Of a stretch of DNA of 64,000 bases, positions 1 through 64,000 are shown piece after piece; position 1 is the stretch's first letter, and every line of letters begins with the position of its first letter. The DNA comes from Pseudanabaena sp. FACHB-1998. Lineage in GTDB: Bacteria; Cyanobacteriota; Cyanobacteriia; Pseudanabaenales; Pseudanabaenaceae. A program made the position numbers and the translations under genes. The stretch lies in contig NZ_JACJQA010000016.1 in NCBI RefSeq assembly GCF_014696355.1, forward strand, positions 1 to 64,000, in the 5' to 3' direction. The notes beneath the pieces are model-generated. The model did not search any database. It saw nothing but the letters and a program-made list of their open reading frames with translations, and had not been told where the DNA came from.

Positions 1-64
1 CGGCGCGAAGCGCCGCAACTCGATTTTTGGGTTTTATGTCCTAAGCAAAACTTACATTGCTATA
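1..64 (-). repeat. Truncated TATAGCAA-ended palindromic element
   Basis: The window opens inside a dispersed element. Read on the minus strand it starts TATAGCAATGTAAG, continues through a 'ttaggacataaaaccca' stretch and enters a GC-rich hairpin core. The same order is seen in full at 25994-26108 and 49912-50027. The other half lies outside the window. Confidence 0.75.
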
Positions 65-94
65 GCTGGGCGATATTCGGATAAATATAAAACT

Positions 95-147
95 AAAATC
101 TCATAAAGAAGTGCGGCGCAAAGCGCCGCACTTCTTTATGAGATTTT
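95..147. terminator. Perfect 25-bp-arm hairpin after mdh
   Basis: Arms of 25 bases around an AAA loop are perfectly complementary, with a GCGGCGC/GCGCCGC core and an A/T-rich base. It lies just past the mdh stop codon and probably ends that transcript, although palindromes of this kind also occur elsewhere in the window. Confidence 0.7.
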
Positions 148-157
148 AGATATATCC

Positions 158-1108
158 CTAAAGTAAATTGATATTTTCTCTGATGGAATTAGCCGAAGCA
201 TGTAAAGTCGCAAGTTCTTTTTCATTTAATTGCAACTTGATAATCTTCTCAATTCCTTGCCTCCCTAACTGGACTGGCACACCCATATATATATCCGTCA
301 AATCGTATTCCCCCGTAAGATAGGCGGCAGCAGTCACAATGCGGTGGCGATCGCCCAGAATAGACTCAACCATTAAATAGGCGGCGGCGGATGGTGCAAA
401 ATAGGCACTTCCATTTTTTAGTAATTTGACAATTTCTGCACCTCCATTACGTGTTCTTTCCACTAAACTGGCGATCGCTTCTTCAGGTAATAAATCCGTA
501 ATGGGTACGCCATTTATCGTCGAAAATCGCGGCAAAGGAACCATCAGATCCCCATGTCCTCCTAATACCATCGCCTGAACATCTGATGTAGAAATACCTA
601 AAGCCATAGCAATAAAGGTTTGAAATCTTGCCGCATCGAGAATTCCCGCCATCCCAATGACCCGATGGGCTGGTAAATTACTCACTTTCCAAGCCAGATA
701 GGTCATCACGTCTAGGGGATTTGTCACCACGATCAATATCGTGTTAGGAGACAAGGGGATGATTTTGGAGACTATATCCTGCACGATCGCCCCATTCATC
801 CGCAATAAGTCATTCCGACTCATGCCTTCTTTGCGAGGCAAGCCTGCGGTCAAAACAATAATGTCGGAATCCTTTGTGTCGCTATAGTCATTAGTTCCAA
901 TAATTTGGCGATCGTGATTGGCGATCGCACTGGCTTGCATCAAATCGAGGGCAAGTCCTTGGGGCTTATCTTCCACAATATCCACCAAGACCACATTGGC
1001 GAGATTGTTTTCCACTATCCGCAACGCTAATGTGCCGCCTACTTGACCCGTGCCAACAATAGTAACTTTAGGGGATTGATAAGCTCGATCTTGGATTGAT
1101 GTGAACAT
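158..1108 (-). CDS. mdh: Malate dehydrogenase
   Basis: NAD-dependent malate dehydrogenase (oxaloacetate/malate interconversion, cytosol) of the lactate/malate dehydrogenase superfamily. The dinucleotide-binding GTGQVGG is at residues 19-25. The substrate loop carries Arg92 and Arg98; Arg92 is the residue that separates malate from lactate dehydrogenases, which have Gln there. Arg161 and the catalytic His185 in GGHGD are present. The length of 316 residues is normal. It lies 19 bp downstream of rodA on the same strand and may be cotranscribed with it. A strong palindrome follows the stop codon. The enzyme class is secure; the in vivo direction of the reaction cannot be read from sequence. Confidence 0.93.
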   Translation of the reverse strand: MFTSIQDRAYQSPKVTIVGTGQVGGTLALRIVENNLANVVLVDIVEDKPQGLALDLMQASAIANHDRQIIGTNDYSDTKDSDIIVLTAGLPRKEGMSRNDLLRMNGAIVQDIVSKIIPLSPNTILIVVTNPLDVMTYLAWKVSNLPAHRVIGMAGILDAARFQTFIAMALGISTSDVQAMVLGGHGDLMVPLPRFSTINGVPITDLLPEEAIASLVERTRNGGAEIVKLLKNGSAYFAPSAAAYLMVESILGDRHRIVTAAAYLTGEYDLTDIYMGVPVQLGRQGIEKIIKLQLNEKELATLHASANSIRENINLL

Positions 1109-1127
1109 AAAACTGACTAAAAACTAG

Positions 1128-2384
1128 TTAAAACTTGATGGTACGTCGATGGGCGGCTACGGATTCTACTAAGCCGATCGCCATGAAATTGGCAATTAAA
1201 GCTGAGCGTCCATAACTAAGCCAAGGAAGCGGAATGCCTGTCACGGGAGCGACATTAATATTCATGCCGATATTGACAAAAGTTTGAAAAAGCACAAAGG
1301 CAAAAACGCCAATGGCTAAGAGAGAACCAAAGTTATCCCTCGCATTTACGGCAATGACCAATAAGCGCCAGCAAATTCCCACAAACAGCAACAACACACA
1401 TATACAACCAATAAAGCCAAATTCTTCGCCGATCGCGGAAAAAATAAAATCAGTATGTTGCTCAGGAATAAAATTTAACTGGGTTTGCGTACCCTTAAGC
1501 CAGCCCTGTCCCCAGAGCTTACCCGCACCGATCGCAATTCGGGATTGAATGACGTGATAGCCTGCTCCCAGTGGATCTTGGTTGGGATCAATGAATAGGA
1601 GTAAGCGTCTTTTTTGATAATCGTGAAGAATATTCCAGAGCAAGACTCCTGCCTGACCCGATACTAAATTGACCACTATCGCAATCACCGTACTAATAAT
1701 GCGAAACCAAGGTAGAGAAACCCAAGCCGCCACTCCCATCAGGATTACCCAGACAATCCATGCGGGTAAATACAAAGAGAACAATACGGCGGAAACAATG
1801 GGCGAAAAAATTAGTAATAACCACCCCAAGCTTGCCCCAGCCCAGTACAACATTCCAATCGTAATGGCGGCAAATACTAGGGCTGTCCCTAAATTAGGCT
1901 GCAAAAAAATTAAGATCCAAGGCGGCAAAGTTACCCAAGCAACTTTAAAGGCATCAATAGGATTTTGAATTGGGCGATCATGCATTACCGCCGCCAGAGA
2001 GATGATGATGCCCACCTTGGCAAATTCTGACGGCTGAATGTTAAATCCGCCGATGGTGATCCAGCGCTCCGCTCCCAGAGCCGTTGTGCCGATCGCTAGT
2101 ACTAAAACCAAAGAAATATTTGTGATTGCATAGGTAACCCAATGCAATCGTAAGAGGCGATCATAATGGAAGCGGGCGATCGAAAACATCGCAATTAAGC
2201 CCACTACACCCGTTACCCAATGTTGCCACCATTCAGTGCGTCTAGTACTAAAGTCGGAACTGTAGATGGCAATACCACCTAAAATCGTCAATAAAATTGG
2301 AAATACCAACAGTAATGCATCGGCATCCCGCCACTCGCGCTTGATATTTTCCCAATTTGGCAGTTCTAAACCTTTTACGATCAT
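1128..2384 (-). CDS. rodA: RodA, peptidoglycan glycosyltransferase (SEDS family)
   Basis: Polytopic SEDS-family protein that polymerises lipid II for lateral wall growth together with a class B PBP. About ten hydrophobic segments are visible. Family signatures include ERWITIGGFNIQPSE (106-120), the DPLGAGYH stretch near 270, and the block around residues 300-323 containing TQLNFIPEQ and HTDFIFSAIGEEFG. The TQTQLNFIPEQ wording is typical of RodA rather than FtsW. It starts with ATG after an N-terminal cytosolic stretch of about 20 residues and its length of 418 is normal. The mdh gene follows 19 bp after its stop. No PBP2 gene is adjacent. Confidence 0.92.
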   Translation of the reverse strand: MIVKGLELPNWENIKREWRDADALLLVFPILLTILGGIAIYSSDFSTRRTEWWQHWVTGVVGLIAMFSIARFHYDRLLRLHWVTYAITNISLVLVLAIGTTALGAERWITIGGFNIQPSEFAKVGIIISLAAVMHDRPIQNPIDAFKVAWVTLPPWILIFLQPNLGTALVFAAITIGMLYWAGASLGWLLLIFSPIVSAVLFSLYLPAWIVWVILMGVAAWVSLPWFRIISTVIAIVVNLVSGQAGVLLWNILHDYQKRRLLLFIDPNQDPLGAGYHVIQSRIAIGAGKLWGQGWLKGTQTQLNFIPEQHTDFIFSAIGEEFGFIGCICVLLLFVGICWRLLVIAVNARDNFGSLLAIGVFAFVLFQTFVNIGMNINVAPVTGIPLPWLSYGRSALIANFMAIGLVESVAAHRRTIKF

Positions 2385-2447
2385 AAATTCCTTACTAGAA
2401 TTTTGAGTTGTGCATTACTCACCTAATCATAGCAATCAACCTAAACC

Positions 2448-2498
2448 CAGTGAAATTTTTGAAGGGGGCGCGAAGCGCCCCCTTCAAAAATTTCACTG
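2448..2498. terminator. Hairpin that includes the last codon and stop of the Uma2 gene
   Basis: Two 24-base arms around a GAA loop are perfectly complementary. On the minus strand the right arm begins with CAG TGA, the last sense codon and stop of the Uma2 gene, so the palindrome reaches into coding sequence. Confidence 0.7.
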
Positions 2499-3065
2499 TA
2501 CTTTTTTATGCAAGCAAGCAAATAATTCTCTAACTGTAATCTGGATTTCTTGAGCAAATATTGGTACTGGAATCAAAGCCTCTGGGTCATCAAACACTTC
2601 GATTTCTTGTTTAGGGCGATAAACCAATACAGTCTTTTCGTGGGGATAGAGGAGCCAGCCCATTTGGGTGCCATGTTTTAGGCAATGCAAGATATTTTTG
2701 GTGACTCTTGTATGGCTTTGATCGGGTGACAAAATTTCTATAGCCCAATCTGGGGCGATCGCAAAAGTATTTGATATTTCTCCATCATCATCACTAGGAA
2801 TCCGATCCCATACAAAAATAGCGATATCAGGAACAATGGAGCGATCGCCAAAGGTGCAGCGTAATTCTGGAAAAGCCCAAGCGATATTTTGTAATTTCAA
2901 AGTACCATTTATGGTAGATACAAGCTCACCTTGTAAAGTGCTGTGTTTTCCTTTGGGCATAGGTTTCTGGATAATCTGACCAGCAATATATTCACAAGCA
3001 GGCTTGACTTCTGGCTGTTGCAGAAACTTAGCTAAAGTGACTGGCTTGTTGACAATTTTTACCAT
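2493..3065 (-). CDS. Uma2 family (DUF820) restriction-endonuclease-fold protein
   Basis: Uma2/DUF820 proteins are very numerous in cyanobacteria and have a PD-(D/E)XK nuclease-like core; their cellular role is not established. Here the core is complete: EYIAGQ near 25, PDIAIF with Asp80, WAIEILSPDQS with Glu120, and the following GWLLYPHEKTVLVYRP strand (136-151). The length of 190 residues is typical. The gene starts 2 bp after the menG stop codon, so it is probably read from the menG transcript. Its final codon and stop lie inside a long palindrome. Whether it has nuclease activity is not shown by the sequence. Confidence 0.88.
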   Translation of the reverse strand: MVKIVNKPVTLAKFLQQPEVKPACEYIAGQIIQKPMPKGKHSTLQGELVSTINGTLKLQNIAWAFPELRCTFGDRSIVPDIAIFVWDRIPSDDDGEISNTFAIAPDWAIEILSPDQSHTRVTKNILHCLKHGTQMGWLLYPHEKTVLVYRPKQEIEVFDDPEALIPVPIFAQEIQITVRELFACLHKKVQ

Positions 3066-3067
3066 TG

Positions 3068-3775
3068 TTATTTTTGCAGTACTAATACTCCCATCATGCC
3101 ATTGGCGATCGCATAGTGGGTTGCTTGACTAAAACCTGAAGCCTTAGCGAGGTTTACCTGTTCTGCACCGATGGGAAATCTTGCCAAACTGGGCGCGATA
3201 TAGGCATATTCTTCGGTCATCGAAAAGCGATCGGCGAGGGGGACAACGATTTGATCAAGATAAAAACTTTGAAAAGCTTGCATCAAGCGATCGCTCGGAC
3301 GGTGAAAGTCTAAAATTGCGGCTCTAGCGCCAGTTTTTAGCACCCGATGTAATTCGGCTAAGCAACGAGGAATATTCGATACATTACGTAAACCATAGGC
3401 GAGAGTTGCGCCATCAAAGCTATTTTCGGCAAAGGGCAAACTTAAAACATTGCCCTCTTGCCATGTAAGGCACTTTTGAATTTTAGGTAAGTAGCATTGA
3501 GATTTGATGGCGGCGATCGCCAAAAGCTCCTTAGAAAAGTCCAAACCAATCACCTGTCCAGTCGGTGCAACTTTCTGCGCTAACAACGCCGTCATGTCAC
3601 CAGATCCACAACAAAGATCGAGCCATGTTTCTCCCTGTTTAGGTTCACACCACAGCAGAGACATTTTTTTCCAAACTCGATGCTGACCTAAGCTCAGCAG
3701 GTCGTTAAAGCGATCGTAAACGGGAGCAATGCGATCGAAAATCTGTTGGATATCAGTTTCCGAAGGTTGAGACAT
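3068..3775 (-). CDS. menG: Demethylphylloquinone / demethylmenaquinone C-methyltransferase
   Basis: UbiE/MenG-family SAM-dependent methyltransferase. In cyanobacteria this protein methylates the naphthoquinone ring in the last step of phylloquinone synthesis for photosystem I. SAM motif I WLDLCCGSGD is at 51-60, an acidic post-I motif GLDFS at 77-81, and the family signature GLRNV at 128-132 is followed by the HRVLKTGA stretch. The 235-residue length matches the family. The start is ATG at 3775. The Uma2 gene follows after 2 bp. The ubiquinone role of the E. coli homologue is not expected, since cyanobacteria lack ubiquinone. Confidence 0.92.
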   Translation of the reverse strand: MSQPSETDIQQIFDRIAPVYDRFNDLLSLGQHRVWKKMSLLWCEPKQGETWLDLCCGSGDMTALLAQKVAPTGQVIGLDFSKELLAIAAIKSQCYLPKIQKCLTWQEGNVLSLPFAENSFDGATLAYGLRNVSNIPRCLAELHRVLKTGARAAILDFHRPSDRLMQAFQSFYLDQIVVPLADRFSMTEEYAYIAPSLARFPIGAEQVNLAKASGFSQATHYAIANGMMGVLVLQK

Positions 3776-3776
3776 T

Positions 3777-4255
3777 TTGTTACCTAATTGTTATACGAAC
3801 CACAAGAAATTTTATATAGCTGCGGTCACTTGCATTAGAACAAATCAAAACCCAAGAAGCGAGTTGCGGCACGAATCGCCGCAACTCGTCTTCTGGTTTT
3901 GTGTCCTAACAGGTCTAGCAACAGCTAGAAAAGTGCTGCGAAGTAACACTTTTCTAGCTGTTGCTAGACCTGTAAAGCTGCGCCCCGTAGGGGCGTAACT
4001 TTACAGGTTTTGGCAATTTATTTTGCACAAGCATTTAAAATTCCTTGGTTTGGGTTTTGGACGCAAAGCGCTATAAAACTTATAGAAATGATCATAAACC
4101 CAGAAAGTGAGATGCAGTAAGAAATACCGCTATTTAACTTTGTTGCTTTGAATAAATTATTACGCACAATCGCTGACTGAATCAATAAGCGTCAGCTTTG
4201 GCATCATGCGACAATGTCATACTAGAGATATTGGTAGCAAAACATTTGCCTAACT
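3777..4255. other. Gene-free spacer with stacked palindromes
   Basis: The 479 bp between the divergent menG and the membrane-protein gene at 4256 hold no convincing gene. Its left half is filled by three consecutive hairpins (3847-3900, 3910-3972 and 3970-4007). The right half, 4010-4250, is AT-rich with no recognisable motif; promoters for both flanking genes must lie here. Confidence 0.6.
3847..4007. repeat. Compound palindromic repeat (three hairpins)
   Basis: The first hairpin (3847-3900) has a GAGTTGCGGC/GCCGCAACTC core and slightly imperfect arms. The second (3910-3972) has two perfect 26-base arms around an 11-base loop. The third (3970-4007) pairs CTGTAAAG with CTTTACAG around a CGCCCC/GGGGCG core and shares its first bases with the end of the second. 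The first core resembles the cores at 26022-26076 and 20785-20831. Confidence 0.7.
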
Positions 4256-4900
4256 ATGCAAAAACTTTGGTCTAGTCGAAGCAAGCGATCGCAACCATTG
4301 CCGCCAGAAGATCAAGATGTATCTTCTTCAGCACCTCAGGATGAGTCTGATGATGGATCTCAGGAAGTCGCCGTTAACTCTAAACAGGATTCGCCAAATA
4401 CAGCGACAAATATATCGACAAATACAGCCATAGAGCGATGGTCAAATCTTTGGGAAGCCTCAGCAGGTTGGTTATTGTTTGCTTTGGGGATCGGTGGTGT
4501 AGTTGTCGTCGCCATCTTCGGCTTACAGTATTTAACTGCACCTGAGTCAACTCCAGACAGCAATCTGGCTTGCAGAGCTAAATTAACAGGTGATTGGCAA
4601 ACCCCCTTTGGCAAGATCTCTCTAGAGGAAAAGTCTGGGGATCAAGTATCCGCCAAGTATGAATATACTAACTTTGAGCGTGGTCGAATCAATGGGGAAT
4701 TCACAGGAAAATTGCGAAACAATGTGATTACCTTTGATTGGCAAGAAAATGGCGATCGACCAAATAATTCACAGACAAAACAGCAAGGCAAAGGGATTCT
4801 GATTTTTAATGAAGGTTGCAAGGAATTTTATGGTAGCTACGGTACAGGCGATAGCACCAATAATTTCGGTAACTGGCAAGGTTCACGTATGTCAAAATAA
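4256..4900 (+). CDS. Unrecognised single-pass membrane protein
   Basis: I do not recognise this 214-residue protein. Residues 1-70 are hydrophilic and rich in Ser, Asp, Gln and Asn. One hydrophobic segment spans about 71-92. The C-terminal 115 residues look like a folded domain with a conserved-looking start (CRAKLTGDWQTPFG), several Gly-aromatic pairs and two Cys residues (near 101 and 188). By the positive-inside rule the C-terminal domain is probably outside the cytoplasm. It precedes the PIN-domain gene by 72 bp on the same strand. It could be a cyanobacterial conserved hypothetical; no function is proposed. Confidence 0.7.
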   Translation: MQKLWSSRSKRSQPLPPEDQDVSSSAPQDESDDGSQEVAVNSKQDSPNTATNISTNTAIERWSNLWEASAGWLLFALGIGGVVVVAIFGLQYLTAPESTPDSNLACRAKLTGDWQTPFGKISLEEKSGDQVSAKYEYTNFERGRINGEFTGKLRNNVITFDWQENGDRPNNSQTKQQGKGILIFNEGCKEFYGSYGTGDSTNNFGNWQGSRMSK

Positions 4901-4972
4901 AAGACTGTAATTTTTGGGAGAGCTTTGCAAACCAATTTTCTCTAAAAAATTACTATATAAACTCGTACTACC

Positions 4973-5782
4973 ATGACCGTTAATCCTCATCTGCTAATTC
5001 TCGAAACTAGTGCTATTTTGCAAACGGATATCCATACTTGGAAGGAGATCGCGAAGCTAGGTAATTGTTGGTTACCAGAAATAGTTGCGAAAGAGATCAA
5101 GAATATCGCTGAAGGAAAAGCCGAAGGAAATGAGTCAGTAGCAAGACAATTTCAAAATATCCAGTCCCAATTAAATTGGCAAATCACCCCCATTGTTGGT
5201 AGACATCCTGACTTAGTTTTAAAGACTAGCCAAAACCTAAGCCGTAAGGCAAAATTAAATCTAACCATTGCTAAAAGTGCAATTGGGATTGCTAAAGCCT
5301 ATCCACATCAACGAGTCATTTTGATCGCTGATGAGATATTATTACGCGATCGCATTAGCCAATTGAATTGCCAAAATCTCTGTGCAATACCTTCAGCGAT
5401 CGCTCGACAATGGGCTAAAACCAATAAACTGCCGCCAATTGTTCAAAAATTAGTCACTCAAGAAGGTAATGACCCAGATAATACGGAGTTAGCCTATGAG
5501 CTAAATGCAAATTTGAATGCAAAATCATCAAGTCCATCTAACCTCGTAGATAGAGATAGCCAGACCTCTAGCCCATCATCCAATGCAAAGCCTAAATTTA
5601 ACTATAGACAAATCGCTCTAAGTCTTATGAAATTTGGCATAACCGCAACATTTATAGTTACAGTTTTATTGGTTGGATGGCGGCTAGTTCAGCCCCAACA
5701 ATTTCAACAGTTCTGGAAAAAAACTGGTTTACCGCCTCTACCTAAAACAATCATTGAACCAATTCAGCCCAATAAAACTTAA
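4973..5782 (+). CDS. PIN-domain protein with a C-terminal membrane anchor
   Basis: The N-terminal 150 residues have the layout of a PIN ribonuclease fold: a first strand LLILETSAIL (7-16), a helix with PEIVAKEI (35-42) supplying acidic residues, and LIADEILLRDR (117-127) with Asp120 and Asp126. The first acidic position is Glu11 rather than the usual Asp. A Ser/Asn-rich linker (165-210) leads to one hydrophobic segment (about 217-238) and a short basic tail, so the PIN domain would sit on the inner face of a membrane. No antitoxin-like small gene is next to it, so it is unlikely to be an ordinary VapC toxin. PIN assignment is reasonable; activity is unknown. Confidence 0.75.
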   Translation: MTVNPHLLILETSAILQTDIHTWKEIAKLGNCWLPEIVAKEIKNIAEGKAEGNESVARQFQNIQSQLNWQITPIVGRHPDLVLKTSQNLSRKAKLNLTIAKSAIGIAKAYPHQRVILIADEILLRDRISQLNCQNLCAIPSAIARQWAKTNKLPPIVQKLVTQEGNDPDNTELAYELNANLNAKSSSPSNLVDRDSQTSSPSSNAKPKFNYRQIALSLMKFGITATFIVTVLLVGWRLVQPQQFQQFWKKTGLPPLPKTIIEPIQPNKT

Positions 5783-5843
5783 AACTCCCTTCATAAAACA
5801 ATCCGAAAATTATAGATATAGTTGAAAAACAGGGCGGCAAATT

Positions 5844-7541
5844 ATGGAAATTGGCGATACTAAATCAGAATCATTTGAACTAATTGAAAAACTTAACGAA
5901 ATTGGTATTGCGCTTTCGGTTGAGAAGAACACGCCAAAATTGTTAGAGATGATTTTGAAAGGCGCAAAAACCATTCTTAATGCTGATGCTGGGACACTTT
6001 ATCTGGCAACTGAAGATAAGAAGTATCTTCAGTTTGAAATTATGATGAATGATTCCCTTGGAACTCTTTTAGTTTCTAAGCCAGAGGAACCGATTCCTTT
6101 TCCTGCTTTACCGTTATATGACCGAGTAGGTAACCCCAACACCACTATGGTCGCCGCCCATGCAGCGCTCTACAAAAAGACGATTAATATCCCTGATGCC
6201 TACATTGCTGAAGGCTTTGACTTTGCAGGTACTAGGGCTTTTGATACCAAAACAGGTTATCGATCGCAATCTTTTTTAACCTTGCCCATGCTCAATCACG
6301 AGAACGAGTTAATTGGGGTATTGCAATTAATTAATGCCAAAGATCCCAAAACTGGCAAAATCACGGAATTTTCTAAGGTCGCTCAGCGCATCGCCGAGTC
6401 CCTCGCCTCACAAGCGGCGATCGCTTTAACTAATAACAAATTAATTGGTCAATTTCGAGAACTATTTGAATCTTTTATTAATCTAATTTCGGAGGCGATC
6501 GACAAAAAATCTCCCTACAACGGCAAGCATTGTCGCCGCGTCCCTACCTTGACGATGATGATTGCGGATGCCGCTTGTAAAGCTGACTATGGAATTTTTA
6601 AAGAATTTGATCTCGATGAGGATGAGCGCTACGAACTTAAAATTGCAGGTTTGCTGCATGATTGTGGGAAGGTGACAACGCCTGTCCATGTCATCGATAA
6701 GGCGACTAAGTTAGAAACGATTTTTGATCGTATTCATGGGATCAATACTCGCTTTGAAGTCCTCAAACGGGATGCAGAAATTAATTTTCTTAACCAAAAA
6801 ATTGCGGCGATCGAATCTGGAAATCTGTCAATAATTCCCGATTTAGAGAACGAATTTCAACAGAAACTCGTCCAATATTCTAGCGATCAAGATTTTCTCC
6901 GCATCTGTAATATTGGCGGTGAATTCATGAGCGATGAATACAAACAAAGATTAAGAAAAATAGCAGAATATCCTCACAATTGGGTTAGTCATGAAAAAGA
7001 TAATGACGGCAAAGAGAAAAGTAAGGTAGAAACTACTTTTCTGAGCGAAAATGAAGTGTATAACCTGAGTATTGCTAGAGGAACATTGACCGCAGAAGAG
7101 CGTAAGGTGATCAACGATCATATTGTGGTTACGATTGAAATGTTGGAACAGTTACCATATCCCCGCAATCTGCGCCGTGTACCAGAATATGCAGGTGGTC
7201 ACCATGAACGGATGGACGGCAAAGGTTATCCAAGGGGACTCACTCGCGAACAAATGTCTCTTCCCGCCCGCATGATGGGTATTGCTGATATTTTTGAGGC
7301 TCTCAGTGCCAACGATCGCCCTTACAAAAATGGCAAAACTCTTACGGAATGTTTGCGTATCCTTGGAAAGATGAAGCTAGATAGTCATATTGATCCCGAT
7401 CTTTTTGATTTATTCGTCAGTGAAAAGGTTTACTTGCGCTATGCCCATGAGTATCTCGATGCCAAGCAGATTGATGAAGTAGACGAAAATGATATCCCAG
7501 GCTATACTCCACCGTTTGCTTATTTCTTTGGCACTACTTAA
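5844..7541 (+). CDS. GAF domain / HD-GYP cyclic di-GMP phosphodiesterase-type protein
   Basis: An N-terminal GAF sensor (about 15-195) is followed by an HD-GYP phosphohydrolase domain. The HD pair is at 272-273 in LLHDCGK, and the signature HHERMDGKGYP starts at 453. HD-GYP enzymes hydrolyse cyclic di-GMP. The spacing between HD and HHE is about 180 residues, far more than the roughly 60 usual in this family, so about 120 extra residues (roughly 285-405, including RFEVLKRDAEINF) are inserted inside the catalytic domain. The C-terminus (IPGYTPPFAYFFGTT) follows the fold. It starts with ATG at 5844. The next gene starts 22 bp downstream. Confidence 0.88.
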   Translation: MEIGDTKSESFELIEKLNEIGIALSVEKNTPKLLEMILKGAKTILNADAGTLYLATEDKKYLQFEIMMNDSLGTLLVSKPEEPIPFPALPLYDRVGNPNTTMVAAHAALYKKTINIPDAYIAEGFDFAGTRAFDTKTGYRSQSFLTLPMLNHENELIGVLQLINAKDPKTGKITEFSKVAQRIAESLASQAAIALTNNKLIGQFRELFESFINLISEAIDKKSPYNGKHCRRVPTLTMMIADAACKADYGIFKEFDLDEDERYELKIAGLLHDCGKVTTPVHVIDKATKLETIFDRIHGINTRFEVLKRDAEINFLNQKIAAIESGNLSIIPDLENEFQQKLVQYSSDQDFLRICNIGGEFMSDEYKQRLRKIAEYPHNWVSHEKDNDGKEKSKVETTFLSENEVYNLSIARGTLTAEERKVINDHIVVTIEMLEQLPYPRNLRRVPEYAGGHHERMDGKGYPRGLTREQMSLPARMMGIADIFEALSANDRPYKNGKTLTECLRILGKMKLDSHIDPDLFDLFVSEKVYLRYAHEYLDAKQIDEVDENDIPGYTPPFAYFFGTT

Positions 7542-7563
7542 AACCTTGATTTTGTATTTATTT

Positions 7564-8310
7564 ATGTTTGCTCAGTTTCGCTCTCAATATCCACAGGGAC
7601 GCATCCAGACCGAGATGCTTCCAAAAATAGATGGTCTCCATGCATTTAGGGCGATCGTTTCTCAAGGTGACGACATCATGGGGACGGCTACGGCTGTTGA
7701 TAGTGATTTAGAAATTGCTGAAGATCGAGCTATCAAGAGAGCTTTAACGATCGCAGGTATTTCTTTTGATAATAGTTTTGATAGTAGCTATGGTAGCTAT
7801 GGTGGGCGATCGCCGATTTTAACTCAGGTTTCGCGAGAAACTTCAGCGGTTAACTCTCTCCCTTCCGCAAACTTTAATCCTGTGGCTAATTTGAGCGCTG
7901 GACATAGTGAAAGACCCGCAATGACCCATACAACCCATACTATTCAATCCGAACCAGCGATCGAATATGCAGGGGAGTATGCGCCTGAACCGAATTTTCA
8001 CTATGGGGCTGAGCCAGAAATCGAACCTCCTACTCCCTACAGCGAGCCTGTGGTAACCGATCCTAAGCCTTCAGCCCCTCAACTATCGGCGGAACCTGTG
8101 GATCTATCTGACGCGATTTCTAAAATAGATGTGGAAATGCAGCGCTTAAGTTGGACGAAAACTCAAGGTCGAGACTATTTAGTCCGCACCTTTGATAAGA
8201 AATCACGCCAACAATTAACTAATGATGAGCTATTACAATTTCTGAGCCATTTAAAGTCTCTACCCACACCCCATAGACAATCTAGCTCAGCTAATGACGA
8301 TTTCTTCTAA
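7564..8310 (+). CDS. Cyanobacterial conserved hypothetical protein with low-complexity middle
   Basis: The first 62 residues (MFAQFRSQYPQGRIQ onward, with EDRAIKRALTIAG) resemble a domain I know only from unnamed cyanobacterial proteins. Residues about 80-180 are rich in Pro, Glu, Ser and Tyr and look disordered. The C-terminal 60 residues (DAISKIDVEMQRLSW, then LTNDELLQFLSHLKSL) look like a short helical module. I chose the ATG at 7564, because the open frame upstream (from 7489) lies inside the HD-GYP gene and the similarity begins at MFAQF. The function is unknown. Confidence 0.75.
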   Translation: MFAQFRSQYPQGRIQTEMLPKIDGLHAFRAIVSQGDDIMGTATAVDSDLEIAEDRAIKRALTIAGISFDNSFDSSYGSYGGRSPILTQVSRETSAVNSLPSANFNPVANLSAGHSERPAMTHTTHTIQSEPAIEYAGEYAPEPNFHYGAEPEIEPPTPYSEPVVTDPKPSAPQLSAEPVDLSDAISKIDVEMQRLSWTKTQGRDYLVRTFDKKSRQQLTNDELLQFLSHLKSLPTPHRQSSSANDDFF

Positions 8311-8356
8311 AATTATGGATGATTAATACCTTTTCGTCGCTAAATACTGCAAAGTC

Positions 8357-9370
8357 ATGGAAACTCCCAAAACCTTGGGCTACGCTCAGCCAGCCGAATG
8401 GCAACCTCATCGTGCTTGTTGGCTAGCATTCCCCAGCCATCGCGACCTCTGGTTAGAATATTTGGATATTGTCCAAGCCGAATTTGTTGCCCTTGCTAAG
8501 GCGATCGCCACTTCCGAAAAGCTAGAGATCCTCGTCTTAGAAGAAACTGCCGCTTTAGCAAAGGAACTTCTCGGCGATTTGCCAGTGCGCTTTCATCAAA
8601 TTCCCTTTGGCGATATTTGGATGCGCGATATTACACCCATCTATCTGCAAAATGCGGAAGGGAACTTGGGCGCTTCGCATTTTCAATGGAATGGATGGGG
8701 CGGCAAATATATGCTCGAACATGACGATCGCGTAGCCGCCAATATTCTCAAGGCTATTGATATCCCCACATTTAAATTTGATTGGGTACTTGAAGGCGGG
8801 GCGATCGAGGTAGATGGAGAAGGAACTTGTCTAACGACTAGGCAATGCTTACTTAATCCCAACCGTAATCCTCAGATGAACCAAGAAGCTATTGAAACAG
8901 GCTTAAAAACGGCTTTAGGTTTTGAAAAAGTTTTGTGGATTGAAGAAGGCTTGCTCAATGACCACACCGACGGGCATATTGACACGATCGCCCGCTTCAT
9001 CGCACCACATACGGTTATGTGTATGCAACCTACGTCTGAAGATGATCCTAACTATCGCGTTCTCAATGATATTGCGGCTCAATTGGAAGCAATGACCGAT
9101 GCTAAGGGAAGAAAGCTAGATGTAGTTAAGATTCCTTCGCCTAGTCTTATTCTTGATGATGAAGGGGAAATTATGCCTGCGAGTTATCTCAATTTTTACA
9201 TCTCCAATGATAGTGTGATTATTCCGATCTATGGCTCTCCCAATGACGATCTTGCAGTTCAAGAAATCGCTAAGCAGTTTCCCAAACGTAAAGCGATCGG
9301 GCTTTCTGCAAAGCATATTCTCTTAGGTGGTGGAGCATTCCATTGCATTACCTGTCATCAACCTCTTTAA
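8357..9370 (+). CDS. aguA: Agmatine deiminase
   Basis: Peptidyl-arginine-deiminase-like protein that converts agmatine to N-carbamoylputrescine and ammonia, a step in arginine-to-polyamine metabolism. Family landmarks in order: WQPHRACWLAFPS (15-27), FGDIWMRD (84-91), EGGAIEVDG (146-154), NDHTDGHIDT (201-210) with the catalytic His/Asp residues, and the C-terminal LGGGAFHCIT with the nucleophile Cys330. The length of 337 residues is slightly below the usual 345-370. No downstream N-carbamoylputrescine amidase is adjacent. The assignment over arginine deiminase is supported by overall length and these motifs. Confidence 0.9.
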   Translation: METPKTLGYAQPAEWQPHRACWLAFPSHRDLWLEYLDIVQAEFVALAKAIATSEKLEILVLEETAALAKELLGDLPVRFHQIPFGDIWMRDITPIYLQNAEGNLGASHFQWNGWGGKYMLEHDDRVAANILKAIDIPTFKFDWVLEGGAIEVDGEGTCLTTRQCLLNPNRNPQMNQEAIETGLKTALGFEKVLWIEEGLLNDHTDGHIDTIARFIAPHTVMCMQPTSEDDPNYRVLNDIAAQLEAMTDAKGRKLDVVKIPSPSLILDDEGEIMPASYLNFYISNDSVIIPIYGSPNDDLAVQEIAKQFPKRKAIGLSAKHILLGGGAFHCITCHQPL

Positions 9371-9380
9371 ATGAATATCG

Positions 9381-9479
9381 CCCTCACCCCCCAGCCCCCT
9401 CTCCCATTAAGGGAGAGGGGGAGCAAGACGAGTTTCTTGTTCCCTCTCCCTTAATGGGAGAGGGGCTAGGGGTGAGGGT
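9381..9479. repeat. Dispersed CCCTCACCCC... inverted repeat
   Basis: A G/C-rich inverted repeat: the left arm starts CCCTCACCCC and contains CCCCTCTCCCATTAAGGGAG; the right arm contains its complement and ends GGGGTGAGGG. A second, partial copy lies inside cobG at 39825-39869. Repeats of this wording occur between genes in many cyanobacterial genomes. Confidence 0.8.
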
Positions 9480-9575
9480 CTTGTAAGCTTTCACGTAACA
9501 TCAAAATTCAGATAAAAAAGGAAGAAAGATTTGCACGAAGTGCGAATCTTTAATACATAAAAAATTAAAATTACT

Positions 9576-10532
9576 ATGTCATGGATAGAACTGAGCCTTG
9601 ATACTACTAACGAGGCTGTAGATTGGGTTTGTACATTACTCGCAAATGCGATCGCCGCCGAAGATATGCATATTGGCGAATATCGCGATCGCGATCCCAA
9701 ATGGACATATACCATTCAAATATATCTCGCAGAAAATGCCCAAATCCATCAACGGATAGAAGCGATCGCTAAAATTTTGACACCCCTCCATCGCACGGGT
9801 ATGACCAGTGAGTTACAAACCTTTATCATTGATCAAAAGCCTGAAATCTCTGCCGGATCAAACCTCAATAATTCTTTAATACGACGCATCGGCGATCGCT
9901 TTGTTATTCTCTCAAGTGAATCGAGGGATCTGCCTAAATATCAAACCCAGAACCCACAGGAAATTTTGCTCTATCTGCAAAATAGTCTCGCCTTTGGCAG
10001 TGGACTACATCCTGCGACGATCCTGAGTTTGCGCTTTCTAGAACGCCATATTCAACCGAATATGCATACCCTCGATCTTGGCTCAGGCTCAGGAATTCTC
10101 AGCGTCGCCATGGCTAAGCTAGGAGCAAAGGTGCTTGCCATTGATAACGATCGCCTAGCGGTTGAGGCTACTCAAGACGCAGTGGAGCGAAATCAAGTTA
10201 CCAATCAAGTCACGGTCACCTGTGGGAGCCTTGGCAGCGCTAGTGAATTGGGGCATTGGATGGGCGGTGACACCGTTGCCGATGATGTCCCCGCGATCTC
10301 CGCTAATGGCGAGTTTGATCTTATCGTGGCAAATATTTTTGCAAGGGTGCATATTTCCCTTGCCCATGATTTTTATCAAGCTTTACGCAGAGACACCTCT
10401 GCAATCTTAATCACCGCAGGCTACACCAGCGATCGCGAAGAAGATCTTATTTCTGCGATGGGTGAGGCGGGATTAGTGGTGGGCGATCGCGAACAAATTG
10501 ATGAATGGCTAGCGATCGCTTTTCGGAAATAA
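9576..10532 (+). CDS. prmA: Ribosomal protein L11 methyltransferase
   Basis: SAM-dependent methyltransferase that trimethylates ribosomal protein L11. The N-terminal domain (1-95) starts with the family wording SWIELSLDT. The family-specific LAFGSGLHPAT is at 138-148, followed by SAM motif I LDLGSGSGILS (166-176). DLIVANIFARV near residue 250 corresponds to the motif IV loop seen as NPPY or NIL in relatives. At 318 residues the length is normal. A segment around residues 215-245 is longer than in many homologues. It stands alone between a repeat and psaE and is followed by a short hairpin. Confidence 0.9.
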   Translation: MSWIELSLDTTNEAVDWVCTLLANAIAAEDMHIGEYRDRDPKWTYTIQIYLAENAQIHQRIEAIAKILTPLHRTGMTSELQTFIIDQKPEISAGSNLNNSLIRRIGDRFVILSSESRDLPKYQTQNPQEILLYLQNSLAFGSGLHPATILSLRFLERHIQPNMHTLDLGSGSGILSVAMAKLGAKVLAIDNDRLAVEATQDAVERNQVTNQVTVTCGSLGSASELGHWMGGDTVADDVPAISANGEFDLIVANIFARVHISLAHDFYQALRRDTSAILITAGYTSDREEDLISAMGEAGLVVGDREQIDEWLAIAFRK

Positions 10533-10540
10533 ATTAAACG

Positions 10541-10567
10541 CAAGAGATTTGCGACGCAAATCTCTTA
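10541..10567 (+). terminator. Hairpin after prmA
   Basis: AAGAGATTTGCG and CGCAAATCTCTT form a tight stem with a very short loop, 9 bp past the prmA stop codon. There is no strong T-run after it. Confidence 0.55.
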
Positions 10568-10678
10568 CCCCTAATAGCAAGCTTTCACCATCAAAAATTT
10601 GAATCTTTATTTGAATCGTAGAACTCCAACTAGAGACATAATATAAGGATGGTAATGCAGTCTTTCTAAGAAAAATTT

Positions 10679-10897
10679 ATGCAACGCGATTCTATAGTAC
10701 GTATTCTTCGTCCCGAATCGTACTGGTTTCAAGAGATTGGCACAATAGTCTATATAGATAAAAGTAATAGAAAGACCCCAATCGTAGTTCGATTTGATAG
10801 AGTTAATCTTGCGGGTGATAACATTTCCAACTTTAGTCTAGATGAATTGCTAGAAATCGCCCCACCAATTAATCAAGCCCCCCAAGAGCTTTTATAG
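10679..10897 (+). CDS. psaE: Photosystem I subunit IV (PsaE)
   Basis: Small stromal-side photosystem I subunit that helps dock ferredoxin and supports cyclic electron flow. The 72-residue protein shows the family beta-barrel sequence: RDSIVRILRPESYWF (3-17), IGTIVYID (20-27), PIVVRFDRVNLAG (35-47) and NFSLDELLEI (52-61). The start is ATG at 10679. It is monocistronic: prmA ends 146 bp upstream and a long palindrome follows. A possible -10 (TATAAG) lies near 10642, but promoter assignment from sequence alone is weak. Confidence 0.95.
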   Translation: MQRDSIVRILRPESYWFQEIGTIVYIDKSNRKTPIVVRFDRVNLAGDNISNFSLDELLEIAPPINQAPQELL

Positions 10898-10911
10898 AAA
10901 GATAAGTTTCG

Positions 10912-10967
10912 TTTAACCCAAAAGATGAGTGGCAGCGCGAAGCGCCGCCACTCATCTTTTGGGTTAA
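10912..10967 (+). terminator. Long palindrome downstream of psaE
   Basis: The arm TTTAACCCAAAAGATGAGTG plus a GGC-GCGC core pairs with its complement around a GAA loop; one extra A interrupts the left arm. It begins 15 bp after the psaE stop and is the likely end of that transcript. Confidence 0.65.
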
Positions 10968-11168
10968 ATAATAAATTTTAAGAATCTTTAAGGAGCTTTA
11001 CAAAGATTTTTAAAACTTATTTTGACCACAACGGCTTGCATACCTTACATGGACTTACCCATGGACTTTACTGGTAGCGATCGCTACTCTCAAAACTAGG
11101 GTCACTTACTTAGACTGATGCTAAATTACCAGTGGTTATGTCACTGTAGAGAAATATATAGAGGAGTT

Positions 11169-11173
11169 GGAGG
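11169..11173 (+). promoter_or_regulatory. Ribosome-binding site GGAGG that sets the start at 11178
   Basis: GGAGG lies four bases before ATG at 11178. It supports that ATG over the upstream in-frame ATG at 11118, which has no comparable site. Confidence 0.6.
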
Positions 11174-11177
11174 ATAT

Positions 11178-11405
11178 ATGGTGTATACGCCTTTGATTGG
11201 TTTTACTCTATTTGTAACCTTGTTGCTAGGAGTCGCTTTCATGCTGAGCTATTTTTGGTGGGCGGATCGCTACAAAACGCCCGAAGTAATCGCTGCGGAG
11301 GTGATGCAATTTTCGGAACAGTTTACGAATGCTTTGTCTGTTTTTGCCGTAGGAATGTTAGCCTTTGGCATCATGCTAATATTCCTCAATTTTTCCATTA
11401 GATAA
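11178..11405 (+). CDS. Small two-helix membrane protein, unrecognised
   Basis: A 75-residue protein with two hydrophobic helices, about 4-26 (LIGFTLFVTLLLGVAFML) and 50-72 (VFAVGMLAFGIMLIFLNF), joined by a polar loop with DRYKTPEVIAAEVM. The start at 11178 is favoured by the GGAGG at 11169. I cannot match it to a named photosystem or NDH subunit; its size, two-helix form and place after psaE would allow a small thylakoid protein, but that is speculation. Its last three codons (ATT AGA TAA) form the start of a 22-base palindrome arm. Confidence 0.7.
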   Translation: MVYTPLIGFTLFVTLLLGVAFMLSYFWWADRYKTPEVIAAEVMQFSEQFTNALSVFAVGMLAFGIMLIFLNFSIR

Positions 11406-11443
11406 ATAAAGGCGGCTCTCAGAGCCGCCTTTATTTATCTAAT
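11397..11443. terminator. Palindrome that starts in the last codons of the gene at 11178
   Basis: Two 22-base perfect arms (ATTAGATAAATAAAGGCGGC... and its complement) face each other. The left arm starts at the third-last codon of the upstream gene. A second hairpin, GGCGCACGC-GCA-GCGTGCGCC with short flanks, follows directly at 11445-11475 and ends in a T-run. Confidence 0.7.
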
Positions 11444-11524
11444 GACTGTGGCGCACGCGCAGCGTGCGCCATAGTTTTTTTGTTTTTATATTTAATTGTG
11501 CTTAATTGCGCCCAGATGCTTATT

Positions 11525-11875
11525 CTACAGAAAACCAACCGCTCCGCCTAATAAAACGCACATTCCTGCGATCGCTAGGGGGTGGATGATTAAAGACCAA
11601 ATATTGGGAATTTTAATCCCTGCAAAGAGGGGAAATACTAAATGGGCGATCGCGGCATTTACTACTAGAAATATGAAAGCCCAGAGAGGAATTAATCGCA
11701 AATTAAATCCCGCTAATACAATCCACACAAAAGTGTTAGAAACTGCAACTGTCCCTACACCCTGCACCCATGCCATGCCTGACTCGATAGGGCGTTCAGG
11801 AGACATCCACACCAGTCCCAACCAAGTCAACGCAGCCAATAGCCCACAGGCGATCGCATCAAAGAAAAATTGCAT
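11525..11875 (-). CDS. Small polytopic membrane protein, unrecognised
   Basis: A 116-residue, highly hydrophobic protein with about four predicted helices (roughly 5-25, 40-60, 62-82 and 94-115). Few charged residues are present (Glu27, Arg28 and Glu31 in a MSPERPIESG loop). I do not recognise the family. It lies 11 bp downstream of the SPOR-domain gene on the same strand, so it is probably the last gene of the sigma-like/SPOR unit. Confidence 0.7.
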   Translation of the reverse strand: MQFFFDAIACGLLAALTWLGLVWMSPERPIESGMAWVQGVGTVAVSNTFVWIVLAGFNLRLIPLWAFIFLVVNAAIAHLVFPLFAGIKIPNIWSLIIHPLAIAGMCVLLGGAVGFL

Positions 11876-11886
11876 ATATTTGCGTA

Positions 11887-13497
11887 TTATTCAATACGGG
11901 CAGGGATACCTTGGCGGCGTAATTGCTCAATCCGTTGCTGAGCAGCATTTGCATCACGATAAGAACCTACTTGCACCTGACCATCACTAGGACGAACAAA
12001 CGCATCTCGTTCAACCTGTTGAGCGCTTGCTGCATAGCTATTTTCCACAACTACGCGATAGCTACTAGCTACAGGTATAGATGCAGGTGCAGAGGATAAA
12101 GGGGCGGCATACTTAACAGAGGTACGTGGAGCAGATGGTGCAGCACTAGTTGCGGCACTGGGGGCAACATACGTTGGACTTGGAGCCGCCGAAGTTCTCG
12201 TGGAGCTAGAAGAACGTGGGGTTGAGTTCCGTGGCTCACTGTAATTATTTGACCTAGTCGGGCTATTAGAAGCGGGAGCTTCATAGCTTCTATTCCTTGA
12301 AGGAGAGGGATTATAGCTTCTTTCAATAGGAGCTAAAGCTGGAGGCAGTGGCGCAACTGCTAACGGAGGCAGCGAGGTGGATGGGACTGTTCGCAATGGT
12401 GCTGTAGGCACAAAAGTACTGCTACTAGGCACAAATAGGCTCGATGAATTAGAGGATTTAGTCGAGGGGCTAGCAAAAAGACTTTTGTTATTAGATCCCT
12501 TAGTATTTTTACTATTTTTTAAGCTATCAGTCGTTAGATTAGTGGTTTTATCCCCCGCCAAAGGCACAAACGATAGGGATGAATCCTTGGCTTGTTGCTG
12601 ATTTTGTAAATTAATATCACTACCTAAATCTTCACCCACTTTTTCGGTTTGAGCAGATTTAGGTTTTTGATCGGGCTTAAATAACTTCATCACCCCCGCA
12701 GGATCTACTAGTAAATAGCCGATCGCTGCACTAGAGCAAAGTAACAGTAGTAGAGAGATGATGCCAACGGGGTTCAGCAAACTACGGAGAGCGCTTTTTT
12801 CTAGAGGTGCTTGGGGTACGGATACATTTTGATGAGCTTGCTCTTGATAGTTCTCTTCGTATTGATTTGCGTAGTCGTTGGCAAAGCTCTGTAAGGTTTC
12901 ATCGTCATCAAGAGCAGGTACTTTTGCCATCATTGGCTCATTAATACCCAGACCATTACTGGCATAGCCATTCATTGGCTGAGCGTAGGACGCATCACTG
13001 GGATTATGACGATCGCTTAAACGCTCAAAAGCATTAAGCCCATCGTTATTAAACCCGTCATTATTTAGCTCGCTCTGTAGCCCACTATTATGTAGCCCAC
13101 TATATTTATGTAATTCTGCTGCCGATAAATTAATAGATGGGGCTAAGTTTGCCTCTCCCAATGGGGGCATTACAGGCATTTGAATAGTACGGCGATCGCT
13201 GTTAGAACTTTCGGTAACAGGAGTTAGCGGTGAAAGCGCATCCGATAAACTTGGCGAAGTCCAAATTGATTGGGTGGATATGGCGCGAGGTCGAAAAGGA
13301 TTGAGATAGGAAATGGTTTGACCATTTTCTTGCCAGTGGCGGTAGCGATCTAGCTCGTCATTGAGGCTTGCATCCAGCCCAGTCAAGGCAGTTTGCATTA
13401 CTGAGGACTGAGCGATCGCAGGTAAATATTCAGTCTCTGATTCAGTGACTTTTTTGGAAGAAATAGTTGGGGAGATGGTGGGACTCAATGTTTGCAT
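11887..13497 (-). CDS. SPOR-domain membrane protein
   Basis: The last 60 residues or so form a SPOR-type domain (YRVVVENSYAASAQQVER, then QVQVGSYRDANAAQQRIEQL and the ending RRQGIPARIE). SPOR domains bind denuded glycan strands at the division septum. One transmembrane helix lies at about 239-262 (GIISLLLLLCSSAAIGYLLV). Between the two is a long Ser/Pro/Thr/Asn-rich linker, as expected for a periplasmic spacer. The start is set at ATG 13497, which has GAGG eight bases upstream; an in-frame TTG lies at 13515. The sigma-like gene ends 10 bp upstream, so translation is probably coupled. The exact cell-wall role is inferred only. Confidence 0.8.
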   Translation of the reverse strand: MQTLSPTISPTISSKKVTESETEYLPAIAQSSVMQTALTGLDASLNDELDRYRHWQENGQTISYLNPFRPRAISTQSIWTSPSLSDALSPLTPVTESSNSDRRTIQMPVMPPLGEANLAPSINLSAAELHKYSGLHNSGLQSELNNDGFNNDGLNAFERLSDRHNPSDASYAQPMNGYASNGLGINEPMMAKVPALDDDETLQSFANDYANQYEENYQEQAHQNVSVPQAPLEKSALRSLLNPVGIISLLLLLCSSAAIGYLLVDPAGVMKLFKPDQKPKSAQTEKVGEDLGSDINLQNQQQAKDSSLSFVPLAGDKTTNLTTDSLKNSKNTKGSNNKSLFASPSTKSSNSSSLFVPSSSTFVPTAPLRTVPSTSLPPLAVAPLPPALAPIERSYNPSPSRNRSYEAPASNSPTRSNNYSEPRNSTPRSSSSTRTSAAPSPTYVAPSAATSAAPSAPRTSVKYAAPLSSAPASIPVASSYRVVVENSYAASAQQVERDAFVRPSDGQVQVGSYRDANAAQQRIEQLRRQGIPARIE

Positions 13498-13505
13498 AAT
13501 CTTTA

Positions 13506-13509
13506 CCTC
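13506..13509 (-). promoter_or_regulatory. Ribosome-binding site overlapping the upstream stop codon
   Basis: On the minus strand the sequence is TGAGG-TAAAGATT-ATG: the stop TGA of the sigma-like gene overlaps the GAGG that serves the SPOR gene. This arrangement suggests translational coupling and supports the ATG start at 13497. Confidence 0.5.
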
Positions 13510-14179
13510 AGGCAAGAACGGCGGGTTGAGCTAGGTAAATGTCTCGGATATCGGCGGGCAGAGCATCTTCTAGGGCGCGATAGGCTCTAATTAGAAGTTG
13601 TTTAACATCACTAGCAGAGATGTTTTCGCCTTCAGCGTGTAAATAGGCGGCGATGCGGGTGTGACTCCACTGAAAAGTCTGAGATAGCAATAGAATCAGA
13701 CGTAAGTTACCCGCCATTTGATTCAGGGCTTGGTTAAGATAGCACCAAAATACGGGCGGTGTATCTTTAAGTGAATATTGAATTTCTTCAACGGGTGGTA
13801 CTTCCGCCCGATTAATCATCATGGCGGCAATATTAATCAGCCAACTTTGCAAGGATAGACGCGGATTAGTTACCCGCAAGTCTAGCGCCCGCATTTCGTG
13901 ATAGATGTATTCCCAAGTTTTGACAAATAAATAGTCAGACTGCACTGGCGATCGCGTTGCCGTGCCAATCAGGGTATACAGCACTTGTCCATAGCGACAA
14001 AAGATCGCGGCGAAGTATTGACCCTCTTCAGGATGACGTTGGAATAACGTCACGAGTTCGCGATCGCTTTTCTGGAAAAGCGCCTGAATCTTGGGATGAT
14101 GAATTTCAGGAAGGGGGGGAAGCTGCACGGTCACGGCTATTGCTAGCTCACTTTTTAGGTTTTCAAATTTGATGCACAC
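13508..14179 (-). CDS. Sigma-70-like protein of a cyanobacterial type
   Basis: The 223-residue protein looks like a divergent small sigma-factor-type protein. The first half has DRELVTLFQRHPEEGQYFAA followed by a region with ARG-SPVQSDYLFVKTWEYI-type wording that resembles sigma region 2. The second half (LRLILLLSQTFQWSHTRIAAYLH, then DVKQLLIRAYRALEDAL) resembles a region 4 helix-turn-helix. I recall proteins with the same wording in other cyanobacteria. The start is GTG at 14179; no ATG is available near the N-terminus. Whether it acts as a sigma factor or has lost RNA polymerase binding cannot be judged here. It is coupled to the SPOR gene. Confidence 0.65.
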   Translation of the reverse strand: MCIKFENLKSELAIAVTVQLPPLPEIHHPKIQALFQKSDRELVTLFQRHPEEGQYFAAIFCRYGQVLYTLIGTATRSPVQSDYLFVKTWEYIYHEMRALDLRVTNPRLSLQSWLINIAAMMINRAEVPPVEEIQYSLKDTPPVFWCYLNQALNQMAGNLRLILLLSQTFQWSHTRIAAYLHAEGENISASDVKQLLIRAYRALEDALPADIRDIYLAQPAVLA

Positions 14180-14239
14180 ATACTAGCAGCAAAGTATGAT
14201 AATGCAACCCGTAGTTCGTACTAAATAGGAAGTATTTCT

Positions 14240-15322
14240 ATGAAGGTTGATGTACATAAACTTCCTCAAAATAGTCCTGACGATATTTCTGCTCTCGATG
14301 CAGCGATCGCTACGGGCAAGATTTCGCCCCATGATATTGTGGCAATTATGGGCAAAACTGAGGGGAATGGTTGCGTTAATGACTTTACGCGAGGTTTTGC
14401 TGTCCAGAGTTTGCAAGCCTATTTAGGTAAAATTATTGGGCAAGCGCAAGCTGCGGCGATCGTCTATGTGATGTCTGGCGGTACGGAGGGCGTGCTTAGT
14501 CCTCATTTAACGGTTTTTACTAGCCAAGACTCACAGCCCGCTCAACCAAAACGCATGGGCTTAACTTTGGGCGTAATCCATACCCGTGATTTTAGTCCTG
14601 CGGAGATTGGCTCCCTCGTAATGGTCGAGGAGGTGGCAGAGGCAGTGACCAAGGCGATCGCGGCTGCCGGGCTGGCTCAAAAGGATGTACATTTTGTGCA
14701 GATTAAATGTCCCCTGATTACTAGTCGCGATCGCCAGTTATTGACGGATGAGAAACAGTTAGGCCTCAGTACAGGAATAAGTAAAGCCGTAAGTAGTTAT
14801 CAATCCATGGGCTATTCCCGTGGAGCTTCAGCCTTAGGAGTAGCCGTTGCTTTAGATGAAATTCGCCTTGAAGATATCAAAGCTGAGGACATTTGCCAGA
14901 ATTATGACTTGTATTCGAGCATCGCCTCGACATCGGCGGGGGTAGAGTTACGCAACTGTGAAATTTTAGTCATGGGCAATTCACCTCAATCAACCAGCGA
15001 TTTTGTAATCGGTCATAGTGTGATGCAACATGCTTTGGATGTGCAGGCGATACATCAGGCGATCGCCGTCACAGGGCAACCGATCGCTCAAGTAGTAAAT
15101 ATATTTGCTAAAGCCGAAGCCGATCCGACGGGGGCGATCTTGGGACGCAGACACACGATGATGGATGACTCGGATATTAATCATACCCGCATGGCGAGGG
15201 CTGTAGTCGGAGCCGTAGTTGCTTCGATTGTGCAAGATCCGATGGTTTATGTGTCAGGTGGTAGTGAGCATCAAGGTCCCTCAGGTGGTGGACCAGTTGC
15301 GGCGATCGCTGCGATCAAGTAA
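14240..15322 (+). CDS. Cyanuric acid amidohydrolase / barbiturase family (AtzD/TrzD-like)
   Basis: Ring-opening amidohydrolase of the rare AtzD/barbiturase fold, which opens cyanuric acid or barbiturate rings. The three-fold repeated structure is visible: SGGTEGVLSPH (79-89), STSAGVELRNCE (230-241) and SGGSEHQGPSGGGP (339-352) supply the three Ser residues. Lysines in IMGKTEGNG (Lys39), VQIKCPL (Lys156) and FAKAEADP (Lys291) match the positions of the partner lysines. A good ribosome site (AGGAAG) precedes ATG 14240. Length is 360, as in the family. No biuret or allophanate hydrolase gene is adjacent, so the natural substrate remains open. Confidence 0.87.
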   Translation: MKVDVHKLPQNSPDDISALDAAIATGKISPHDIVAIMGKTEGNGCVNDFTRGFAVQSLQAYLGKIIGQAQAAAIVYVMSGGTEGVLSPHLTVFTSQDSQPAQPKRMGLTLGVIHTRDFSPAEIGSLVMVEEVAEAVTKAIAAAGLAQKDVHFVQIKCPLITSRDRQLLTDEKQLGLSTGISKAVSSYQSMGYSRGASALGVAVALDEIRLEDIKAEDICQNYDLYSSIASTSAGVELRNCEILVMGNSPQSTSDFVIGHSVMQHALDVQAIHQAIAVTGQPIAQVVNIFAKAEADPTGAILGRRHTMMDDSDINHTRMARAVVGAVVASIVQDPMVYVSGGSEHQGPSGGGPVAAIAAIK

Positions 15323-15349
15323 AAAAATGGCTTTGCCATTTTTTTACTT
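15317..15349. terminator. Palindrome containing both stop codons of a convergent pair
   Basis: Perfect 15-base arms (AAGTAAAAAAATGGC and its complement) around TTT. The left arm contains the TAA of the amidohydrolase gene (15320-15322), the right arm the TAA of dacB (15344-15346). Both proteins therefore end in Lys-stop. The A/T runs on each side suit a bidirectional terminator. Confidence 0.8.
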
Positions 15350-16657
15350 CACAATTTCGTTGCGATCGCTGTCTCGCCAAGGAGTTTCGGCAAAACTAAT
15401 GGACTTAGTTTTGGGTAACCCCCACTTATTGACCAAAGTTTGTAATACGAGATCCTGCGATCGGTGAAAAGCATCGATATCCCCTTCCCCACGATTGACG
15501 ATCGCAAACCAGATCGCCCCATTTTGCTGAGTTTGGACAATCCCCGCAAGGGCGCTCACATCAGACAAAGTACCAGTTTTAACGATCGCTCCCTTAGGCA
15601 TTTTGCGACCTTCAATCGTGCCGCAATTACAATCGCTCATCGGGTAAAGATCGGCAAGGGTTAAGCCTTCTAATTGGGCGCGATTATGCACCGCCATAAG
15701 AATAGCCACACTTGCGCGTGGCGATATTTGATTAGCTTGTCCTAAGCCTGAGCCGTTAATCAACCTAATTTCCGAGAGCGGCACTTCAGCAGCATTGGCG
15801 GCGATCGCGGCGACTTGTTTACCACCGCCCAATTGGGAAGCCAACATTTCTGCCATTTCATTATTGCTAAAGGTATTCATCCGCTTCAGGATTTGCCAAA
15901 GCGGTAAGGAACTGTGGCGAATTAAGGGTTTGCTGGAAATATTAGCGCTAGATAGATCAGGAACTATTCGGGCATTGCCCAAAACGACTACTTGGGGCTT
16001 AGGAGTTCCCACAGGCATCTTGGCGTATTGTTCAGCTACTTCGCCTTCCCATCGATTACTGTCAAAAGCTAAGCGAAGGAAAGCCGCCGCTTCTTGTAGA
16101 TTTGTTTCAAAGTTCATTGCAAATCTGCCCGTAACGATCAGATTGCCTTGAATCCGTTTGATCCCCAATTGATTGAGTTTATTGCCCAAGGCGATCGCCT
16201 CTTCCCACACAAAAAATGGATCGCCGCCACCCTCAACAATCAAATCGCCTTTCAAGGTATCACCCACCAACTTGCCCGTAGTGCTGATATTGGTAATAAA
16301 GCGATGATTAGATCCCCATATTTGCAAAGCCGCTAGGGTCGTAGCGCTTTTGGTGAGTGAGGCGGAGGGCAAGGGACGGGTTGCCAATCGTCCCGAGGCG
16401 ATCGCACCATCGTGGGATTGAATCCACACGCCCTGATCGGGATTAGTTAGCCCCGCTTTGCTTAACTCACTGAGCATGGTGGCGATCGCTTGTTTCGCAA
16501 CGGGATCAGGTGTAGCCTCAGCGATTGACTCGGCGGCTAAAACTGGGCGAGTTGCATAACTCATGAGCGATCGCGGCACGGTGGCAACCTCTCGACCATC
16601 GAGGGCTTGCGTTGAAACCGATAACAGTAAGGCGCTAGCTAAGCTCCACATAGTCAT
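15344..16657 (-). CDS. dacB: D-alanyl-D-alanine carboxypeptidase/endopeptidase, PBP4 (S13) family
   Basis: Periplasmic peptidoglycan-trimming enzyme of the PBP4/DacB type. The N-terminus (MTMWSLASALLLSVSTQALDG) looks like a short signal peptide. The active-site triad is complete: S100-x-x-K103 in SASLTK, the SNN motif in FSNNEMAEML near 262, and KTG in IVKTGTLSD near 358. The 437-residue length is normal. It is convergent with the amidohydrolase gene and ends in a shared palindrome. An upstream hairpin (16685-16719) separates it from gmk. Confidence 0.88.
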   Translation of the reverse strand: MTMWSLASALLLSVSTQALDGREVATVPRSLMSYATRPVLAAESIAEATPDPVAKQAIATMLSELSKAGLTNPDQGVWIQSHDGAIASGRLATRPLPSASLTKSATTLAALQIWGSNHRFITNISTTGKLVGDTLKGDLIVEGGGDPFFVWEEAIALGNKLNQLGIKRIQGNLIVTGRFAMNFETNLQEAAAFLRLAFDSNRWEGEVAEQYAKMPVGTPKPQVVVLGNARIVPDLSSANISSKPLIRHSSLPLWQILKRMNTFSNNEMAEMLASQLGGGKQVAAIAANAAEVPLSEIRLINGSGLGQANQISPRASVAILMAVHNRAQLEGLTLADLYPMSDCNCGTIEGRKMPKGAIVKTGTLSDVSALAGIVQTQQNGAIWFAIVNRGEGDIDAFHRSQDLVLQTLVNKWGLPKTKSISFAETPWRDSDRNEIVK

Positions 16658-16684
16658 TTAGTAACCCACAAAAAATTTATAAGT

Positions 16685-16719
16685 TAAGGATGAACTGTGA
16701 TTCGCACAGTTCATCCTTA
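16685..16719. terminator. Hairpin between gmk and dacB
   Basis: TAAGGATGAACTGTG pairs with its complement around a short loop. It lies 35 bp past the gmk stop and 28 bp before the dacB start on the same strand, so it probably ends the gmk transcript. Confidence 0.55.
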
Positions 16720-16754
16720 CAGCTGAGAAATTTAGCGCAAAGCGCTGTAACTAT

Positions 16755-17309
16755 TTATTCAAACATGGCTTTTTCGAGTTGTTGCAAAGCAATTTCTAAA
16801 TTGTCGTTGACAATGGTGATATTAAATTCATTTGCAGCCGCTACTTCCAACTCGGCATGGTGTAAACGCTTCACAATTTGTTCTTCACTATCCGTGCTAC
16901 GTTGACGCAGACGATTTTCTAATACTTCCATTGAAGGCGGCGCAATAAAAATTCGCTTTGCACTCGGAAAAGTCTGGGCAACCTGTCTCGCCCCAGCCAA
17001 TTCAATTTCTAAGAGGACAATTTGACCTAAGGCGATCGCCTGATCAATAGGTGGCTTGGGCGTACCATAGAAATTTCCCGCATATTCAGCCCATTCGAGA
17101 AACTCCCCTGCATCACGCTTCCCCTCAAACTCCTCACGGCTCCAAAACAAATATTCTCTCCCATGTTCTTCTCCAGAACGCGGGGATCTCGTAGTCGCAG
17201 ATATAGAAAAGAGAATGCGATCGGGATGGCGTTCCAGTAGCTTTTGCAATAATGTGCCTTTTCCCACGCCACTGGGACCCGTAACAACAATTAGTTTACC
17301 TTCGCTCAA
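16755..17309 (-). CDS. gmk: Guanylate kinase
   Basis: Essential enzyme that phosphorylates GMP to GDP. The P-loop GPSGVGKGT is at 11-19, the GMP-binding block SATTRSPRSGEEHGREY at 38-54 and the LEIELAGARQV stretch near 98-108. The length of 184 is typical. It is downstream of remA, an order also seen in Firmicutes, but a strong palindrome lies in the 137 bp between them. Confidence 0.95.
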   Translation of the reverse strand: MSEGKLIVVTGPSGVGKGTLLQKLLERHPDRILFSISATTRSPRSGEEHGREYLFWSREEFEGKRDAGEFLEWAEYAGNFYGTPKPPIDQAIALGQIVLLEIELAGARQVAQTFPSAKRIFIAPPSMEVLENRLRQRSTDSEEQIVKRLHHAELEVAAANEFNITIVNDNLEIALQQLEKAMFE

Positions 17310-17375
17310 CGTTTCGTAAATCCCTATAAAGTTTATGGCTATTAATTTCTAGCACTATCTACTCCTAGTCTATAA

Positions 17376-17434
17376 CCTAAATGATTAATTATTAAAATCC
17401 TTGCTTAGCAAGGATTTTAATAATTAATCATTAG
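17376..17434. terminator. Long palindrome between remA and gmk
   Basis: A core of perfect complementarity runs over 17382-17430 (TGATTAATTATTAAAATCC... with TTGCTTAGCAA at the centre), with slightly imperfect flanks. It lies 13 bp after the remA stop and would fold at the end of that transcript, either terminating it or attenuating read-through into gmk. Confidence 0.65.
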
Positions 17435-17446
17435 GTAAAGATTAGG

Positions 17447-17707
17447 TTAATCAGTAGCGCCTTCTTTACTAATCACAAAGCGATTGGCAACAGTTTCAGG
17501 TTGAATTGCGGATAAGACCACATGACTGGAATCCGTCACAATTACAGCCCTTGTTCTCCTTCCGTAGGTAGCATCCACCAACTTACCATGCTCACGGGCA
17601 TCACTAATGATGCGCTTGATCGGTGCAGATTCGGGACTCACAATCGCCACAACTCGGTTTGCTGAAACAATATTACCAAAGCCGATATTGATGAGCTTAA
17701 TATCCAT
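17447..17707 (-). CDS. remA: RemA-like DUF370 regulator
   Basis: An 87-residue protein of the DUF370/RemA family. In Bacillus subtilis RemA activates matrix genes by binding DNA as a ring-shaped multimer; the cyanobacterial role is not known to me. Family wording is clear: [14 protein letters not shown] at the start, [15 protein letters not shown] and the basic [13 protein letters not shown] block, which corresponds to the DNA-binding strand. The ATG at 17707 is preferred over an upstream TTG because the family begins at MDIKLI. It precedes gmk. Confidence 0.85.
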
Positions 17708-17898
17708 AATTTTATCGACCAAAAATCGATTTAGAGGTTGTTTAGAGGTGGTTTAGCTTAATTTTTGTAGGTATTATTGCATTATCCTATAGAAATGAAT
17801 GACTAAGACATATTTTGTCACGTATATTAACAGATTTACCGACAATATGAGATTTTAAAGCTTCTATCTAACAATGCTATTGCATTGGTGTGATTAGA

Positions 17899-17943
17899 TG
17901 ATTGGAGAGAGTGGGTTCCAAAGTAGTACACTTTCTCCAATCA
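17899..17943. other. Free-standing hairpin in a gene-free region
   Basis: TGATTGGAGAGAGTG and CACTTTCTCCAATCA form a 15-bp stem with one G-T position and a 15-base loop, followed by ATTTAAATCTTT. It is not near the 3' end of any gene (remA points away), so it could be the terminator of an unannotated small RNA. Confidence 0.35.
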
Positions 17944-18308
17944 TTTAAATCTTTAATTTTAGATTTTTGTTTCAATTAATATACAAACTAATGTTCACAT
18001 TCATACTAAGTAGTCTAAAAACTTCAACAAATCAATTTGTTTACTATAAACTCAAAGAGCAATAACCCAAAGAATTGGGGCAAGGAGTTACTGGTCTTAG
18101 ATAAATTGTAAAAATATTTGTTTTGTAAAGATTTTTATTATTCTTCTTTTAATTCATAGGTATTTATAACGATACAGACCAACTTCAGGTAAATATATCC
18201 GTAGAAATTTACTTACTATAAATTTCTAAAATTCTTTAAAAGATTTTTATATATAAGTACAAATATCTATTAATTAGAAGACTTATACAATTAAGTAAGA
18301 AGACTTAA

Positions 18309-18401
18309 TATAGCAGTCCTAAATGAGCTATCAGAAACAGCCGTTTATAATAAGTGGCTTAAGTCCCTTGCCTTTCTCATAAATCCAATAGGATTGCTAT
18401 A
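18309..18401. repeat. 93-bp TATAGCAATCC-ended element, copy 1
   Basis: The left end is TATAGCAGTCCTAAATGAG, the right end CTCATAAATCCAATAGGATTGCTATA; the terminal 11 bases are inverted repeats with one mismatch. A relative with the same internal order (GAAA-AG, TTTATAA, CTTGCCTTTCTCA) lies at 20987-21078. It codes for nothing. Confidence 0.7.
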
Positions 18402-18443
18402 GCTAACTCTAAAGGTAGTTCCCAATTCAAAAGTAAAATTATT

Positions 18444-19481
18444 ATGTCCGATGCGATCGCCAAATCTTCAACTCCATTTTCCCCTCAAGCAGAGTCTTCA
18501 TCTTCTGCTCAAAATGATCCTGATTCACTGATTAGAAATGTGGTGATTATTGGCTCAGGTCCCGCAGGTCATACGGCAGCTATTTATGCGGGACGCGCTA
18601 ATTTACAACCACTAGTATTTGAAGGCTTTCAAAAGGGTGGTATTCCCGGAGGACAGCTAATGACGACCACGGAAGTAGAGAACTTTCCCGGATTTCCCTC
18701 TGGAGTGATGGGAGGTCAGTTAATGGCGCAGATGAAAGAACAGTCTGTAAATTGTGGAGCGGAATTGATCATGGAAGATGTCGTTTCTGTGGATTTTCGC
18801 GATCGCCCATTTACGATCCAGTCCACATCACACACCGTGAAAGCCCATAGCGTCATCATTGCTACGGGTGCGATCGCCAAAAGATTAAATTTGCCCAGCG
18901 AAACCAAATACTGGAATCGGGGAATTTCCGCCTGTGCCGTTTGTGATGGCGCGGCTCCGATCTTTCGGGGCGTAGAATTAGCCGTAGTTGGTGGTGGGGA
19001 TACGGCTGCCGAGGAAGCGATTTTCTTGACTAGATATGGCTCAAAGGTGCATGTCTTAGTAAGAAGCGATCGCCTCCGAGCCAGCAAGGTAATGCAGGAT
19101 CGGCTCTTGAGTCATCCTAAAATTATGGTGCATTGGCATTCGCTCCCCATTGATGTTTATGGAGAAGAGATTGTTCAAGGAATTAAGATTCGTGATGCGA
19201 TCACTAATGAGGAACGTGATCTCGCTGTGGGTGGACTTTTTTATGCGATCGGGCATACACCAAATACGGATTTATTTGTAGGACAGATAGACCTTGATGA
19301 AAATGGATACATCATTACCAAGGGAAAATCTACAGCCACCAATGTCGAAGGCATTTATGCCTGTGGAGATGTCCAAGATCATGAATATCGCCAAGCCATT
19401 ACAGCCGCAGGTACAGGATGTATGGCGGCTTTAGAAGCTGAGCGTTGGCTTTCCGCAAAGCTTGCTAGTCTGCTTCAATGA
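18444..19481 (+). CDS. trxB: Thioredoxin reductase (NADPH)
   Basis: Flavoprotein that reduces thioredoxin with NADPH. FAD site [10 protein letters not shown] at 37-46, redox motif CAVC at 164-167, NADPH-binding [10 protein letters not shown] at 183-192 and the C-terminal FAD motif [15 protein letters not shown]. There is no fused C-terminal thioredoxin domain, so it is not an NTRC. The first 30 residues are Ser-rich and longer than in E. coli TrxB; an internal start cannot be excluded, as residue 1 is supported only by the frame. The 3' end overlaps the convergent hydrolase gene by 17 bp. Confidence 0.92.
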
Positions 19482-20643
19482 TAATTTTTGCCATCTCTTC
19501 AGCGATCGCGAAAGCATCAAAATAATCACCATGATCAATCTCTCGATTGGTTAATACGGTGGCATTGTGGCTATACATATTGCTAGGGGCTAGGGCAGGT
19601 AATGGATTCAGTCCTAAGCTATCCTCCCAGCGTTTTTGGAGATCCTTTCCTGTAAACAATTCCTTACCCTTTTGAATGGCTTCATGGAAAATTTGTTTTT
19701 CTACTTTGGAGGCTTGGAGAGCCTTATCATAACGGGAATAAAATAGATGAGTTTCCTCAATGAGGTGCTTTAGTCCTGCATGGAACGGTCCAATGTAGTC
19801 GGATTTGCCATTGGGAATGCCATCGACATCACATTGAGTGACTTCTCGCCGTTCCACATCAGGAGCCAACATCAAATAGCGATCGACAAAATAAGCATTT
19901 GCACCGCCCTTGTCTGTGCGTTTTAACTGTTTATCAATCTCTTCATTATTAATTGCAAAAACGGGCTTATAGGTTTCATTAATGAGTCCACGCAACATAT
20001 TGCAGACTAAATAATTGCCCATGCTATGACCGATGATATGAATTTTAGCTTGGGGATTTTGAGTACGGATATAGCTAATTAGATTACCCAAGATCGGTGC
20101 AGTTTGGAGAGTCTCGGCGCGATCGGATGCATAGTCTAAAATGCTGCCATTAGAGGGCCAAGAGAAGCCCACAAAAGCGGTTAAATCTTGATTAGGATCG
20201 TCAAGAATAGGATCATAGTTAGAGTGAATTTTTGGTTCCCCATTCTCATCGGGCTGATACTCTTCATTCAGAATTGGTTCTGTAATTAATTTTTTACCAT
20301 GCTTTGCCAAGGCGAGACTAAGAGTGTCAGCGAGTAAGGAAAAGGAAGTCAAGGCTCCGTGTAATGGCACATTAAAACCATGGATGCCAATGATAATCCG
20401 TTTGACCGATCGCGAAGGATTGGCAAGAAATTGATCAAATACAGTTTCCTGAGAGTTCTGAACGATCGCTTCAGAGGGCATCACTTCTGAATCCGTAGTA
20501 GATAAATAATGCGCCATATATTTTTTCATGTCTATCCAGTGATAGCCACCTTTCTGAAGCTTAATGCGTTGATCGCGATTGACATCTCGACCAAGGTTAT
20601 CCAGATCGCGATTGGTGGCAAAGAACCGAATTGGCTTTAACAT
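19465..20643 (-). CDS. Alpha/beta hydrolase of the DUF900 type
   Basis: The strand-turn-strand [15 protein letters not shown] (about 83-97) and the nucleophile elbow [12 protein letters not shown] (Ser near 206) identify an alpha/beta hydrolase; the [14 protein letters not shown] stretch after it is typical of DUF900 esterase-like proteins. No signal peptide is seen. The 392-residue length includes a C-terminal part with [16 protein letters not shown] that may supply the catalytic His. The substrate is unknown. The gene overlaps the 3' end of trxB by 17 bp. Confidence 0.8.
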
Positions 20644-20784
20644 AATTTGATGATGAATGATTTGATGATGATTATTTTAGCTCTGTAAATCGGCAATTTT
20701 ACCCATCCTCTTTTATGCTAATCAAAGTCTAATACCAAAGCTAAACACGGCAGAGTCGTGTTTAGTTTTGGTCACTTGCCAGAA

Positions 20785-20831
20785 CCCAGAAGACGAATTG
20801 CGGCGCTTCGCACTGCAATTCGTCTTCTGGG
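20785..20831. repeat. GC-core palindrome
   Basis: CCCAGAAGACGAATTGC pairs with GCAATTCGTCTTCTGGG around GGCGC-TTC-GCACT. Only the innermost core is imperfect. The sequence GGTCACTTGC just before it also precedes the compound repeat at 3847. Confidence 0.7.
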
Positions 20832-20986
20832 CTCTGAGGCAACAGCTATATAATTAGTAAACTGTTTTAAAATTTAATAAGAATTTCCGCAAAAAGTACT
20901 TATATAGCTTTAACAAGTTATGTTTAAGACAAACCCATTTAATTTGTTCTGCCTTTAGATAAGACTTAGGTAATGCTAATGAGCCT

Positions 20987-21078
20987 AGAGCAATTCTAAA
21001 TGAGTCATGAGAAATAGAATCTTATAACAAGGTGCTTACGCCCTTTGCCTTTCTCACAAATGAAATTGGATTGCTATA
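20987..21078. repeat. 92-bp TATAGCAA-type element, copy 2
   Basis: Starts TAGAGCAATTCTAAATGAG and ends CAAATGAAATTGGATTGCTATA. It shares end sequences and internal blocks (TTATAACAAG, CCCTTTGCCTTTCTCA) with the copy at 18309-18401. Confidence 0.65.
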
Positions 21079-21110
21079 TATAGAAATCCCCATAAGACCT
21101 AACATCCACC

Positions 21111-22193
21111 ATGAAAATGCAGCCTTCGATTCTAGTCGTTGATGACGAACCTAATAATTTTGATGTAATTGAGGCTCTTTTAGATGATGATGAGTACCAG
21201 CTAAATTATGCATCTAGTGGGCTTAAGGCTATAGAAAGGCTGGACTCTCTACTTCCTGATGTCATTTTGCTAGATGTGATGATGCCAGAGCTAAATGGGA
21301 TAGATGTATGTAAGAAAATCACCCAAAATCCGCGCTGGAAAATGATTCCCATTATTATGGTTACGGCGCTGACGGCTAAAGAGGATATGGTTGCGTGTTT
21401 AGCCGCAGGTGCTAGTGATTTTTTAAGCAAACCCGTGAATGGAGTCGAATTACGCGCCAGAATTAAGTCGATGATTCGCATCAAGCAGCAGTACGACGAA
21501 CTGGAAACACTAATGCAGTCACGAGAAGATATGGTGAATATGATTGTGCATGATTTACGCACACCCCTCACCACCATCCTGCTTTCGGCGGAACTACTCA
21601 ACGATCCTAATATGCCTGAAATTCGTAAGCCAGAGAAATTGGAACGAATCACTCGCGGAGGTCAAAGGCTACAATCCTTAATCGATAGCTTATTGATGAT
21701 GGCAAAATTAGAAGCTGGGAAAATGGTTCTCAAATATACCAGTACTGATCTCCATCAATTATGTTCATCGCTGATCACTGATTTTGAAGTTATTGCTGCC
21801 CAAAAGAAGTTATCTCTAAGTATCTCTTTACCAGAAGTTAATGAAGAACGCCCCAAAGTAAAGGTCGATGTGCCAATTTTTCGTCGAATTCTGGATAATT
21901 TGTTATCTAATGCGATTAAGTTTTCCCCTAGCAATTCTTCAATTCAGGTTATACTTTCCTATCCAGAATCTGGCGGCGCTACCATCAGTGTAGCGGATAT
22001 GGGTAGAGGAATTGATGAATCTATGAAGTCTGTTATTTTTGAGAAATATGAGATTGGCGCTCCTGTCAAAAACACCTCTCAATTAGGTCTGGGTTTGGCT
22101 TTCTGCAAGTTAGCGATCGAGGCTCATGGAGGAACGATCGCGGCTGAGAATAATCAACCGAATGGTTCAATTTTTACGATCACAATTCCATAA
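21111..22193 (+). CDS. Response regulator-histidine kinase (REC-HisKA-HATPase)
   Basis: Soluble two-component protein with an N-terminal receiver domain (5-122; Asp12, Asp13, phospho-acceptor Asp55, Lys107) joined by a short coiled linker to a histidine kinase core. The phospho-accepting His147 is in MIVHDLRTPL. The ATPase domain has DNLLSNAIKFSP (N box), MGRGID and GLGLAFCKLAIEAHGG. There is no membrane segment. Receiver-first kinases of this type are common in cyanobacteria and are usually driven by another kinase. No partner regulator is adjacent, and the signal is unknown. Start is ATG 21111. Confidence 0.9.
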   Translation: MKMQPSILVVDDEPNNFDVIEALLDDDEYQLNYASSGLKAIERLDSLLPDVILLDVMMPELNGIDVCKKITQNPRWKMIPIIMVTALTAKEDMVACLAAGASDFLSKPVNGVELRARIKSMIRIKQQYDELETLMQSREDMVNMIVHDLRTPLTTILLSAELLNDPNMPEIRKPEKLERITRGGQRLQSLIDSLLMMAKLEAGKMVLKYTSTDLHQLCSSLITDFEVIAAQKKLSLSISLPEVNEERPKVKVDVPIFRRILDNLLSNAIKFSPSNSSIQVILSYPESGGATISVADMGRGIDESMKSVIFEKYEIGAPVKNTSQLGLGLAFCKLAIEAHGGTIAAENNQPNGSIFTITIP

Positions 22194-22280
22194 TAGAAAG
22201 TGGCGGCGCTTTGCGCCGCCACTTTCTATAACTAAGCTTGAGAATAAATAAAAGCGGCGTAAAGCGCCGCCCTTCTCTAT
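22193..22280. terminator. Paired palindromes between convergent kinase and murF genes
   Basis: ATAGAAAGTGGCGGCGC-TTT-GCGCCGCCACTTTCTAT (22193-22229) is perfect and shares its first base with the kinase stop codon. A second, shorter GCGGCG/CGCCGC hairpin follows at 22253-22272, ahead of the murF stop. Confidence 0.7.
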
Positions 22281-23674
22281 AACCAAGCTTGACGGAACGA
22301 TTGGACAACTCGATCCATGCCGACGGATCGAGAGGCTTTAAAGAGAATCCGATCGCCACTTTCCACTTTTTGTAACAGGGTTTGGGTAATGTCATCATAG
22401 GACTGACAGGCGATCGCATACTTTAAAGAGCCATTAGCCCCAGCTAAAATCGCATCCGCCTCTCCATCGGCTAAAATCACGGCTCCCTCAATGCCCAGCT
22501 TACTAATCGCTTCTCCGACCTGTTGATGCAACTGTGCTGACATATCACCCAACTCCTTCATGGTTCCTAGCACCGCCCAATGGCGCTTCGCTGGCATATC
22601 TGCCAATTGGCGCAAAGCCGCTAACATTCCTTCAGGAGAAGCATTATAGGTTTCGTCGAGAATCAATACATCTTTGGGCAGTTGGTATAACTGCGCCCGT
22701 CCAAAGGGAAGATCGAGATGACCGATACCTTGAGTTGTCTGTTCCCAATCAAGATTAAGCGCCCTAAGTACCGCTAAACCAGCCAAAAAGTTTAAGGCAT
22801 TATGGCGACCGGGTAGGGGTAACTCCCAAGTTAACCCTTCAACCTGTAATTTGTTATCAATTAACTCGCCATTGACATCGCCCATCCCCAGACCATAGGT
22901 GATGGTTTTGCCATGCCAAACCTGATTTGCAGTTTCCAGCAATAGAGGATTATTGGCATTAAGCACAGCAATAGCATCGGGCGGAGTTTCTGCCAAAAGC
23001 TCACATTTGGCTTGAGCGATCGCTTCTTTTGAACCCAATCTACCGATATGAGCCGTTCCCACATTTGTAATTACGCTCACAGTGGGCAGAGCAATCCGAG
23101 CGAGACGCTCAATTTCTCCTAAGCCACGCATACCCATTTCCGCAACCACAAAGTCATGCTGTTCCGAGTCGATCGCTAAGAGAGTTTGGGCAACACCAAT
23201 GTCATTATTATGATTGGCTTGGCTTTTGTGAACCTGCTTATGGGGTGACACATAGCAAGACAACATACTGGCAATAATTTCTTTAGTTGTGGTTTTGCCT
23301 ACGGAGCCTGTGACTGCGACTACTGGGCGCAAAAACTGCGATCGCCACCATCTTGCCAGATCTTGATAAGCGGTAAGTGTGTTATCCACCGCCAATAGGG
23401 GCAAACCCTTTATCTCCGATGAGCTAGCTAAGGACTTAAACCAGTCTCGACTAACTAGGGCGGCAACAGCTCCATTAGCGATCGCTGTCGCCACAAAGCC
23501 ATGACCGTCAAAGTTTTCGCCTGTTAGAGCCACAAATAGCTCACCCGCTTTGAGTTTGCGACTATCGGAAACAACGCCCCTAATTTCTATGTTGTTTTGC
23601 GCGGTTTCGTCAATATTGGCAACTGTTGCCGATGTAATGGCGATCGCTTGGCTAATCGTACAAATACAGGTCAT
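22277..23674 (-). CDS. murF: UDP-N-acetylmuramoyl-tripeptide--D-alanyl-D-alanine ligase
   Basis: Cytoplasmic Mur ligase that adds D-Ala-D-Ala to the UDP-MurNAc-tripeptide. The N-terminal domain carries SDSRKLKAGELFVALTGENFDGHGF (two parts, about 36-60), the ATP loop TGSVGKTTTKE is at 122-132, and the NHNNDIGVAQTLL and EMGMRGLGEI signatures follow. The C-terminal domain has LDETYNASPEGMLAAL. The 465-residue length is normal. It is alone on its strand, downstream of an upstream-facing palindrome. Confidence 0.94.
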   Translation of the reverse strand: MTCICTISQAIAITSATVANIDETAQNNIEIRGVVSDSRKLKAGELFVALTGENFDGHGFVATAIANGAVAALVSRDWFKSLASSSEIKGLPLLAVDNTLTAYQDLARWWRSQFLRPVVAVTGSVGKTTTKEIIASMLSCYVSPHKQVHKSQANHNNDIGVAQTLLAIDSEQHDFVVAEMGMRGLGEIERLARIALPTVSVITNVGTAHIGRLGSKEAIAQAKCELLAETPPDAIAVLNANNPLLLETANQVWHGKTITYGLGMGDVNGELIDNKLQVEGLTWELPLPGRHNALNFLAGLAVLRALNLDWEQTTQGIGHLDLPFGRAQLYQLPKDVLILDETYNASPEGMLAALRQLADMPAKRHWAVLGTMKELGDMSAQLHQQVGEAISKLGIEGAVILADGEADAILAGANGSLKYAIACQSYDDITQTLLQKVESGDRILFKASRSVGMDRVVQSFRQAWL

Positions 23675-23713
23675 GCTTGGTTTTTTCTGTTCTTAGCTAC
23701 TCTATACTGATCG

Positions 23714-23742
23714 TTTAGGGCGGCGCTTCGCGCCGCCCTAAA
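23714..23742. repeat. GGCGC-TTC-GCGCC palindrome upstream of murF
   Basis: TTTAGGGCGGCGC and its exact complement face each other around TTC. It lies between the stop of the upstream minus-strand gene (23761) and the murF start, so it may end the upstream transcript. Confidence 0.6.
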
Positions 23743-23760
23743 TCAATATCTTTATTATTA

Positions 23761-24861
23761 TCAGGCTTCAGGCAACACATCATCACCAAACATTTCACTT
23801 AAAGCGGTGATATAGGGTACAAATACTTCTACCTGCTGCGCGTCAAGATAGATATGCATTTCTTGAGAGAGTAACCTCAGCAAAGTGCGGACTAATTCCC
23901 AACTAACTTTGAGAGGGGGGTAAAGCATCACACAAAGCGGAAATAGCTCTTGCTGGATTGCCGAAACACTTTTTTCGAGAACGCAAAGGCAGAGATAAAC
24001 CTGAAACATTTCAATGTCTCGTAAGCTGGATATCCGAATTTGGGGCGAACTTAAAACGCCGCTATAGCATTGATAATCGGCATACATAGTCAAAGTTTTT
24101 AAAGAAATTTGTCTTGCAATTTCACTGCTCAGGGTCAACAAGTGACGCACCGCTTCTAACTCAGGAGCGTGGTATTCGTAGTGACCAGCCGCTTCATAGC
24201 ATCTTTGCAAGGGCATATAAAGATGATCATCAATTACTTTAAGGTAGGAAGTCACCACCAATTGCTCTAAGGGTGGTAGAGAATTTAGCAAAATCTGTCC
24301 ACTGTAGTGGAACTGCATACTCACAAAGCCAATTACACGCGGATCGACGGATGTATATTTTTGGCGAATCTTGCCCACATTTTGGGCGATCGCTACAGAC
24401 AGTTGACCAATAGATGGCAACTGAGTAAGTCCCTCCAGTTGAACATTCCGACCATTACTGAAAAATTCTATTTGGACAGACCGTGTAGCCGCATCTTCTG
24501 TATAAATCTGGAGAGCATGTTCTAAAAGAAATCGGGAATCGGTTGCAATTTGCCAAGGATCGATTAGGTCAGGACAGATCCCATGAGCCTGTAACTGCCC
24601 CATCAATAGATTCTCAGTTTTAGCCCAAGCTTGAGCGCTAGAAAATCGGAGAGCCTGTAACAAACTTGCCGCCGTTGCTTTACGTCGCTCCGAAGACAAA
24701 ATTTCTGCCAAATTATTAGATTTAATTTCCTGCTTAGGAGAATCAACTTGCAGATTTTGAATATACTTTTTTGCCCAAATATTTGCTAAGGTTGGAACTG
24801 ATGGACTAGTAACGCTATCAAAATCTTTTTTTAGGCTATCCGTAAGCATTTGTTCAATCAT
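23761..24861 (-). CDS. Unrecognised alpha-helical protein
   Basis: The 366-residue protein has no motif that I recognise. It is soluble, rich in Leu, Gln and Ser, and predicted helical throughout. Recurrent features are SSAQAWAKTENLLMGQLQAHG (about 85-105 in two parts), FVSMQFHYSGQILLNSLPPLEQ and a hydrophobic run of LxxLC-type repeats (MFQVYLCLCVLEKSV). The ATG at 24861 is chosen because the upstream extension would need a TTG start in AT-rich sequence. It looks like a conserved cyanobacterial protein of unknown role. Nothing in the neighbourhood suggests a function. Confidence 0.65.
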   Translation of the reverse strand: MIEQMLTDSLKKDFDSVTSPSVPTLANIWAKKYIQNLQVDSPKQEIKSNNLAEILSSERRKATAASLLQALRFSSAQAWAKTENLLMGQLQAHGICPDLIDPWQIATDSRFLLEHALQIYTEDAATRSVQIEFFSNGRNVQLEGLTQLPSIGQLSVAIAQNVGKIRQKYTSVDPRVIGFVSMQFHYSGQILLNSLPPLEQLVVTSYLKVIDDHLYMPLQRCYEAAGHYEYHAPELEAVRHLLTLSSEIARQISLKTLTMYADYQCYSGVLSSPQIRISSLRDIEMFQVYLCLCVLEKSVSAIQQELFPLCVMLYPPLKVSWELVRTLLRLLSQEMHIYLDAQQVEVFVPYITALSEMFGDDVLPEA

Positions 24862-25007
24862 ATGAATTTCAACGTTAAAAAAGTTTGTTAAATTAGTTAC
24901 ATTATATTGGCTCCGCCCCAATTAGTTAAGATTAGTTTAAAGAAATATTAGTATTCCTTCAGAAGTAGAGAAATATAATCCAGCTCTTTGCGCTTTCTTA
25001 AAACCCC

Positions 25008-25054
25008 GATAAATCTTAAAAAAGCTTGCTTTGTAAGCTTTTTTAAGATTTATC
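25008..25054. repeat. AT-rich palindrome
   Basis: GATAAATCTTAAAAAAGCTT pairs with AAGCTTTTTTAAGATTTATC around an 8-base loop. It sits between two divergently oriented genes, so it is not a 3' terminator of either. Confidence 0.6.
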
Positions 25055-25108
25055 AGGACTAAACAAAGCTTAAACAGGCTGTAATTAGCTTATTTCCAGA
25101 ATAAAATT

Positions 25109-25906
25109 ATGGCGAAGTTAAGTAAAATTTGGATTTTCCCCATCAAATCTCTGGATGCGATCGCCGTTAATGAAGTAGAAATCACCTCTGGCGGAGCGCT
25201 AAAAGGCGATCGCGAGTTTGCCCTTTTTGATCAAAAAGGACTATATATCAATGCAAAACGTAATCCCAAAATCCATTTAATTAGATCCACCTACGATTTA
25301 CCCAATCGCTTAGTTAGTCTCTGTATTCAAGATCTTGAAGCAAATTCTCGAAATATCACCACTTTTCATTTGGATCAAGATAGGGATTCTCTCTCGCACT
25401 GGCTCAGCGATTTTTTTGAGAAGCCCGTAGAAATACGCCAAAACCCCAGTAATGGCTTTCCTGACGATCCTGAATCTTGGGGCGCAACGATTGTTTCGGA
25501 AGCAACTTTACGCACTGTGCAAAGTTGGTATACTTCACCACAGCTTCGTATGGAACAGTTACAGCAACGCTTTCGGACTAATTTAGAAATTGCGGATACT
25601 GAACCTTTTTGGGAAGATCAATTAATTACCATATCTGGAAAAACGGTTCCCTTTAAGATTGGTCAAGTTCAATTTTTAGGAACAAATCCTTGTCAGCGTT
25701 GCCCCGTACCGACTCGCGATCCCTTCACAGGCGAAGTTTATCCAGATTTCCAAAAGATATTTATGCGCCAGCGTGAAGCTACTTTGCCCGTCAATATAGA
25801 GCGATCGCGCTTCAATCATTTTTACCGTCTGGCTTTAAATACTCAGATTCCTTTGACTGAGTCAGGTAAAGTTCTTAAATTAGGAGATTCCATTTCTCTG
25901 GAATGA
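25109..25906 (+). CDS. MOSC-domain protein (YcbX-like)
   Basis: MOSC proteins bind the molybdenum cofactor or carry sulfur for it. The N-terminal beta-barrel domain starts LSKIWIFPIKSLDAIAV and contains LKGDREFALFD. The MOSC core has RFRTNLEIAD (about 148-157), WEDQLITISG, and FLGTNPCQRCPVPTRDPFTG near 188-207 with Cys195 and Cys198. In YcbX and mARC-type proteins the first Cys of this stretch is the proposed cofactor ligand. The 265-residue length fits. No C-terminal ferredoxin domain is present. The moaB gene lies 230 bp away, convergent. Confidence 0.85.
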   Translation: MAKLSKIWIFPIKSLDAIAVNEVEITSGGALKGDREFALFDQKGLYINAKRNPKIHLIRSTYDLPNRLVSLCIQDLEANSRNITTFHLDQDRDSLSHWLSDFFEKPVEIRQNPSNGFPDDPESWGATIVSEATLRTVQSWYTSPQLRMEQLQQRFRTNLEIADTEPFWEDQLITISGKTVPFKIGQVQFLGTNPCQRCPVPTRDPFTGEVYPDFQKIFMRQREATLPVNIERSRFNHFYRLALNTQIPLTESGKVLKLGDSISLE

Positions 25907-25956
25907 TACTTCCTTCCCATTCACACCCAAGCCCAAATTAGCGCACCATCTCCAAT

Positions 25957-25993
25957 AACAAAAAAACATTGCTTCGCAATGTTTTCTTTTGTT
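25957..25993 (+). terminator. Hairpin with T-tract downstream of the MOSC gene
   Basis: AACAAAAAAACATTGC-TTC-GCAATGTTTTCTTTTGTT forms a nearly perfect stem with A/T-rich base, about 50 bp after the MOSC stop codon. The TATAGCAA element starts at the next base. Confidence 0.6.
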
Positions 25994-26108
25994 ATAGCAA
26001 TGTAAGGGTTTCTTAGGACATAAAACCCAAAAAGCGAGTTGCGGCGCTTCGCGCCGCAACTCGCTTTTTGGGTTTTGGTTTGTACTAGCTAACTCTTGCT
26101 TTGCTATA
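25994..26108. repeat. 115-bp TATAGCAA-ended element with palindromic core
   Basis: It begins TATAGCAATGTAAG and ends CTTGCTTTGCTATA; the outer 8 bases are exact inverted repeats. The core (26022-26076) has two 26-base perfect arms around TTC with the centre GCGGCGC/GCGCCGC. The same left (TTAGGACATAAAACC) and right (GTTTTGGTTTGTACTA) flanks occur in the copy at 49912-50027. Confidence 0.8.
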
Positions 26109-26135
26109 TTGGAGATTTAATCGACAAAAGAGATG

Positions 26136-26651
26136 TTAGTGCAATCCCTTTAATTGACGCACAAGGTGAATAATTTCGGGCAAAATTAACTGCTCGATCG
26201 CTAACTTCACCGCATTACTCGATCCAGGTAAAGAAAAGACTAATTTCCCCTTATAAACCCCTGCCTCAGAACGCGAAGCGATCGCCCTAGAGCCAACCTC
26301 TTGCCAACTCAAATAACGAAACATTTCCCCAAATCCCGGCAAGGTTTTTTCGAGCAAAGCGGCGATCGCATCATAGGTCGTATCGCGTGGGGCAATGCCA
26401 GTACCACCATTGAGAATAATCGCGTCAATATCGGCGATCGCGGATATTTTCTGCATCTGCTCCCGAATCTCGTCAGGTTCATCCTTGACCAAGGCATAAT
26501 AATCGATGAGATGACCAGCATTACTCATGGATTGTTTAATGAAGTTGCCACTCTTATCAGTCTCAGGTGTGCGCGTATCACTGACGGTAATCACCGCACA
26601 GTGGACTTGATAGGAAGGAGGATCTGGACAAGGATTTTGAGAAGGTTTCAT
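26136..26651 (-). CDS. moaB: Molybdenum cofactor biosynthesis protein MoaB/MogA
   Basis: Molybdopterin adenylyltransferase-like protein for molybdenum cofactor synthesis. The family core is clear: HCAVITVSDTRTPETDKSG (about 18-36), the LNGGTGIAPRDTTYDA signature near 85-100, and FSLPGSSNAVKLAIEQLI near 140-157. At 171 residues it is the usual size. MoaB and MogA cannot be separated reliably by sequence alone. It lies near the MOSC gene, which suggests a small molybdenum-related neighbourhood. Confidence 0.88.
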   Translation of the reverse strand: MKPSQNPCPDPPSYQVHCAVITVSDTRTPETDKSGNFIKQSMSNAGHLIDYYALVKDEPDEIREQMQKISAIADIDAIILNGGTGIAPRDTTYDAIAALLEKTLPGFGEMFRYLSWQEVGSRAIASRSEAGVYKGKLVFSLPGSSNAVKLAIEQLILPEIIHLVRQLKGLH

Positions 26652-26696
26652 TTTTTGTCAATCTTATTACTTAAGAGCCTTACAGTAAGATGCTAA

Positions 26697-26742
26697 CCAG
26701 ATTTTTAGGGTCACTGCTTCGCTGCGACCCTAAAAATTTGGT
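26697..26742. terminator. Palindrome between psb28 and moaB
   Basis: CCAGATTTTTAGGGTC pairs with GACCCTAAAAATTTGG around a CTGCTTCGCTG centre. It lies directly after the psb28 stop (26744) and before the moaB start, with T-rich arms on the minus strand. Confidence 0.6.
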
Positions 26743-26743
26743 T

Positions 26744-27091
26744 CTAGCCCTCGGCTTTATTTAAACTCATTCCATTCGCTTCCGCATAGCGATTCATAAA
26801 ACGGAGAAAGCGTTCCCACTCGGATTGACCATTGATTTTATGAATAGCTTCAATTCCAGCCGATTTGCCATTGATAAATTTAGCGTTGACATTGCGTGTC
26901 ACCATCTCGCCTTCTTCATCAATCATGTACATTCCCAAAATTTCATTGGTCGAGGCTTTTTCGCCAGTCATGCAATTGGGAGTCTCGAAGAAAAACACAG
27001 CAACACTGGTATCTCCATCTTTAGAGCGAGTAATTTTGACATCCGAAGCTTCTTCATCGATTCCGAGTGATAACTGTATTTTTGCTGACAT
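26744..27091 (-). CDS. psb28: Photosystem II assembly protein Psb28
   Basis: Psb28 binds photosystem II assembly intermediates on the cytoplasmic side and is absent from the mature complex. The 115-residue protein has the family sequence throughout: IQLSLGIDEEASDVKITRSKDG (two parts), FFFETPNCM (about 34-42), GMYMIDEEGEM and a C-terminal WERFLRFMNRYAEANGM. It starts with ATG 27091. It is monocistronic with a palindrome at its end. Confidence 0.95.
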   Translation of the reverse strand: MSAKIQLSLGIDEEASDVKITRSKDGDTSVAVFFFETPNCMTGEKASTNEILGMYMIDEEGEMVTRNVNAKFINGKSAGIEAIHKINGQSEWERFLRFMNRYAEANGMSLNKAEG

Positions 27092-27242
27092 TTTTTAAAA
27101 CCTTGTATAAAACTTATTAAAAGTAACGTTGTATTAACATAACTCAAAATTAGTAGCGCATAAACATAGCGATTCTGATTATGAAAACAATTTTTGGATT
27201 TCCGCAGCTAAAGCCTCTGCAAAGCTTAGTAAGCGGATGTCC

Positions 27243-28115
27243 TTAGTCAAATACGACAGTGCGTAAACCTAAACCTGAACTAGCCGTCTGTCCATAAACC
27301 AGTACGCGATTTTGGAGGTGTTGCCTTACGCCTCTTGCCAAAACAATCCGCTCTAAATCTTTGCCCTTGCGAATTAGGTCGGTCACTGAGTCGCGATGCG
27401 ATACCCGAATTACATCCTGTTCAATAATTGGACCCTCATCTAGTTCATCGGTAACATAGTGAGCCGTTGCCCCAATAATTTTCACTCCGCGTTTATAGGC
27501 TCGATGATAGGGGTTGGCTCCCGCAAAAGCTGGTAAAAAGGAATGATGAATATTAATCACCTGTGAAAATTGGGCTAAAAAATTAGGGCTTAAAACCTGC
27601 ATATATTTAGCGAGAACTACCAAGTCAATTTGGTATTGCTTGAGCAAAGCTAATTGCTGTTTTTCTTGTTCGAGCTTATTTTCGGCAGTGATGGGAAGGT
27701 AATGGTAATTAATGCCAAAATTATGGGCGACCTTTTCTAAATCAGGATGATTGCTAATTACCACAGGGATGACGGCTGATAATTCCTGCGATCGCTGCCT
27801 CAAGATTAAGTCATATAAACAATGATCTTGCTTCGATACAAAAATGGCGATGCGGCGCACGTAATCAGAAAAGTGAATATTCCATTTAGCGCCTAGGTCG
27901 GTTGCTAACTTATCAAAAGTTGGGGCAATCTCCGATCGCTCTAAGTCAAATGTCTCTAAGTCCCACTCAACCCGCATGAGAAATAGTCCTGCTGTGGCAT
28001 CCGTATGTTGATCAGCATGGATAATATTGCCACCATGAGAAAATACCCAGTCTGATATCTTGGCAACTAAGCCTTTTTGATCTGGGCAAGAAACCAGTAA
28101 TGTCGCAGTCGTCAT
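27243..28115 (-). CDS. purU: Formyltetrahydrofolate deformylase
   Basis: PurU hydrolyses 10-formyl-tetrahydrofolate to formate and tetrahydrofolate, balancing one-carbon pools. An N-terminal ACT domain (1-80; TATLLVSCPDQKGLVAKIS) is followed by a formyltransferase-fold domain containing VINIHHSFLPAFAGANPY (catalytic His), GVKIIGATAHYVT and DELDEGPIIEQD (catalytic Asp). I start at ATG 28115, which begins with the conserved ACT strand; the frame extends to a TTG at 28151. The length of 290 is normal. Confidence 0.93.
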   Translation of the reverse strand: MTTATLLVSCPDQKGLVAKISDWVFSHGGNIIHADQHTDATAGLFLMRVEWDLETFDLERSEIAPTFDKLATDLGAKWNIHFSDYVRRIAIFVSKQDHCLYDLILRQRSQELSAVIPVVISNHPDLEKVAHNFGINYHYLPITAENKLEQEKQQLALLKQYQIDLVVLAKYMQVLSPNFLAQFSQVINIHHSFLPAFAGANPYHRAYKRGVKIIGATAHYVTDELDEGPIIEQDVIRVSHRDSVTDLIRKGKDLERIVLARGVRQHLQNRVLVYGQTASSGLGLRTVVFD

Positions 28116-28221
28116 AACTTCTAGCTTTGAAGATCGCAGCACAATCTTCAAAAATCCTCAAATTTTCTCTCTATTGCCTTACATTTTATAGCGATTAGAG
28201 CGATCGCCATCTGAGAAAACT

Positions 28222-28275
28222 AAACCCAGATAAAAGAATCACTCGCATAGCGAGTGGCTCTTTTATCTGGGTTTC
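28222..28275. repeat. Long palindrome between purU and the ATL gene
   Basis: AAACCCAGATAAAAGA... with CACTCGC-ATA-GCGAGTG at the centre; 25-base arms are nearly perfect (one position differs). It lies after the stop of the alkyltransferase-like gene (28316) on the minus strand and may end its transcript. Confidence 0.65.
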
Positions 28276-28315
28276 TATCAAGACTAGCTAGATACTTATA
28301 GGTTTATGACAACCA

Positions 28316-28651
28316 TTAAGATAAATTCTGAGGCTTCCATAGATATTTTCGTAAATCTATTTTGCCTACCTCACTAAACTTGAGGCCCTCCGCCTCCAGT
28401 AGCGATCGCTGTAAGTAGTCGGTTCCAAAGCGCAAAGGCGACAGCGAAACTTCACCCTTAGCATTTACCACTCGATGCCAAGGAATATCCATCTTTTGTA
28501 TATCCACACGGTAAAGGGCATACCCCACCACCCTTGCTTTACCCGCTAGATTAGCAAGTTCTGCGATCTGACCATAGGTGGCAACTTGACCCGACGGAAT
28601 CTGACGGACAATTTCATAAATGCGATCGTAATTTGAATACTTACTACTCAT
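28316..28651 (-). CDS. Alkyltransferase-like protein (ATL, MGMT family without the Cys)
   Basis: The 111-residue protein has the DNA-binding domain of O6-alkylguanine-DNA alkyltransferases: YEIVRQIPSGQVATYGQIA (12-30), ARVVGYAL (39-46) and PWHRVVNAKGEVSL (57-70). The methyl-acceptor motif PCHRV is PWHRV here, with Trp58 in place of Cys. This is the hallmark of ATL proteins, which bind O6-alkylguanine, flip it and recruit nucleotide excision repair rather than removing the alkyl group themselves. The protein is therefore not expected to act as a methyltransferase. Confidence 0.9.
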   Translation of the reverse strand: MSSKYSNYDRIYEIVRQIPSGQVATYGQIAELANLAGKARVVGYALYRVDIQKMDIPWHRVVNAKGEVSLSPLRFGTDYLQRSLLEAEGLKFSEVGKIDLRKYLWKPQNLS

Positions 28652-28779
28652 AGCTGTTGACGATAGTGTAGATTTGTAGCTTCTACAGAATTAGTGACCG
28701 AAATCACTTCCCGTTCCTTAAAAATTTAGCTACTATAGTAATGTCAAAATACTAAGACATTTCCACTGGAGAAACTTTA

Positions 28780-29091
28780 ATGCTAGCGGCGGAATGCATC
28801 GATTCCAGAGCTAACGTGAATATCGAGGAAAAGCGACGTACGACTACACGCATTGCGATGCGTGTGCCAAGAAGTTGCTATGGCGAGCCAATTATCTCTC
28901 GTCTATCCTGTGAACACGGCTTAACTGTAACTATTATTGCTGCTCTTCTTGGTGAAAATCCTGAAGATGATGGCTGGTTCACTTTAGAACTGACAGGAAC
29001 AACACAACAAATTCAAAGTGGCATTATTTATTTAGAAGAACTAGATTTAGAAATTTGGGATAAAACGGCTGTCGAAGACGAAAGCTGGTAA
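28780..29091 (+). CDS. Stand-alone NIL-domain protein
   Basis: The 103-residue protein contains a NIL domain, the ferredoxin-like ligand-binding module known from methionine ABC transporter ATPases (MetN) and some ferredoxins. Residues about 22-90 show the pattern: TRIAMRVPRSCYGEPIISRLSCEHGL (in parts), VTIIAALLGENPEDDGWFTLELTG and IQSGIIYLEELDLEIWD. No ATPase or ferredoxin part is fused. The start ATG at 28780 follows ACTGGAGAAACTTTA, with GGAG about 9 bases upstream. Cyanobacterial stand-alone NIL proteins have no clear role known to me. Confidence 0.8.
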   Translation: MLAAECIDSRANVNIEEKRRTTTRIAMRVPRSCYGEPIISRLSCEHGLTVTIIAALLGENPEDDGWFTLELTGTTQQIQSGIIYLEELDLEIWDKTAVEDESW

Positions 29092-29125
29092 ATAAAAAAG
29101 GCTTGCTAAGCAAGCCTTTTTTATT
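29091..29125 (+). terminator. Strong rho-independent-type terminator
   Basis: AAAAAAGGCTTGC-TAA-GCAAGCCTTTTTTATTTTTT: a perfect GC-containing stem followed by a T-run, starting directly after the NIL gene stop. A second small hairpin TACCTCCCGC-TTA-GCGGGAGGTA lies at 29178-29200, just past the peroxiredoxin stop from the other side. Confidence 0.85.
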
Positions 29126-29210
29126 TTTTAGAGAGTTGCGACGCTCCGCGTCTGAACTTTCTGTTGTTTTTTTGCTTGTACCTCCCGCTTAGCGGGAGGT
29201 ACAACAATAC

Positions 29211-29852
29211 CTACTTATTAGGTTGAGGAGTCAAACGCAAATAGGGCTTTACAGGATTAAAACCTTTAGGAAACTTGGTCTTAGCTTCTTCGTTAGATAC
29301 TGAAGGTACGATTACGCAATCATCGCCATCTTTCCAGTTAGCAGGTGTGGCAACACTGTAGTTATCAGTCAACTGCAAGGAATCAATTACACGCAAGATT
29401 TCATCAAAGTTACGACCAGTACTAGCAGGGTAGGTCAAGCTAAGGCGTAGCTTTTTGTTGGAATCAATAATAAATACTGAGCGTACGGTCAAAGTATTGC
29501 CTGTAGCTGAGTTGGGGTGAATCATGTCATACAACTCAGAAACTTTTTTGTCTTCATCAGCAAGGATGGGATAGTTTAAGGTTGCATTTTGAGTTTCTTC
29601 AATATCACCGACCCATCCTTTGTGAGATTCAACACCATCAACGCTTAAAGCGATCGGCTTGATGTTGCGCTTTTCAAATTCTGGTTTGAGTTTAGCGACA
29701 GTGCCTAATTCAGTGGTGCAAACAGGTGTGAAGTCTTTGGGGTGAGAGAATAAAATCGCCCAGCTATCGCCGATCCACTCATGAAAATTAATTGTGCCTT
29801 CGGTGGAGTCTTGAGTAAAATCGGGTACGGTATCGCCTAAACGCAGTGTCAT
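29211..29852 (-). CDS. 1-Cys peroxiredoxin (Prx6 type)
   Basis: Thiol peroxidase. The peroxidatic Cys45 is in HPKDFTPVCTTELG (37-50). Family wording of the Prx6 class continues with IKPIALSVDGVESHKGWVGDIEET and the C-terminal domain TPANWKDGDDCVIVPSVSNEEAKTKFPKG (in parts), a stretch characteristic of Prx6 rather than of 2-Cys types. A Cys is also present in DDCVIV, but the equivalent of the 2-Cys resolving motif is absent. The length of 213 is normal. It probably protects against hydrogen and alkyl peroxides in the cytosol. Confidence 0.92.
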   Translation of the reverse strand: MTLRLGDTVPDFTQDSTEGTINFHEWIGDSWAILFSHPKDFTPVCTTELGTVAKLKPEFEKRNIKPIALSVDGVESHKGWVGDIEETQNATLNYPILADEDKKVSELYDMIHPNSATGNTLTVRSVFIIDSNKKLRLSLTYPASTGRNFDEILRVIDSLQLTDNYSVATPANWKDGDDCVIVPSVSNEEAKTKFPKGFNPVKPYLRLTPQPNK

Positions 29853-30057
29853 AGTTTTAATTCAGTCTTCTTTGTTACAGATCTAAGATACAAGATCAAA
29901 GGAAAAACCGCTAGCCATATAGGGCGGTATTCCCATCGCTTTACTGTAGATTATGGCATTATCCATCGTAAATTGACAAAAAGTTAACTAGAGTTAACGA
30001 TTGACATTATGCTGCCTTTACAGGAAACTTAATATCTGCAACTTCAAAATACCAATC

Positions 30058-30139
30058 GCGGAACTGGCGGAATTGGTAGACGCGCATGTTTCAGGTACAT
30101 GTGTTGAAAGACTTGGGGGTTCAAGTCCCCCGTTCCGCA
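30058..30139 (+). tRNA. tRNA-Leu (anticodon CAG)
   Basis: The acceptor arms GCGGAAC and GTTCCGC pair fully, with discriminator A at 30139. D-arm sequence AATTGGTAGACGC is typical. The anticodon arm is ATGT-TTCAGGT-ACAT, giving anticodon CAG, which reads CUG. A variable arm (GTGTTGAAAGACTT) marks a class II tRNA, and the T-arm is GGGGG-TTCAAGT-CCCCC. CCA is not encoded. Confidence 0.95.
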
Positions 30140-30147
30140 TTAAATTC

Positions 30148-30198
30148 TAAATAGGTAAGGATGGGTGGCGCTTTGCGCCACCCATCCTTACCTATTTA
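30148..30198 (+). terminator. Perfect palindrome after tRNA-Leu
   Basis: TAAATAGGTAAGGATGGGTG plus GCGC pairs exactly with its complement around TTT. It begins 9 bp past the tRNA and is the likely end of the tRNA precursor. Confidence 0.7.
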
Positions 30199-30249
30199 GA
30201 CCTACCGTAAGGTGATAATTTATTGTTATCTATCGTTTCTGAGTAACTC

Positions 30250-30807
30250 TTGTCTGAACTAATTGACAATGCGGTATATCAACAACGTCCCACATGGGAC
30301 GAGTATTTTATGCTCCTCACTAAACTAGCGGCTCTGCGATCGACTTGCCTTGCCTTTCCCGTGGGAGCCGTAATCGTCAAAGACAAGCAAGTGTTAGCTA
30401 CTGGCTACAATGGCTCGCCATCAGGCTCAGTCCATTGCACCACTCAAGGTTATTGCTATCCAAATTTAAGTAGTTGCGACGCTAGTAAGGATTTTCCATC
30501 GCGGGCGGTTCATGCGGAAGCCAATGCGATCGCGCAGGCCGCTAAGCATGGTATTTCAACTGATGGCGCGAGTATTTATGTCACCTTAGAGCCATGTATT
30601 TCCTGCTTGAAACTAGTTGTCTCCGCAGGTATTCGCGAAGTCTATTATGAAACTAGTTTTAATAAGGGAAATAATGCGGCTCTATGTCAATCCTTTGTCG
30701 CTGAGGGTTTAGTTATGCTTAAACAGATTCAGATCTCCCCTTCAGTTCTTCAAAAAGCCAATTTATTTCTAAGCTCTCCTACCTCTGAATTACGTCTGTT
30801 TTCTTAA
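30250..30807 (+). CDS. dCMP/cytidine deaminase-family protein (ComEB-like)
   Basis: Zinc-dependent deaminase. The zinc and catalytic motif HAEANAIAQAAKHG begins at His88 with Glu90, and the second zinc motif is PCISC (115-119, Cys116 and Cys119). The preceding RPTWDEYFMLLTKLAALRS and VKDKQVLATGYNGSPSG are typical of dCMP deaminases, which supply dUMP for thymidylate. The only start that keeps the conserved PTWDEYFM is TTG at 30250 (or a weak alternative downstream). The 3' end lies inside a palindrome shared with the convergent gene. Confidence 0.87.
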   Translation: MSELIDNAVYQQRPTWDEYFMLLTKLAALRSTCLAFPVGAVIVKDKQVLATGYNGSPSGSVHCTTQGYCYPNLSSCDASKDFPSRAVHAEANAIAQAAKHGISTDGASIYVTLEPCISCLKLVVSAGIREVYYETSFNKGNNAALCQSFVAEGLVMLKQIQISPSVLQKANLFLSSPTSELRLFS

Positions 30808-30851
30808 AACAAATAAAGGTGGCGCAAAGCGCCACCTTTATTTGTTTTAAG
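30803..30851. terminator. Palindrome containing both stop codons of a convergent pair
   Basis: Perfect 23-base arms starting CTTAAAACAAATAAAGG face each other around AAA, core GGTGGCGC. The left arm contains the TAA of the deaminase gene (30805-30807) and the right arm the TAA of the FGE-like gene (30847-30849). Confidence 0.8.
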
Positions 30852-31626
30852 CGAGGTCGCTTAAAGCTACGCGAAAGCCATAATAGTTGTACCAATTGAC
30901 AAAGGGATCTTTGCGGCGATTGGCGGCTCGACATTCCCAAGCATCATGTTTCCACGATCCGCCCCTCAAAACGCGATATTGCATATCGCCTCCAAATTCC
31001 CAAATGGAAGAAATGGCTGGTCTACCACGATAGTCCTCATGCCAAGGGTCGGCGCACCATTCCCAAACATTCCCATGCATATCGTATAGACCAAAATCAT
31101 TAGCAGGAAAAATTCCTACAGGGGTAGTTTGTCCACGATATTTAACAGAAGCTTCAGAGTTATGTTGCAATCGACTATCGTAATTGGCAAAATCTGAGCT
31201 AATCTCTTCCCCAAAAGCATAGCGACTAGATTTTCCGCCAAGACAAGCATATTCCCATTCAGATTCGCTAGGTAAGCGATATTTTCTTCCTGTTATTTTG
31301 CGAAGACGCTTACAAAATTCTACGGCATCAATCCATGAGACATTCTCTACAGGAGCAACTTCATTTTTGAAATGAGAAATATCAGGATTAAGTTGGTGTC
31401 CAATTTCGGGTAACTTAGCGATCGCTTGCCATTGTCTTTGGGTAACGGGATATTTCCCTAAATAAAAAGAAGATACCTCAACTTGCTGTGGTGGTCTTTC
31501 GTTGGAATAGCCTTCCTCTTTATAGGAAGTTCCCATCATAAATTTACCTTCTGGGATAGAAACCATCTCCAAAAAGTTATCGCCCCCTAAGTACTCGGAG
31601 ATTATTTGTCTATTAGTTTGATCCAT
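30847..31626 (-). CDS. Formylglycine-enzyme-fold (SUMF1/DUF323) protein lacking the first active-site Cys
   Basis: The C-type-lectin-like FGE fold is clear: FMMGTSYKEEGYSNERPPQQ (in parts), FYLGKYPVTQRQW near 52-64, LPSESEWEYACLGG, YDMHGNVWEWCADPWH and the ending RVLRGGSWKHDAWECRAANR with FVNWYNYYGFRVAL. In true formylglycine-generating enzymes the last block holds two copper-binding Cys (GGSxxCxxxxC). Here the first is replaced by His and only the second remains, so sulfatase activation is unlikely. Other members act as sulfoxide synthases, regulators or binding modules. No sulfatase is nearby. Confidence 0.82.
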   Translation of the reverse strand: MDQTNRQIISEYLGGDNFLEMVSIPEGKFMMGTSYKEEGYSNERPPQQVEVSSFYLGKYPVTQRQWQAIAKLPEIGHQLNPDISHFKNEVAPVENVSWIDAVEFCKRLRKITGRKYRLPSESEWEYACLGGKSSRYAFGEEISSDFANYDSRLQHNSEASVKYRGQTTPVGIFPANDFGLYDMHGNVWEWCADPWHEDYRGRPAISSIWEFGGDMQYRVLRGGSWKHDAWECRAANRRKDPFVNWYNYYGFRVALSDLA

Positions 31627-31954
31627 AATAAAACCCCCTAAAGTATCTAATTTTTAGATTGATCTAAATTATATAAGTAGCTGGACGCAAATCTCTATAA
31701 AAAACCGAAGCTACGGCTCACGCGCAGCGTGAGCCACTCTTGAATAATATGTCAGCCAAGCTGGTGACTTCTTAAAGCACTTTGCGCTCAAACCCAAATC
31801 AAGAGATTTTTGGAAAGGCTTGCAAAGTAAGCTTTTCCAAAAATCTCTTGCGGTTCGATGGATCGGAACTTGCTGTAATTTTGCCTATGCTCATTTGCAG
31901 CTTTATCTTCAGCAAACTATAATCAAGTGGTAATTATTTAGGGATTAGATCTAG
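31627..31954. other. Gene-free spacer with two hairpins
   Basis: Within these 328 bp there is a small GGCTCACGC-GCA-GCGTGAGCC hairpin (31715-31735) and a longer one at 31801-31849 (AAGAGATTTTTGGAAA with its complement). Both lie between divergent genes. No coding sequence was found. Confidence 0.55.
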
Positions 31955-33046
31955 GTGGGACTTAAGTTTAAATTTGCGATCGCCTCCGATTTGCATATCG
32001 CATTACCCCATACGATTTGGCATCATCCATCGCGATTTCATTTAGTCGAATATAGCATTCCTGCCTTTGAAGAAGTGCTATCCCAACTAGCTCACCTAGA
32101 TTTAGATTTTTTACTTTTACCAGGCGACCTTACTCAACACGGAGAGCCAGAAAACCATCAATGGCTATCTAGTCGGCTAGAAAAATTACCCTATCCCGTC
32201 TATGTGATTGCAGGAAATCATGATGTTCCAAAGGTGGAAACCTTTGATAAATTCACTCCCCACTATACTAAATTTGGTTTTAATCAGGGTGTCAGCGAGC
32301 CGCACAAGCTTTACTATGAGCATGAAGTCCTCCCTAATGTCCGCTTAATTGGATTGAATTCTAATCAATTTGATGAGGATGGGCAACAGATTGGATGGAT
32401 AGATGATGAGCAATTAGATTGGTTGCAAAAGGTTCTCGATCGCCAAGATTATGAATTGAACTTAGTCATGATTCATCATAATGTGCTGGAGCATATGCAC
32501 GATCAGGCAAGTAACGCCTTGGGTAAGCGCTATATGCTGGATAACACCAAAAGTTTATGTGAAATATTACATAAAGCTCAGGTCAAACTTGTATTTACAG
32601 GACATCTCCATGTTCAGGATATTGCCTATAGCGATCGCTACGATTTTTATGACATCACTACAGGCTCTCTGGTTAGCTATCCTCATCCCTATCGTGTCCT
32701 TAATTACATGTCCGACGCATCGGGCGATCGCTTAGAAATAGAATCTTTTCGCGTTAAATCAATTCCTGAACAATCCGATTTGTTACATTTCTCGCGCGAA
32801 TGGATGGGCGATCGATCGCATCCCTTTGTAATTAAATTACTTACCCATCCACCGCTTAATTTGCCTTTAGATGTGGCTGAAAATATGACCCCAGAGCTGC
32901 GCTATTTTTGGGCTTACATAGCTGATGGTGATGCTAAATTTGAATTTCCTAATTTCCCCAAAGTTGCCAAAAAATATTTTGAATCCTTTAGCGATATTCC
33001 GCCTACCGACAATAATGTCACACTTGTACTAAAACAGAACCATTAA
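31955..33046 (+). CDS. Metallophosphoesterase, cyclic-nucleotide-phosphodiesterase type
   Basis: Calcineurin-fold phosphoesterase related to CpdA. Metal ligands appear in order: SDLH (11-14), LPGDLTQHG (55-63), AGNHD (86-90), MIHHNVLEH near 170 and FTGHLHVQ near 210. The C-terminal 120 residues are extra relative to CpdA and have no motif that I know (ending with NNVTLVLKQNH). The start is GTG 31955 (GTGGGACTTAAG), since the conserved first strand FAIASDLH begins soon after. Substrate could be cAMP or another phosphodiester. Confidence 0.82.
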   Translation: MGLKFKFAIASDLHIALPHTIWHHPSRFHLVEYSIPAFEEVLSQLAHLDLDFLLLPGDLTQHGEPENHQWLSSRLEKLPYPVYVIAGNHDVPKVETFDKFTPHYTKFGFNQGVSEPHKLYYEHEVLPNVRLIGLNSNQFDEDGQQIGWIDDEQLDWLQKVLDRQDYELNLVMIHHNVLEHMHDQASNALGKRYMLDNTKSLCEILHKAQVKLVFTGHLHVQDIAYSDRYDFYDITTGSLVSYPHPYRVLNYMSDASGDRLEIESFRVKSIPEQSDLLHFSREWMGDRSHPFVIKLLTHPPLNLPLDVAENMTPELRYFWAYIADGDAKFEFPNFPKVAKKYFESFSDIPPTDNNVTLVLKQNH

Positions 33047-33432
33047 TACCAAAGCCCAAAAGGATGAGAGGAGGTGCAAAGCGCCTCCTCTCATCCCCAA
33101 AACAGCCCTTAATTAGGCGGGAGCTGCCTATGCGTAAAACCCAAATAAGCTGATTCGCCCGCAAAGCGGGCGAATCAGCTTATTTGGGTTTTATATTTAA
33201 TTATGCCTAACTACTTAATCATTAGACAGGAAATATTACATTTTGTAGCGTTATCAATCAATTCATTCAAATAATCAATCTCTTATCTGACAAGATGCAA
33301 AAAATATCAATCATATTTCAAGTTGAGAAAATCAAATTTTCTTACTTTGCATTTATGGGACTAACGCATCAAATGTCAATGCTGCGCCAGTCCTGAGTTG
33401 AAAAACTAATAAGCCCAAGAGGATTGAACCTA
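33047..33432. other. Spacer with two palindromes, otherwise featureless
   Basis: Palindromes lie at 33062-33096 (GGATGAGAGGAGG with a complement, following the phosphoesterase gene) and 33136-33192 (27-base perfect arms AAAACCCAAATAAGCTGATT... around AAA). The remaining 240 bp up to the next gene are AT-rich and show nothing recognisable. Confidence 0.6.
33136..33192. repeat. 27-base-arm perfect palindrome
   Basis: Arms of 27 bases with centre CGCCCGC-AAA-GCGGGCG. It is among the longest perfect palindromes in the window, and starts 90 bp after the phosphoesterase stop codon. Confidence 0.7.
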
Positions 33433-33906
33433 ATGTCTGAAGAAATTGATAGAGAAGTTACATCAAAAAAAGTAACATCACAGCCAAATAACTCTATAAA
33501 TGAAAGTAGGATTTCTGAACAACGCACAACCAGAGTAACTAATGACAACAATGTTAATGGTTTGGTCGTGATTGTGTTACTTTCTTTAGCAGTTTTTGGA
33601 GCGGGGGCGATCGCCTATTTAGCAAATAATCGCTCAACTCCTACACCTGTGTCAGTTCCTCCTGTCAAGGATACGGTGAAAGAGAATAAGTCAACGGTAA
33701 TCGAACGAAATAATACAACCATCAGAGAAGTTAGCCCCGCTACGCCTCAACCTAATCCCAAAGTTGAAGTTAACCTTCCTGTAACAATTACCCAACCTCC
33801 CGTCGCTGCTCCCGCGCCACCACCACAGGTAGTTACACCAACTGCATCTCCGAAGCCAACTGCACAGGCAGTTACTCCCACACCAACCCCTAGCCCAACT
33901 AATTAA
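33433..33906 (+). CDS. Small single-pass protein with Pro/Thr-rich tail
   Basis: A 157-residue protein with an acidic/basic hydrophilic N-terminus, one hydrophobic helix at about 41-64 (VVIVLLSLAVFGAGAIAYLA) and an extracytoplasmic tail rich in Pro, Thr and Val (repeats such as PPVAAPAPPPQVV, TPTPTPSPT). The tail looks unstructured and could span the wall. The ATG at 33433 is used rather than a TTG three codons upstream; AGAGGA lies about ten bases before it. No family is recognised. Confidence 0.65.
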   Translation: MSEEIDREVTSKKVTSQPNNSINESRISEQRTTRVTNDNNVNGLVVIVLLSLAVFGAGAIAYLANNRSTPTPVSVPPVKDTVKENKSTVIERNNTTIREVSPATPQPNPKVEVNLPVTITQPPVAAPAPPPQVVTPTASPKPTAQAVTPTPTPSPTN

Positions 33907-34004
33907 ATCTATACGGGATTTGCCAGTAGCAATGCCAAAAGAGAATAGCGACGCTCCACGCCGCCATTCTCTTCGGGGGGGTACGCCCTAATACAATAGT
34001 TGTA

Positions 34005-34037
34005 AAAGCACAAAATGGCGTAGCCATTTTGTGCTTT
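34005..34037. repeat. Perfect 15-base-arm hairpin
   Basis: AAAGCACAAAATGGC-GTA-GCCATTTTGTGCTTT. It lies 100 bp after the upstream gene and 104 bp before the solute-binding protein gene; a T-rich stretch is not evident after it. Confidence 0.55.
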
Positions 34038-34141
34038 GGTGTTAGCAGGTGCATCATCAAGAATAAAACTAGCTAATGGTATAGTATATTTTGTTTGATT
34101 TTCGCCCAGAATCTCGCTCCTGTAAAAGCTTATATCTCCCT

Positions 34142-35425
34142 ATGACACCTAACCTTGCAAGAACTATTAATCGTCGTAAATTTATTGGACTTTCCACATT
34201 ATTTCTATTGGGAGCCTGTGGGGCGCAAACCACACAAACAGCTAATCCATCAGGCAAAAGCAAAATTGTTTTTTGGACTATGCAACTAAAGCCGCAGTTC
34301 GATAAATATATGACTGACTTAATCACCGCTTTTGTGAAGGAAAACCCCACAGCAGAAGTGGAATGGGTAGATATTCCTTGGGGAGAAATGGAAACTAAGA
34401 TTTTAAGCTCGGTTGCTGCTAAAACTGCCCCTGATGTGGTTAATCTCAATCCTCAGTTTGCTTCTAAATTGGCTGAGAAAAAAGCCTTATTAGATATGGG
34501 TACAATTTCCGAAGCAGACAAAGCTAGTTATTTTCCTAATATTTGGAAAGCCAATCAACTCGATAACAGTACGTTTGGATTGCCTTGGTATGTGGCTACT
34601 GATATCACCATTTATAATCGGGCTTTGTTTGAGAAAGCGGGATTAGATCCAGCCAAGCCTCCCAAAACCTTTGAAGAACTAACTAAAGTTTCAGAACAGA
34701 TTAAAGCGAAAACAGGAAAATATGCTTTTCTATTAACTATGGATGGGGGGCAAGTCCTTGAGTCGATGGTACAAATGGGAATGAAGTTGCTAGACAGTAA
34801 TGGCAAAGCTGCTTTTAATGATGCAAATGGTAAAGCTGCTTTTGACTATTGGGTAAATTTATTTGAAAAGCAATTAATTCCTCGCGAAATTCTCACCGAA
34901 GGACATCGTAAAGCAGTGGAGCTTTATCAAGCAGGAGAATTAGCCATTTTGCTCACTGGCCCCCAGTTTTTGCAAACCGTTGCTCAAAATGCCCCAGAAA
35001 TTGCCAAAGTGACTGATGTTGGCGCACAAATCACTGGTTCAACGGGCAAAAAGAGCGCCGCCGTAATGAATATAGCTGTACCGACGAACTCAACTAATCA
35101 AGCTTTAGCGGTCAAGTTTGCGCTGTATTTGACTAATGCGGAGAATCAATTGGCTTTTACAAAGGTGGAGAATCTCTTGCCTTCGACAATTAAAAGTTCG
35201 AGCGATCGCTATTTCACTGAAGCCGCTAAAGATGCGCCCTTGCTAGATCGCGCTAGAGTAATTAGTGCTTCGCAATTACCTCAATCAGAAGTATTAATTC
35301 CGCCTGCGAAGGATATTGAAAAACTGCGTAAAATTATTTACGAAGAATTACAGTTAGCGATGCTCAAAGAGAAGCCTAGTGATAAAGCGATCGCCAGTGC
35401 TGCCGAGCGTTGGAATTCGCTATAA
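34142..35425 (+). CDS. ABC-transporter sugar-binding lipoprotein, orphan
   Basis: Extracellular solute-binding protein of family 1 (maltose/sugar type). The N-terminus has a twin-arginine motif NRRKFIGLS and a lipobox LLGACGA, so it is probably exported by Tat and then anchored by a lipid. The fold signatures follow: KIVFWTMQLKPQFDKY, VEWVDIPWGEMETKIL, YVATDITIYNRALFEKAG and AILLTGPQFL. The start is ATG 34142; the open frame extends upstream to a TTG. No permease or ATPase gene is adjacent, so its transporter must be encoded elsewhere. Confidence 0.87.
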   Translation: MTPNLARTINRRKFIGLSTLFLLGACGAQTTQTANPSGKSKIVFWTMQLKPQFDKYMTDLITAFVKENPTAEVEWVDIPWGEMETKILSSVAAKTAPDVVNLNPQFASKLAEKKALLDMGTISEADKASYFPNIWKANQLDNSTFGLPWYVATDITIYNRALFEKAGLDPAKPPKTFEELTKVSEQIKAKTGKYAFLLTMDGGQVLESMVQMGMKLLDSNGKAAFNDANGKAAFDYWVNLFEKQLIPREILTEGHRKAVELYQAGELAILLTGPQFLQTVAQNAPEIAKVTDVGAQITGSTGKKSAAVMNIAVPTNSTNQALAVKFALYLTNAENQLAFTKVENLLPSTIKSSSDRYFTEAAKDAPLLDRARVISASQLPQSEVLIPPAKDIEKLRKIIYEELQLAMLKEKPSDKAIASAAERWNSL

Positions 35426-35458
35426 GATCAGAAGAGGCGATTAGCACCTCTTCTGGGT

Positions 35459-36892
35459 TTAGCCTTTCCATGTGCCATGAAAGCCCATTGGCACGACGCT
35501 TGGTAAACCAAGACGACAGACTGGCTCGGAATCTAGGCGATCGCTGTCAAATACCCATACTTCTGAAGATTCGCGATCGCCATCAAACACAACGGTTATC
35601 ACCCAGCCAGAATCAGGATTGACGGGATTAGACGCAAATAATGGCTCCATTGGATAGCGATTTGTACCCAGATCGGCTTCGGTCAATGTATCTGTTTGCT
35701 TGTCATAACGGGCGATCGCCCCAAATAGATCGTGATTAATCACCGCATCAGGGCGATGAATTGCCAGATAGGTATAGCGGGAGTTTTGTCCAACTTGGGA
35801 AGGCGGAACGATAGGAAATTCAGAACCCCGATCAACTAATTGCGAAGCTTCCAGAAATTCACCTGTTTGGGGATTGAGGCACATTTGCCAAAGCTTTCCC
35901 TTTGCATAGGTTTGGGTTTTACCTGAAGCGACTTCTTTGAGATATTGGTTGGTGGCAAAGTCTGGATAGCGTACTAAGTCAAAGATCAAGTTACCATCGC
36001 GATCGCTATAACCATTGCCAAAATGCCATTGAAACCAAGGTTCGGCAACATTGCGACTGACTAATTCCAGACTATGGCGATCAAATACCAAAATCTCCGT
36101 TCCCTCTTCAGGCTTCCAAGCTAATGAATCGCTGTAGCTCTTTAAATTTAGTAGCACAGGCAGTGGATTCATCCGCAGAGGTGGTACACAGAAAATCAAA
36201 TAATCTCCTGCGAGGACAAAATCATGGATCATTGGCAGCCCTGCCAAAGTTGTCTGATTCTTCTTGATCAGATTGCCATAGCGATCGCTGCGATAAAGAT
36301 TTAAGGTCGCATTTTTGCCATAGGAAATACCAAAATTAAAAATCTCGCCAGTCTGAGGATCGCGTTTTGGATGAGCAGAATAGGGAAGGTGATTTTCCAA
36401 GCCTTCCAGATTTTCTAAGCCATAGGTTTCTAAAGTCTCTAGGTTCAGCGCATGGGGCAAGCCACCTTCCCAAAGAGCCAGTAGTTTATCGGGCAGAGCA
36501 ATTACGGAAGTGTTGGCGACATTCTTCGAGGACTTGCCGAAACGCTGCCACCATGATCCTGTAGCGGTCATGCCATAATTGCCATAGATCAATTTATCGG
36601 CTTTCTCTTCTTCTATATATCTTTCAGTTTGGACATAGCGATAGGTGGCACGGGCTTGACCTTCGGCAAAGTGGACAGCCAAAATTGCACCATCGCCATC
36701 AAACCAATGTCCTACTTGCATTCCGCCACGTTCTAGTCTGGCTGGTCCATTGCGATAGAGAGAACCTTTGAGATTTTCGGGAATCTTACCAGAAATCGTT
36801 GAAAGTTGAGTGAGAGGGAATTCACTAGCTGGTTTTGCGATCGCCTTCCCCCAAGATGGTTGTGTGGCTTGTTTGTCAATAGTTGTAGTCAT
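35459..36892 (-). CDS. Carotenoid oxygenase (apocarotenoid-15,15'-oxygenase type)
   Basis: Iron-dependent carotenoid cleavage oxygenase (RPE65 family), 477 residues. The four His ligands can be placed in YSAHPKRDPQTGE, PMIHDFVLAG, FQWHFGNGY and the C-terminal GFHGTWKG. N-terminal landmarks are LYRNGPARLERGG and HWFDGDGAI. The start is ATG 36892, with AGAGA upstream; the longer frame from 36946 reads through the remains of a cupin gene. Cyanobacterial relatives cleave apocarotenals to retinal or split stilbenes; the substrate here is not predictable. A PadR regulator is divergent. Confidence 0.9.
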   Translation of the reverse strand: MTTTIDKQATQPSWGKAIAKPASEFPLTQLSTISGKIPENLKGSLYRNGPARLERGGMQVGHWFDGDGAILAVHFAEGQARATYRYVQTERYIEEEKADKLIYGNYGMTATGSWWQRFGKSSKNVANTSVIALPDKLLALWEGGLPHALNLETLETYGLENLEGLENHLPYSAHPKRDPQTGEIFNFGISYGKNATLNLYRSDRYGNLIKKNQTTLAGLPMIHDFVLAGDYLIFCVPPLRMNPLPVLLNLKSYSDSLAWKPEEGTEILVFDRHSLELVSRNVAEPWFQWHFGNGYSDRDGNLIFDLVRYPDFATNQYLKEVASGKTQTYAKGKLWQMCLNPQTGEFLEASQLVDRGSEFPIVPPSQVGQNSRYTYLAIHRPDAVINHDLFGAIARYDKQTDTLTEADLGTNRYPMEPLFASNPVNPDSGWVITVVFDGDRESSEVWVFDSDRLDSEPVCRLGLPSVVPMGFHGTWKG

Positions 36893-36905
36893 GATTTTCT
36901 CTGAT

Positions 36906-37046
36906 TTAATAGGTTCTAAGAAGAATAGGGAATCCCACCGCTTCACCGAGCCGCTTTTTTTCGCGTCCTGCCACTACTGATTTAAAGCGATCGGGATAGT
37001 TAGAACCTTTACGGTTTGGAACTTGGCTCGGATCGATGATGGTCAT
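36906..37046 (-). pseudogene. Truncated cupin-domain gene
   Basis: A short frame reads MTIIDPSQVPNRKGSNYPDR and continues with FKSVVAGREKKRLGEAVG, which matches the start of cupin proteins that begin MT-IDPSQVP and go on to a His-containing barrel. After about 38 residues it runs into unrelated sequence (FPILLRTY) and stops. The barrel with its metal-binding His residues is missing, so this is a 5' remnant created by a deletion joining it to the start of the carotenoid oxygenase gene. Its own leader is a copy of the PadR leader within the shared palindrome. Confidence 0.65.
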
Positions 37047-37049
37047 AGA

Positions 37050-37145
37050 TTTGTAATTTTAGGTGTTTTGCATATGCACTTAGTTGAATATACTAAACAA
37101 TGTATACTCAACTAAGTGCATATGTCAACACTTAAAATTACAAAA
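37050..37145. promoter_or_regulatory. Large palindrome spanning the divergent padR/cupin promoter
   Basis: The inner arms CATATGCACTTAGTTGAATATAC (37071-37093) and the complement at 37102-37124 differ at one position and flank an 8-base AT loop. The outer parts, TTTGTAATTTTAGGTGTT and its near-complement, extend the symmetry to both start codons. A twofold-symmetric site in the promoter of a PadR gene is the expected form of its operator. Confidence 0.65.
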
Positions 37146-37146
37146 T

Positions 37147-37695
37147 ATGTCTCTTGCTTACGCTCTATTGGTTTCACTGATTCAAGAACCTAAAAGCGGC
37201 TATGACCTAGCCAAACAATTTGATGGCTCGGTAGGTTTTTTCTGGCAAGCTACACACCAGCAGATTTATCGAGAGCTAACTAAACTAGAGCAGCAAAATT
37301 GGATCAATGCTGAAGCGATCGCCCAAGCGGGACGACCAGACAAAAAAATCTTCTCAGTAACCGATTTAGGTTTGTCGCATTTAAAAACATGGCTACTGCA
37401 ATCCAGTGATGTTGCATCTGTGAAAGATGAGTTTTTACTTAAAATTTATGCGGGTTATTTAATACCTGAAAATGCGATCGCGCAAAAAATCAAAGATCAT
37501 CGTCAACTGCATCAGCAACAACTGGAGATCTATCAAGCGATCGAGCAAAACTTTTTTAGTCAGCCTGAAAAATGCGGTATGGAATCGCGCTTTGCGTATT
37601 TAACTTTGCGCCGAGGAATTAATTTTGAAAAGGGCTGGATTGATTGGTGTGATGAGGCTTTATCGATATTAAAGACTTGGCAAGAGCAAAAATAA
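37147..37695 (+). CDS. PadR family transcriptional regulator
   Basis: Winged-helix regulator, 182 residues. The N-terminal domain shows the PadR signature: SLAYALLVSLIQEPKSGYDLAK (in parts), FFWQATHQQIYRELTKLEQQNWI and RPDKKIFSVTDLGLSHLKTWL. The C-terminal part (80-182) is a helical dimerisation domain of the AsR/Vir type. ATG 37147 is chosen, since upstream codons would lie inside the palindrome. PadR proteins repress genes of phenolic stress; here the regulated gene was probably the adjacent cupin and carotenoid oxygenase. The sensed compound is unknown. Confidence 0.88.
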   Translation: MSLAYALLVSLIQEPKSGYDLAKQFDGSVGFFWQATHQQIYRELTKLEQQNWINAEAIAQAGRPDKKIFSVTDLGLSHLKTWLLQSSDVASVKDEFLLKIYAGYLIPENAIAQKIKDHRQLHQQQLEIYQAIEQNFFSQPEKCGMESRFAYLTLRRGINFEKGWIDWCDEALSILKTWQEQK

Positions 37696-37727
37696 AGAAG
37701 TGGTCGCTCAGCGACCACTTCTTTATT
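37691..37727. terminator. Palindrome containing both stop codons of a convergent pair
   Basis: Two perfect 18-base arms (AATAAAGAAGTGGTCGCT and its complement) flank a single C. The left arm contains the padR TAA (37693-37695), the right arm the cobI TAA (37723-37725). Confidence 0.8.
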
Positions 37728-38451
37728 GAGGATTAGTTTGGCTAGGAATCATCACGATCGCCCAATAGGGAACCTGATCGGGATCAACTTCGGTGATCGG
37801 CTTAATCACTTGATTGGGCAAAGTTGCTCGTTCGATGTATAAAGCACGTTCAAAGAGGTTTAATTCTTCTAAAACAGCCTTCAGTTTGGCGAAATGTCTA
37901 CCAAGTTTAATAATTACAGCAGCATCAGCAACTGCGAGGCGATCGCGTAAAATATTCGCTTCCAAAGTTGCAGGCATAATGCTCAACACATCATTGCGGA
38001 AAGTGAGCGGCGCACCCAACATCGCGGCACTGGCAAAGGTGGAAGATATTCCGGGGATCACTTCGGTATGAAAGCGATCGGATAAACGCTTAAAAATATA
38101 CATGAAGGAACCGTAAAGCATGGGATCGCCTTCGCAAAGTACGGCAACATCGCGCCCTGCTTCTAAATGTTCAGCAATTTTCTCTGCGCCAATATCGTAA
38201 TAGGGCTGTGAAGATCTTTCTACGCTAAAGGGAAGCGGCATTGGCACTTCGATCTGGTCAGGACGAATATAATCAGCAACGATCGCCCTAGCAAAGACTT
38301 TGCCGCTTTCCATCGTTGGGTAGGCGATCACGGGAACTGAGGTTAAGATACGATGCGCCTTGATCGTCAATAGCTCTGGATCTCCAGGTCCAAGCCCTAG
38401 CCCATATAAATTTCCTTTTGCTTTTGCTTTTATTTCGATGATGTTTTCCAT
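37723..38451 (-). CDS. cobI: Precorrin-2 C20-methyltransferase
   Basis: SAM-dependent tetrapyrrole methylase of cobalamin synthesis that methylates C20 of precorrin-2 (or its cobalt form). The N-terminal motif LYGLGLGPGDPELLTIKA (16-33) and the loop CEGDPMLYGSFMYIF near 112-126 are characteristic, as is VIPGISSTFASAAMLGAPL near 137-155. The length of 242 is typical of CobI/CbiL. It is the last gene of the riboswitch-controlled hupE-cobW-cobG-cobH-cobI run; a palindrome lies between cobH and cobI. Confidence 0.93.
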   Translation of the reverse strand: MENIIEIKAKAKGNLYGLGLGPGDPELLTIKAHRILTSVPVIAYPTMESGKVFARAIVADYIRPDQIEVPMPLPFSVERSSQPYYDIGAEKIAEHLEAGRDVAVLCEGDPMLYGSFMYIFKRLSDRFHTEVIPGISSTFASAAMLGAPLTFRNDVLSIMPATLEANILRDRLAVADAAVIIKLGRHFAKLKAVLEELNLFERALYIERATLPNQVIKPITEVDPDQVPYWAIVMIPSQTNPQ

Positions 38452-38471
38452 TAAATTTTTCTTAATAATAT

Positions 38472-38516
38472 AGAAATTAATGTAGGCGGCGCTTTGCGTC
38501 GCCTACATTAATTTCT
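38472..38516. repeat. Palindrome between cobH and cobI
   Basis: AGAAATTAATGTAGGCG and its complement around a GCGC-TTT-GCGTC core (one mismatch). It lies 4 bp past the cobH stop and 20 bp before the cobI start. It could partly terminate the operon before cobI. Confidence 0.6.
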
Positions 38517-38520
38517 GGGT

Positions 38521-39150
38521 TTATAGCTCATTCTCCATCGCTAAGGCATTCAAGGCTGCGGCGCACATCGCACTTCCCCCGCGCCGACCGTGAATGGTCA
38601 AAAAGGGGATACCACGACTATTTTCCGCTAAAGCTGCTTTTGACTCGATCGCACCGACAAAACCAACAGGGAATCCTAGTATAACGGCTGGCTTCGGAAA
38701 ACCATCATCAAGCAATTCTAAGAGTCGAAATAGTGCTGTGGGCGCATTACCGATCGCCACAATCGATCCCGCAATATGCGATCGCCACAATTCCATCGCC
38801 GCCGCCGATCTCGTATTGCCGATTTGTTTGGCAAGGTCAGGAACTTCAGGCTCATTGAGAGTGCAAATTACGGCATTATTTGCTGGTAAGCGTTTACGAG
38901 TCACACCATTTGCCACCATCTGCGCGTCACAGAGAATGTTTGCACCATTTTTAAGCGCTTCTCTCCCAATTTTGACCACATCTTCAGAATAGGCGAGATC
39001 GTTAACTATATCGGTCATCCCACAGGAATGAATGAGCCGCACAGCAACCACTTCTAAATCCTGTGGCAAGATCGCTAAATTCGCCTCAGCGCGAATCGTA
39101 GCAAAGGATTTGTGATAGATTTCATTACCATCACGAATGTAATCAAGCAT
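38521..39150 (-). CDS. cobH: Precorrin-8X methylmutase
   Basis: Catalyses the methyl migration from C11 to C12 that yields hydrogenobyrinic acid (or the cobalt form). Family wording is seen throughout: VAVRLIHSCGMTDI (His45 region, with the catalytic His) at about 36-50, ILCDAQMVANGVTRKRL near 74-91, IAIGNAPTALFRLLELL and the ending VIGFPVGFVGAIESKAAL-type block with GRRGGSAMCAAALNAL. The length of 209 is normal. The start overlaps the end of cobG by 8 bp, so the two are translationally linked. Confidence 0.93.
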   Translation of the reverse strand: MLDYIRDGNEIYHKSFATIRAEANLAILPQDLEVVAVRLIHSCGMTDIVNDLAYSEDVVKIGREALKNGANILCDAQMVANGVTRKRLPANNAVICTLNEPEVPDLAKQIGNTRSAAAMELWRSHIAGSIVAIGNAPTALFRLLELLDDGFPKPAVILGFPVGFVGAIESKAALAENSRGIPFLTIHGRRGGSAMCAAALNALAMENEL

Positions 39151-40666
39151 GGCTGATCACTTCCCTTAATTCTTGCAGGTCGCATTGATTCACAAATTCT
39201 CGAAAACTCTGATCAGGATTTTGGCGCTGAGTTTGATAGATATTGATCAAGCGTTCCATTAAGTGGGGTAGTTCATGAGCCGCATATTCTGCATAGAGTT
39301 CTCTCCCAAAATTAATTTCACCATCACCCACATAATCACCAACATAAATTTGATAACTTTCGGAATCTTTTCCTACTAGAGCAATGTCGCTGGCATGGTG
39401 CTGAGCGCAGGATTTATCACAACCTGAAAAATGCAAATTAATTGGATAATCCAATTGAATACATTTCTCTAAGTGCGAGGCGATCGCCTTGGCATCGGCT
39501 TGAGTATCCGTAAAGGCTGACTTACATCCTTTATATCCTGAACAAGCTGCGATCGCGGCATAGGGATGATTAGCTGAAATATACAATCCTAAATTCAAGA
39601 TCTCCTGCGTTACCTGCTCAAGATCAACTTCCGCAATATCCGTAATCAGCAGATTTTGCCAAGGGGTTAACCGCAAAGCCCCACCACCAGATTGTTTAGC
39701 TAGTCTTGCTAATCCTGCGAGTTGCTGCGAAGTTAATCTTCCTAAAGGAACAACCACACCAATATAGAAAAGCCCCGATTGTTTTTGAGGATGAATCCCT
39801 AAATGCTCACAAGCCTCCAACGATCTTGTTCCCCTCTCCCCTAATGGGAGAGGGGCTAGGGGTGAGGGTTTTAATGTGTAACCTAATTTCTCTACAACCA
39901 GAGCAAGATACTTCTCCATGCCCCAATCATGAATTAAGTCTCTTAACCTTGGAGGACGCGATCGCAAATATATTTTTTGATTTAGCTGTTGCTGCGTATA
40001 TTGTCGATAAACTTCTGTTAGCGCCGCCAGAACTTCTAAGACTTGGTTTTGAGAGATTAACACATTTACAGATACTGGCGAATCACCGCGATCGCCTAAT
40101 CCTAAATGCAAATCAAAATAAATCTCTTGATCAACTTCAACCGCTACTAAACAAATATCATTAGGGCGATCGCTAACCCTAATTGCTTCACCACCATCAA
40201 AGCAAACACTAAATTTATTTGAGAGAATCGCCAATTCGGGATGCTGCAACAGATAGAAATTCCATGCTTTAACCAATGGAATTGTATTGAGTTTTGCGTG
40301 GACATCAATCCCTGCACTAGGACTAGCCATCAGATTCCTCAGACCGTCTGTGCTTTGGGTGCTAGAGGCAAGTCCATAGTCTTGAAAATCTAGCAGCACT
40401 TCTTCAGGTAAAGCTTGACTAGTGCGGATTTGCAGATTCGCTCGGTTAGTAATTTGAATTTCGCCATTACCAAATTTATTAACGACTTGTGTGAGAACTT
40501 CGCACTGAGTAGAAGTAATCAATCCCGCAGGTAAACGGATACGCGAAAGAATGCCGTCTTGGGCAGTGGTGGCATTAAAGAGACTGGGACAAATAGCTGT
40601 AGTAGATTGCAATTGAGAATATTCCAAAAAATAATCACATTGCGAAGGCGCGTTGCGCCTTCGCAA
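39143..40666 (-). CDS. cobG: Precorrin-3B synthase (CobG) carrying an inserted repeat
   Basis: A nitrite/sulfite-reductase-fold protein of 507 residues that makes precorrin-3B in the aerobic cobalamin route. Ferredoxin-half motifs CPSLFNATTAQDGILSRIRLP (in parts, about 26-46) and the Fe-S cysteines in IAACSGYKGCKSA and HFSGCDKSCAQHH (two per motif) are present. Residues about 266-281 (KPSPLAPLPLGERGTR) are encoded by a copy of the dispersed repeat of 9381, inserted in frame. The first codons (from TTG 40666) lie in a hairpin, so the true start may be a TTG at 40627. The 3' end overlaps cobH. Confidence 0.85.
   Translation of the reverse strand: MRRRNAPSQCDYFLEYSQLQSTTAICPSLFNATTAQDGILSRIRLPAGLITSTQCEVLTQVVNKFGNGEIQITNRANLQIRTSQALPEEVLLDFQDYGLASSTQSTDGLRNLMASPSAGIDVHAKLNTIPLVKAWNFYLLQHPELAILSNKFSVCFDGGEAIRVSDRPNDICLVAVEVDQEIYFDLHLGLGDRGDSPVSVNVLISQNQVLEVLAALTEVYRQYTQQQLNQKIYLRSRPPRLRDLIHDWGMEKYLALVVEKLGYTLKPSPLAPLPLGERGTRSLEACEHLGIHPQKQSGLFYIGVVVPLGRLTSQQLAGLARLAKQSGGGALRLTPWQNLLITDIAEVDLEQVTQEILNLGLYISANHPYAAIAACSGYKGCKSAFTDTQADAKAIASHLEKCIQLDYPINLHFSGCDKSCAQHHASDIALVGKDSESYQIYVGDYVGDGEINFGRELYAEYAAHELPHLMERLINIYQTQRQNPDQSFREFVNQCDLQELREVISHA
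39825..39869. repeat. Dispersed repeat inserted in cobG
   Basis: CTTGTTCCCCTCTCCCCTAA and the following 25 bases match, with few differences, the right half of the repeat at 9435-9479. The copy is in frame with cobG on the minus strand and contains no stop codon. Confidence 0.8.
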
Positions 40667-40669
40667 TGT
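40637..40669. repeat. Hairpin at the cobW-cobG junction
   Basis: ACATTGCGAAGGCGC-GTT-GCGCCTTCGCAATGT, perfect 15-base arms. It starts 1 bp past the cobW stop and covers the first codons of the cobG frame, where it would fold over the initiation region. Confidence 0.65.
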
Positions 40670-41710
40670 CTATAAACTTAGCGCCGCTTCAATTTGCGAT
40701 CGCTCTAAAGCTTGACCGATAAATACCAAACGGGTTTGGCGCGTTTCATCACTAGCCCATAGGCGATCATAGGAAGTCTCAAGGCGATCGCCTACGCCTT
40801 GTAACACCATTCGCATCGGTTTATTCGGGACATTGACAAAGCCCTTGATGCGATAGATTTCTTGATCGGAGATCGCTTGTTTCAGCGATGTGAGTAACTG
40901 AGTCGGCTCAAAAGCGCGATCGGTAACGATATTAATCGAATTAATATTATCGTCATGCTCATGTTCTTCTTCAGTGTCATGATGACTAGGACGCGAATCT
41001 AAATTATCTTCAACCGCAGCATTAAAGCCCAACAAAATCTCAGAGCTAATTTTACCTTCATCGCAAGCAATCACCTTAACGCCCTCGCGCAATTCCTGCT
41101 TAAGCCATGAATGGACTTTGTTTTGAGCGTCAACATCCACCAAATCAGTTTTAGTTAATAAAACCAAATCCGCACAGGCTAACTGATCTTCGAATAGTTC
41201 TTCAATGGGAGTTTCATGATCGAGATTGGGATCGAGTTGACGCTGAGCATTTAAAGCATCAAGATCACCTACCAATTTGCCGCTAGCAACTGCCTCGCAA
41301 TCAACAACGGCAATCACACCGTCAACCGTCGCCCCATTGCGAATTTCTTGCCAACGGAAGGCTTGGATTAAGGGTTTGGGTAAGGCTAAGCCAGAGGTTT
41401 CGATGAGAATGCAATCAATGCGATCGCGTCTTTTTAGAAGTTCTTGCATTGTCGGCAAAAATTCCTCTTGCACCGTGCAGCAAAGACAGCCATTGGTTAA
41501 TTCCACAATATTGGGTGTAACCTCTGTGCCATCTTCATCGCACACCCGACAAGAACGCAGCAAGTCGCCATCAATGCCGATCTCGCCAAATTCATTCACT
41601 AGTACAGCAATGCGCCGACCTTGATTGTTTTGTAACTGCTCTCGAATGAGGGTAGTTTTACCACTACCTAAAAAGCCAGTAATCACAGTTACAGGTATTT
41701 TCGCTGCCAT
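40670..41710 (-). CDS. cobW: CobW-family GTPase (COG0523), cobalt-linked
   Basis: G3E-family metallochaperone-type GTPase. The P-loop is TGFLGSGKTTL (10-20), the metal site GCLCC is near 72-76, and the second G motif LIETSGLALP (about 100-109) and base-recognition LLTKTDL (about 160-166) follow. A His/Glu-rich stretch HHDTEEEHEHDD (about 230-241) may bind metal ions. COG0523 members handle zinc or cobalt; the position between hupE and cobG, behind a B12 riboswitch, supports a role in cobalt delivery to the corrin ring. The length of 346 is usual. Confidence 0.92.
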   Translation of the reverse strand: MAAKIPVTVITGFLGSGKTTLIREQLQNNQGRRIAVLVNEFGEIGIDGDLLRSCRVCDEDGTEVTPNIVELTNGCLCCTVQEEFLPTMQELLKRRDRIDCILIETSGLALPKPLIQAFRWQEIRNGATVDGVIAVVDCEAVASGKLVGDLDALNAQRQLDPNLDHETPIEELFEDQLACADLVLLTKTDLVDVDAQNKVHSWLKQELREGVKVIACDEGKISSEILLGFNAAVEDNLDSRPSHHDTEEEHEHDDNINSINIVTDRAFEPTQLLTSLKQAISDQEIYRIKGFVNVPNKPMRMVLQGVGDRLETSYDRLWASDETRQTRLVFIGQALERSQIEAALSL

Positions 41711-41750
41711 AATTCTCTCTGAAAAATTTTAAAAGCCCATGTTGTAAAAA

Positions 41751-41792
41751 TTTCAAAGTAGGGGCAATTCATGAATTGCCCCTACTTTGAAA
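41751..41792. repeat. Perfect 42-bp palindrome between hupE and cobW
   Basis: TTTCAAAGTAGGGGCAATTC runs without a loop into its complement, centred on ATTCATGAAT. It lies 6 bp past the hupE stop codon. As a terminator it would limit cobW-cobG-cobH-cobI transcription downstream of hupE. Confidence 0.7.
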
Positions 41793-41798
41793 AATGAT

Positions 41799-42473
41799 TT
41801 AACCCTTAGGCACAGGGAGAATCAAAGCAGAAATATTTGAAGCCAAAAATGCAGCACCAATTCCGCAAATTACTAAACCAGCTGATTTAAGATTAGGCGA
41901 TACTTGCGAAAAATCACCCTTGAGGACTTTCTGACCAATAAAGAATGCAGCACTCGAAATCACTAACTGAATCGTGGTGAAGCCAACTAAATAAGCAACT
42001 AAAGCGGTAGTTTGTGCGCCAAAAATTGCTTCGCCGTAGGCGTAACCATGAAATAGCCCCGCTACTGCCGACAGCGCAACCATGACTAATAGGTTGGGGC
42101 TGTTCTTCATTGCCAACAAAACCCCAAATAGCAAAATCGAGCCTGAAACAATCAGTTCAACTACTGGTAGCGATACACCTAGCAAGTGAATTCCCGTACC
42201 GAGCATTGCCGACAAAACGAAGGATAGGGGAATGAAAATGCCTTGGGGCTTAATCGCGGCAAATAAACCAACAGTAACGATAAAGGCAAGGTGATCAACG
42301 CCGATTACAGGGTGCGCCAAACCTGATAGGAAACCTTCAAAAAAGTTGCTGGGCATTCCGCCACCCATTGCGTGGTGTGCTGATGCGGGGCTGGCAAATA
42401 ACAAAAAACTAAAAGCAAAGGCGATCGCTAATGCTTTAGATTGAACTGAGGCAAAAATTTTAGATAAATTCAT
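41799..42473 (-). CDS. hupE: HupE/UreJ family cobalt/nickel permease
   Basis: Metal permease of 224 residues with a signal-peptide-like N-terminus (ALAIAFAFSFLLFASPASA, near 15-33) and a conserved HHAMGGG and FLSGLAHPVIGVDHLAFIV motif (about 49-67), which contains the His residues that bind cobalt or nickel. About six hydrophobic helices follow. HupE proteins import nickel for hydrogenase or cobalt for B12. The cobalamin riboswitch upstream and cobW downstream favour cobalt. Confidence 0.93.
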   Translation of the reverse strand: MNLSKIFASVQSKALAIAFAFSFLLFASPASAHHAMGGGMPSNFFEGFLSGLAHPVIGVDHLAFIVTVGLFAAIKPQGIFIPLSFVLSAMLGTGIHLLGVSLPVVELIVSGSILLFGVLLAMKNSPNLLVMVALSAVAGLFHGYAYGEAIFGAQTTALVAYLVGFTTIQLVISSAAFFIGQKVLKGDFSQVSPNLKSAGLVICGIGAAFLASNISALILPVPKG

Positions 42474-42506
42474 ACTCTGTAACTCGCAGATATGGACAAA
42501 TTAAAC

Positions 42507-42714
42507 TAGTTCTAGCGGGCATCCTGACTTTAAGCACTTAAGTTTAGTTTTTTTTAAAGGCTCTAACAGTTGCGGTACAGCGTTGGACTTTCACCAAACT
42601 TTCCCCATTTGCAATTTTGTATCTTTGAAAAAAATTTTGAGCTAAAAAACTCAGAATCAAGTCATAGAGACACTTACATTTGTTAACGGCTGTTCCCCGT
42701 TAAAACTAGAACAG
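42507..42714 (-). ncRNA. Cobalamin (B12) riboswitch upstream of hupE
   Basis: On the minus strand the order is: an outer stem GTTCTAG/CTAGAAC (P1), GGGGAA, then GGTGAAAGTCC, the conserved core CGCTGTACCGCAACTGT, and the B12-box-like AAGTCAGGATGCCCGC (42515-42530 on the plus strand). All main conserved blocks of the adenosylcobalamin riboswitch class are present in the right order. It ends 34 bp before the hupE start, so it probably represses hupE when B12 is ample, by hiding the ribosome site or by termination. Confidence 0.9.
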
Positions 42715-42780
42715 TCTTTGACTTTACAATAATTTGACTGCCTTGAGAAAAAATACTTAATAGATTTACAAATTGTGCCG

Positions 42781-44001
42781 ATGACCAGTGAAAAATGGCT
42801 AAAGATTATTGGTATTGGTGAAGATGGTTTAGTGGGGCTAAGCTTAGCCGCCCGATCGCTAATTGATCATGCTGAAATATTAGTAGGCGGCGATCGCCAT
42901 TTAGCGATGTTGCCCGAATTGCTAGAAGATCAGCGATCGCGCATAGTTTGGGCATCGCCCATTGAGTCAACTATTCAACAAATTATTAATTTGCGCGGTA
43001 ACCCAGTATGTGTCCTAGCCAGTGGTGATCCGCTTTGGTTTGGGATTGGCACAACTTTATTAAAAAGAATTCCCATTGAAGAGATATCAATTATTCCTTC
43101 ACCTTCTACTTTTAGCTTAATTTGTGCTCGGTTAGGTTGGTCATTAAACGAAGTGGAAACCTTGAGTTTATGCGGTCGTCCCGCTTCGATTTTACAATCT
43201 TATATTTATCCAAACGCTAAACTTCTGATTCTAAGCGCAGGAGAAGAAACGCCTCAGATTGTGGCAAAGATTTTGTGCGATCGCCATTTCAGCAATAGCA
43301 AAATTACTGTTTTAGAACATCTTAATGGAACTAAAGAACGCATTATTTCTGCTGTTGCCAATCAATATCAAAACTTTCCTGAATTTGCGGATCTTAACGC
43401 GATCGCTGTGGAATGTATTCCCAATCCTGAAGCCAAAATTTTATCGCGGATGGTAGGTCTGCCCGATGATGCTTTTTGCCATGATGGACAATTAACTAAG
43501 CGCGAGGTTAGAGCGATTACCCTATCAGCCCTTGCCCCCAATGCTGGCGAATTACTTTGGGATGTCGGGGCTGGTTGCGGCTCGATTGGCATTGAATGGA
43601 TGCGAAGTCATCCCCGTTGCCAAGCGATCGCCATCGAAAAGTCCCGCACCCATTTCATCGCTGAAAATGCGATCGCCCTTGGTACTCCGAACCTCAGAAT
43701 TATCGAAGGCAAAGCTCCTGAAGGTCTGCAAGGTTTACCCACACCTGACGCGATTTTTATCGGTGGTGGTGCGACTGTCCTAGATTTGTTCGAGACTTGC
43801 TGGGAAAATTTGCGATCGCAGGGGCGTTTAGTTGCCAATGTAGTCACCCTTGAGGGCGAGCAGAAATTATTTCAATGGCAGCAAAAATATGGCGGTACGC
43901 TTACGCAAATTTCGATTAGTCGTGCTGAAGCGATCGGTTCTTTTCTCGGCTGGAAACCGATGCGTCCTGTCACGCAATGGCAAGTAATAAAACCATTTTA
44001 A
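42781..44001 (+). CDS. cobL: Precorrin-6Y C5,15-methyltransferase, decarboxylating (CbiE-CbiT fusion)
   Basis: A fused enzyme of 407 residues. The N-terminal CbiE half (1-200) has KIIGIGEDGLVGLS, ASGDPLWFGIGTTL and SSIIPSPSTFSLICARLGW-type wording (in ISIIPSPSTFSL). The C-terminal CbiT half (about 225-405) is a class I methyltransferase with LLWDVGAGCGSIGIEWMR (SAM loop) and PDAIFIGGGAT. It methylates C5 and C15 and removes the acetate side-chain carboxyl. I use ATG 42781; a GTG two codons upstream is possible. It is divergent from hupE and outside the riboswitch transcript. Confidence 0.92.
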   Translation: MTSEKWLKIIGIGEDGLVGLSLAARSLIDHAEILVGGDRHLAMLPELLEDQRSRIVWASPIESTIQQIINLRGNPVCVLASGDPLWFGIGTTLLKRIPIEEISIIPSPSTFSLICARLGWSLNEVETLSLCGRPASILQSYIYPNAKLLILSAGEETPQIVAKILCDRHFSNSKITVLEHLNGTKERIISAVANQYQNFPEFADLNAIAVECIPNPEAKILSRMVGLPDDAFCHDGQLTKREVRAITLSALAPNAGELLWDVGAGCGSIGIEWMRSHPRCQAIAIEKSRTHFIAENAIALGTPNLRIIEGKAPEGLQGLPTPDAIFIGGGATVLDLFETCWENLRSQGRLVANVVTLEGEQKLFQWQQKYGGTLTQISISRAEAIGSFLGWKPMRPVTQWQVIKPF

Positions 44002-44028
44002 AAGTGTTGATTCGCAACACTTTTAAAA
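43996..44028 (+). terminator. Hairpin that includes the cobL stop codon
   Basis: TTTTAAAAGTGTTG and CAACACTTTTAAAA around ATTCG. The TAA of cobL (43999-44001) is inside the left arm, and the right arm ends in an A-run rather than a T-run on the sense strand. Confidence 0.6.
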
Positions 44029-44040
44029 AAATTCTGGTAA

Positions 44041-44089
44041 TAAAAGCATTTTGAGAATGTTGCAAAGCAACATTCTCAAAATGCTTTTA
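44041..44089. terminator. Palindrome that includes the cobK stop codon
   Basis: Perfect 23-base arms (TAAAAGCATTTTGAGAATGT and TGC, with complement) around AAA. The right arm contains the cobK stop (44076-44078) and the preceding codons to 44089. Confidence 0.7.
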
Positions 44090-44843
44090 GTCGGGAGTTT
44101 AACCAAGCGATCGCCTCTTCAATACTTGTTACCTTTTCGCCTTCAGGCATCGCAGGACGTTGCACCATCACAATGGGAATTCCTAATTCCCTTGCGGCGA
44201 TAATCTTGGCATAGGTAGCAGCACCACCGCTATTTTTACTAACGATCGCTTCAATTTGATATTCACCCAATAATTCTCGTTCCTGCTCTAAATTAAAAGG
44301 TCCGCGATCTAGCAATACCTTGCTATTGGGAAGTTCGATGTCAGGTGGATCGATGGAGCGCATCAAATACCAAGTATCTGGATAGGTCTGCGATCGCTGC
44401 CAAAATGGCTCTAATTGTTGTCTTCCTGACGTAATAAATACCCGCTTTACCGATTCAGGAATTGCTTGAGCCGCAGCTTCTACAGTTTCCACTTCGATCC
44501 AATTATCGCCAGATTGTTTTTCCCATTGCGTACGAACGAGCATGAGGTGAGGGATTTGAGCAAGCTGAGAGGCGATCGCGCCATTATTCGTAATCTGTCC
44601 CGCGCAAGGATGAGTGACATCAATTAAAAAATCAATCGCGTTCTCTTTCAAATAATTAGCTAATCCCTCCGCACCACCAAATCCGCCAATCCGCACTTGT
44701 CCGACTAGAGCGGAAGGCTTTTTGGTGCGTCCTGCGAGGGAGCTAATTACTTCTATTTGAGGGATATTCGCTAGTTGAGCAGCAAGTTTTACCGCATCAC
44801 CAGTACCTCCTAAAATGAGGACTTTTTTAAGGATTTTTTTCAT
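44076..44843 (-). CDS. cobK: Precorrin-6A reductase
   Basis: NADPH-dependent reductase of cobalamin synthesis that converts precorrin-6A to precorrin-6Y (dihydro-precorrin-6). The 255-residue protein begins KKVLILGGTGDAVKLAAQL (about 5-23), then SSLAGRTKKPSALVGQVRIGGFGG, and LIDVTHPCAGQITNNGA near 76-92, all typical of CobK/CbiJ. YLMRSIDPPD and VSKNSGGAATYAKIIAARELG follow. The start is ATG 44843; the frame upstream needs a TTG. It is convergent with cobL. Confidence 0.92.
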   Translation of the reverse strand: MKKILKKVLILGGTGDAVKLAAQLANIPQIEVISSLAGRTKKPSALVGQVRIGGFGGAEGLANYLKENAIDFLIDVTHPCAGQITNNGAIASQLAQIPHLMLVRTQWEKQSGDNWIEVETVEAAAQAIPESVKRVFITSGRQQLEPFWQRSQTYPDTWYLMRSIDPPDIELPNSKVLLDRGPFNLEQERELLGEYQIEAIVSKNSGGAATYAKIIAARELGIPIVMVQRPAMPEGEKVTSIEEAIAWLNSRLKAF

Positions 44844-45052
44844 GATTGGGTTAAGTGGCGTTTCGCGCCGCCTAAATAATAGCAATCCCCCCTTTAGGGT
44901 GAAGATTATGGAGAACTATCAAGCTTAATATATGTTCACATTTTGATACGGCGTAGCGTAAAGCCTTAATAAAGCTTTACCGACTACACAAAGCTATATA
45001 AAGCAAAGCTTTTAGTTTTAAACATAATTAAAAGCAATCGAGGTAATTAAAT

Positions 45053-45409
45053 ATGACAGTTTTAGACCAATATTTTCAACTTTCGGATCGCGCCAGTGAC
45101 GATGAAAAAGCATTTAACCAATTAGTAGAGTTATTTGCCGAACAAGCCGAAGTTCAACCTGCGGGGGCGCGGAAAGTCATAGGTAGAGAGGCGATCGCTA
45201 AGCTATATCGGCAATTCTTTCAATCTTATTCGGGGATGCAACGTGTCTGGACGACCAGAAAGACGGAAAATGGACTAGAAGCTATTTGGGCGATCGCAGG
45301 CAAGCGCGATAGTGGCGAACTATTTGCGATGCAAGGCAGACATATTGCCGAAGTTGATGCCCAAGGCAAAATCTACGCCTTAGAAGTTCATGTCTCCAAA
45401 GCTAACTAA
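45053..45409 (+). CDS. NTF2-like / SnoaL-like protein
   Basis: The 118-residue protein resembles the NTF2-like superfamily: an N-terminal helix (LDQYFQLSDRASDDEKAFNQLVELF, in parts), VIGREAIAKLYRQFFQS and a beta-rich C-terminus ending YALEVHVSKAN. Such proteins may be small isomerases or binding modules. No catalytic motif can be named. Its last 20 bp overlap the start of folC in a different frame, so the two are probably cotranscribed. Confidence 0.75.
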   Translation: MTVLDQYFQLSDRASDDEKAFNQLVELFAEQAEVQPAGARKVIGREAIAKLYRQFFQSYSGMQRVWTTRKTENGLEAIWAIAGKRDSGELFAMQGRHIAEVDAQGKIYALEVHVSKAN

Positions 45410-46712
45410 TCTAAATCCTGAAGAATTTCTCGAAAGTTTCGATAAATTTGGCATTCACTTAGGTCTAGAGAGAATTCAACAATTACTTAAATCTCTTGGA
45501 TCGCCACACCAAAAAATTCCCGTGATTCATGTTGCTGGCACAAATGGAAAAGGTTCCGTTTGTGCTTTTTTGCTGTCAATTTTGCAGGAAGCAGGTTATC
45601 GAGTTGGGCGCTACACCTCTCCTCATTTACTAGATTGGCGCGAGCGCATTACCATCAATGGTCAATGGATTAGTGCGGAAGATTTACAGACGGCTTTGCA
45701 TCAAGTTCAATTAGCAATTGATGCAGAATTTCCGCCAACCCAATTTGAGGTGATTACGGCGGCGATGTGGTGGCATTTTGCCCAGCAGAAATCTCAACAA
45801 AATTTGGATATTGCCATTATCGAAACGGGGCTAGGTGGTCGATTGGATGCTACGAATGTATGCGATCGCCCGTTAGTTTCCGTAATTACGTCCCTTGGGT
45901 TGGATCATTGTCAGCAATTAGGCAACACTCTGGGCGCGATCGCCTCAGAAAAAGCGGGCATCATTAAACCCCAATGTCCCGTAGTAATTGCCCATCACGA
46001 TCGCGCGGGCTATGATGAAGCGATCGCCGCCCTACAAACCAAAATTCACGAAACCCTCGCACCTATCGCTTGGGTAAAGCCTGCGAAGCGCTCAGATGAT
46101 GGCTATGGCGCAGTTTGGCAAGATCTGCACTATTCTCTACCCTTACTCGGCAATCACCAACTCATGAATTCCGCGATCGCGATCGCCACTATCCAAGTTT
46201 TGCAAAATCAAGGTTGGCTAGTAACTAACAAAGCAATTCGTCAAGGGATGGCAAATACACAGTGGGCAGGAAGATTACAGTGGCTGGAATTTGAGATAGA
46301 TGGCAAGCTCCATAAAATCCTAATTGATGGAGCGCATAATGTCGCTGCGGCGGAATATCTAAGACAATTTGTCGATGAAAACTTTCCTGATCATCGTAAA
46401 CATTGGATCGTTGGTATCTTAAATACTAAAGATCAAGCGGGAATCCTGAAGGCGCTTTTACACCCAGATGATTTATTGTTTTCCGTCCCAGTTCCTAACC
46501 CTGCCACCACTGCGCCTCAAGAATTAGTCGCGATCGCCAAATCTATTCTTCCTATTTCTGCTTTTGTTAATTCAAGTTTAGATCAAGGAGTAGAAGCTGC
46601 CTTTAAAGATAGGCAATTACCCGATCAAATTCCTAATATGGTGATTCTTTGTGGTTCTTTGTATTTAGTCGGAGAATTTTTTCAAAAATATCGCGATCGC
46701 TTCCAATATTAA
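45390..46712 (+). CDS. folC: Dihydrofolate synthase / folylpolyglutamate synthase
   Basis: ATP-dependent Mur-ligase-like enzyme that adds glutamate to dihydropteroate and folates. ATP loop VAGTNGKGSV (48-57), TSPHLLDWRERI (75-86), the ligase block IIETGLGGRLDATN (about 144-157) and SLGLDHCQQLG (169-179) are seen. The C-terminal domain has LIDGAHNVAAAEYL. The 440-residue length is normal. It begins inside the preceding NTF2-like gene (20-bp overlap) and ends in a palindrome shared with the convergent kinase gene. Confidence 0.94.
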   Translation: MSPKLTNLNPEEFLESFDKFGIHLGLERIQQLLKSLGSPHQKIPVIHVAGTNGKGSVCAFLLSILQEAGYRVGRYTSPHLLDWRERITINGQWISAEDLQTALHQVQLAIDAEFPPTQFEVITAAMWWHFAQQKSQQNLDIAIIETGLGGRLDATNVCDRPLVSVITSLGLDHCQQLGNTLGAIASEKAGIIKPQCPVVIAHHDRAGYDEAIAALQTKIHETLAPIAWVKPAKRSDDGYGAVWQDLHYSLPLLGNHQLMNSAIAIATIQVLQNQGWLVTNKAIRQGMANTQWAGRLQWLEFEIDGKLHKILIDGAHNVAAAEYLRQFVDENFPDHRKHWIVGILNTKDQAGILKALLHPDDLLFSVPVPNPATTAPQELVAIAKSILPISAFVNSSLDQGVEAAFKDRQLPDQIPNMVILCGSLYLVGEFFQKYRDRFQY

Positions 46713-46752
46713 AAGATAAATCTCTGCTTTGCACAGCTTTATCTTTTAATAT
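46706..46752. terminator. Palindrome containing both stop codons of a convergent pair
   Basis: Perfect outer arms ATATTAAAAGATAAA (46706-46720) and its complement (46738-46752) enclose a shorter inner CTGCTTTGCACAG part. The TAA of folC (46710-46712) and of the kinase gene (46746-46748) lie at mirrored positions, so both proteins end Tyr-stop. Confidence 0.8.
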
Positions 46753-49661
46753 CTTTCCCTAAAGAAATCGACTAATTTATCATATTCAATTTCTAATTGC
46801 TTAATCATAGTTTCCAGAATCTGCATTCGATTAACATAATTTTCGGATTTACAGAAATGTTGAATTTCCTTGCAAATTGCGACTAATCTATCCGCACCTA
46901 AGGTTCCACATCCACCTCTCAATGAATGATTTTCAAATCTAATTTTGGCGATATCTAATTGATACAAAGATGTCAACATTTGCGTGATAGATTTTCTGGA
47001 TTCCTGTAAATAAGATCTAATAATAACCAATAAATTAGACTCGCCTATACATTGTTCTATAGCATTTAGAGTAGAAATATTAATAACTTCTAATCCCGAC
47101 AAATATACTTCGGGTGGTAATGAGTAATCAAAAGAATCCTCAGATAAGTCATCACTCATTTGAGGATTTAAAGAACTTATGGTTGTTTCTATAGTTGATA
47201 TATTACTTGATGAATTATTTTCAGATACCGCTGAAAGTAATTGTTGAGTAAATCGATCTTCTTGGGATAATTTCTTTAAATTATTGAGTAAGTCTTCAAT
47301 TTTTAAAGGCTTGGTGAGATAGTCATTCATCCCTGCGGCTAGAGCCTCCTCACGAGATTCGCGAAAAGCATTAGCAGACAAACCAATAATCCAAGGATTG
47401 CGATCCGAAAACTTACGAATTCGTCGGCAAGCCGTGAGTCCGTCCATCATTGGCATTTGAATATCCATAAAAATCAAATCATAGGATTGTCTAGTTACGG
47501 CTGCTACCGCATCTATACCATTACTAACGGCTTCTCCCTTGTAACCTAGCTTTTCTAACATTAATAAAATAATTTGTTGATTGACGATATTATCTTCAAC
47601 TATCAAGATTTTTAATGGATAAGAAAATGCAAAATCATTATCAAATTGAGATTTATCTGGCTTTTCGATTCCCACTAACTCTTGACTAGATGAATTATTT
47701 GTCAAACTTGTTAGTACTTTATATAGCTTCGATGGGGTAACTGGCTTGGTTAAATAGCCTGCAAAATATCCTTTAAAGTATCCAACAAAATTTTGATCAT
47801 CCGCAATATCACCATCAGCTACAGAAATCAACAAAACAATTAGTAAATCAGGAAATATCTCTTTAATATTTCTGACTAAATCTTTTTCTTGAACGGATTT
47901 TAAATGATAATCAATTAACACTATATCAAAATCCTTGATTTCCAAATATTGCAGCCCTTCTAATTCTGAATAGGCAGACTGGACTTGCATTCCCCATGCT
48001 TGCCCATAGGTTTGAATCATTTTCTGCACAAGGCAGTTGCTATTAATTACGAGAATGCTTTTATCCGCTAGTTCGGGGTTGATGGCTATAGGAGGAATAG
48101 CGATCGCCTTAGCCTGAATCGTAAAACTAAAAGTACTACCTTTGCCCGCTTCGCTGACCACATCAATATCGCCACCCATCAGGTTGCAAAGCTGCTTGCT
48201 GATGGCTAAACCTAGACCAGTCCCACCATATTGACGGGTGATCGAGCTATCAGCTTGACTAAAAGACTTAAATAATCGACCAATTGATTCAGGCACAATT
48301 CCAATGCCCGTATCCTTTACTTGAAATGTTAATTGGCATAAATTTTGCTCAGGATCAACGATCGCCGAACTAACAGTAATATCAATTTGTCCATACTCGG
48401 TAAACTTAATCGCATTACCAATCAGATTTACTAAAATTTGCCTTAAACAAGTTGAGTCCCCAATAATTTGCGGCGGTACATCTAAATCGATTAAGAGGGA
48501 TAATTCTAGATTTTTCTCTACCGTTCCCGATGACATCAAGTCCAGAATTTCTTCAATGCAATGATATAAATCAAAAGCTTTCTCTTCTATTTCTACACTT
48601 CCCGCTTCTATTTGCGAAAAATCAAGAATTTTATTGATTACAGACAGCAGGACTTCTCCACCTTGGCGAATGATGGAAACAATCTGTTTTTGCTGATTTG
48701 AGAGAATGGTATTACTTAAGATTTCAGTCATTCCAATGACTGCATTCATGGGAGTGCGAATTTCATGACTCATCGCTGCGAGAAATTCACTTTTCGCTTT
48801 ATTAGAGGCTTCTGCAACTTTGGCATTTGCCAACTTTGCTTCATTAAGTCTATGTTCAGTAATATTTTCAACACTGACAACAAAATGGAGTGGATTGTTA
48901 TTAATGTCTCGGACTAAACCTACTCGACTTATAGCATCGATCGCCTGACCATTTTTATGCAGATATTGCTTTTCTACTAGAGTATTGGATATTTCCCCCG
49001 AGATTAATTTATTTAAGCTTGCAATGGTTAATTCGATATAGTCAGGATGAGTTATATCAACAGCATTCATTTGTAATAATTCCTCCACCGAATAGCCATA
49101 GATCTTGCTTAGGGATTGATTAACAGTTAAAAACTGTCCCGTTAAGCTAAGAGTTGCCATACCAATGGGAGCATTATCAAAAATTGCCTGATATTTGCTT
49201 TCACTCTGTTGTAAATTACACACCAAAGTCAGTCTTTCGACTAGGTTATAAATACTTTGGCGTAAAAAAACAGCACTAACATTTTTGTTTAAATAGTCTG
49301 AAACCCCTAGTTTAATCGCCTCTGTAGCCAGAATTTCATCTTCATCACTAGCTAAAACAATTACAGGCAACCTGCGATTATTTGATTCTTTTTGAATACT
49401 TTCTAAAACTTTTATGCCGTAGTTATGAGGCAAATTGATATCAATTATTAAGACATCAGGACTTTGCGATCGCCATAAATTAAGGGCTTCTTCTCCGTTG
49501 TCAGCCTCTAAAATCTGATATCTATTACGATTTTCTTCCCCTATATAACCACAATGAATAGCGCGAATACTCGCGCTTTCTTCCACAATTAGAATTTTGA
49601 TAGGCAAATTAACCTCACACAAGTTATGAGGGGAAATTACGGGTTCTGAATAATTAAACAT
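46746..49661 (-). CDS. Hybrid histidine kinase with three receiver domains and Hpt
   Basis: A 971-residue cytosolic phosphorelay protein. Domain order: receiver 1 (about 20-138, IKILIVEESAS), PAS (about 155-270, SKYQAIFDNAPIGMATLS), HisKA with phospho-His near 299 (AAMSHEIRTPMNAV), HATPase (about 400-520; GGTGLGLAISKQLCNLMGG), receiver 2 (about 534-650; Asp near 581, atypical first motif), receiver 3 (about 685-800; FMDIQMPMMDG, Asp near 732) and Hpt (about 860-960; ENHSLRGGCGTLGA, His near 911). All phosphorelay steps may occur in one chain. No membrane segment is seen, so the signal may enter via the PAS domain. The target is unknown. Confidence 0.9.
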   Translation of the reverse strand: MFNYSEPVISPHNLCEVNLPIKILIVEESASIRAIHCGYIGEENRNRYQILEADNGEEALNLWRSQSPDVLIIDINLPHNYGIKVLESIQKESNNRRLPVIVLASDEDEILATEAIKLGVSDYLNKNVSAVFLRQSIYNLVERLTLVCNLQQSESKYQAIFDNAPIGMATLSLTGQFLTVNQSLSKIYGYSVEELLQMNAVDITHPDYIELTIASLNKLISGEISNTLVEKQYLHKNGQAIDAISRVGLVRDINNNPLHFVVSVENITEHRLNEAKLANAKVAEASNKAKSEFLAAMSHEIRTPMNAVIGMTEILSNTILSNQQKQIVSIIRQGGEVLLSVINKILDFSQIEAGSVEIEEKAFDLYHCIEEILDLMSSGTVEKNLELSLLIDLDVPPQIIGDSTCLRQILVNLIGNAIKFTEYGQIDITVSSAIVDPEQNLCQLTFQVKDTGIGIVPESIGRLFKSFSQADSSITRQYGGTGLGLAISKQLCNLMGGDIDVVSEAGKGSTFSFTIQAKAIAIPPIAINPELADKSILVINSNCLVQKMIQTYGQAWGMQVQSAYSELEGLQYLEIKDFDIVLIDYHLKSVQEKDLVRNIKEIFPDLLIVLLISVADGDIADDQNFVGYFKGYFAGYLTKPVTPSKLYKVLTSLTNNSSSQELVGIEKPDKSQFDNDFAFSYPLKILIVEDNIVNQQIILLMLEKLGYKGEAVSNGIDAVAAVTRQSYDLIFMDIQMPMMDGLTACRRIRKFSDRNPWIIGLSANAFRESREEALAAGMNDYLTKPLKIEDLLNNLKKLSQEDRFTQQLLSAVSENNSSSNISTIETTISSLNPQMSDDLSEDSFDYSLPPEVYLSGLEVINISTLNAIEQCIGESNLLVIIRSYLQESRKSITQMLTSLYQLDIAKIRFENHSLRGGCGTLGADRLVAICKEIQHFCKSENYVNRMQILETMIKQLEIEYDKLVDFFRERY

Positions 49662-49911
49662 TAATTATTTAACAACGCCTTAACAATTCTTTATTAAAAT
49701 AATAATGGCATAATTTCAGCCTTTATTCAATCAGTATTAAGGATTAATTTATTAATTAAATACCTTAAAATATGAATAATGAAATATTACCCTTTTAAAG
49801 TCAATTAAGCTTGTATTTTGTCTGATTTTTAACCAATAAGAGACAATAACTAAAACCGCTAAAGTTTATATTAGTTGTGAACTTATTATCATTCTTTATA
49901 AACTAAATTTA

Positions 49912-50027
49912 TATAGCAAAGCAAGTTTTGCTTAGGACATAAAACCAAAAAAGCGAGTGGCGGCGCGAAGCGCCGCCACTCGCTTTTTTGGTTTTGGTTT
50001 GTACTACCTAACTCTTGCTTTGCTATA
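49912..50027. repeat. 116-bp TATAGCAA-ended element with perfect ends
   Basis: The ends TATAGCAAAGCAAG and CTTGCTTTGCTATA are exact 14-base inverted repeats. The core (about 49940-49996) is a palindrome of AAAACCAAAAAAGCGAGTGG plus GCGC around GAA. It shares flanks with the copy at 25994-26108 but has a different core (GAGTGGCGG versus GAGTTGCGG). Confidence 0.85.
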
Positions 50028-50044
50028 GCAATTTTTGATCAAAC

Positions 50045-50101
50045 AAATTAATAACTTTTAAAAAGTGTTGCTTTACAACACTTTTTAAAAGTTATTAATT
50101 T
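50045..50101. terminator. 26-base-arm AT-rich palindrome
   Basis: AAATTAATAACTTTTAAAAA followed by GTGTTG pairs exactly with its complement around CTTTA. It lies about 33 bp past the stop of the DUF3288 gene on the minus strand, whose transcript it may end. Confidence 0.65.
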
Positions 50102-50133
50102 GGATTTAAATGCAAAGCCCTATAAGTAAGACT

Positions 50134-50421
50134 TTAAGCCCAATCATCTTGCCCTTCATCTTGAACTAAATAAACCCTACCGATCGCATGAATCGCTCTA
50201 GTTTTAGCAAACAATTCTTCTTCAGAAAGCTGCCAATTAGCCACAATTTTAAGCAAATCAGACTGAATATCTCTTGCGCCGAGGAAACCTTTATAACGCA
50301 CAATTAAACGCCCTAGCTCCGCATATTCACGGTTACTAGGATTATTTTGAGTCAATAGTTCATTTACTATTTGGCGATCCTTCGTATATTGCGGATGTCT
50401 TTGATCTTTTATTTCTGCCAT
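50134..50421 (-). CDS. DUF3288 family protein
   Basis: Cyanobacteria-specific family of unknown role. The 95-residue protein begins with DQRHPQYTKDRQIVNELLTQ (6-25) and has ELGRLIVRYKGFLGARDIQSDL (in parts) and WQLSEEELFAKTRAIHA. It is small, soluble and predicted helical. It lies downstream of the membrane protein at 50485 on the same strand, but a perfect palindrome (50438-50474) separates the two, so cotranscription is uncertain. Confidence 0.87.
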   Translation of the reverse strand: MAEIKDQRHPQYTKDRQIVNELLTQNNPSNREYAELGRLIVRYKGFLGARDIQSDLLKIVANWQLSEEELFAKTRAIHAIGRVYLVQDEGQDDWA

Positions 50422-50437
50422 GACTTTCTATACAAAC

Positions 50438-50474
50438 AATTAAGGGTGCGCGGCAAAGCCGCGCACCCTTAATT
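50438..50474. terminator. Perfect palindrome between two minus-strand genes
   Basis: AATTAAGGGTGCGCGGC-AAA-GCCGCGCACCCTTAATT has 17-base perfect arms. It follows the stop of the gene at 50485 by 10 bp. Confidence 0.7.
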
Positions 50475-50484
50475 ATTTACTAAT

Positions 50485-51645
50485 TTACTTTCTTAAAATA
50501 ATCACTTCATCGCCAGTAACAGGGCTACGAGCAATCAAATGATTTGCCTTATCAGCAACTAATAATTTCTTGAAATTGAGCGATCGCGACCTACTTTGCA
50601 GATCGTTGACCAGTTGAGCTTGTTGAGTGGGTTCTAGCTCATACCAGCCCTCATTAAGCGCCACAATCAAGCGTCCGCGCTTAAAATTGGTCTGCACAGA
50701 ACCCAGCAAAGTCTCGCCATATTGCTTAGCCACTTCCGACACTTGAGTCTGAATTTTGGCGATCTCAATTTGTTCAGAGGTCAAAGGCGCATCGCCGCGT
50801 TCGGGCTTGACCAAATCCTTAACTGACGGAGCCTTAGGAGCTTGCTTTTGAGCCACCTTGCTAATGGGGACTGGAGCGGTGGCAACCTTCTTAATGTTTT
50901 GGCTATGGGCGTGAGAAGGCTTGAGAATTAAAAATAGTGAAAACAACGTTACTAAAGCAACTGTACCTGCACGCTTTTCTAAAATGCGCTGTACATCACT
51001 AGAGAGAGGTACTTGCGAAGCAATCCCACTAATTGAGCGCCAAATGGGAGCCGTTGCCGTTACCGTCTTTTTCCATGCATCATTCTCCTGAAGCTTTTCC
51101 CACGACTCCACCAAAGAAGGGGTAGAAGCCGCTTTAGTCGAAGCCTTTTGCCAAACATTAGTGGCGATCGGATCGAGTTTATCTACAGAAAGCTGTAAAA
51201 ATGCCAAGATTTTAGGTGTAACTTGCTCTTTAACAAATTTCCAAGCGATCCCAAATTCTTGTTTAACCTGCTGGGCTAATTCCGAGGACGGCTCATTAGA
51301 AGCATTTAGAAAAGCGACTGGTTCACCAGACTCATCTAGAGCTACAGGTTGATTTTCTAAGCTTTGTTGAAGTTTTGTTAAAGCAGAAATCAAAGTAGCG
51401 ATCGTCTTAGCAGAAAGAGTACGCCCAGTCTTTAGCACCTTATCTAAGGTAGGGTTACTAGAAAGTTCACTACTAGCCTCGACACTTGATACATCTAGCT
51501 TAGTTTGCAGGTTACGCAGAGCAGGGAGCAAACTTTTAACAAGCTTAAGTAGTAGCGCTTGCAACTGTGGCTGCACCTTTGTCCAAGTTTGCCCAACTTG
51601 CTTAACAACGCCTTCAAGTACCTCTTTGGGTTTGTTATCTGTCAC
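50485..51645 (-). CDS. Unrecognised single-pass protein with alpha-helical N-terminus
   Basis: A 386-residue protein without a motif that I can name. Residues 1-230 are helical and amphipathic (LQALLLKLVKSLLPALRNLQ and similar heptad patterns). A hydrophobic segment lies at about 232-248 (GTVALVTLFSLFLIL), followed by a polar Lys/Pro-rich linker and a C-terminal domain of about 110 residues (IAKIQTQVSEVAKQYGETLL through ITARS-type ending PVTGDEVIILRK). The C-terminal part contains FKRGRLIVALNEGWYEL. It may be a membrane or peripheral protein of cyanobacteria; function unknown. Confidence 0.7.
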   Translation of the reverse strand: MTDNKPKEVLEGVVKQVGQTWTKVQPQLQALLLKLVKSLLPALRNLQTKLDVSSVEASSELSSNPTLDKVLKTGRTLSAKTIATLISALTKLQQSLENQPVALDESGEPVAFLNASNEPSSELAQQVKQEFGIAWKFVKEQVTPKILAFLQLSVDKLDPIATNVWQKASTKAASTPSLVESWEKLQENDAWKKTVTATAPIWRSISGIASQVPLSSDVQRILEKRAGTVALVTLFSLFLILKPSHAHSQNIKKVATAPVPISKVAQKQAPKAPSVKDLVKPERGDAPLTSEQIEIAKIQTQVSEVAKQYGETLLGSVQTNFKRGRLIVALNEGWYELEPTQQAQLVNDLQSRSRSLNFKKLLVADKANHLIARSPVTGDEVIILRK

Positions 51646-51909
51646 TTCTGCCTCCTGTCACGATTCACATACGATTGCCAAGTAAGGTATCACAAATTAT
51701 GCAGGGAGAATAACATATCTACTGACGGTCATTTATGATACATAACAACTATTTATGAAATATGATCTTATCGCAATAGCCAAAAAAAGCAGTCTATCAT
51801 CTCAATTTTTGTAACAACTACATCATTTTGCTTAACCTACTTTGGCTTTATAGTTAACTAAGCCTTATAACTTACCTCTCCAAATCTCAATAAATATTAC
51901 TGAAATATC
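51646..51909. other. Divergent promoter spacer, no gene
   Basis: The 264 bp between the divergent genes are AT-rich and hold no palindrome of the kinds seen elsewhere. Promoters for both neighbours are expected here. Confidence 0.5.
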
Positions 51910-53097
51910 ATGCGTATTCTTGCTCTAGCTTGGGAGTTCCCGCCACGCATCATAGGAGGGATTTCTCGTCATGTAGCAGAGCTATATCCCGAAGTAGTTA
52001 ATCTCGGGCATGAAGTTCATCTGATCACCGTTGCCGTTGACAATGAACCGCTTGAGGTCATAGTTAATGGCATCCATGTCCATCGCATACCCGTTCCCGA
52101 AAACCATGATTTTTTTCAGTGGATTGTGCAAATGAATGCCAATATGTTGAAATTTGCGCGATCGCTGTTATCTGAACAATCCATAGACTTAATCCACGCC
52201 CATGATTGGCTGGTCGAAGAATCTGCGATCGCCATCAGCACAGAATTTCAACTTCCCCTCATTTCTACGATTCATGCCACCGAATATGGTCGTTGCAATG
52301 GTATTCACAATGACACCCAGCGATATATTCATCATCGAGAAATCCGCTTAACTCAAGCATCTCAGCGCGTTATCGTTTGCTCAGAATACATGCAAGATGA
52401 GCTACAACGCGCTTTGTACTGCCCTGCTGAAAAAACTGATGTCGTTTACAACGGCATCAGCGTTGAGCGTTGGCAAAATATTGTCGATGCCCATCAACTA
52501 GAGTTCGATCGCCACGCCCTCCGAGCGCAATATGCTAAACCCGAAGAAGCAATAATTTATTATGTAGGACGAATTACCTTTGAAAAAGGCATCTATGTTT
52601 TGCTGAATGCCATGCCTAAGGTAATCGCTACGATGAAAGACAATGTGCGCTTAGTGATTATTGGCACTGGTGATGCCTATTCGATACTTTTGCAACGTCA
52701 AGCGTGGGACTTAGGAATTTATCACAAGGTATTATTCACAGGATTTATGGCTGATGCCGATTTCTGGAAATTTCAGACAGTCGCTAACTGTGCAGTATTC
52801 CCTAGTCTCTACGAACCATTTGGCATTGTTGCTTTAGAAAGCTTTGCCGCAAAAATGCCCTTGGTAGTATCTAACACTGGCGGTTTACCCGAGGTCGTAA
52901 GACATGGCGTAACAGGAATTGTCACTAAAGTTAATGATTCCACCTCTCTCGCAGAAGGCATAATTGAGATTCTCAGCAATCATGGATATGCCAAGACTTT
53001 AGTCGATAATGCTCAGTCAGAACTGAAAGAGCGCTTTGCTTGGGGCAAATTAGCATCCCAAACGGAAGCTGTATTTACCAAAGTCTTAAAAGAATAG
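51910..53097 (+). CDS. Glycosyltransferase family 4
   Basis: GT-B-fold retaining glycosyltransferase, 395 residues. The N-terminal domain starts MRILALAWEFPPRIIGGISRHV and has the second-domain donor site YYVGRITFEKGIYVLLNAMP near 217-236. The EX7E-type motif region is in FPSLYEPFGIVALESFA (about 297-313), with two Glu residues seven apart. The WEFPPRIIGGISRHV start is like that of glycogen/starch-synthase-like GT4 enzymes. The nucleotide sugar and acceptor are unknown. It is the only plus-strand gene of the polysaccharide region. Confidence 0.88.
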   Translation: MRILALAWEFPPRIIGGISRHVAELYPEVVNLGHEVHLITVAVDNEPLEVIVNGIHVHRIPVPENHDFFQWIVQMNANMLKFARSLLSEQSIDLIHAHDWLVEESAIAISTEFQLPLISTIHATEYGRCNGIHNDTQRYIHHREIRLTQASQRVIVCSEYMQDELQRALYCPAEKTDVVYNGISVERWQNIVDAHQLEFDRHALRAQYAKPEEAIIYYVGRITFEKGIYVLLNAMPKVIATMKDNVRLVIIGTGDAYSILLQRQAWDLGIYHKVLFTGFMADADFWKFQTVANCAVFPSLYEPFGIVALESFAAKMPLVVSNTGGLPEVVRHGVTGIVTKVNDSTSLAEGIIEILSNHGYAKTLVDNAQSELKERFAWGKLASQTEAVFTKVLKE

Positions 53098-53103
53098 AAG
53101 AAA

Positions 53104-53313
53104 TTAAATGTTTTCTTGAATTGCCATTGCTTTTTGAAGTACTACAGGAATCATCGAAACCTTATTTTGTAAAGGCTGACGAGAACCTGTCTGAGAAGGC
53201 AAACACGAAAGAACCACTGTTAAAAAAGCTATTGCTACCATGCTGCCAACAAAAAATTGAGCAAACCATGCTTCGTTAACATCATGCACGGATTTTGGAT
53301 TAGGCAAAGACAT
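53104..53313 (-). CDS. Small single-pass protein (possible gene)
   Basis: A 69-residue frame beginning MSLPNPKSVHDVNEAWFAQF, with one hydrophobic helix at 17-36 (FAQFFVGSMVAIAFLTVVLS). It ends 6 bp from the convergent glycosyltransferase gene. The start has no clear ribosome site, so it may be a chance frame; its composition and the well-placed helix make a real small membrane protein possible. Confidence 0.45.
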   Translation of the reverse strand: MSLPNPKSVHDVNEAWFAQFFVGSMVAIAFLTVVLSCLPSQTGSRQPLQNKVSMIPVVLQKAMAIQENI

Positions 53314-53421
53314 AATGATGTTACTTGAATTATTTTTCGATCAAACGAACCAAAAGAAACTTTAAAAATTTCTTGTTTTGGCTTGAGCGCAAAGCGCTGC
53401 AAACCACTAAAAAACTGACTA

Positions 53422-54060
53422 CTAATTAACAAATGGGGTTCCCCAAAAACTCCAGTTCTCTTTGTTAAAAGGTGATCGCCATTTCTCGATCAAACTCCTT
53501 TCGAGCTGCTGTCGAGGGCGAGATGAAGAAGGAGCATCCCACCAAAAGGTCATGACAACTTGGATTGGTTGATTGTGGGTTATATGTAACTCTCGATAAT
53601 TTGTAAGATATCGCTTACAGTCATGAATCCCTTTCCATCTTTTGCTGGAACGACAGGTCTCCCCTATATACAATAGCACGGGTGACTGTGCGGGCGAAAC
53701 TAAATCGATAACAAAGTATATACAAGCATCTCCCCCATCTACACTAGGTAAGCGATAGAATTCAGCAGGCTGAATGGGTAAACTGAAAGGACTAATTACG
53801 TGAGGATCGCAGTGACTAGTAGGCATTTCAAAAAGTGTAGTCTGTGTAGTAGGGATCGCCTTTAGGACAGCTTCTTGATATTTGGCGATCGCTTGTTTCC
53901 ACTCCCCTAATGACCGACTTCCCATTTCATAGCTAGCACCACTATCATAAACCCGTCTACTTCGCTCAATTTCTTCCCCAAAAAGCGATACCTGTTCATA
54001 ATTGAGTGAATTTGATTCACCAGCTTTGTTAATGCTGTAAGAAGTATAGCGATCGGTCAT
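53422..54060 (-). CDS. GIY-YIG-type nuclease-fold protein
   Basis: The C-terminal 100 residues carry a GIY-YIG domain: CIYFVIDLV for the first strand motif, VLLYIGETCRSSKRWKGIHDC (about 130-150, the YIG and the catalytic Arg) and ERSLIEKWRSPFNKENWSFWG with the metal-binding Glu near 187. The N-terminal 110 residues, with EMGSRSLGEWKQAIAKYQEAV, resemble no domain that I know. The total of 212 residues lacks the UvrC modules and a homing-endonuclease DNA-binding region. Its role (repair, restriction or other) is unknown. Confidence 0.78.
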   Translation of the reverse strand: MTDRYTSYSINKAGESNSLNYEQVSLFGEEIERSRRVYDSGASYEMGSRSLGEWKQAIAKYQEAVLKAIPTTQTTLFEMPTSHCDPHVISPFSLPIQPAEFYRLPSVDGGDACIYFVIDLVSPAQSPVLLYIGETCRSSKRWKGIHDCKRYLTNYRELHITHNQPIQVVMTFWWDAPSSSRPRQQLERSLIEKWRSPFNKENWSFWGTPFVN

Positions 54061-54093
54061 TTATTTGAAGTTTCAATTTTAGGATTTACTCAG

Positions 54094-54148
54094 CCTAAAT
54101 AGAGTTGTAAAAAGCTTCCAAGATAGGCTTTTTACAACTCTATTTAGG
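54094..54148. terminator. 22-base-arm palindrome
   Basis: CCTAAATAGAGTTGTAAAAAGC and its exact complement flank an 11-base loop. It lies about 30 bp past the stop codon of the FkbM gene (minus strand) and upstream of the GIY-YIG gene. Confidence 0.65.
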
Positions 54149-54178
54149 TAGTAATCAAATACATAATGCAATACGCAT

Positions 54179-54913
54179 TTAATGAGTCCAACGTTTATCT
54201 GTTCTTAGAGGACTATTAACTGGAACAAATATCATGTCAATTTGCCACAGAGCCTTATCCAAAGGTCGCCTAATAAATCCACATATGTCATAGGTTACCC
54301 AACCTCGGTCACTCAGCCAAGCAACAATATCAGCTAATAAAGGAGTATCTTTATGAATATCTAATAAACTCACCTCAGCCAAAATAACCTTAATTCCAGC
54401 CAAAGAATTCTCAGCTCCTTTAAGAACCTCTAATTCATACCCTTGAACATCTAGTTTTAGTAAATCAGGACTAAGACCTGCAAAGTTTTCTTTGACTATC
54501 TGATCTACAGTTCGCATTGAATGAAACGAAACTGGAAAATTCTGAGGTATATTCTCCACAAATACAGAAGAAGCTGTCTCAGATTCATTAAATGCGACAT
54601 TATCCCGTATTTCCGCTCCTAACAATCCAGAAAAAATTTGAATAGCTGGGTTTTTCGATGCAAATTTCTGTAAATGAGCAACTTTATGCTCAAGAGCCTC
54701 AAAACAGCTTATTTTAGACTGCGGCCATATCTTTAAACAACATTGAGCAAATTCTCCTTCGTAGGCTCCCACATCAAAAATATGTTGCGGTTGAAAACCT
54801 AATTTAGAAAGACGATTTAAAGCAACAGGTATTTCAGGAACGCCAAGTCTATGGGCAAGATAAGATCTAACTGAGGATCTTATAGACCAAGGGTTATAAG
54901 TTAATCTAGACAT
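54179..54913 (-). CDS. FkbM family methyltransferase
   Basis: SAM-dependent methyltransferase, usually acting on sugars or other hydroxyl acceptors. Motif I is IFDVGAYEGEF (39-49), the acidic loop FEALEH, then DLLKLDVQGYELEVLKGA near 150-170, which is the FkbM signature, and ILAEVSLLDIHK. The length of 244 is typical. It is the last gene of the minus-strand polysaccharide run, so methylation of a surface glycan is a reasonable inference. Confidence 0.88.
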   Translation of the reverse strand: MSRLTYNPWSIRSSVRSYLAHRLGVPEIPVALNRLSKLGFQPQHIFDVGAYEGEFAQCCLKIWPQSKISCFEALEHKVAHLQKFASKNPAIQIFSGLLGAEIRDNVAFNESETASSVFVENIPQNFPVSFHSMRTVDQIVKENFAGLSPDLLKLDVQGYELEVLKGAENSLAGIKVILAEVSLLDIHKDTPLLADIVAWLSDRGWVTYDICGFIRRPLDKALWQIDMIFVPVNSPLRTDKRWTH

Positions 54914-55021
54914 ATTAGCTCTATGATATTTGTTTTGAAATTGATGTAAGAGTTACAGGATGTACAGATCATACTTAACTACTTTAATTTTAAGACTCAA
55001 GCTATGACATTATTTATATTT

Positions 55022-56008
55022 TTACTTTTTCCAGCGATTGACTAAGCGTTTCCACCAACGATTTTGCTTTAACTTCAATCTAGCACTAGTCCAATCTACT
55101 AAGCTATCATTAACATCGTGGTCGCCTAGCTGGGATTCTGGCATCAATCCTGTCTCAATTTTTTCAATAAGTTGAGGTAATGCTTCATAAAATTCTTTTG
55201 AGCGATAAGGAGGATGTAAAGACCACATTCCAGGTGAAGCTCCCAGAAAATCGATCCTTGACAAATTTTTCTCCTGCATTGCCTCAGTTAAAACTTCTTC
55301 TGGAAGTTTATAAGGATAATTCCCTTCCACTAGAGCTTTAAATATTCCTTGGATATGGGCATACTTAACAGGTAAATACTGCACTTGAGATATAAATCTA
55401 TTTCTGTCTAGCAGAAACAGTCTAGTACTTAAAGTATCAAACTTAAAAGCAGGTGAATAATATGGTTCAGGATAGGCTATTTGCGATCGCAAAGTTCCAT
55501 CACGAGTAGGGGGACCGGGGAGAGGAGAACATATTAAAACATCTTGCCTTTCATTTAATAATTTGATCGCCTCTTGCACCCAAGTCTGACTGCCCCCACC
55601 AAACATTAAATCTGAGTCTAAATGGAATACATAGTCATACCTAGCACTATACAATCCAAAGAAATACGAATAAAAAGGTCCTCCTCGAAAATCTTTAGGG
55701 GGAATATCTTGTCCCTTAAAAAACATATTACTTACATTAATTTTGGCGTTAGCGGAGTAATCAACCTCTTTGAAATGTGCGTGAGAATATTTCAAACAAA
55801 TATCATCAATCAAATTCTTAATTCTCGGAAGATTATCTTCCCAGCCAACAGCGAATCTTCCCGCACTACGATGTAAGTCCAGCGTTAAAAGTATTTCGTC
55901 TACTTGATTACTTAGTTGCTTTAGCTGATGCGGTAATATGTGTTTAGCATGAAGCCAATCACTTGGAGCTAAGTTAATTTGTAGGGTAACTTTTTGGCTG
56001 GATTTCAT
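55022..56008 (-). CDS. GT-A-fold glycosyltransferase-like protein
   Basis: The 328-residue protein has a DxD-like metal-binding site in DYVFHLDSDLMFGGG (about 125-139). The first 100 residues (VTLQINLAPSDWLHAKHILP and QLSNQVDEILLTLDLH) form a Rossmann-like N-half. It resembles GT-A glycosyltransferases without matching a family that I can name. Basic residues dominate the C-terminus (RWWKRLVNRWKK), which could bind the membrane surface. Function: probable sugar transfer in surface glycan assembly. Confidence 0.7.
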   Translation of the reverse strand: MKSSQKVTLQINLAPSDWLHAKHILPHQLKQLSNQVDEILLTLDLHRSAGRFAVGWEDNLPRIKNLIDDICLKYSHAHFKEVDYSANAKINVSNMFFKGQDIPPKDFRGGPFYSYFFGLYSARYDYVFHLDSDLMFGGGSQTWVQEAIKLLNERQDVLICSPLPGPPTRDGTLRSQIAYPEPYYSPAFKFDTLSTRLFLLDRNRFISQVQYLPVKYAHIQGIFKALVEGNYPYKLPEEVLTEAMQEKNLSRIDFLGASPGMWSLHPPYRSKEFYEALPQLIEKIETGLMPESQLGDHDVNDSLVDWTSARLKLKQNRWWKRLVNRWKK

Positions 56009-56034
56009 GTATTTTTAGTTTGCTTTTATTTTAA

Positions 56035-57258
56035 TTATAAAATTTCCTTAACAAGTTGCCTAATCTTCTCACCTTCAATTTCCCAGCAAAAAATTTCTCT
56101 AGCAGCCTGAAGCGATGATAGCTTATAAGTACGCAATTCATTTGGGTCGCTAATCATATCATTGATAGCTTGGGCTAAAGCGATCGGGTCATTACTTAAA
56201 ACTAGTTTTCCTATTTGAGAGTTATCAGAAATTATCTCACTTTGACCATCTGTATCAGTAGCGATTATTGCTAGACCAGCCTGTAAATATTGAAAGAACT
56301 TATTAGTAATTGTAAGATTTCTACTTGATATATTACTTACTTCTAATGCTAATCCAATATCATGTTCAGATATTCGAGATAGTAATTCATTATTGGCAAC
56401 CGTAGGGTGAATAAATATGCGATCAATCCATTCACTAGGAATTTGTTGATTTAATTTTTGACGATAATCTTTAGGACAGTTACCACGCAAATGTATTTCT
56501 ATTGGATAACAAACATAAGGTAAGGCTTGAAATAATGTCTCTAAACCCCTACCTGCTCCTATAGTTTGAGAAAACCAATGAATTGAAGGTAAATTTGGAT
56601 CTCTGCGATCGCCTACCTTGCCATCTATTCGTGTTCTTTCTTCCCAAGGAAAAGTATTGTAAATTACTGTGGGTAAGTTTGATTGATAAGCTTTTGCTAA
56701 ATTATTAGCCATAGCGGAAGAAGTAGTTAAGCAGTAGCTACATCCGTTGATTAACTTATTTTCTAAGATTTTTAATTGTTTAATAGGACGATCAGCTCTA
56801 GCATCAGTTAAAAGATCTTCAGAGAACCAATCTTCAAAATCTACACCTACTCGAAAACCTTTATCAAGTAAATGGCTGCCAGCCCAAAGTCCTCCTTCAG
56901 AGTGAACAATCGTTAAATCTGCTTTAGCTTTCTTGGCATACTTGAGCATTTCTTTAGCCCCATAGCCCAATAAATCAGGAGAAAAAATCCCAAATCTTCG
57001 GAATATTTCTCGAGCAAATCGCGATCGGAAACGAAACATCCAGTTGTTAACTATATTATTTGGTTGAAAATCAACAATTGGTTCAAATTTCCATTTTTTG
57101 TTTAGAATGAGTAGGCGATCGCGTTCGATAAAATTCGGATCAAACCAAATTCCAGCAATAGTTACATCATGTCCACTCTTAGCTAAAGCTTCAGCTTCTT
57201 TATAAGGACGAGGAGCGTTACAAAGATGACCTCCAATTAAAATAACTATTCTAGACAT
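56035..57258 (-). CDS. Glycosyltransferase family 4 protein
   Basis: GT-B-type protein of 407 residues. The N-domain starts IVILIGGHLCNAPRPYKEAEALAKSG. The C-domain has the donor site HWFSQTIGAGRGLETLFQALP (about 229-249), HPTVANNELLSRISEHDIGLALE and ITNKFFQYLQAGLAIIATDTDG, where Glu/Lys-type donors bind. It overlaps the upstream glycosyltransferase gene by 13 bp, so they are translationally linked. Confidence 0.85.
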   Translation of the reverse strand: MSRIVILIGGHLCNAPRPYKEAEALAKSGHDVTIAGIWFDPNFIERDRLLILNKKWKFEPIVDFQPNNIVNNWMFRFRSRFAREIFRRFGIFSPDLLGYGAKEMLKYAKKAKADLTIVHSEGGLWAGSHLLDKGFRVGVDFEDWFSEDLLTDARADRPIKQLKILENKLINGCSYCLTTSSAMANNLAKAYQSNLPTVIYNTFPWEERTRIDGKVGDRRDPNLPSIHWFSQTIGAGRGLETLFQALPYVCYPIEIHLRGNCPKDYRQKLNQQIPSEWIDRIFIHPTVANNELLSRISEHDIGLALEVSNISSRNLTITNKFFQYLQAGLAIIATDTDGQSEIISDNSQIGKLVLSNDPIALAQAINDMISDPNELRTYKLSSLQAAREIFCWEIEGEKIRQLVKEIL

Positions 57259-58274
57259 TCATCAGTATCTATTACTATTTTCATCTGTGTTTCTTTTAAT
57301 CTAAGAGCTGTTTGTCTATCTAAGAAACTCCAAAGCAAAGGATAAGATTTAATCGCTTTAGCACTCTCAATAGCTAAGAATGGTCTTTTTATACTATGGG
57401 CAATAAAAAATAACCAATCTGGCAAAGTCGCATATTTTAATATCCATAAGCAATCAGGGCAATTTAAAACTACAAAGAATAAGACAGATGTTGATTTAGC
57501 TTTTTTGGAACGAGCTTCTAACCAAGCTTTTTTAGCTTTTTCAGCTTCAAAGGTAAAATTTTTAAAATAACTTGCTGCTAATAAAACTTGCATTTGAGAC
57601 CAAGCAATACGATTCTCTTGACGGGATGTTTGTAATGTTACAGCAAAGTTAGCACAAACTTTTGTTACTAAGAGAATGGGATACAGAAACGCTCTCTCCC
57701 TTACGGGTTCAATTGCAGCAAATTCAGTTTCATCTGGAACTATGTAATTACTTGCATTGTGAGATCTAACTATAGAGGAACCGTTAGAGTGCAATGCTCC
57801 CATTATCTGCTGCTGTTGACCCCAATCAAACAACTTAAAATCAACATTCTTTTGGTAGTTCCATATATTTTCTCCAGTATCTTCCCAGCCACCTTCTGGT
57901 AATTCTTGCCAAATTCTCATATTTGACCAAGCAATTTGAACATTAGGATAATGATGCATTGCTTCAATCATTGTTTCTAAAAAATTAGGCTCCCACCAGT
58001 TATCATCTTCTAATAGACTTATAAAAGGTTCTGACACCTCTTTGAAAATCAAATTAAAAGACTTTACTGCTCCTAAGTTCTCAGGGTGACTTATAAGAAT
58101 AAGTCTATTATCAGAAACATTTTCAACTAATTGCTTAGGGAAAAAATCATTGGGATCATCATTATGAATCTCACATACCCAATCTTTAAAGGTTTGCTGG
58201 AGTAAACTATTTAAAGCACGTTGCAATAACTGGTTTCTACGGTAAGTTAACAAATAAACACGACATAATGCCAT
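57246..58274 (-). CDS. Glycosyltransferase family 2 protein
   Basis: Starts VYLLTYRRNQLLQRALNSLLQQ (6-27), the first strand and helix of GT2. The DxD site is in FISLLEDDNWWEPNFLETMIE (about 84-104), with acidic residues EDD. The remainder (LKYATLPDWLFFIAHSIKRP) has hydrophobic helices. The 342-residue length is usual. It probably moves a hexose or similar sugar onto a lipid-linked glycan. It overlaps the downstream GT4 gene. Confidence 0.88.
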   Translation of the reverse strand: MALCRVYLLTYRRNQLLQRALNSLLQQTFKDWVCEIHNDDPNDFFPKQLVENVSDNRLILISHPENLGAVKSFNLIFKEVSEPFISLLEDDNWWEPNFLETMIEAMHHYPNVQIAWSNMRIWQELPEGGWEDTGENIWNYQKNVDFKLFDWGQQQQIMGALHSNGSSIVRSHNASNYIVPDETEFAAIEPVRERAFLYPILLVTKVCANFAVTLQTSRQENRIAWSQMQVLLAASYFKNFTFEAEKAKKAWLEARSKKAKSTSVLFFVVLNCPDCLWILKYATLPDWLFFIAHSIKRPFLAIESAKAIKSYPLLWSFLDRQTALRLKETQMKIVIDTDECLE

Positions 58275-58280
58275 AAGAAG

Positions 58281-59081
58281 TTAAAAGACTTTTTGATAAA
58301 TACGGTTGTGACCAACATTCAAAACATTAACAAATCCCAACGAAGGAAGAATATCACAAGCTTTGGCTACCACTTCATAGCCTTTCCAAAAACTGCTTCC
58401 TGGATTGTAGTAATTAGCGTCATCCATTACCAAAAAACCATTTTTTTCTACACGATGACCATAATTATTTATGTCAGATTTTACCCCTTCATATGTATGG
58501 TCTCCATCAATATATATTAATGAAAATTTTTCTTCACCAATAGACTCAAGCACATGTTTTTCATTTGAAAACCCTTGGATCATTCTAACTTTTGAAAATT
58601 CCAAATCAAAGTGAATGAAGAGTTGTTTTATAATTTCTAAATAATCATCATCGGGATAAAAGTTGCCAGATTGTATCTCTTGACGAAATTTGAAACTAAT
58701 TATTTTTTTGATTCTTCTTTCCCAGACTGATTTAGGCAGAGGATTACCTCTAAGTGGGGAAATAGCAGCAATAGATAAATCTAAGTTTAAGTTAGAGGAT
58801 AGCAATGCAAAAAGTGAAATTGTTTGTCCTTTGAATACACCTATCTCTAATATTTTGGGACAAGTAGTGTGTCCTAATAAGTGGATAACTATCAGATACC
58901 ACATGTAATGAAAAGCTATGTCACCAAATCCTAAGCTATTTCTTTCGATATACTGTCTATGATCAACGAGTAATGGAAACTCTAAAACAAGCTTAGAAAA
59001 ATCAGAGTAGATACTATCATTGTGTTCGGCTGTATTTTTATAGGTACTTATTCTTTCCGAAAGTGAATCTCTTATTGTCAT
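58281..59081 (-). CDS. Class I SAM-dependent methyltransferase (Methyltransf_24 type)
   Basis: Motif I ILEIGVFKGQTISLF (near 77-91) and the acidic motif FSLIYIDGDHTYEGVKSDI (about 190-208) match class I methyltransferases of the type also seen in cephalosporin-hydroxylase and macrocin-O-methyltransferase families. VMDDANYYNPGSSFWKG follows. The length of 266 fits. Together with the FkbM gene it gives the cluster two methyltransferases, which suggests O-methylated sugars. Confidence 0.82.
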   Translation of the reverse strand: MTIRDSLSERISTYKNTAEHNDSIYSDFSKLVLEFPLLVDHRQYIERNSLGFGDIAFHYMWYLIVIHLLGHTTCPKILEIGVFKGQTISLFALLSSNLNLDLSIAAISPLRGNPLPKSVWERRIKKIISFKFRQEIQSGNFYPDDDYLEIIKQLFIHFDLEFSKVRMIQGFSNEKHVLESIGEEKFSLIYIDGDHTYEGVKSDINNYGHRVEKNGFLVMDDANYYNPGSSFWKGYEVVAKACDILPSLGFVNVLNVGHNRIYQKVF

Positions 59082-59663
59082 AGTCAGTCACTTAAATACA
59101 CAAAAATAGATATTGTATGATTGCATCAGATATAGTTTATTTAGAATAAAATAGATGATCATTGATTAAAATTTTGCTGTTTACATCTAAACCATCATTT
59201 GCATATGCAGTAATTCTGTTTCATTTACGAGAAATACAAAAGGCATAAGCCCATGCTTAGAAGCTTTGGTTTCTCGTGAGTCAATTAAGATTCACTAAGA
59301 AAAACAATTTGCAATAAGTTGATATTAAGGATTGAAAATTGTCTTAAAGAGCAACTAGGCAAAAAACTAATGTTGTTTAGTAAAAACTAAAATCATAATA
59401 AACTATATTATAGTTAGACTTTTAAAGATTTATCCTCAATTACTAAATTTTACTAGATTGAACCATTACTGTCAAACGAACTTTTAAAAAATATTCTCAC
59501 AATAAATATTTTCTACCAATTTATAGAAGGTATTTATAAATTGCTTAAAAATTTTCTAAATAAGGTCAATTAATGATTCAATAATTTTTTGCTAACAATT
59601 TATATGAACAAACTTTTCTAGATTGAATAATTGACAACAACCCAAGTTTATTACAATTGATTA
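59082..59663. other. 582-bp AT-rich gap in the polysaccharide run
   Basis: The region is very AT-rich with stop codons in all frames and no palindrome or repeat of the kinds seen elsewhere. It may hold the promoter of the genes from 59081 down, or the remains of a lost gene; neither can be shown. Confidence 0.5.
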
Positions 59664-60632
59664 TCAACCAAAAAAGGAATTATCCTTGAATTCATATGTC
59701 CATGTTTGAATTCTTTTAGCGCATTTCCACCCCAAAAAATACGACAAGAATTCAAATCTTGGACTTCCTAAAGGTTTGATGTTAGAGCCTCCAAATTGTT
59801 TGATTTTTTCCTCTGACTTTTTTATTAAATCATACGCTTCTGGATAAAGTTCATATATAAATCGTTGAAAAAAATTAGCACAGGCAAGCCTTGTTCGCTC
59901 ACTATCTTCCACAGCTAATAAGTTGTTTGTACATAAATCAACGGATAAATAGACCGATTCCAGAGCTTGACGAGATTTTGATCCACTCAAGCTGCCAGAA
60001 ATACCTGACCGATAGTAAGATTTAGCCCCTGCACAGAATTTGACCTCTTTACTAGCAAGAATAATACGGCAAAAGTATTCTCCATCATCGTTTAAAGATA
60101 TTTTTTCATTCCATATACCAGCCGATTCAGTTATATTTCGCGATACAAGCCAAGCTCCAGGGTGCATCATCAAATTCTTTTCCCAAGCAGTAACTAGCCA
60201 TGTAATTGGGGACATATCCGACCATAAAGATTGTGGCGTAAATACAGCTTCATATGGCTTTTGATAAAATCTAGCCCATTCACCTGACACCGAATAATTT
60301 GAGAGTGGATTAAAGTCTAAAAGCTTTAACTGACGCTCGATTTTATCTGATGCCAACAAATCATCCGCATCTAGATATTGAATGAAATCCCCTTGTGCTT
60401 CTTTTAAAGCTCTATTTCTAGCTGCACTTGCACCTTTATTTTGTTGGTTTATTACCTTTACTTTTTTTGATTCGTACTTTTTGGCGATCGCTAAAGTGTC
60501 ATCTTTAGAACCATCGTCGACCACAATAATTTCTATGTTTTGCCAAGTTTGAGATAGAGCCGAATCTAATGTTTCTGATATGTATGGCGCAGCATTGTAT
60601 GCTGGAATGATAGTTGAAACTAATGGCTTCAT
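59664..60632 (-). CDS. Glycosyltransferase family 2 protein
   Basis: Canonical GT2 start VSTIIPAYNAAPYISETLDSAL (5-26), the helix QTWQNIEIIVVDDGSKDDTL (with DDGS) and the metal site FIQYLDADDLLASDKIERQL (about 87-106). The C-terminal half lacks transmembrane helices (ending YEFKDNSFFG). The 322-residue length is usual. The acceptor is unknown. Confidence 0.92.
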   Translation of the reverse strand: MKPLVSTIIPAYNAAPYISETLDSALSQTWQNIEIIVVDDGSKDDTLAIAKKYESKKVKVINQQNKGASAARNRALKEAQGDFIQYLDADDLLASDKIERQLKLLDFNPLSNYSVSGEWARFYQKPYEAVFTPQSLWSDMSPITWLVTAWEKNLMMHPGAWLVSRNITESAGIWNEKISLNDDGEYFCRIILASKEVKFCAGAKSYYRSGISGSLSGSKSRQALESVYLSVDLCTNNLLAVEDSERTRLACANFFQRFIYELYPEAYDLIKKSEEKIKQFGGSNIKPLGSPRFEFLSYFLGWKCAKRIQTWTYEFKDNSFFG

Positions 60633-60644
60633 ATTATTCTTAGT

Positions 60645-61631
60645 TTAAACAAATAAAAAATCATCTCTTTTGAGTAGGTTTCTAAATTCAGAGCTTGGCG
60701 GAACTATGTTAAATTTTTTATAGATTTTTTGAACATGTCTAAATTCATAACATTTAAATTTCCACATTTTAGCAGGTTCGTAAGCTTTCCATATTTTTTC
60801 CTCATAATCAGCTTTCCATAGCTCCTTATAACGTTCATTTACAGATTTAGCTTCTGATTGAACTCTAGCTATCGCTAAGGGATGCTTAATATGACTTTTA
60901 GTTTTTTTGACGAGCAATCGCATCCATAGTTCTGCATCGATCGCACAGTTTAGCTCTTCCCATATTGGTTGATGAATGCTACTTTTCCAAAATGATGAAT
61001 GGGAGGGGATTATCCCACCAAATCTTAAGTACCTATCAAGAACCAGAAAACTTTGATCGTATCTAACTGATTTATCACTTTCATTGAGAATTAAAGAGTC
61101 TCCATAAATAAAGTCTTTGTCTGTCTTAAGAAAATTCTTAGCCACTTTGTACAAACAGTGAGGTAGATAAAAATCGTCACTATTTATCCAACCAAAATAC
61201 TCTCCACTCGCTATACTAAACCCAAGATTAATAGCATGTCCCTGACCGTTGTCCTTTTCGCTTTGCCAAAAACTAATCCAAGGACTATATTTTTCTAATA
61301 TCTCTCTAGTACCATCATTAGAGCCTCCATCAAAGATTATAAGCTCTAAATTTGGATAGTTTTGCAATAAAACGGAACGTATACACTCCTCAATATATTC
61401 GCACTGGTTATAACTTGGTATTACGATAGATATCTTTGGTAAATTTAGATCTTCATGTAAAGGCATACTGGTTTCTATAGTCCATGGCCATCCACTCTTA
61501 CCTTCTGAAGATGGTAGTTTTTTTAGCAATCCTTCTTGTGAGAAAGGAACGCATTTTAGGGGGATACTGACTCCTTTTAAAAGAAAATTATTACAATAAT
61601 CTTTCAGATCTGGAATTGCTATAGAAATCAT
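60645..61631 (-). CDS. Glycosyltransferase family 2 protein
   Basis: After an N-terminal extension of about 65 residues the GT2 core reads ISIVIPSYNQCEYIEECIRSVL (about 68-89), LELIIFDGGSNDGT and FGWINSDDFYLPHCLYKVAK, where the metal-binding site is NSDD. The wording is that of the colanic-acid/WcaA-like group. The first gene of a pair with the GT2 gene at 59664, 12 bp apart. Confidence 0.9.
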   Translation of the reverse strand: MISIAIPDLKDYCNNFLLKGVSIPLKCVPFSQEGLLKKLPSSEGKSGWPWTIETSMPLHEDLNLPKISIVIPSYNQCEYIEECIRSVLLQNYPNLELIIFDGGSNDGTREILEKYSPWISFWQSEKDNGQGHAINLGFSIASGEYFGWINSDDFYLPHCLYKVAKNFLKTDKDFIYGDSLILNESDKSVRYDQSFLVLDRYLRFGGIIPSHSSFWKSSIHQPIWEELNCAIDAELWMRLLVKKTKSHIKHPLAIARVQSEAKSVNERYKELWKADYEEKIWKAYEPAKMWKFKCYEFRHVQKIYKKFNIVPPSSEFRNLLKRDDFLFV

Positions 61632-61685
61632 ATTAAGGAACTTTTTTATATTGAGATTGTACAGAAAATTTTTGGCTAAAGCATT

Positions 61686-62684
61686 TTACTTACCTACTTG
61701 CTTCCATCCATAGCGAAAATACCAAGACTTAGAATCTGAAACGTAGTGGTGCAGTATAGCTTTTGGATGAATTACTTCCTCTCTTTTGGGCATCACAATG
61801 TAATCTGAATCTGAGACAACAGTACAAGTTTGCCTAGCCATAATCATGGCGATAATTGCTTGCTCTTGATAGTAGCTAGTACCTTGCTGTTCTATCATTG
61901 TTTTACACCAAAACTCTATCTCATCCCAATCAATATCCTCGCTTTTTAAGCCACAAATACCTACATTTATGCGTTCTGGTACGGTTGTTTTAGCTAATGA
62001 ATCCATTAAAGCCTGCGAATAGCCATAGGATGTTTGCACATCTAGCATATAACATGGTTGGGTTGGATTTCTTATCCAATCTATTATCACTGTAGGGGGC
62101 TTAAAGAATAACATATCGGAATCAAGAATTAATTTCCACCCATGATTACCCACATGGATATCTGTTAACTTACGAATATTAGGATAATTGTCTCGTCGTT
62201 CTCTTAAATATGGAAACTTACTTCGTGGCAGATGCTTGTTAATACATTCATCAATCTCTGATTTAAGATTAATTTTAGCATTTGGGAAGATGCGGATAAT
62301 TTCATTTTGATATTCATGGGATAGAGAACCATCATCATAAATAACTGGACTTAATCTATATTCCTTTGATTGCGTTGACATTGAATAAGCACAAAAGCAA
62401 GTCTGATACCAAAATTTTTTTCCTGTTAAAAAATAAATTTCTAAAAGTTGTTGGTTTAATAGATCGTTAGAATTGACTTGATTATTTGTAATTGGCTCTA
62501 GATTATAAGCCGCTCTCTGCATATTAGATTTCTGGTGTTCATCGATTAAAGAATTTACAATTCCTTTGCTGAAAATTCTTTCAAAAAAAGACTTTGGAGC
62601 ATAATAAAATCTGTAAATTAAAGAACCTAATTTTAATCTTTTTGCTAATTTGTAGAAATCTGTTCTCTTAAGAAAAACTGCCAT
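61686..62684 (-). CDS. Putative GT-A glycosyltransferase
   Basis: The 332-residue protein has no named family that I recognise. KLILDSDMLFFKPPTVIIDWI (about 184-204) contains a DSD metal-site motif at the end of a strand, as in GT-A enzymes that transfer to glycans. GYSQALMDSL, INVGICGLKSEDIDWDEIEFWC and QEQAIIAMIMARQ resemble the substrate-loop order of such proteins. It lies in the glycosyltransferase run, which supports the assignment. Confidence 0.7.
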   Translation of the reverse strand: MAVFLKRTDFYKLAKRLKLGSLIYRFYYAPKSFFERIFSKGIVNSLIDEHQKSNMQRAAYNLEPITNNQVNSNDLLNQQLLEIYFLTGKKFWYQTCFCAYSMSTQSKEYRLSPVIYDDGSLSHEYQNEIIRIFPNAKINLKSEIDECINKHLPRSKFPYLRERRDNYPNIRKLTDIHVGNHGWKLILDSDMLFFKPPTVIIDWIRNPTQPCYMLDVQTSYGYSQALMDSLAKTTVPERINVGICGLKSEDIDWDEIEFWCKTMIEQQGTSYYQEQAIIAMIMARQTCTVVSDSDYIVMPKREEVIHPKAILHHYVSDSKSWYFRYGWKQVGK

Positions 62685-62808
62685 GACTATATAATTATGT
62701 GTATGGTTAACTTAATAGACGTCTGCATTCATCAATCGAAAAAAATTAGAGTATATAAAAATATTACAAGCGTTTTCAAGTTAAATGAAATGAAAAACTT
62801 ACAAATTA

Positions 62809-63747
62809 CTACTTTAAATTAGCTAAGCCTTCGAAAGTGCCACATGAACCTTTCCAATGGATAAATGCTTCTGGATTTTTCCAAGCCTGATAGCTGAAAA
62901 AAGATTTTAATTTCCTAGGGAAAACACTCCAAGCGGGTATTTTCGCCCAAGGTCGAACATTATGAAAGTCTAGTACCTCAATCCAAGAGCGACATGATGC
63001 ATAGTTTAATCTGGCAAGGTAACTTTTTGTTAAACGGCGGGCAGAAATTAGATGAGTTAGCTTTAATTGGGGAAAATATCCAACGCCCCATCCTGTTTTT
63101 AGTAAAGTTAGATTGATATCGCAATCTCCGCCTGACTGTAGGCTATTGCCTGTTCGATCTAATGCCTTTCGATTAAGATTATTTGCGATAGTGTCAGCAT
63201 ACAATGTTGCTGCTGCTTTTCGTAATACCATGCCTGCACCAATTGGGGCAAATAATGGATGTTTCATATCATCGGAAGTTTGCTTGTTATAAAAATAAGT
63301 CTGTACTTCTTCTCCTAAATCTCTTAGTGCAAGACAAACCCAAAATTTTTTTACCCAATCTTCAGGATCGACCTCAAAATTTGGTAATATCTTGCCACCA
63401 ATCGATCCTAGAGAAGGGTTCTCATGCATTATTGTATAGGCATTCTCAAGATAATTGGGTTCAAGAATATTGTCGTCATCGACAAAAATTAATATCTCAC
63501 TAACTGATGATCTGATACCACAAAGGCGAGCATTGGTAAGACCAATAAGGTCTTCTCTAATATGTCGAGAGTTTATATGCCAGCTAATATCGATTGCCCC
63601 ACAAAGCATTTTTGTACTAGCATTATCTATCAATAGCAACTCCCAATCTTGTTTAGGAAGAGTTTGTTCTTTCAGGGATTCAAGAACTTTACTAATATAG
63701 ACTTCTTTGGGATTATGAGTACAGACAATAACAGATATTTTTTTCAT
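62809..63747 (-). CDS. Glycosyltransferase family 2 protein
   Basis: GT2 core: ISVIVCTHNPKEVYISKVLESL (4-25), WELLLIDNAST (39-49) and ILIFVDDDNILEPNYLENAY (about 84-103; DDD metal site). SIGGKILPNFEVDPEDWVKKFW follows. The length of 312 is typical. It is the rightmost complete gene of the polysaccharide run, followed after 126 bp by the end of the acyltransferase gene. Confidence 0.9.
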   Translation of the reverse strand: MKKISVIVCTHNPKEVYISKVLESLKEQTLPKQDWELLLIDNASTKMLCGAIDISWHINSRHIREDLIGLTNARLCGIRSSVSEILIFVDDDNILEPNYLENAYTIMHENPSLGSIGGKILPNFEVDPEDWVKKFWVCLALRDLGEEVQTYFYNKQTSDDMKHPLFAPIGAGMVLRKAAATLYADTIANNLNRKALDRTGNSLQSGGDCDINLTLLKTGWGVGYFPQLKLTHLISARRLTKSYLARLNYASCRSWIEVLDFHNVRPWAKIPAWSVFPRKLKSFFSYQAWKNPEAFIHWKGSCGTFEGLANLK

Positions 63748-63873
63748 GGTTACTAATGTATTTTTAAATATATCTAATAATTATAGTTAGTCCCGTATTT
63801 CCTCATATATTAGTGCTAGCAAAAAAATAATGAAAACAAGCAAAGTGCATTATGGGTAAATCCTAAAAATCTA

Positions 63874-64000
63874 TCAAATAAAAGATTTTATTTTTTTGTC
63901 AATTTGTTTTCTCAATTTCATAAATGGCATTTCAATAAATTTAAAGCTAAAAAAAGCTAAAATACAAGAAACAAGAATACTCAAAAATAAATACACTAAT
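63874..64000 (-). CDS. Acyltransferase 3 family protein, C-terminus only (runs off the edge)
   Basis: The reading frame enters at the right edge (codons in phase from 63999) and ends at TGA 63874-63876. The 41 visible residues are a hydrophobic helix (YLFLSILVSCILAFFSFKF) followed by IEMPFMKLRKQ. The ending S-x-K-F-I-E-x-P-F is typical of OafA/YrhL-type O-acyltransferases that decorate polysaccharides. The rest of the gene is outside the window. Confidence 0.65.
   Translation of the reverse strand, partial: LVYLFLSILVSCILAFFSFKFIEMPFMKLRKQIDKKIKSFI

Follow-up and report, generated by a model that had tools for sequence, protein, structure and literature searches.

The window, the whole 64,000-nucleotide stretch of DNA that was analyzed, carries a padR gene (37147..37695, plus strand) whose 182-amino-acid product is an AphA-like protein with PadR and Vir_act_alpha_C domains. 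In the divergent direction, on the minus strand, lie the 46-amino-acid 5' stub of a cupin gene (36906..37046), recognized by its match to longer cupin proteins of the genus, and a gene for an RPE65-family carotenoid oxygenase (35459..36892), which was identified by a domain search and is presumed to be the main target of the leftward promoter. The space between the two divergent start codons is taken up by a palindrome of near-perfect symmetry (37050..37145). The initial annotation had described such a 96-bp palindrome with outer arms extending to both start codons, and both points were borne out, the ends stopping 3 nt short of the cupin ATG (37046-37044, minus strand) and 2 nt short of the padR ATG (37147).

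The inner arms (37071..37093 on the left and 37102..37124 on the right) are 23 nt each, complementary at 22 positions (96%) and separated by 8 nt. The 18-nt outer arms are complementary at 17 positions (94%); the left one (37050..37067) is the cupin leader and the right one (37127..37144) the padR leader, and neither arm was seen in relatives. The center of the outer arms is offset by 0.5 nt from that of the inner arms, and a gapped self-alignment starting at about 37044 links the two arm pairs via small indels; thus, they make up a single near-perfect palindrome with a small interruption. As single-stranded DNA, the palindrome folds at -34.5 kcal/mol against a mean of -8.3 for shuffled sequences (z of -12.1), and an equally stable fold was obtained from none of 200 dinucleotide shuffles. 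No Rfam families were found at the gathering score between positions 35000 and 39000.

Long near-perfect inverted repeats are typical of MITE- or REP-like elements, and other long hairpins in the padR leaders of three relatives (G002, G020, and G024) would fit the insertion of a mobile element of this kind into the promoter. However, the palindrome is present only once in the 4.78-Mb genome, the second match being its own reverse strand, and a mobile palindromic element, for which several copies were sought, was rejected on this count. The inner part, moreover, is conserved in place in 22 loci and holds promoter boxes, which refutes an inserted element for that part and makes it extremely improbable for the palindrome as a whole.

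The window PadR matched PF03551 with 44.9 bits and PF10400 with 97 bits, both exceeding the cutoff, an architecture that we take AphA to share. Against AphA of Vibrio cholerae (1yg2) the protein aligned over residues 1 to 175 with an E value of 9.4e-33, placing ATHQQIYRELTKL opposite ASHQQVYRELNKM in what is presumably the recognition-helix region. A winged helix N-terminal PadR domain, a C-terminal Vir_act_alpha domain, and full-length homology to AphA were all found, assigning the protein to the AphA-like PadR proteins. The AphA box is given as ATATGCA-N6-TGCATAT (PMC3440409), and AphA sites are described elsewhere as ATGCAA-N4-TTGCAT, paired and cooperative (PMC6855506).

The inner 54 bp of the palindrome (37071-37124) contain two 20-bp AphA-type sites that lie 32 bp apart. 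The first, here termed unit 2 (ATATGCACTTAGTTGAATAT, 37072..37091), matches the AphA box at 13 of 14 positions, and unit 3 (ATACTCAACTAAGTGCATAT, 37104..37123) matches it at 12 of 14; among 22 close loci, 14 to 20 of the 20 positions of unit 2 and 17 to 20 of those of unit 3 are kept. The two dyads mirror each other because they are a single asymmetric 20-mer repeated in opposite orientations. A weak intermediate dyad (ATATACTAAACAATGTATAC, 37088..37107; 10/14), in a 16-bp register with units 2 and 3, may be a by-product of shared ATAT ends only.

The 22 close loci comprise the padR orthologs found in 21 of the 26 genus genomes, that of the window included, and one from a genome of the same family (G027); G017 has only a distant padR paralog, and four genus genomes gave no match. 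Named loci with the closest PadR proteins are mostly from Pseudanabaena, with one labeled Phormidium tenue, which places the genome of the window in Pseudanabaena. All 21 close relatives, like the window, have the site pair upstream of padR, with a spacing of 32 bp in 21 of the 22 loci and 34 bp in one, unit 2 having been searched for only 26 to 40 bp to the left of unit 3. A comparison with relatives, which the initial annotation had proposed, found asymmetric promoters as far as the outer arms are concerned; the inner arms stay symmetric across the 22 close loci, at 14 to 22 of 23 positions, with the window highest and G001 lowest at 14.

On a wider scale, a site matching at least 12 of 14 positions was found within 200 nt upstream at 24 of 30 whole-genome loci and 43 of 58 loci of the genome collection (42 of the 48 cyanobacterial ones), two sets that overlap within the genus (L057 to L070 being in-genus). 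Dinucleotide shuffles (50 rounds) gave means of 0.06 and 0.14 loci for the two sets, respectively, and no such site was found in 30 coding controls. Among the 34 cyanobacterial collection loci from outside the genus, 30 had the site, the exceptions being L092, L099, L101, and L104. Perfect 14/14 sites were present at 6 of the 58 collection loci. Loci lacking a site at the 12/14 threshold numbered 6 of 30 and 15 of 58, and two close loci, G003 and G014, stood at 11/14. Among 20 more distant padR-like genes, a subset of those found and with an approximate start for L186 and L197, none had the site at this threshold; many have related but different dyads.

The promoter elements are interleaved with these sites. 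A TTGACA box (37123..37128, minus strand) lies at the right edge of the inner part in 22 of 22 close loci and in 25 of the 30 loci overall, marking it as the -35 box of a putative leftward promoter toward the cupin/carotenoid-oxygenase operon. The candidate leftward -10 element, TATACA (37101..37106, minus strand, 16-bp spacer), was assigned by consensus match only, with TACATT (37104-37099, 18-bp spacer) as an alternative. Toward padR, the candidate -10 element TATACT (37103..37108, plus strand), likewise a consensus match only and accompanied by a weak -35 element, TTAGTT (37080-37085), reads TATACT in 18 of the close loci, TATATT in 3, and TATAGT in 1. A promoter scan of 301 bp returned 2 promoters versus 1.1 expected from shuffles and detected a rightward promoter-like pair, TTTGCA-16-TATACT (37067..37094, plus strand), that mirrors the leftward promoter; its TTTGCA was found in none of the 21 close relatives.

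With the site pair and TTGACA kept in 22 of 22 close loci (promoter identity being by consensus), the inner palindrome is very probably an autoregulatory operator of the AphA-like PadR, situated in a divergent promoter, and PadR probably represses both directions. A double operator for PadR was one of two explanations offered by the initial annotation, and it stands for the inner arms, for which the AphA homology of the protein, the two AphA-type sites in every close locus, and the absence of the motif at 12/14 or better from the 20 distant padR-like genes all argue. We infer binding, repression, the ligand, and the copying event and mechanism described below from position, conservation, and gene content. 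In the proposed mechanism, a PadR dimer would occupy each 20-bp dyad; at 32 bp, or about three helical turns, the two dyads would present the same face of the DNA, so the dimers may bind cooperatively. The spacer of the leftward promoter, between its putative -35 and -10 boxes, contains unit 3, which would also cover the padR-ward -10 element, and unit 2 would cover the padR-ward -35 region together with the leftward start region. As the two units thereby span both promoters, bound PadR would shut both directions until released by a ligand, which may be a compound that the oxygenase consumes or forms.

The likeness to AphA of Vibrio extends from full-length homology and domain architecture to the 20-bp dyad, which is shared at 12 to 13 of 14 positions, and to the pairing of sites (PMC6855506). 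AphA also represses its own gene (PMC3440409), as is predicted for the window PadR from the position of its sites. Whereas AphA is a quorum-sensing master regulator of many targets, the window PadR would act at a local divergent cyanobacterial operator, neighbors a carotenoid oxygenase operon, and has no second zero-mismatch site in its genome. The operator type was thus already known from vibrios, and the AphA box is now placed upstream of most cyanobacterial homologs found, giving a concrete predicted operator for a cyanobacterial PadR beside a carotenoid-cleavage-type oxygenase. We know of no 96-bp symmetry in divergent or autoregulated PadR operators such as LmrR/lmrCD, and LmrR presumably differs from the window PadR in both subfamily and operator sequence. 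LmrR is comparable in that it binds both the promoter of its own gene and the promoter of its target (PMC4534193), which for the window PadR is a prediction. In the open-licence literature, no work joining PadR, cyanobacteria, and carotenoid oxygenase was found, nor, among the matches listed, anything on the operator of the window.

In the genome as a whole, the padR operator is the only zero-mismatch match to ATATGCA-N6-TGMATAT, and seven further places match with one mismatch. Three of these clearly fall within coding sequence: L116 (PrmA domain), L121 (Uma2 domain), and L119 (residues 490 to 497 of an 878-amino-acid open reading frame [ORF]). L122 is close to the end of an ORF of 109 amino acids that has no domain, and L118 and L120 lie 26 to 39 codons past the longest start, ahead of or without any domain, where the true start is unsure. 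The seventh (L123, 1501-1520; G000:C40:128593-128612) overlaps the beginning of a glycine cleavage H gene and may be there by chance. PadR may have a small regulon beyond its own operator; we make no claim for any further target.

The palindrome might instead function over its full 96 bp as one extended operator, with extra PadR dimers on the outer arms and their symmetry produced by selection. Dyads of this family do often recur at regular intervals: across 64 loci (30 whole-genome loci plus the 34 cyanobacterial collection loci after L070), 40 pairs are 16 bp apart and 26 are 32 bp apart, with shared ATAT ends, a spacing suggestive of dimers that alternate between faces of the DNA. A third unit is present on the left in many relatives, and the window itself has a weak dyad at 37056-37075 (10/14). 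However, the 16-bp ladder is in part due to the shared ATAT ends, the window lacks the third unit seen in relatives, and the outer arms fit the motif poorly, with 10/14 on the left and nothing at or above that value on the right. As 21 relatives also keep the operator without comparable outer symmetry, an extended operator is very doubtful. The palindrome appears to consist of two layers that differ in age, for the most part an old inner operator, with recent outer arms at its ends.

The history of the neighboring genes bears on the left leader. Of the 25 other genomes of the genus, 19 encode a longer protein whose first 39 residues are matched by the 46-amino-acid cupin ORF, and the initial annotation was therefore correct in calling it a cupin remnant. 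The open frame of the longer protein is at least 156 amino acids in 18 of those 19 genomes and 75 in G018, and a Cupin_2 domain is present in both of the longer proteins tested (from G004 and G024). In the regions of 17 relatives, the interval between operator and cupin holds an epimerase-like ORF in 10, a flavodoxin-like oxidoreductase in 3 (one of which also has the epimerase-like ORF), and a DUF1963-like ORF in 4, these families having been assigned by testing one example each. The window lacks all three, and most of the cupin is missing too. In G024, the cupin adjoins the operator, apparently through a loss independent of that in the window; G008 has no ORF of at least 140 amino acids from padR to the cupin; in G027, an oxidoreductase stub is joined out of frame to the 3' end of the cupin; and in G001, the oxygenase directly adjoins the operator. 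Loss of genes between operator and oxygenase is recurrent, and the oxygenase is retained in the cases seen.

Decayed genes between the operator and the carotenoid oxygenase can be seen at 36906-37046 of the window, at about 850-1080 of L142, and at 8378-8770 of L148. Near the operon in G018 there is also a second, partial copy of the 5' part of padR, 59 residues long (G018:C103:107303-107479). G024, the leader of which has an AAAACAC stretch and which has its cupin beside the operator, was considered as a deletion-sharing sister that could fix the direction of copying; it was dropped, as both trees group it with G008 and G013 and not with the window.

The left leader of the window has the form GCAAA...ACAAATCTATG, as do 5 of 13 cupin leaders of relatives, one with a mismatch. 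With these cupin-leader anchors in place, it appears that the edge of the operator came to adjoin the cupin leader when the intervening genes were lost. The right leader retains the TCAA start and CAAAA-like end of its counterparts in relatives. Between these native stretches, the two leaders have in common a core of about 12 nt, ACACYTAAAATT, which is AT-rich. The outer symmetry gave a local score of 17 in the window versus 4 to 11 in the 21 relatives. It could be a coincidence, with AT-rich leaders that both carry an ACAAA-like end happening to share about 12 more bases, and the native-like ends (ACAAATCTATG in the cupin leaders just mentioned, CAAAAATATG in many padR leaders) and the scores of 11 and 10 in G003 and G014 (shuffle fractions of 0.002 and 0.01 of 500) lean that way. 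On the other hand, a score of at least 17 arose in only 2 of 20,000 dinucleotide shuffles and in none of 462 cross-genome pairs (the left flank of one genome against the right flank of another), for which the maximum was 12, and chance is thus an unlikely source of the outer symmetry.

The outer arms thus show new symmetry, absent from relatives and beyond chance, and they are likely to be the product of a template switch. The arm-copying event raised by the initial annotation is plausible for these arms only, being absent from the 21 relatives and improbable by chance. As an operator fits the inner layer and copying the outer one, the two alternatives of that annotation were each partly right, for different layers. 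The combination of a two-site PadR operator with outer arms added by a template switch is well favored as a whole, leaning on the operator part. In the window lineage, deletion of the genes between operator and cupin would have brought the cupin leader up against the operator, after which replication would briefly have switched templates, the self-complementarity of the operator serving as primer, and about 12 to 18 nt of one leader would have been copied across to the opposite one, giving the 96-bp palindrome.

Which leader was the donor was approached by comparison with 18 of the 21 relatives, three padR leaders of at least 60 nt being left out. Mean resemblance to the right leaders of these relatives was 8.9 for the right leader of the window versus 7.4 for the left, and on the left side the means were 7.1 versus 6.3, each leader being slightly favored on its own side. 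The nearest padR is 86.5% identical in DNA, the window lineage is isolated in both trees, and resemblance favors neither leader clearly.

Arm homogenization and spacer inversion are described as marks of template switching (PMC8604942; PMC8794818), and quasipalindrome mutations resemble the window in that the arms of an imperfect inverted repeat are made more alike by copying (PMC8604942; PMC7202029). The window differs in that the seed would be a functional two-site operator, with symmetry extended into the leaders of two genes, and in that its event is reconstructed from distant relatives only.

The initial annotation had pointed to copying at gene ends, and hairpins of the genus were compared between G023 and G025, using perfect hairpins with arms of at least 12 nt and flanks averaging 99.5% identity. 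Among the 40 with both flanks mapped, 25 were identical, 8 differed by an inverted loop only, and 2 had an inverted loop plus a change in one arm, for a total of 10 inverted loops (loci L199 to L206 and L215 to L294). The remainder comprised one compensated arm change, one length change, one one-arm change, and two loop substitutions. As a control, 526 of 615 random 40-bp segments, mostly not intergenic, were identical and 64 had one substitution. A 74-kb subset of the same pair with looser mapping contained 24 hairpins, 9 of them the same, 7 with the loop inverted, 5 otherwise changed, and 3 unmapped, and the 28 hairpins of G020 and G002 were divided into 2 the same, 2 inverted, 2 other, and 22 unmapped. 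Loop inversion in perfect hairpins looks to be much commoner than substitution; assembly error at hairpins would be another explanation of the flips.

In plastid hairpins, loop flips are described as common, with the same stem and the loop either way, mostly downstream of genes (PMC6824564). The hairpins of the genus behave alike, with the same stem and a loop in either orientation; the differences are that the organisms here are free-living cyanobacteria and that the operator itself is not flipped. The flipped loops concern perfect hairpins other than the operator, the center of which is oriented as in the window in all 22 loci, narrowly in G018 (5 matches versus 4) and by a clearer margin in the others. 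Such stability would be expected if promoter boxes hold the orientation or if imperfect arms prevent flipping. Among the matches listed, nothing in the open-licence literature described flipped loops in hairpins of cyanobacteria.

Taken with the flipping hairpins, the outer arms suggest that some regulatory palindromes may grow by copying errors and not by selection, and if so, caution is needed before equating a long symmetry with a long operator. A bolder and distinctly tentative idea is that template switching at inverted repeats may be so frequent during replication in this genus that palindromes maintain themselves, with gene-end hairpins inverting their loops while their arms stay matched and the operator having served as a seed that grew outward until two divergent genes had the same 5' leader. 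Regulatory dyads would then be both selected for symmetry and actively producing it.

Long perfect hairpins also lie between the operator and the padR start at L009, L010, and L011 (in G024, G020, and G002) and are absent in the close relative G021; those of G020 and G002 share their arms, with a one-base loop inverted, and that of G024 differs. The hairpin 3' of padR in L022 and L023 is among the perfect hairpins with loop inversion and conserved arms. Within the window, the 25 best palindromes of the 64 kb include many perfect or near-perfect hairpins, such as those at 37691-37727, 33163, 26048, and 17405, most with arms of 18 to 34 bp, and several of the hairpins have a GCGGCGCTTCGCGCCGC-like core in common and different outer arms. 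The hairpin at 37691-37727, after padR, holds the stop codons of both convergent genes.
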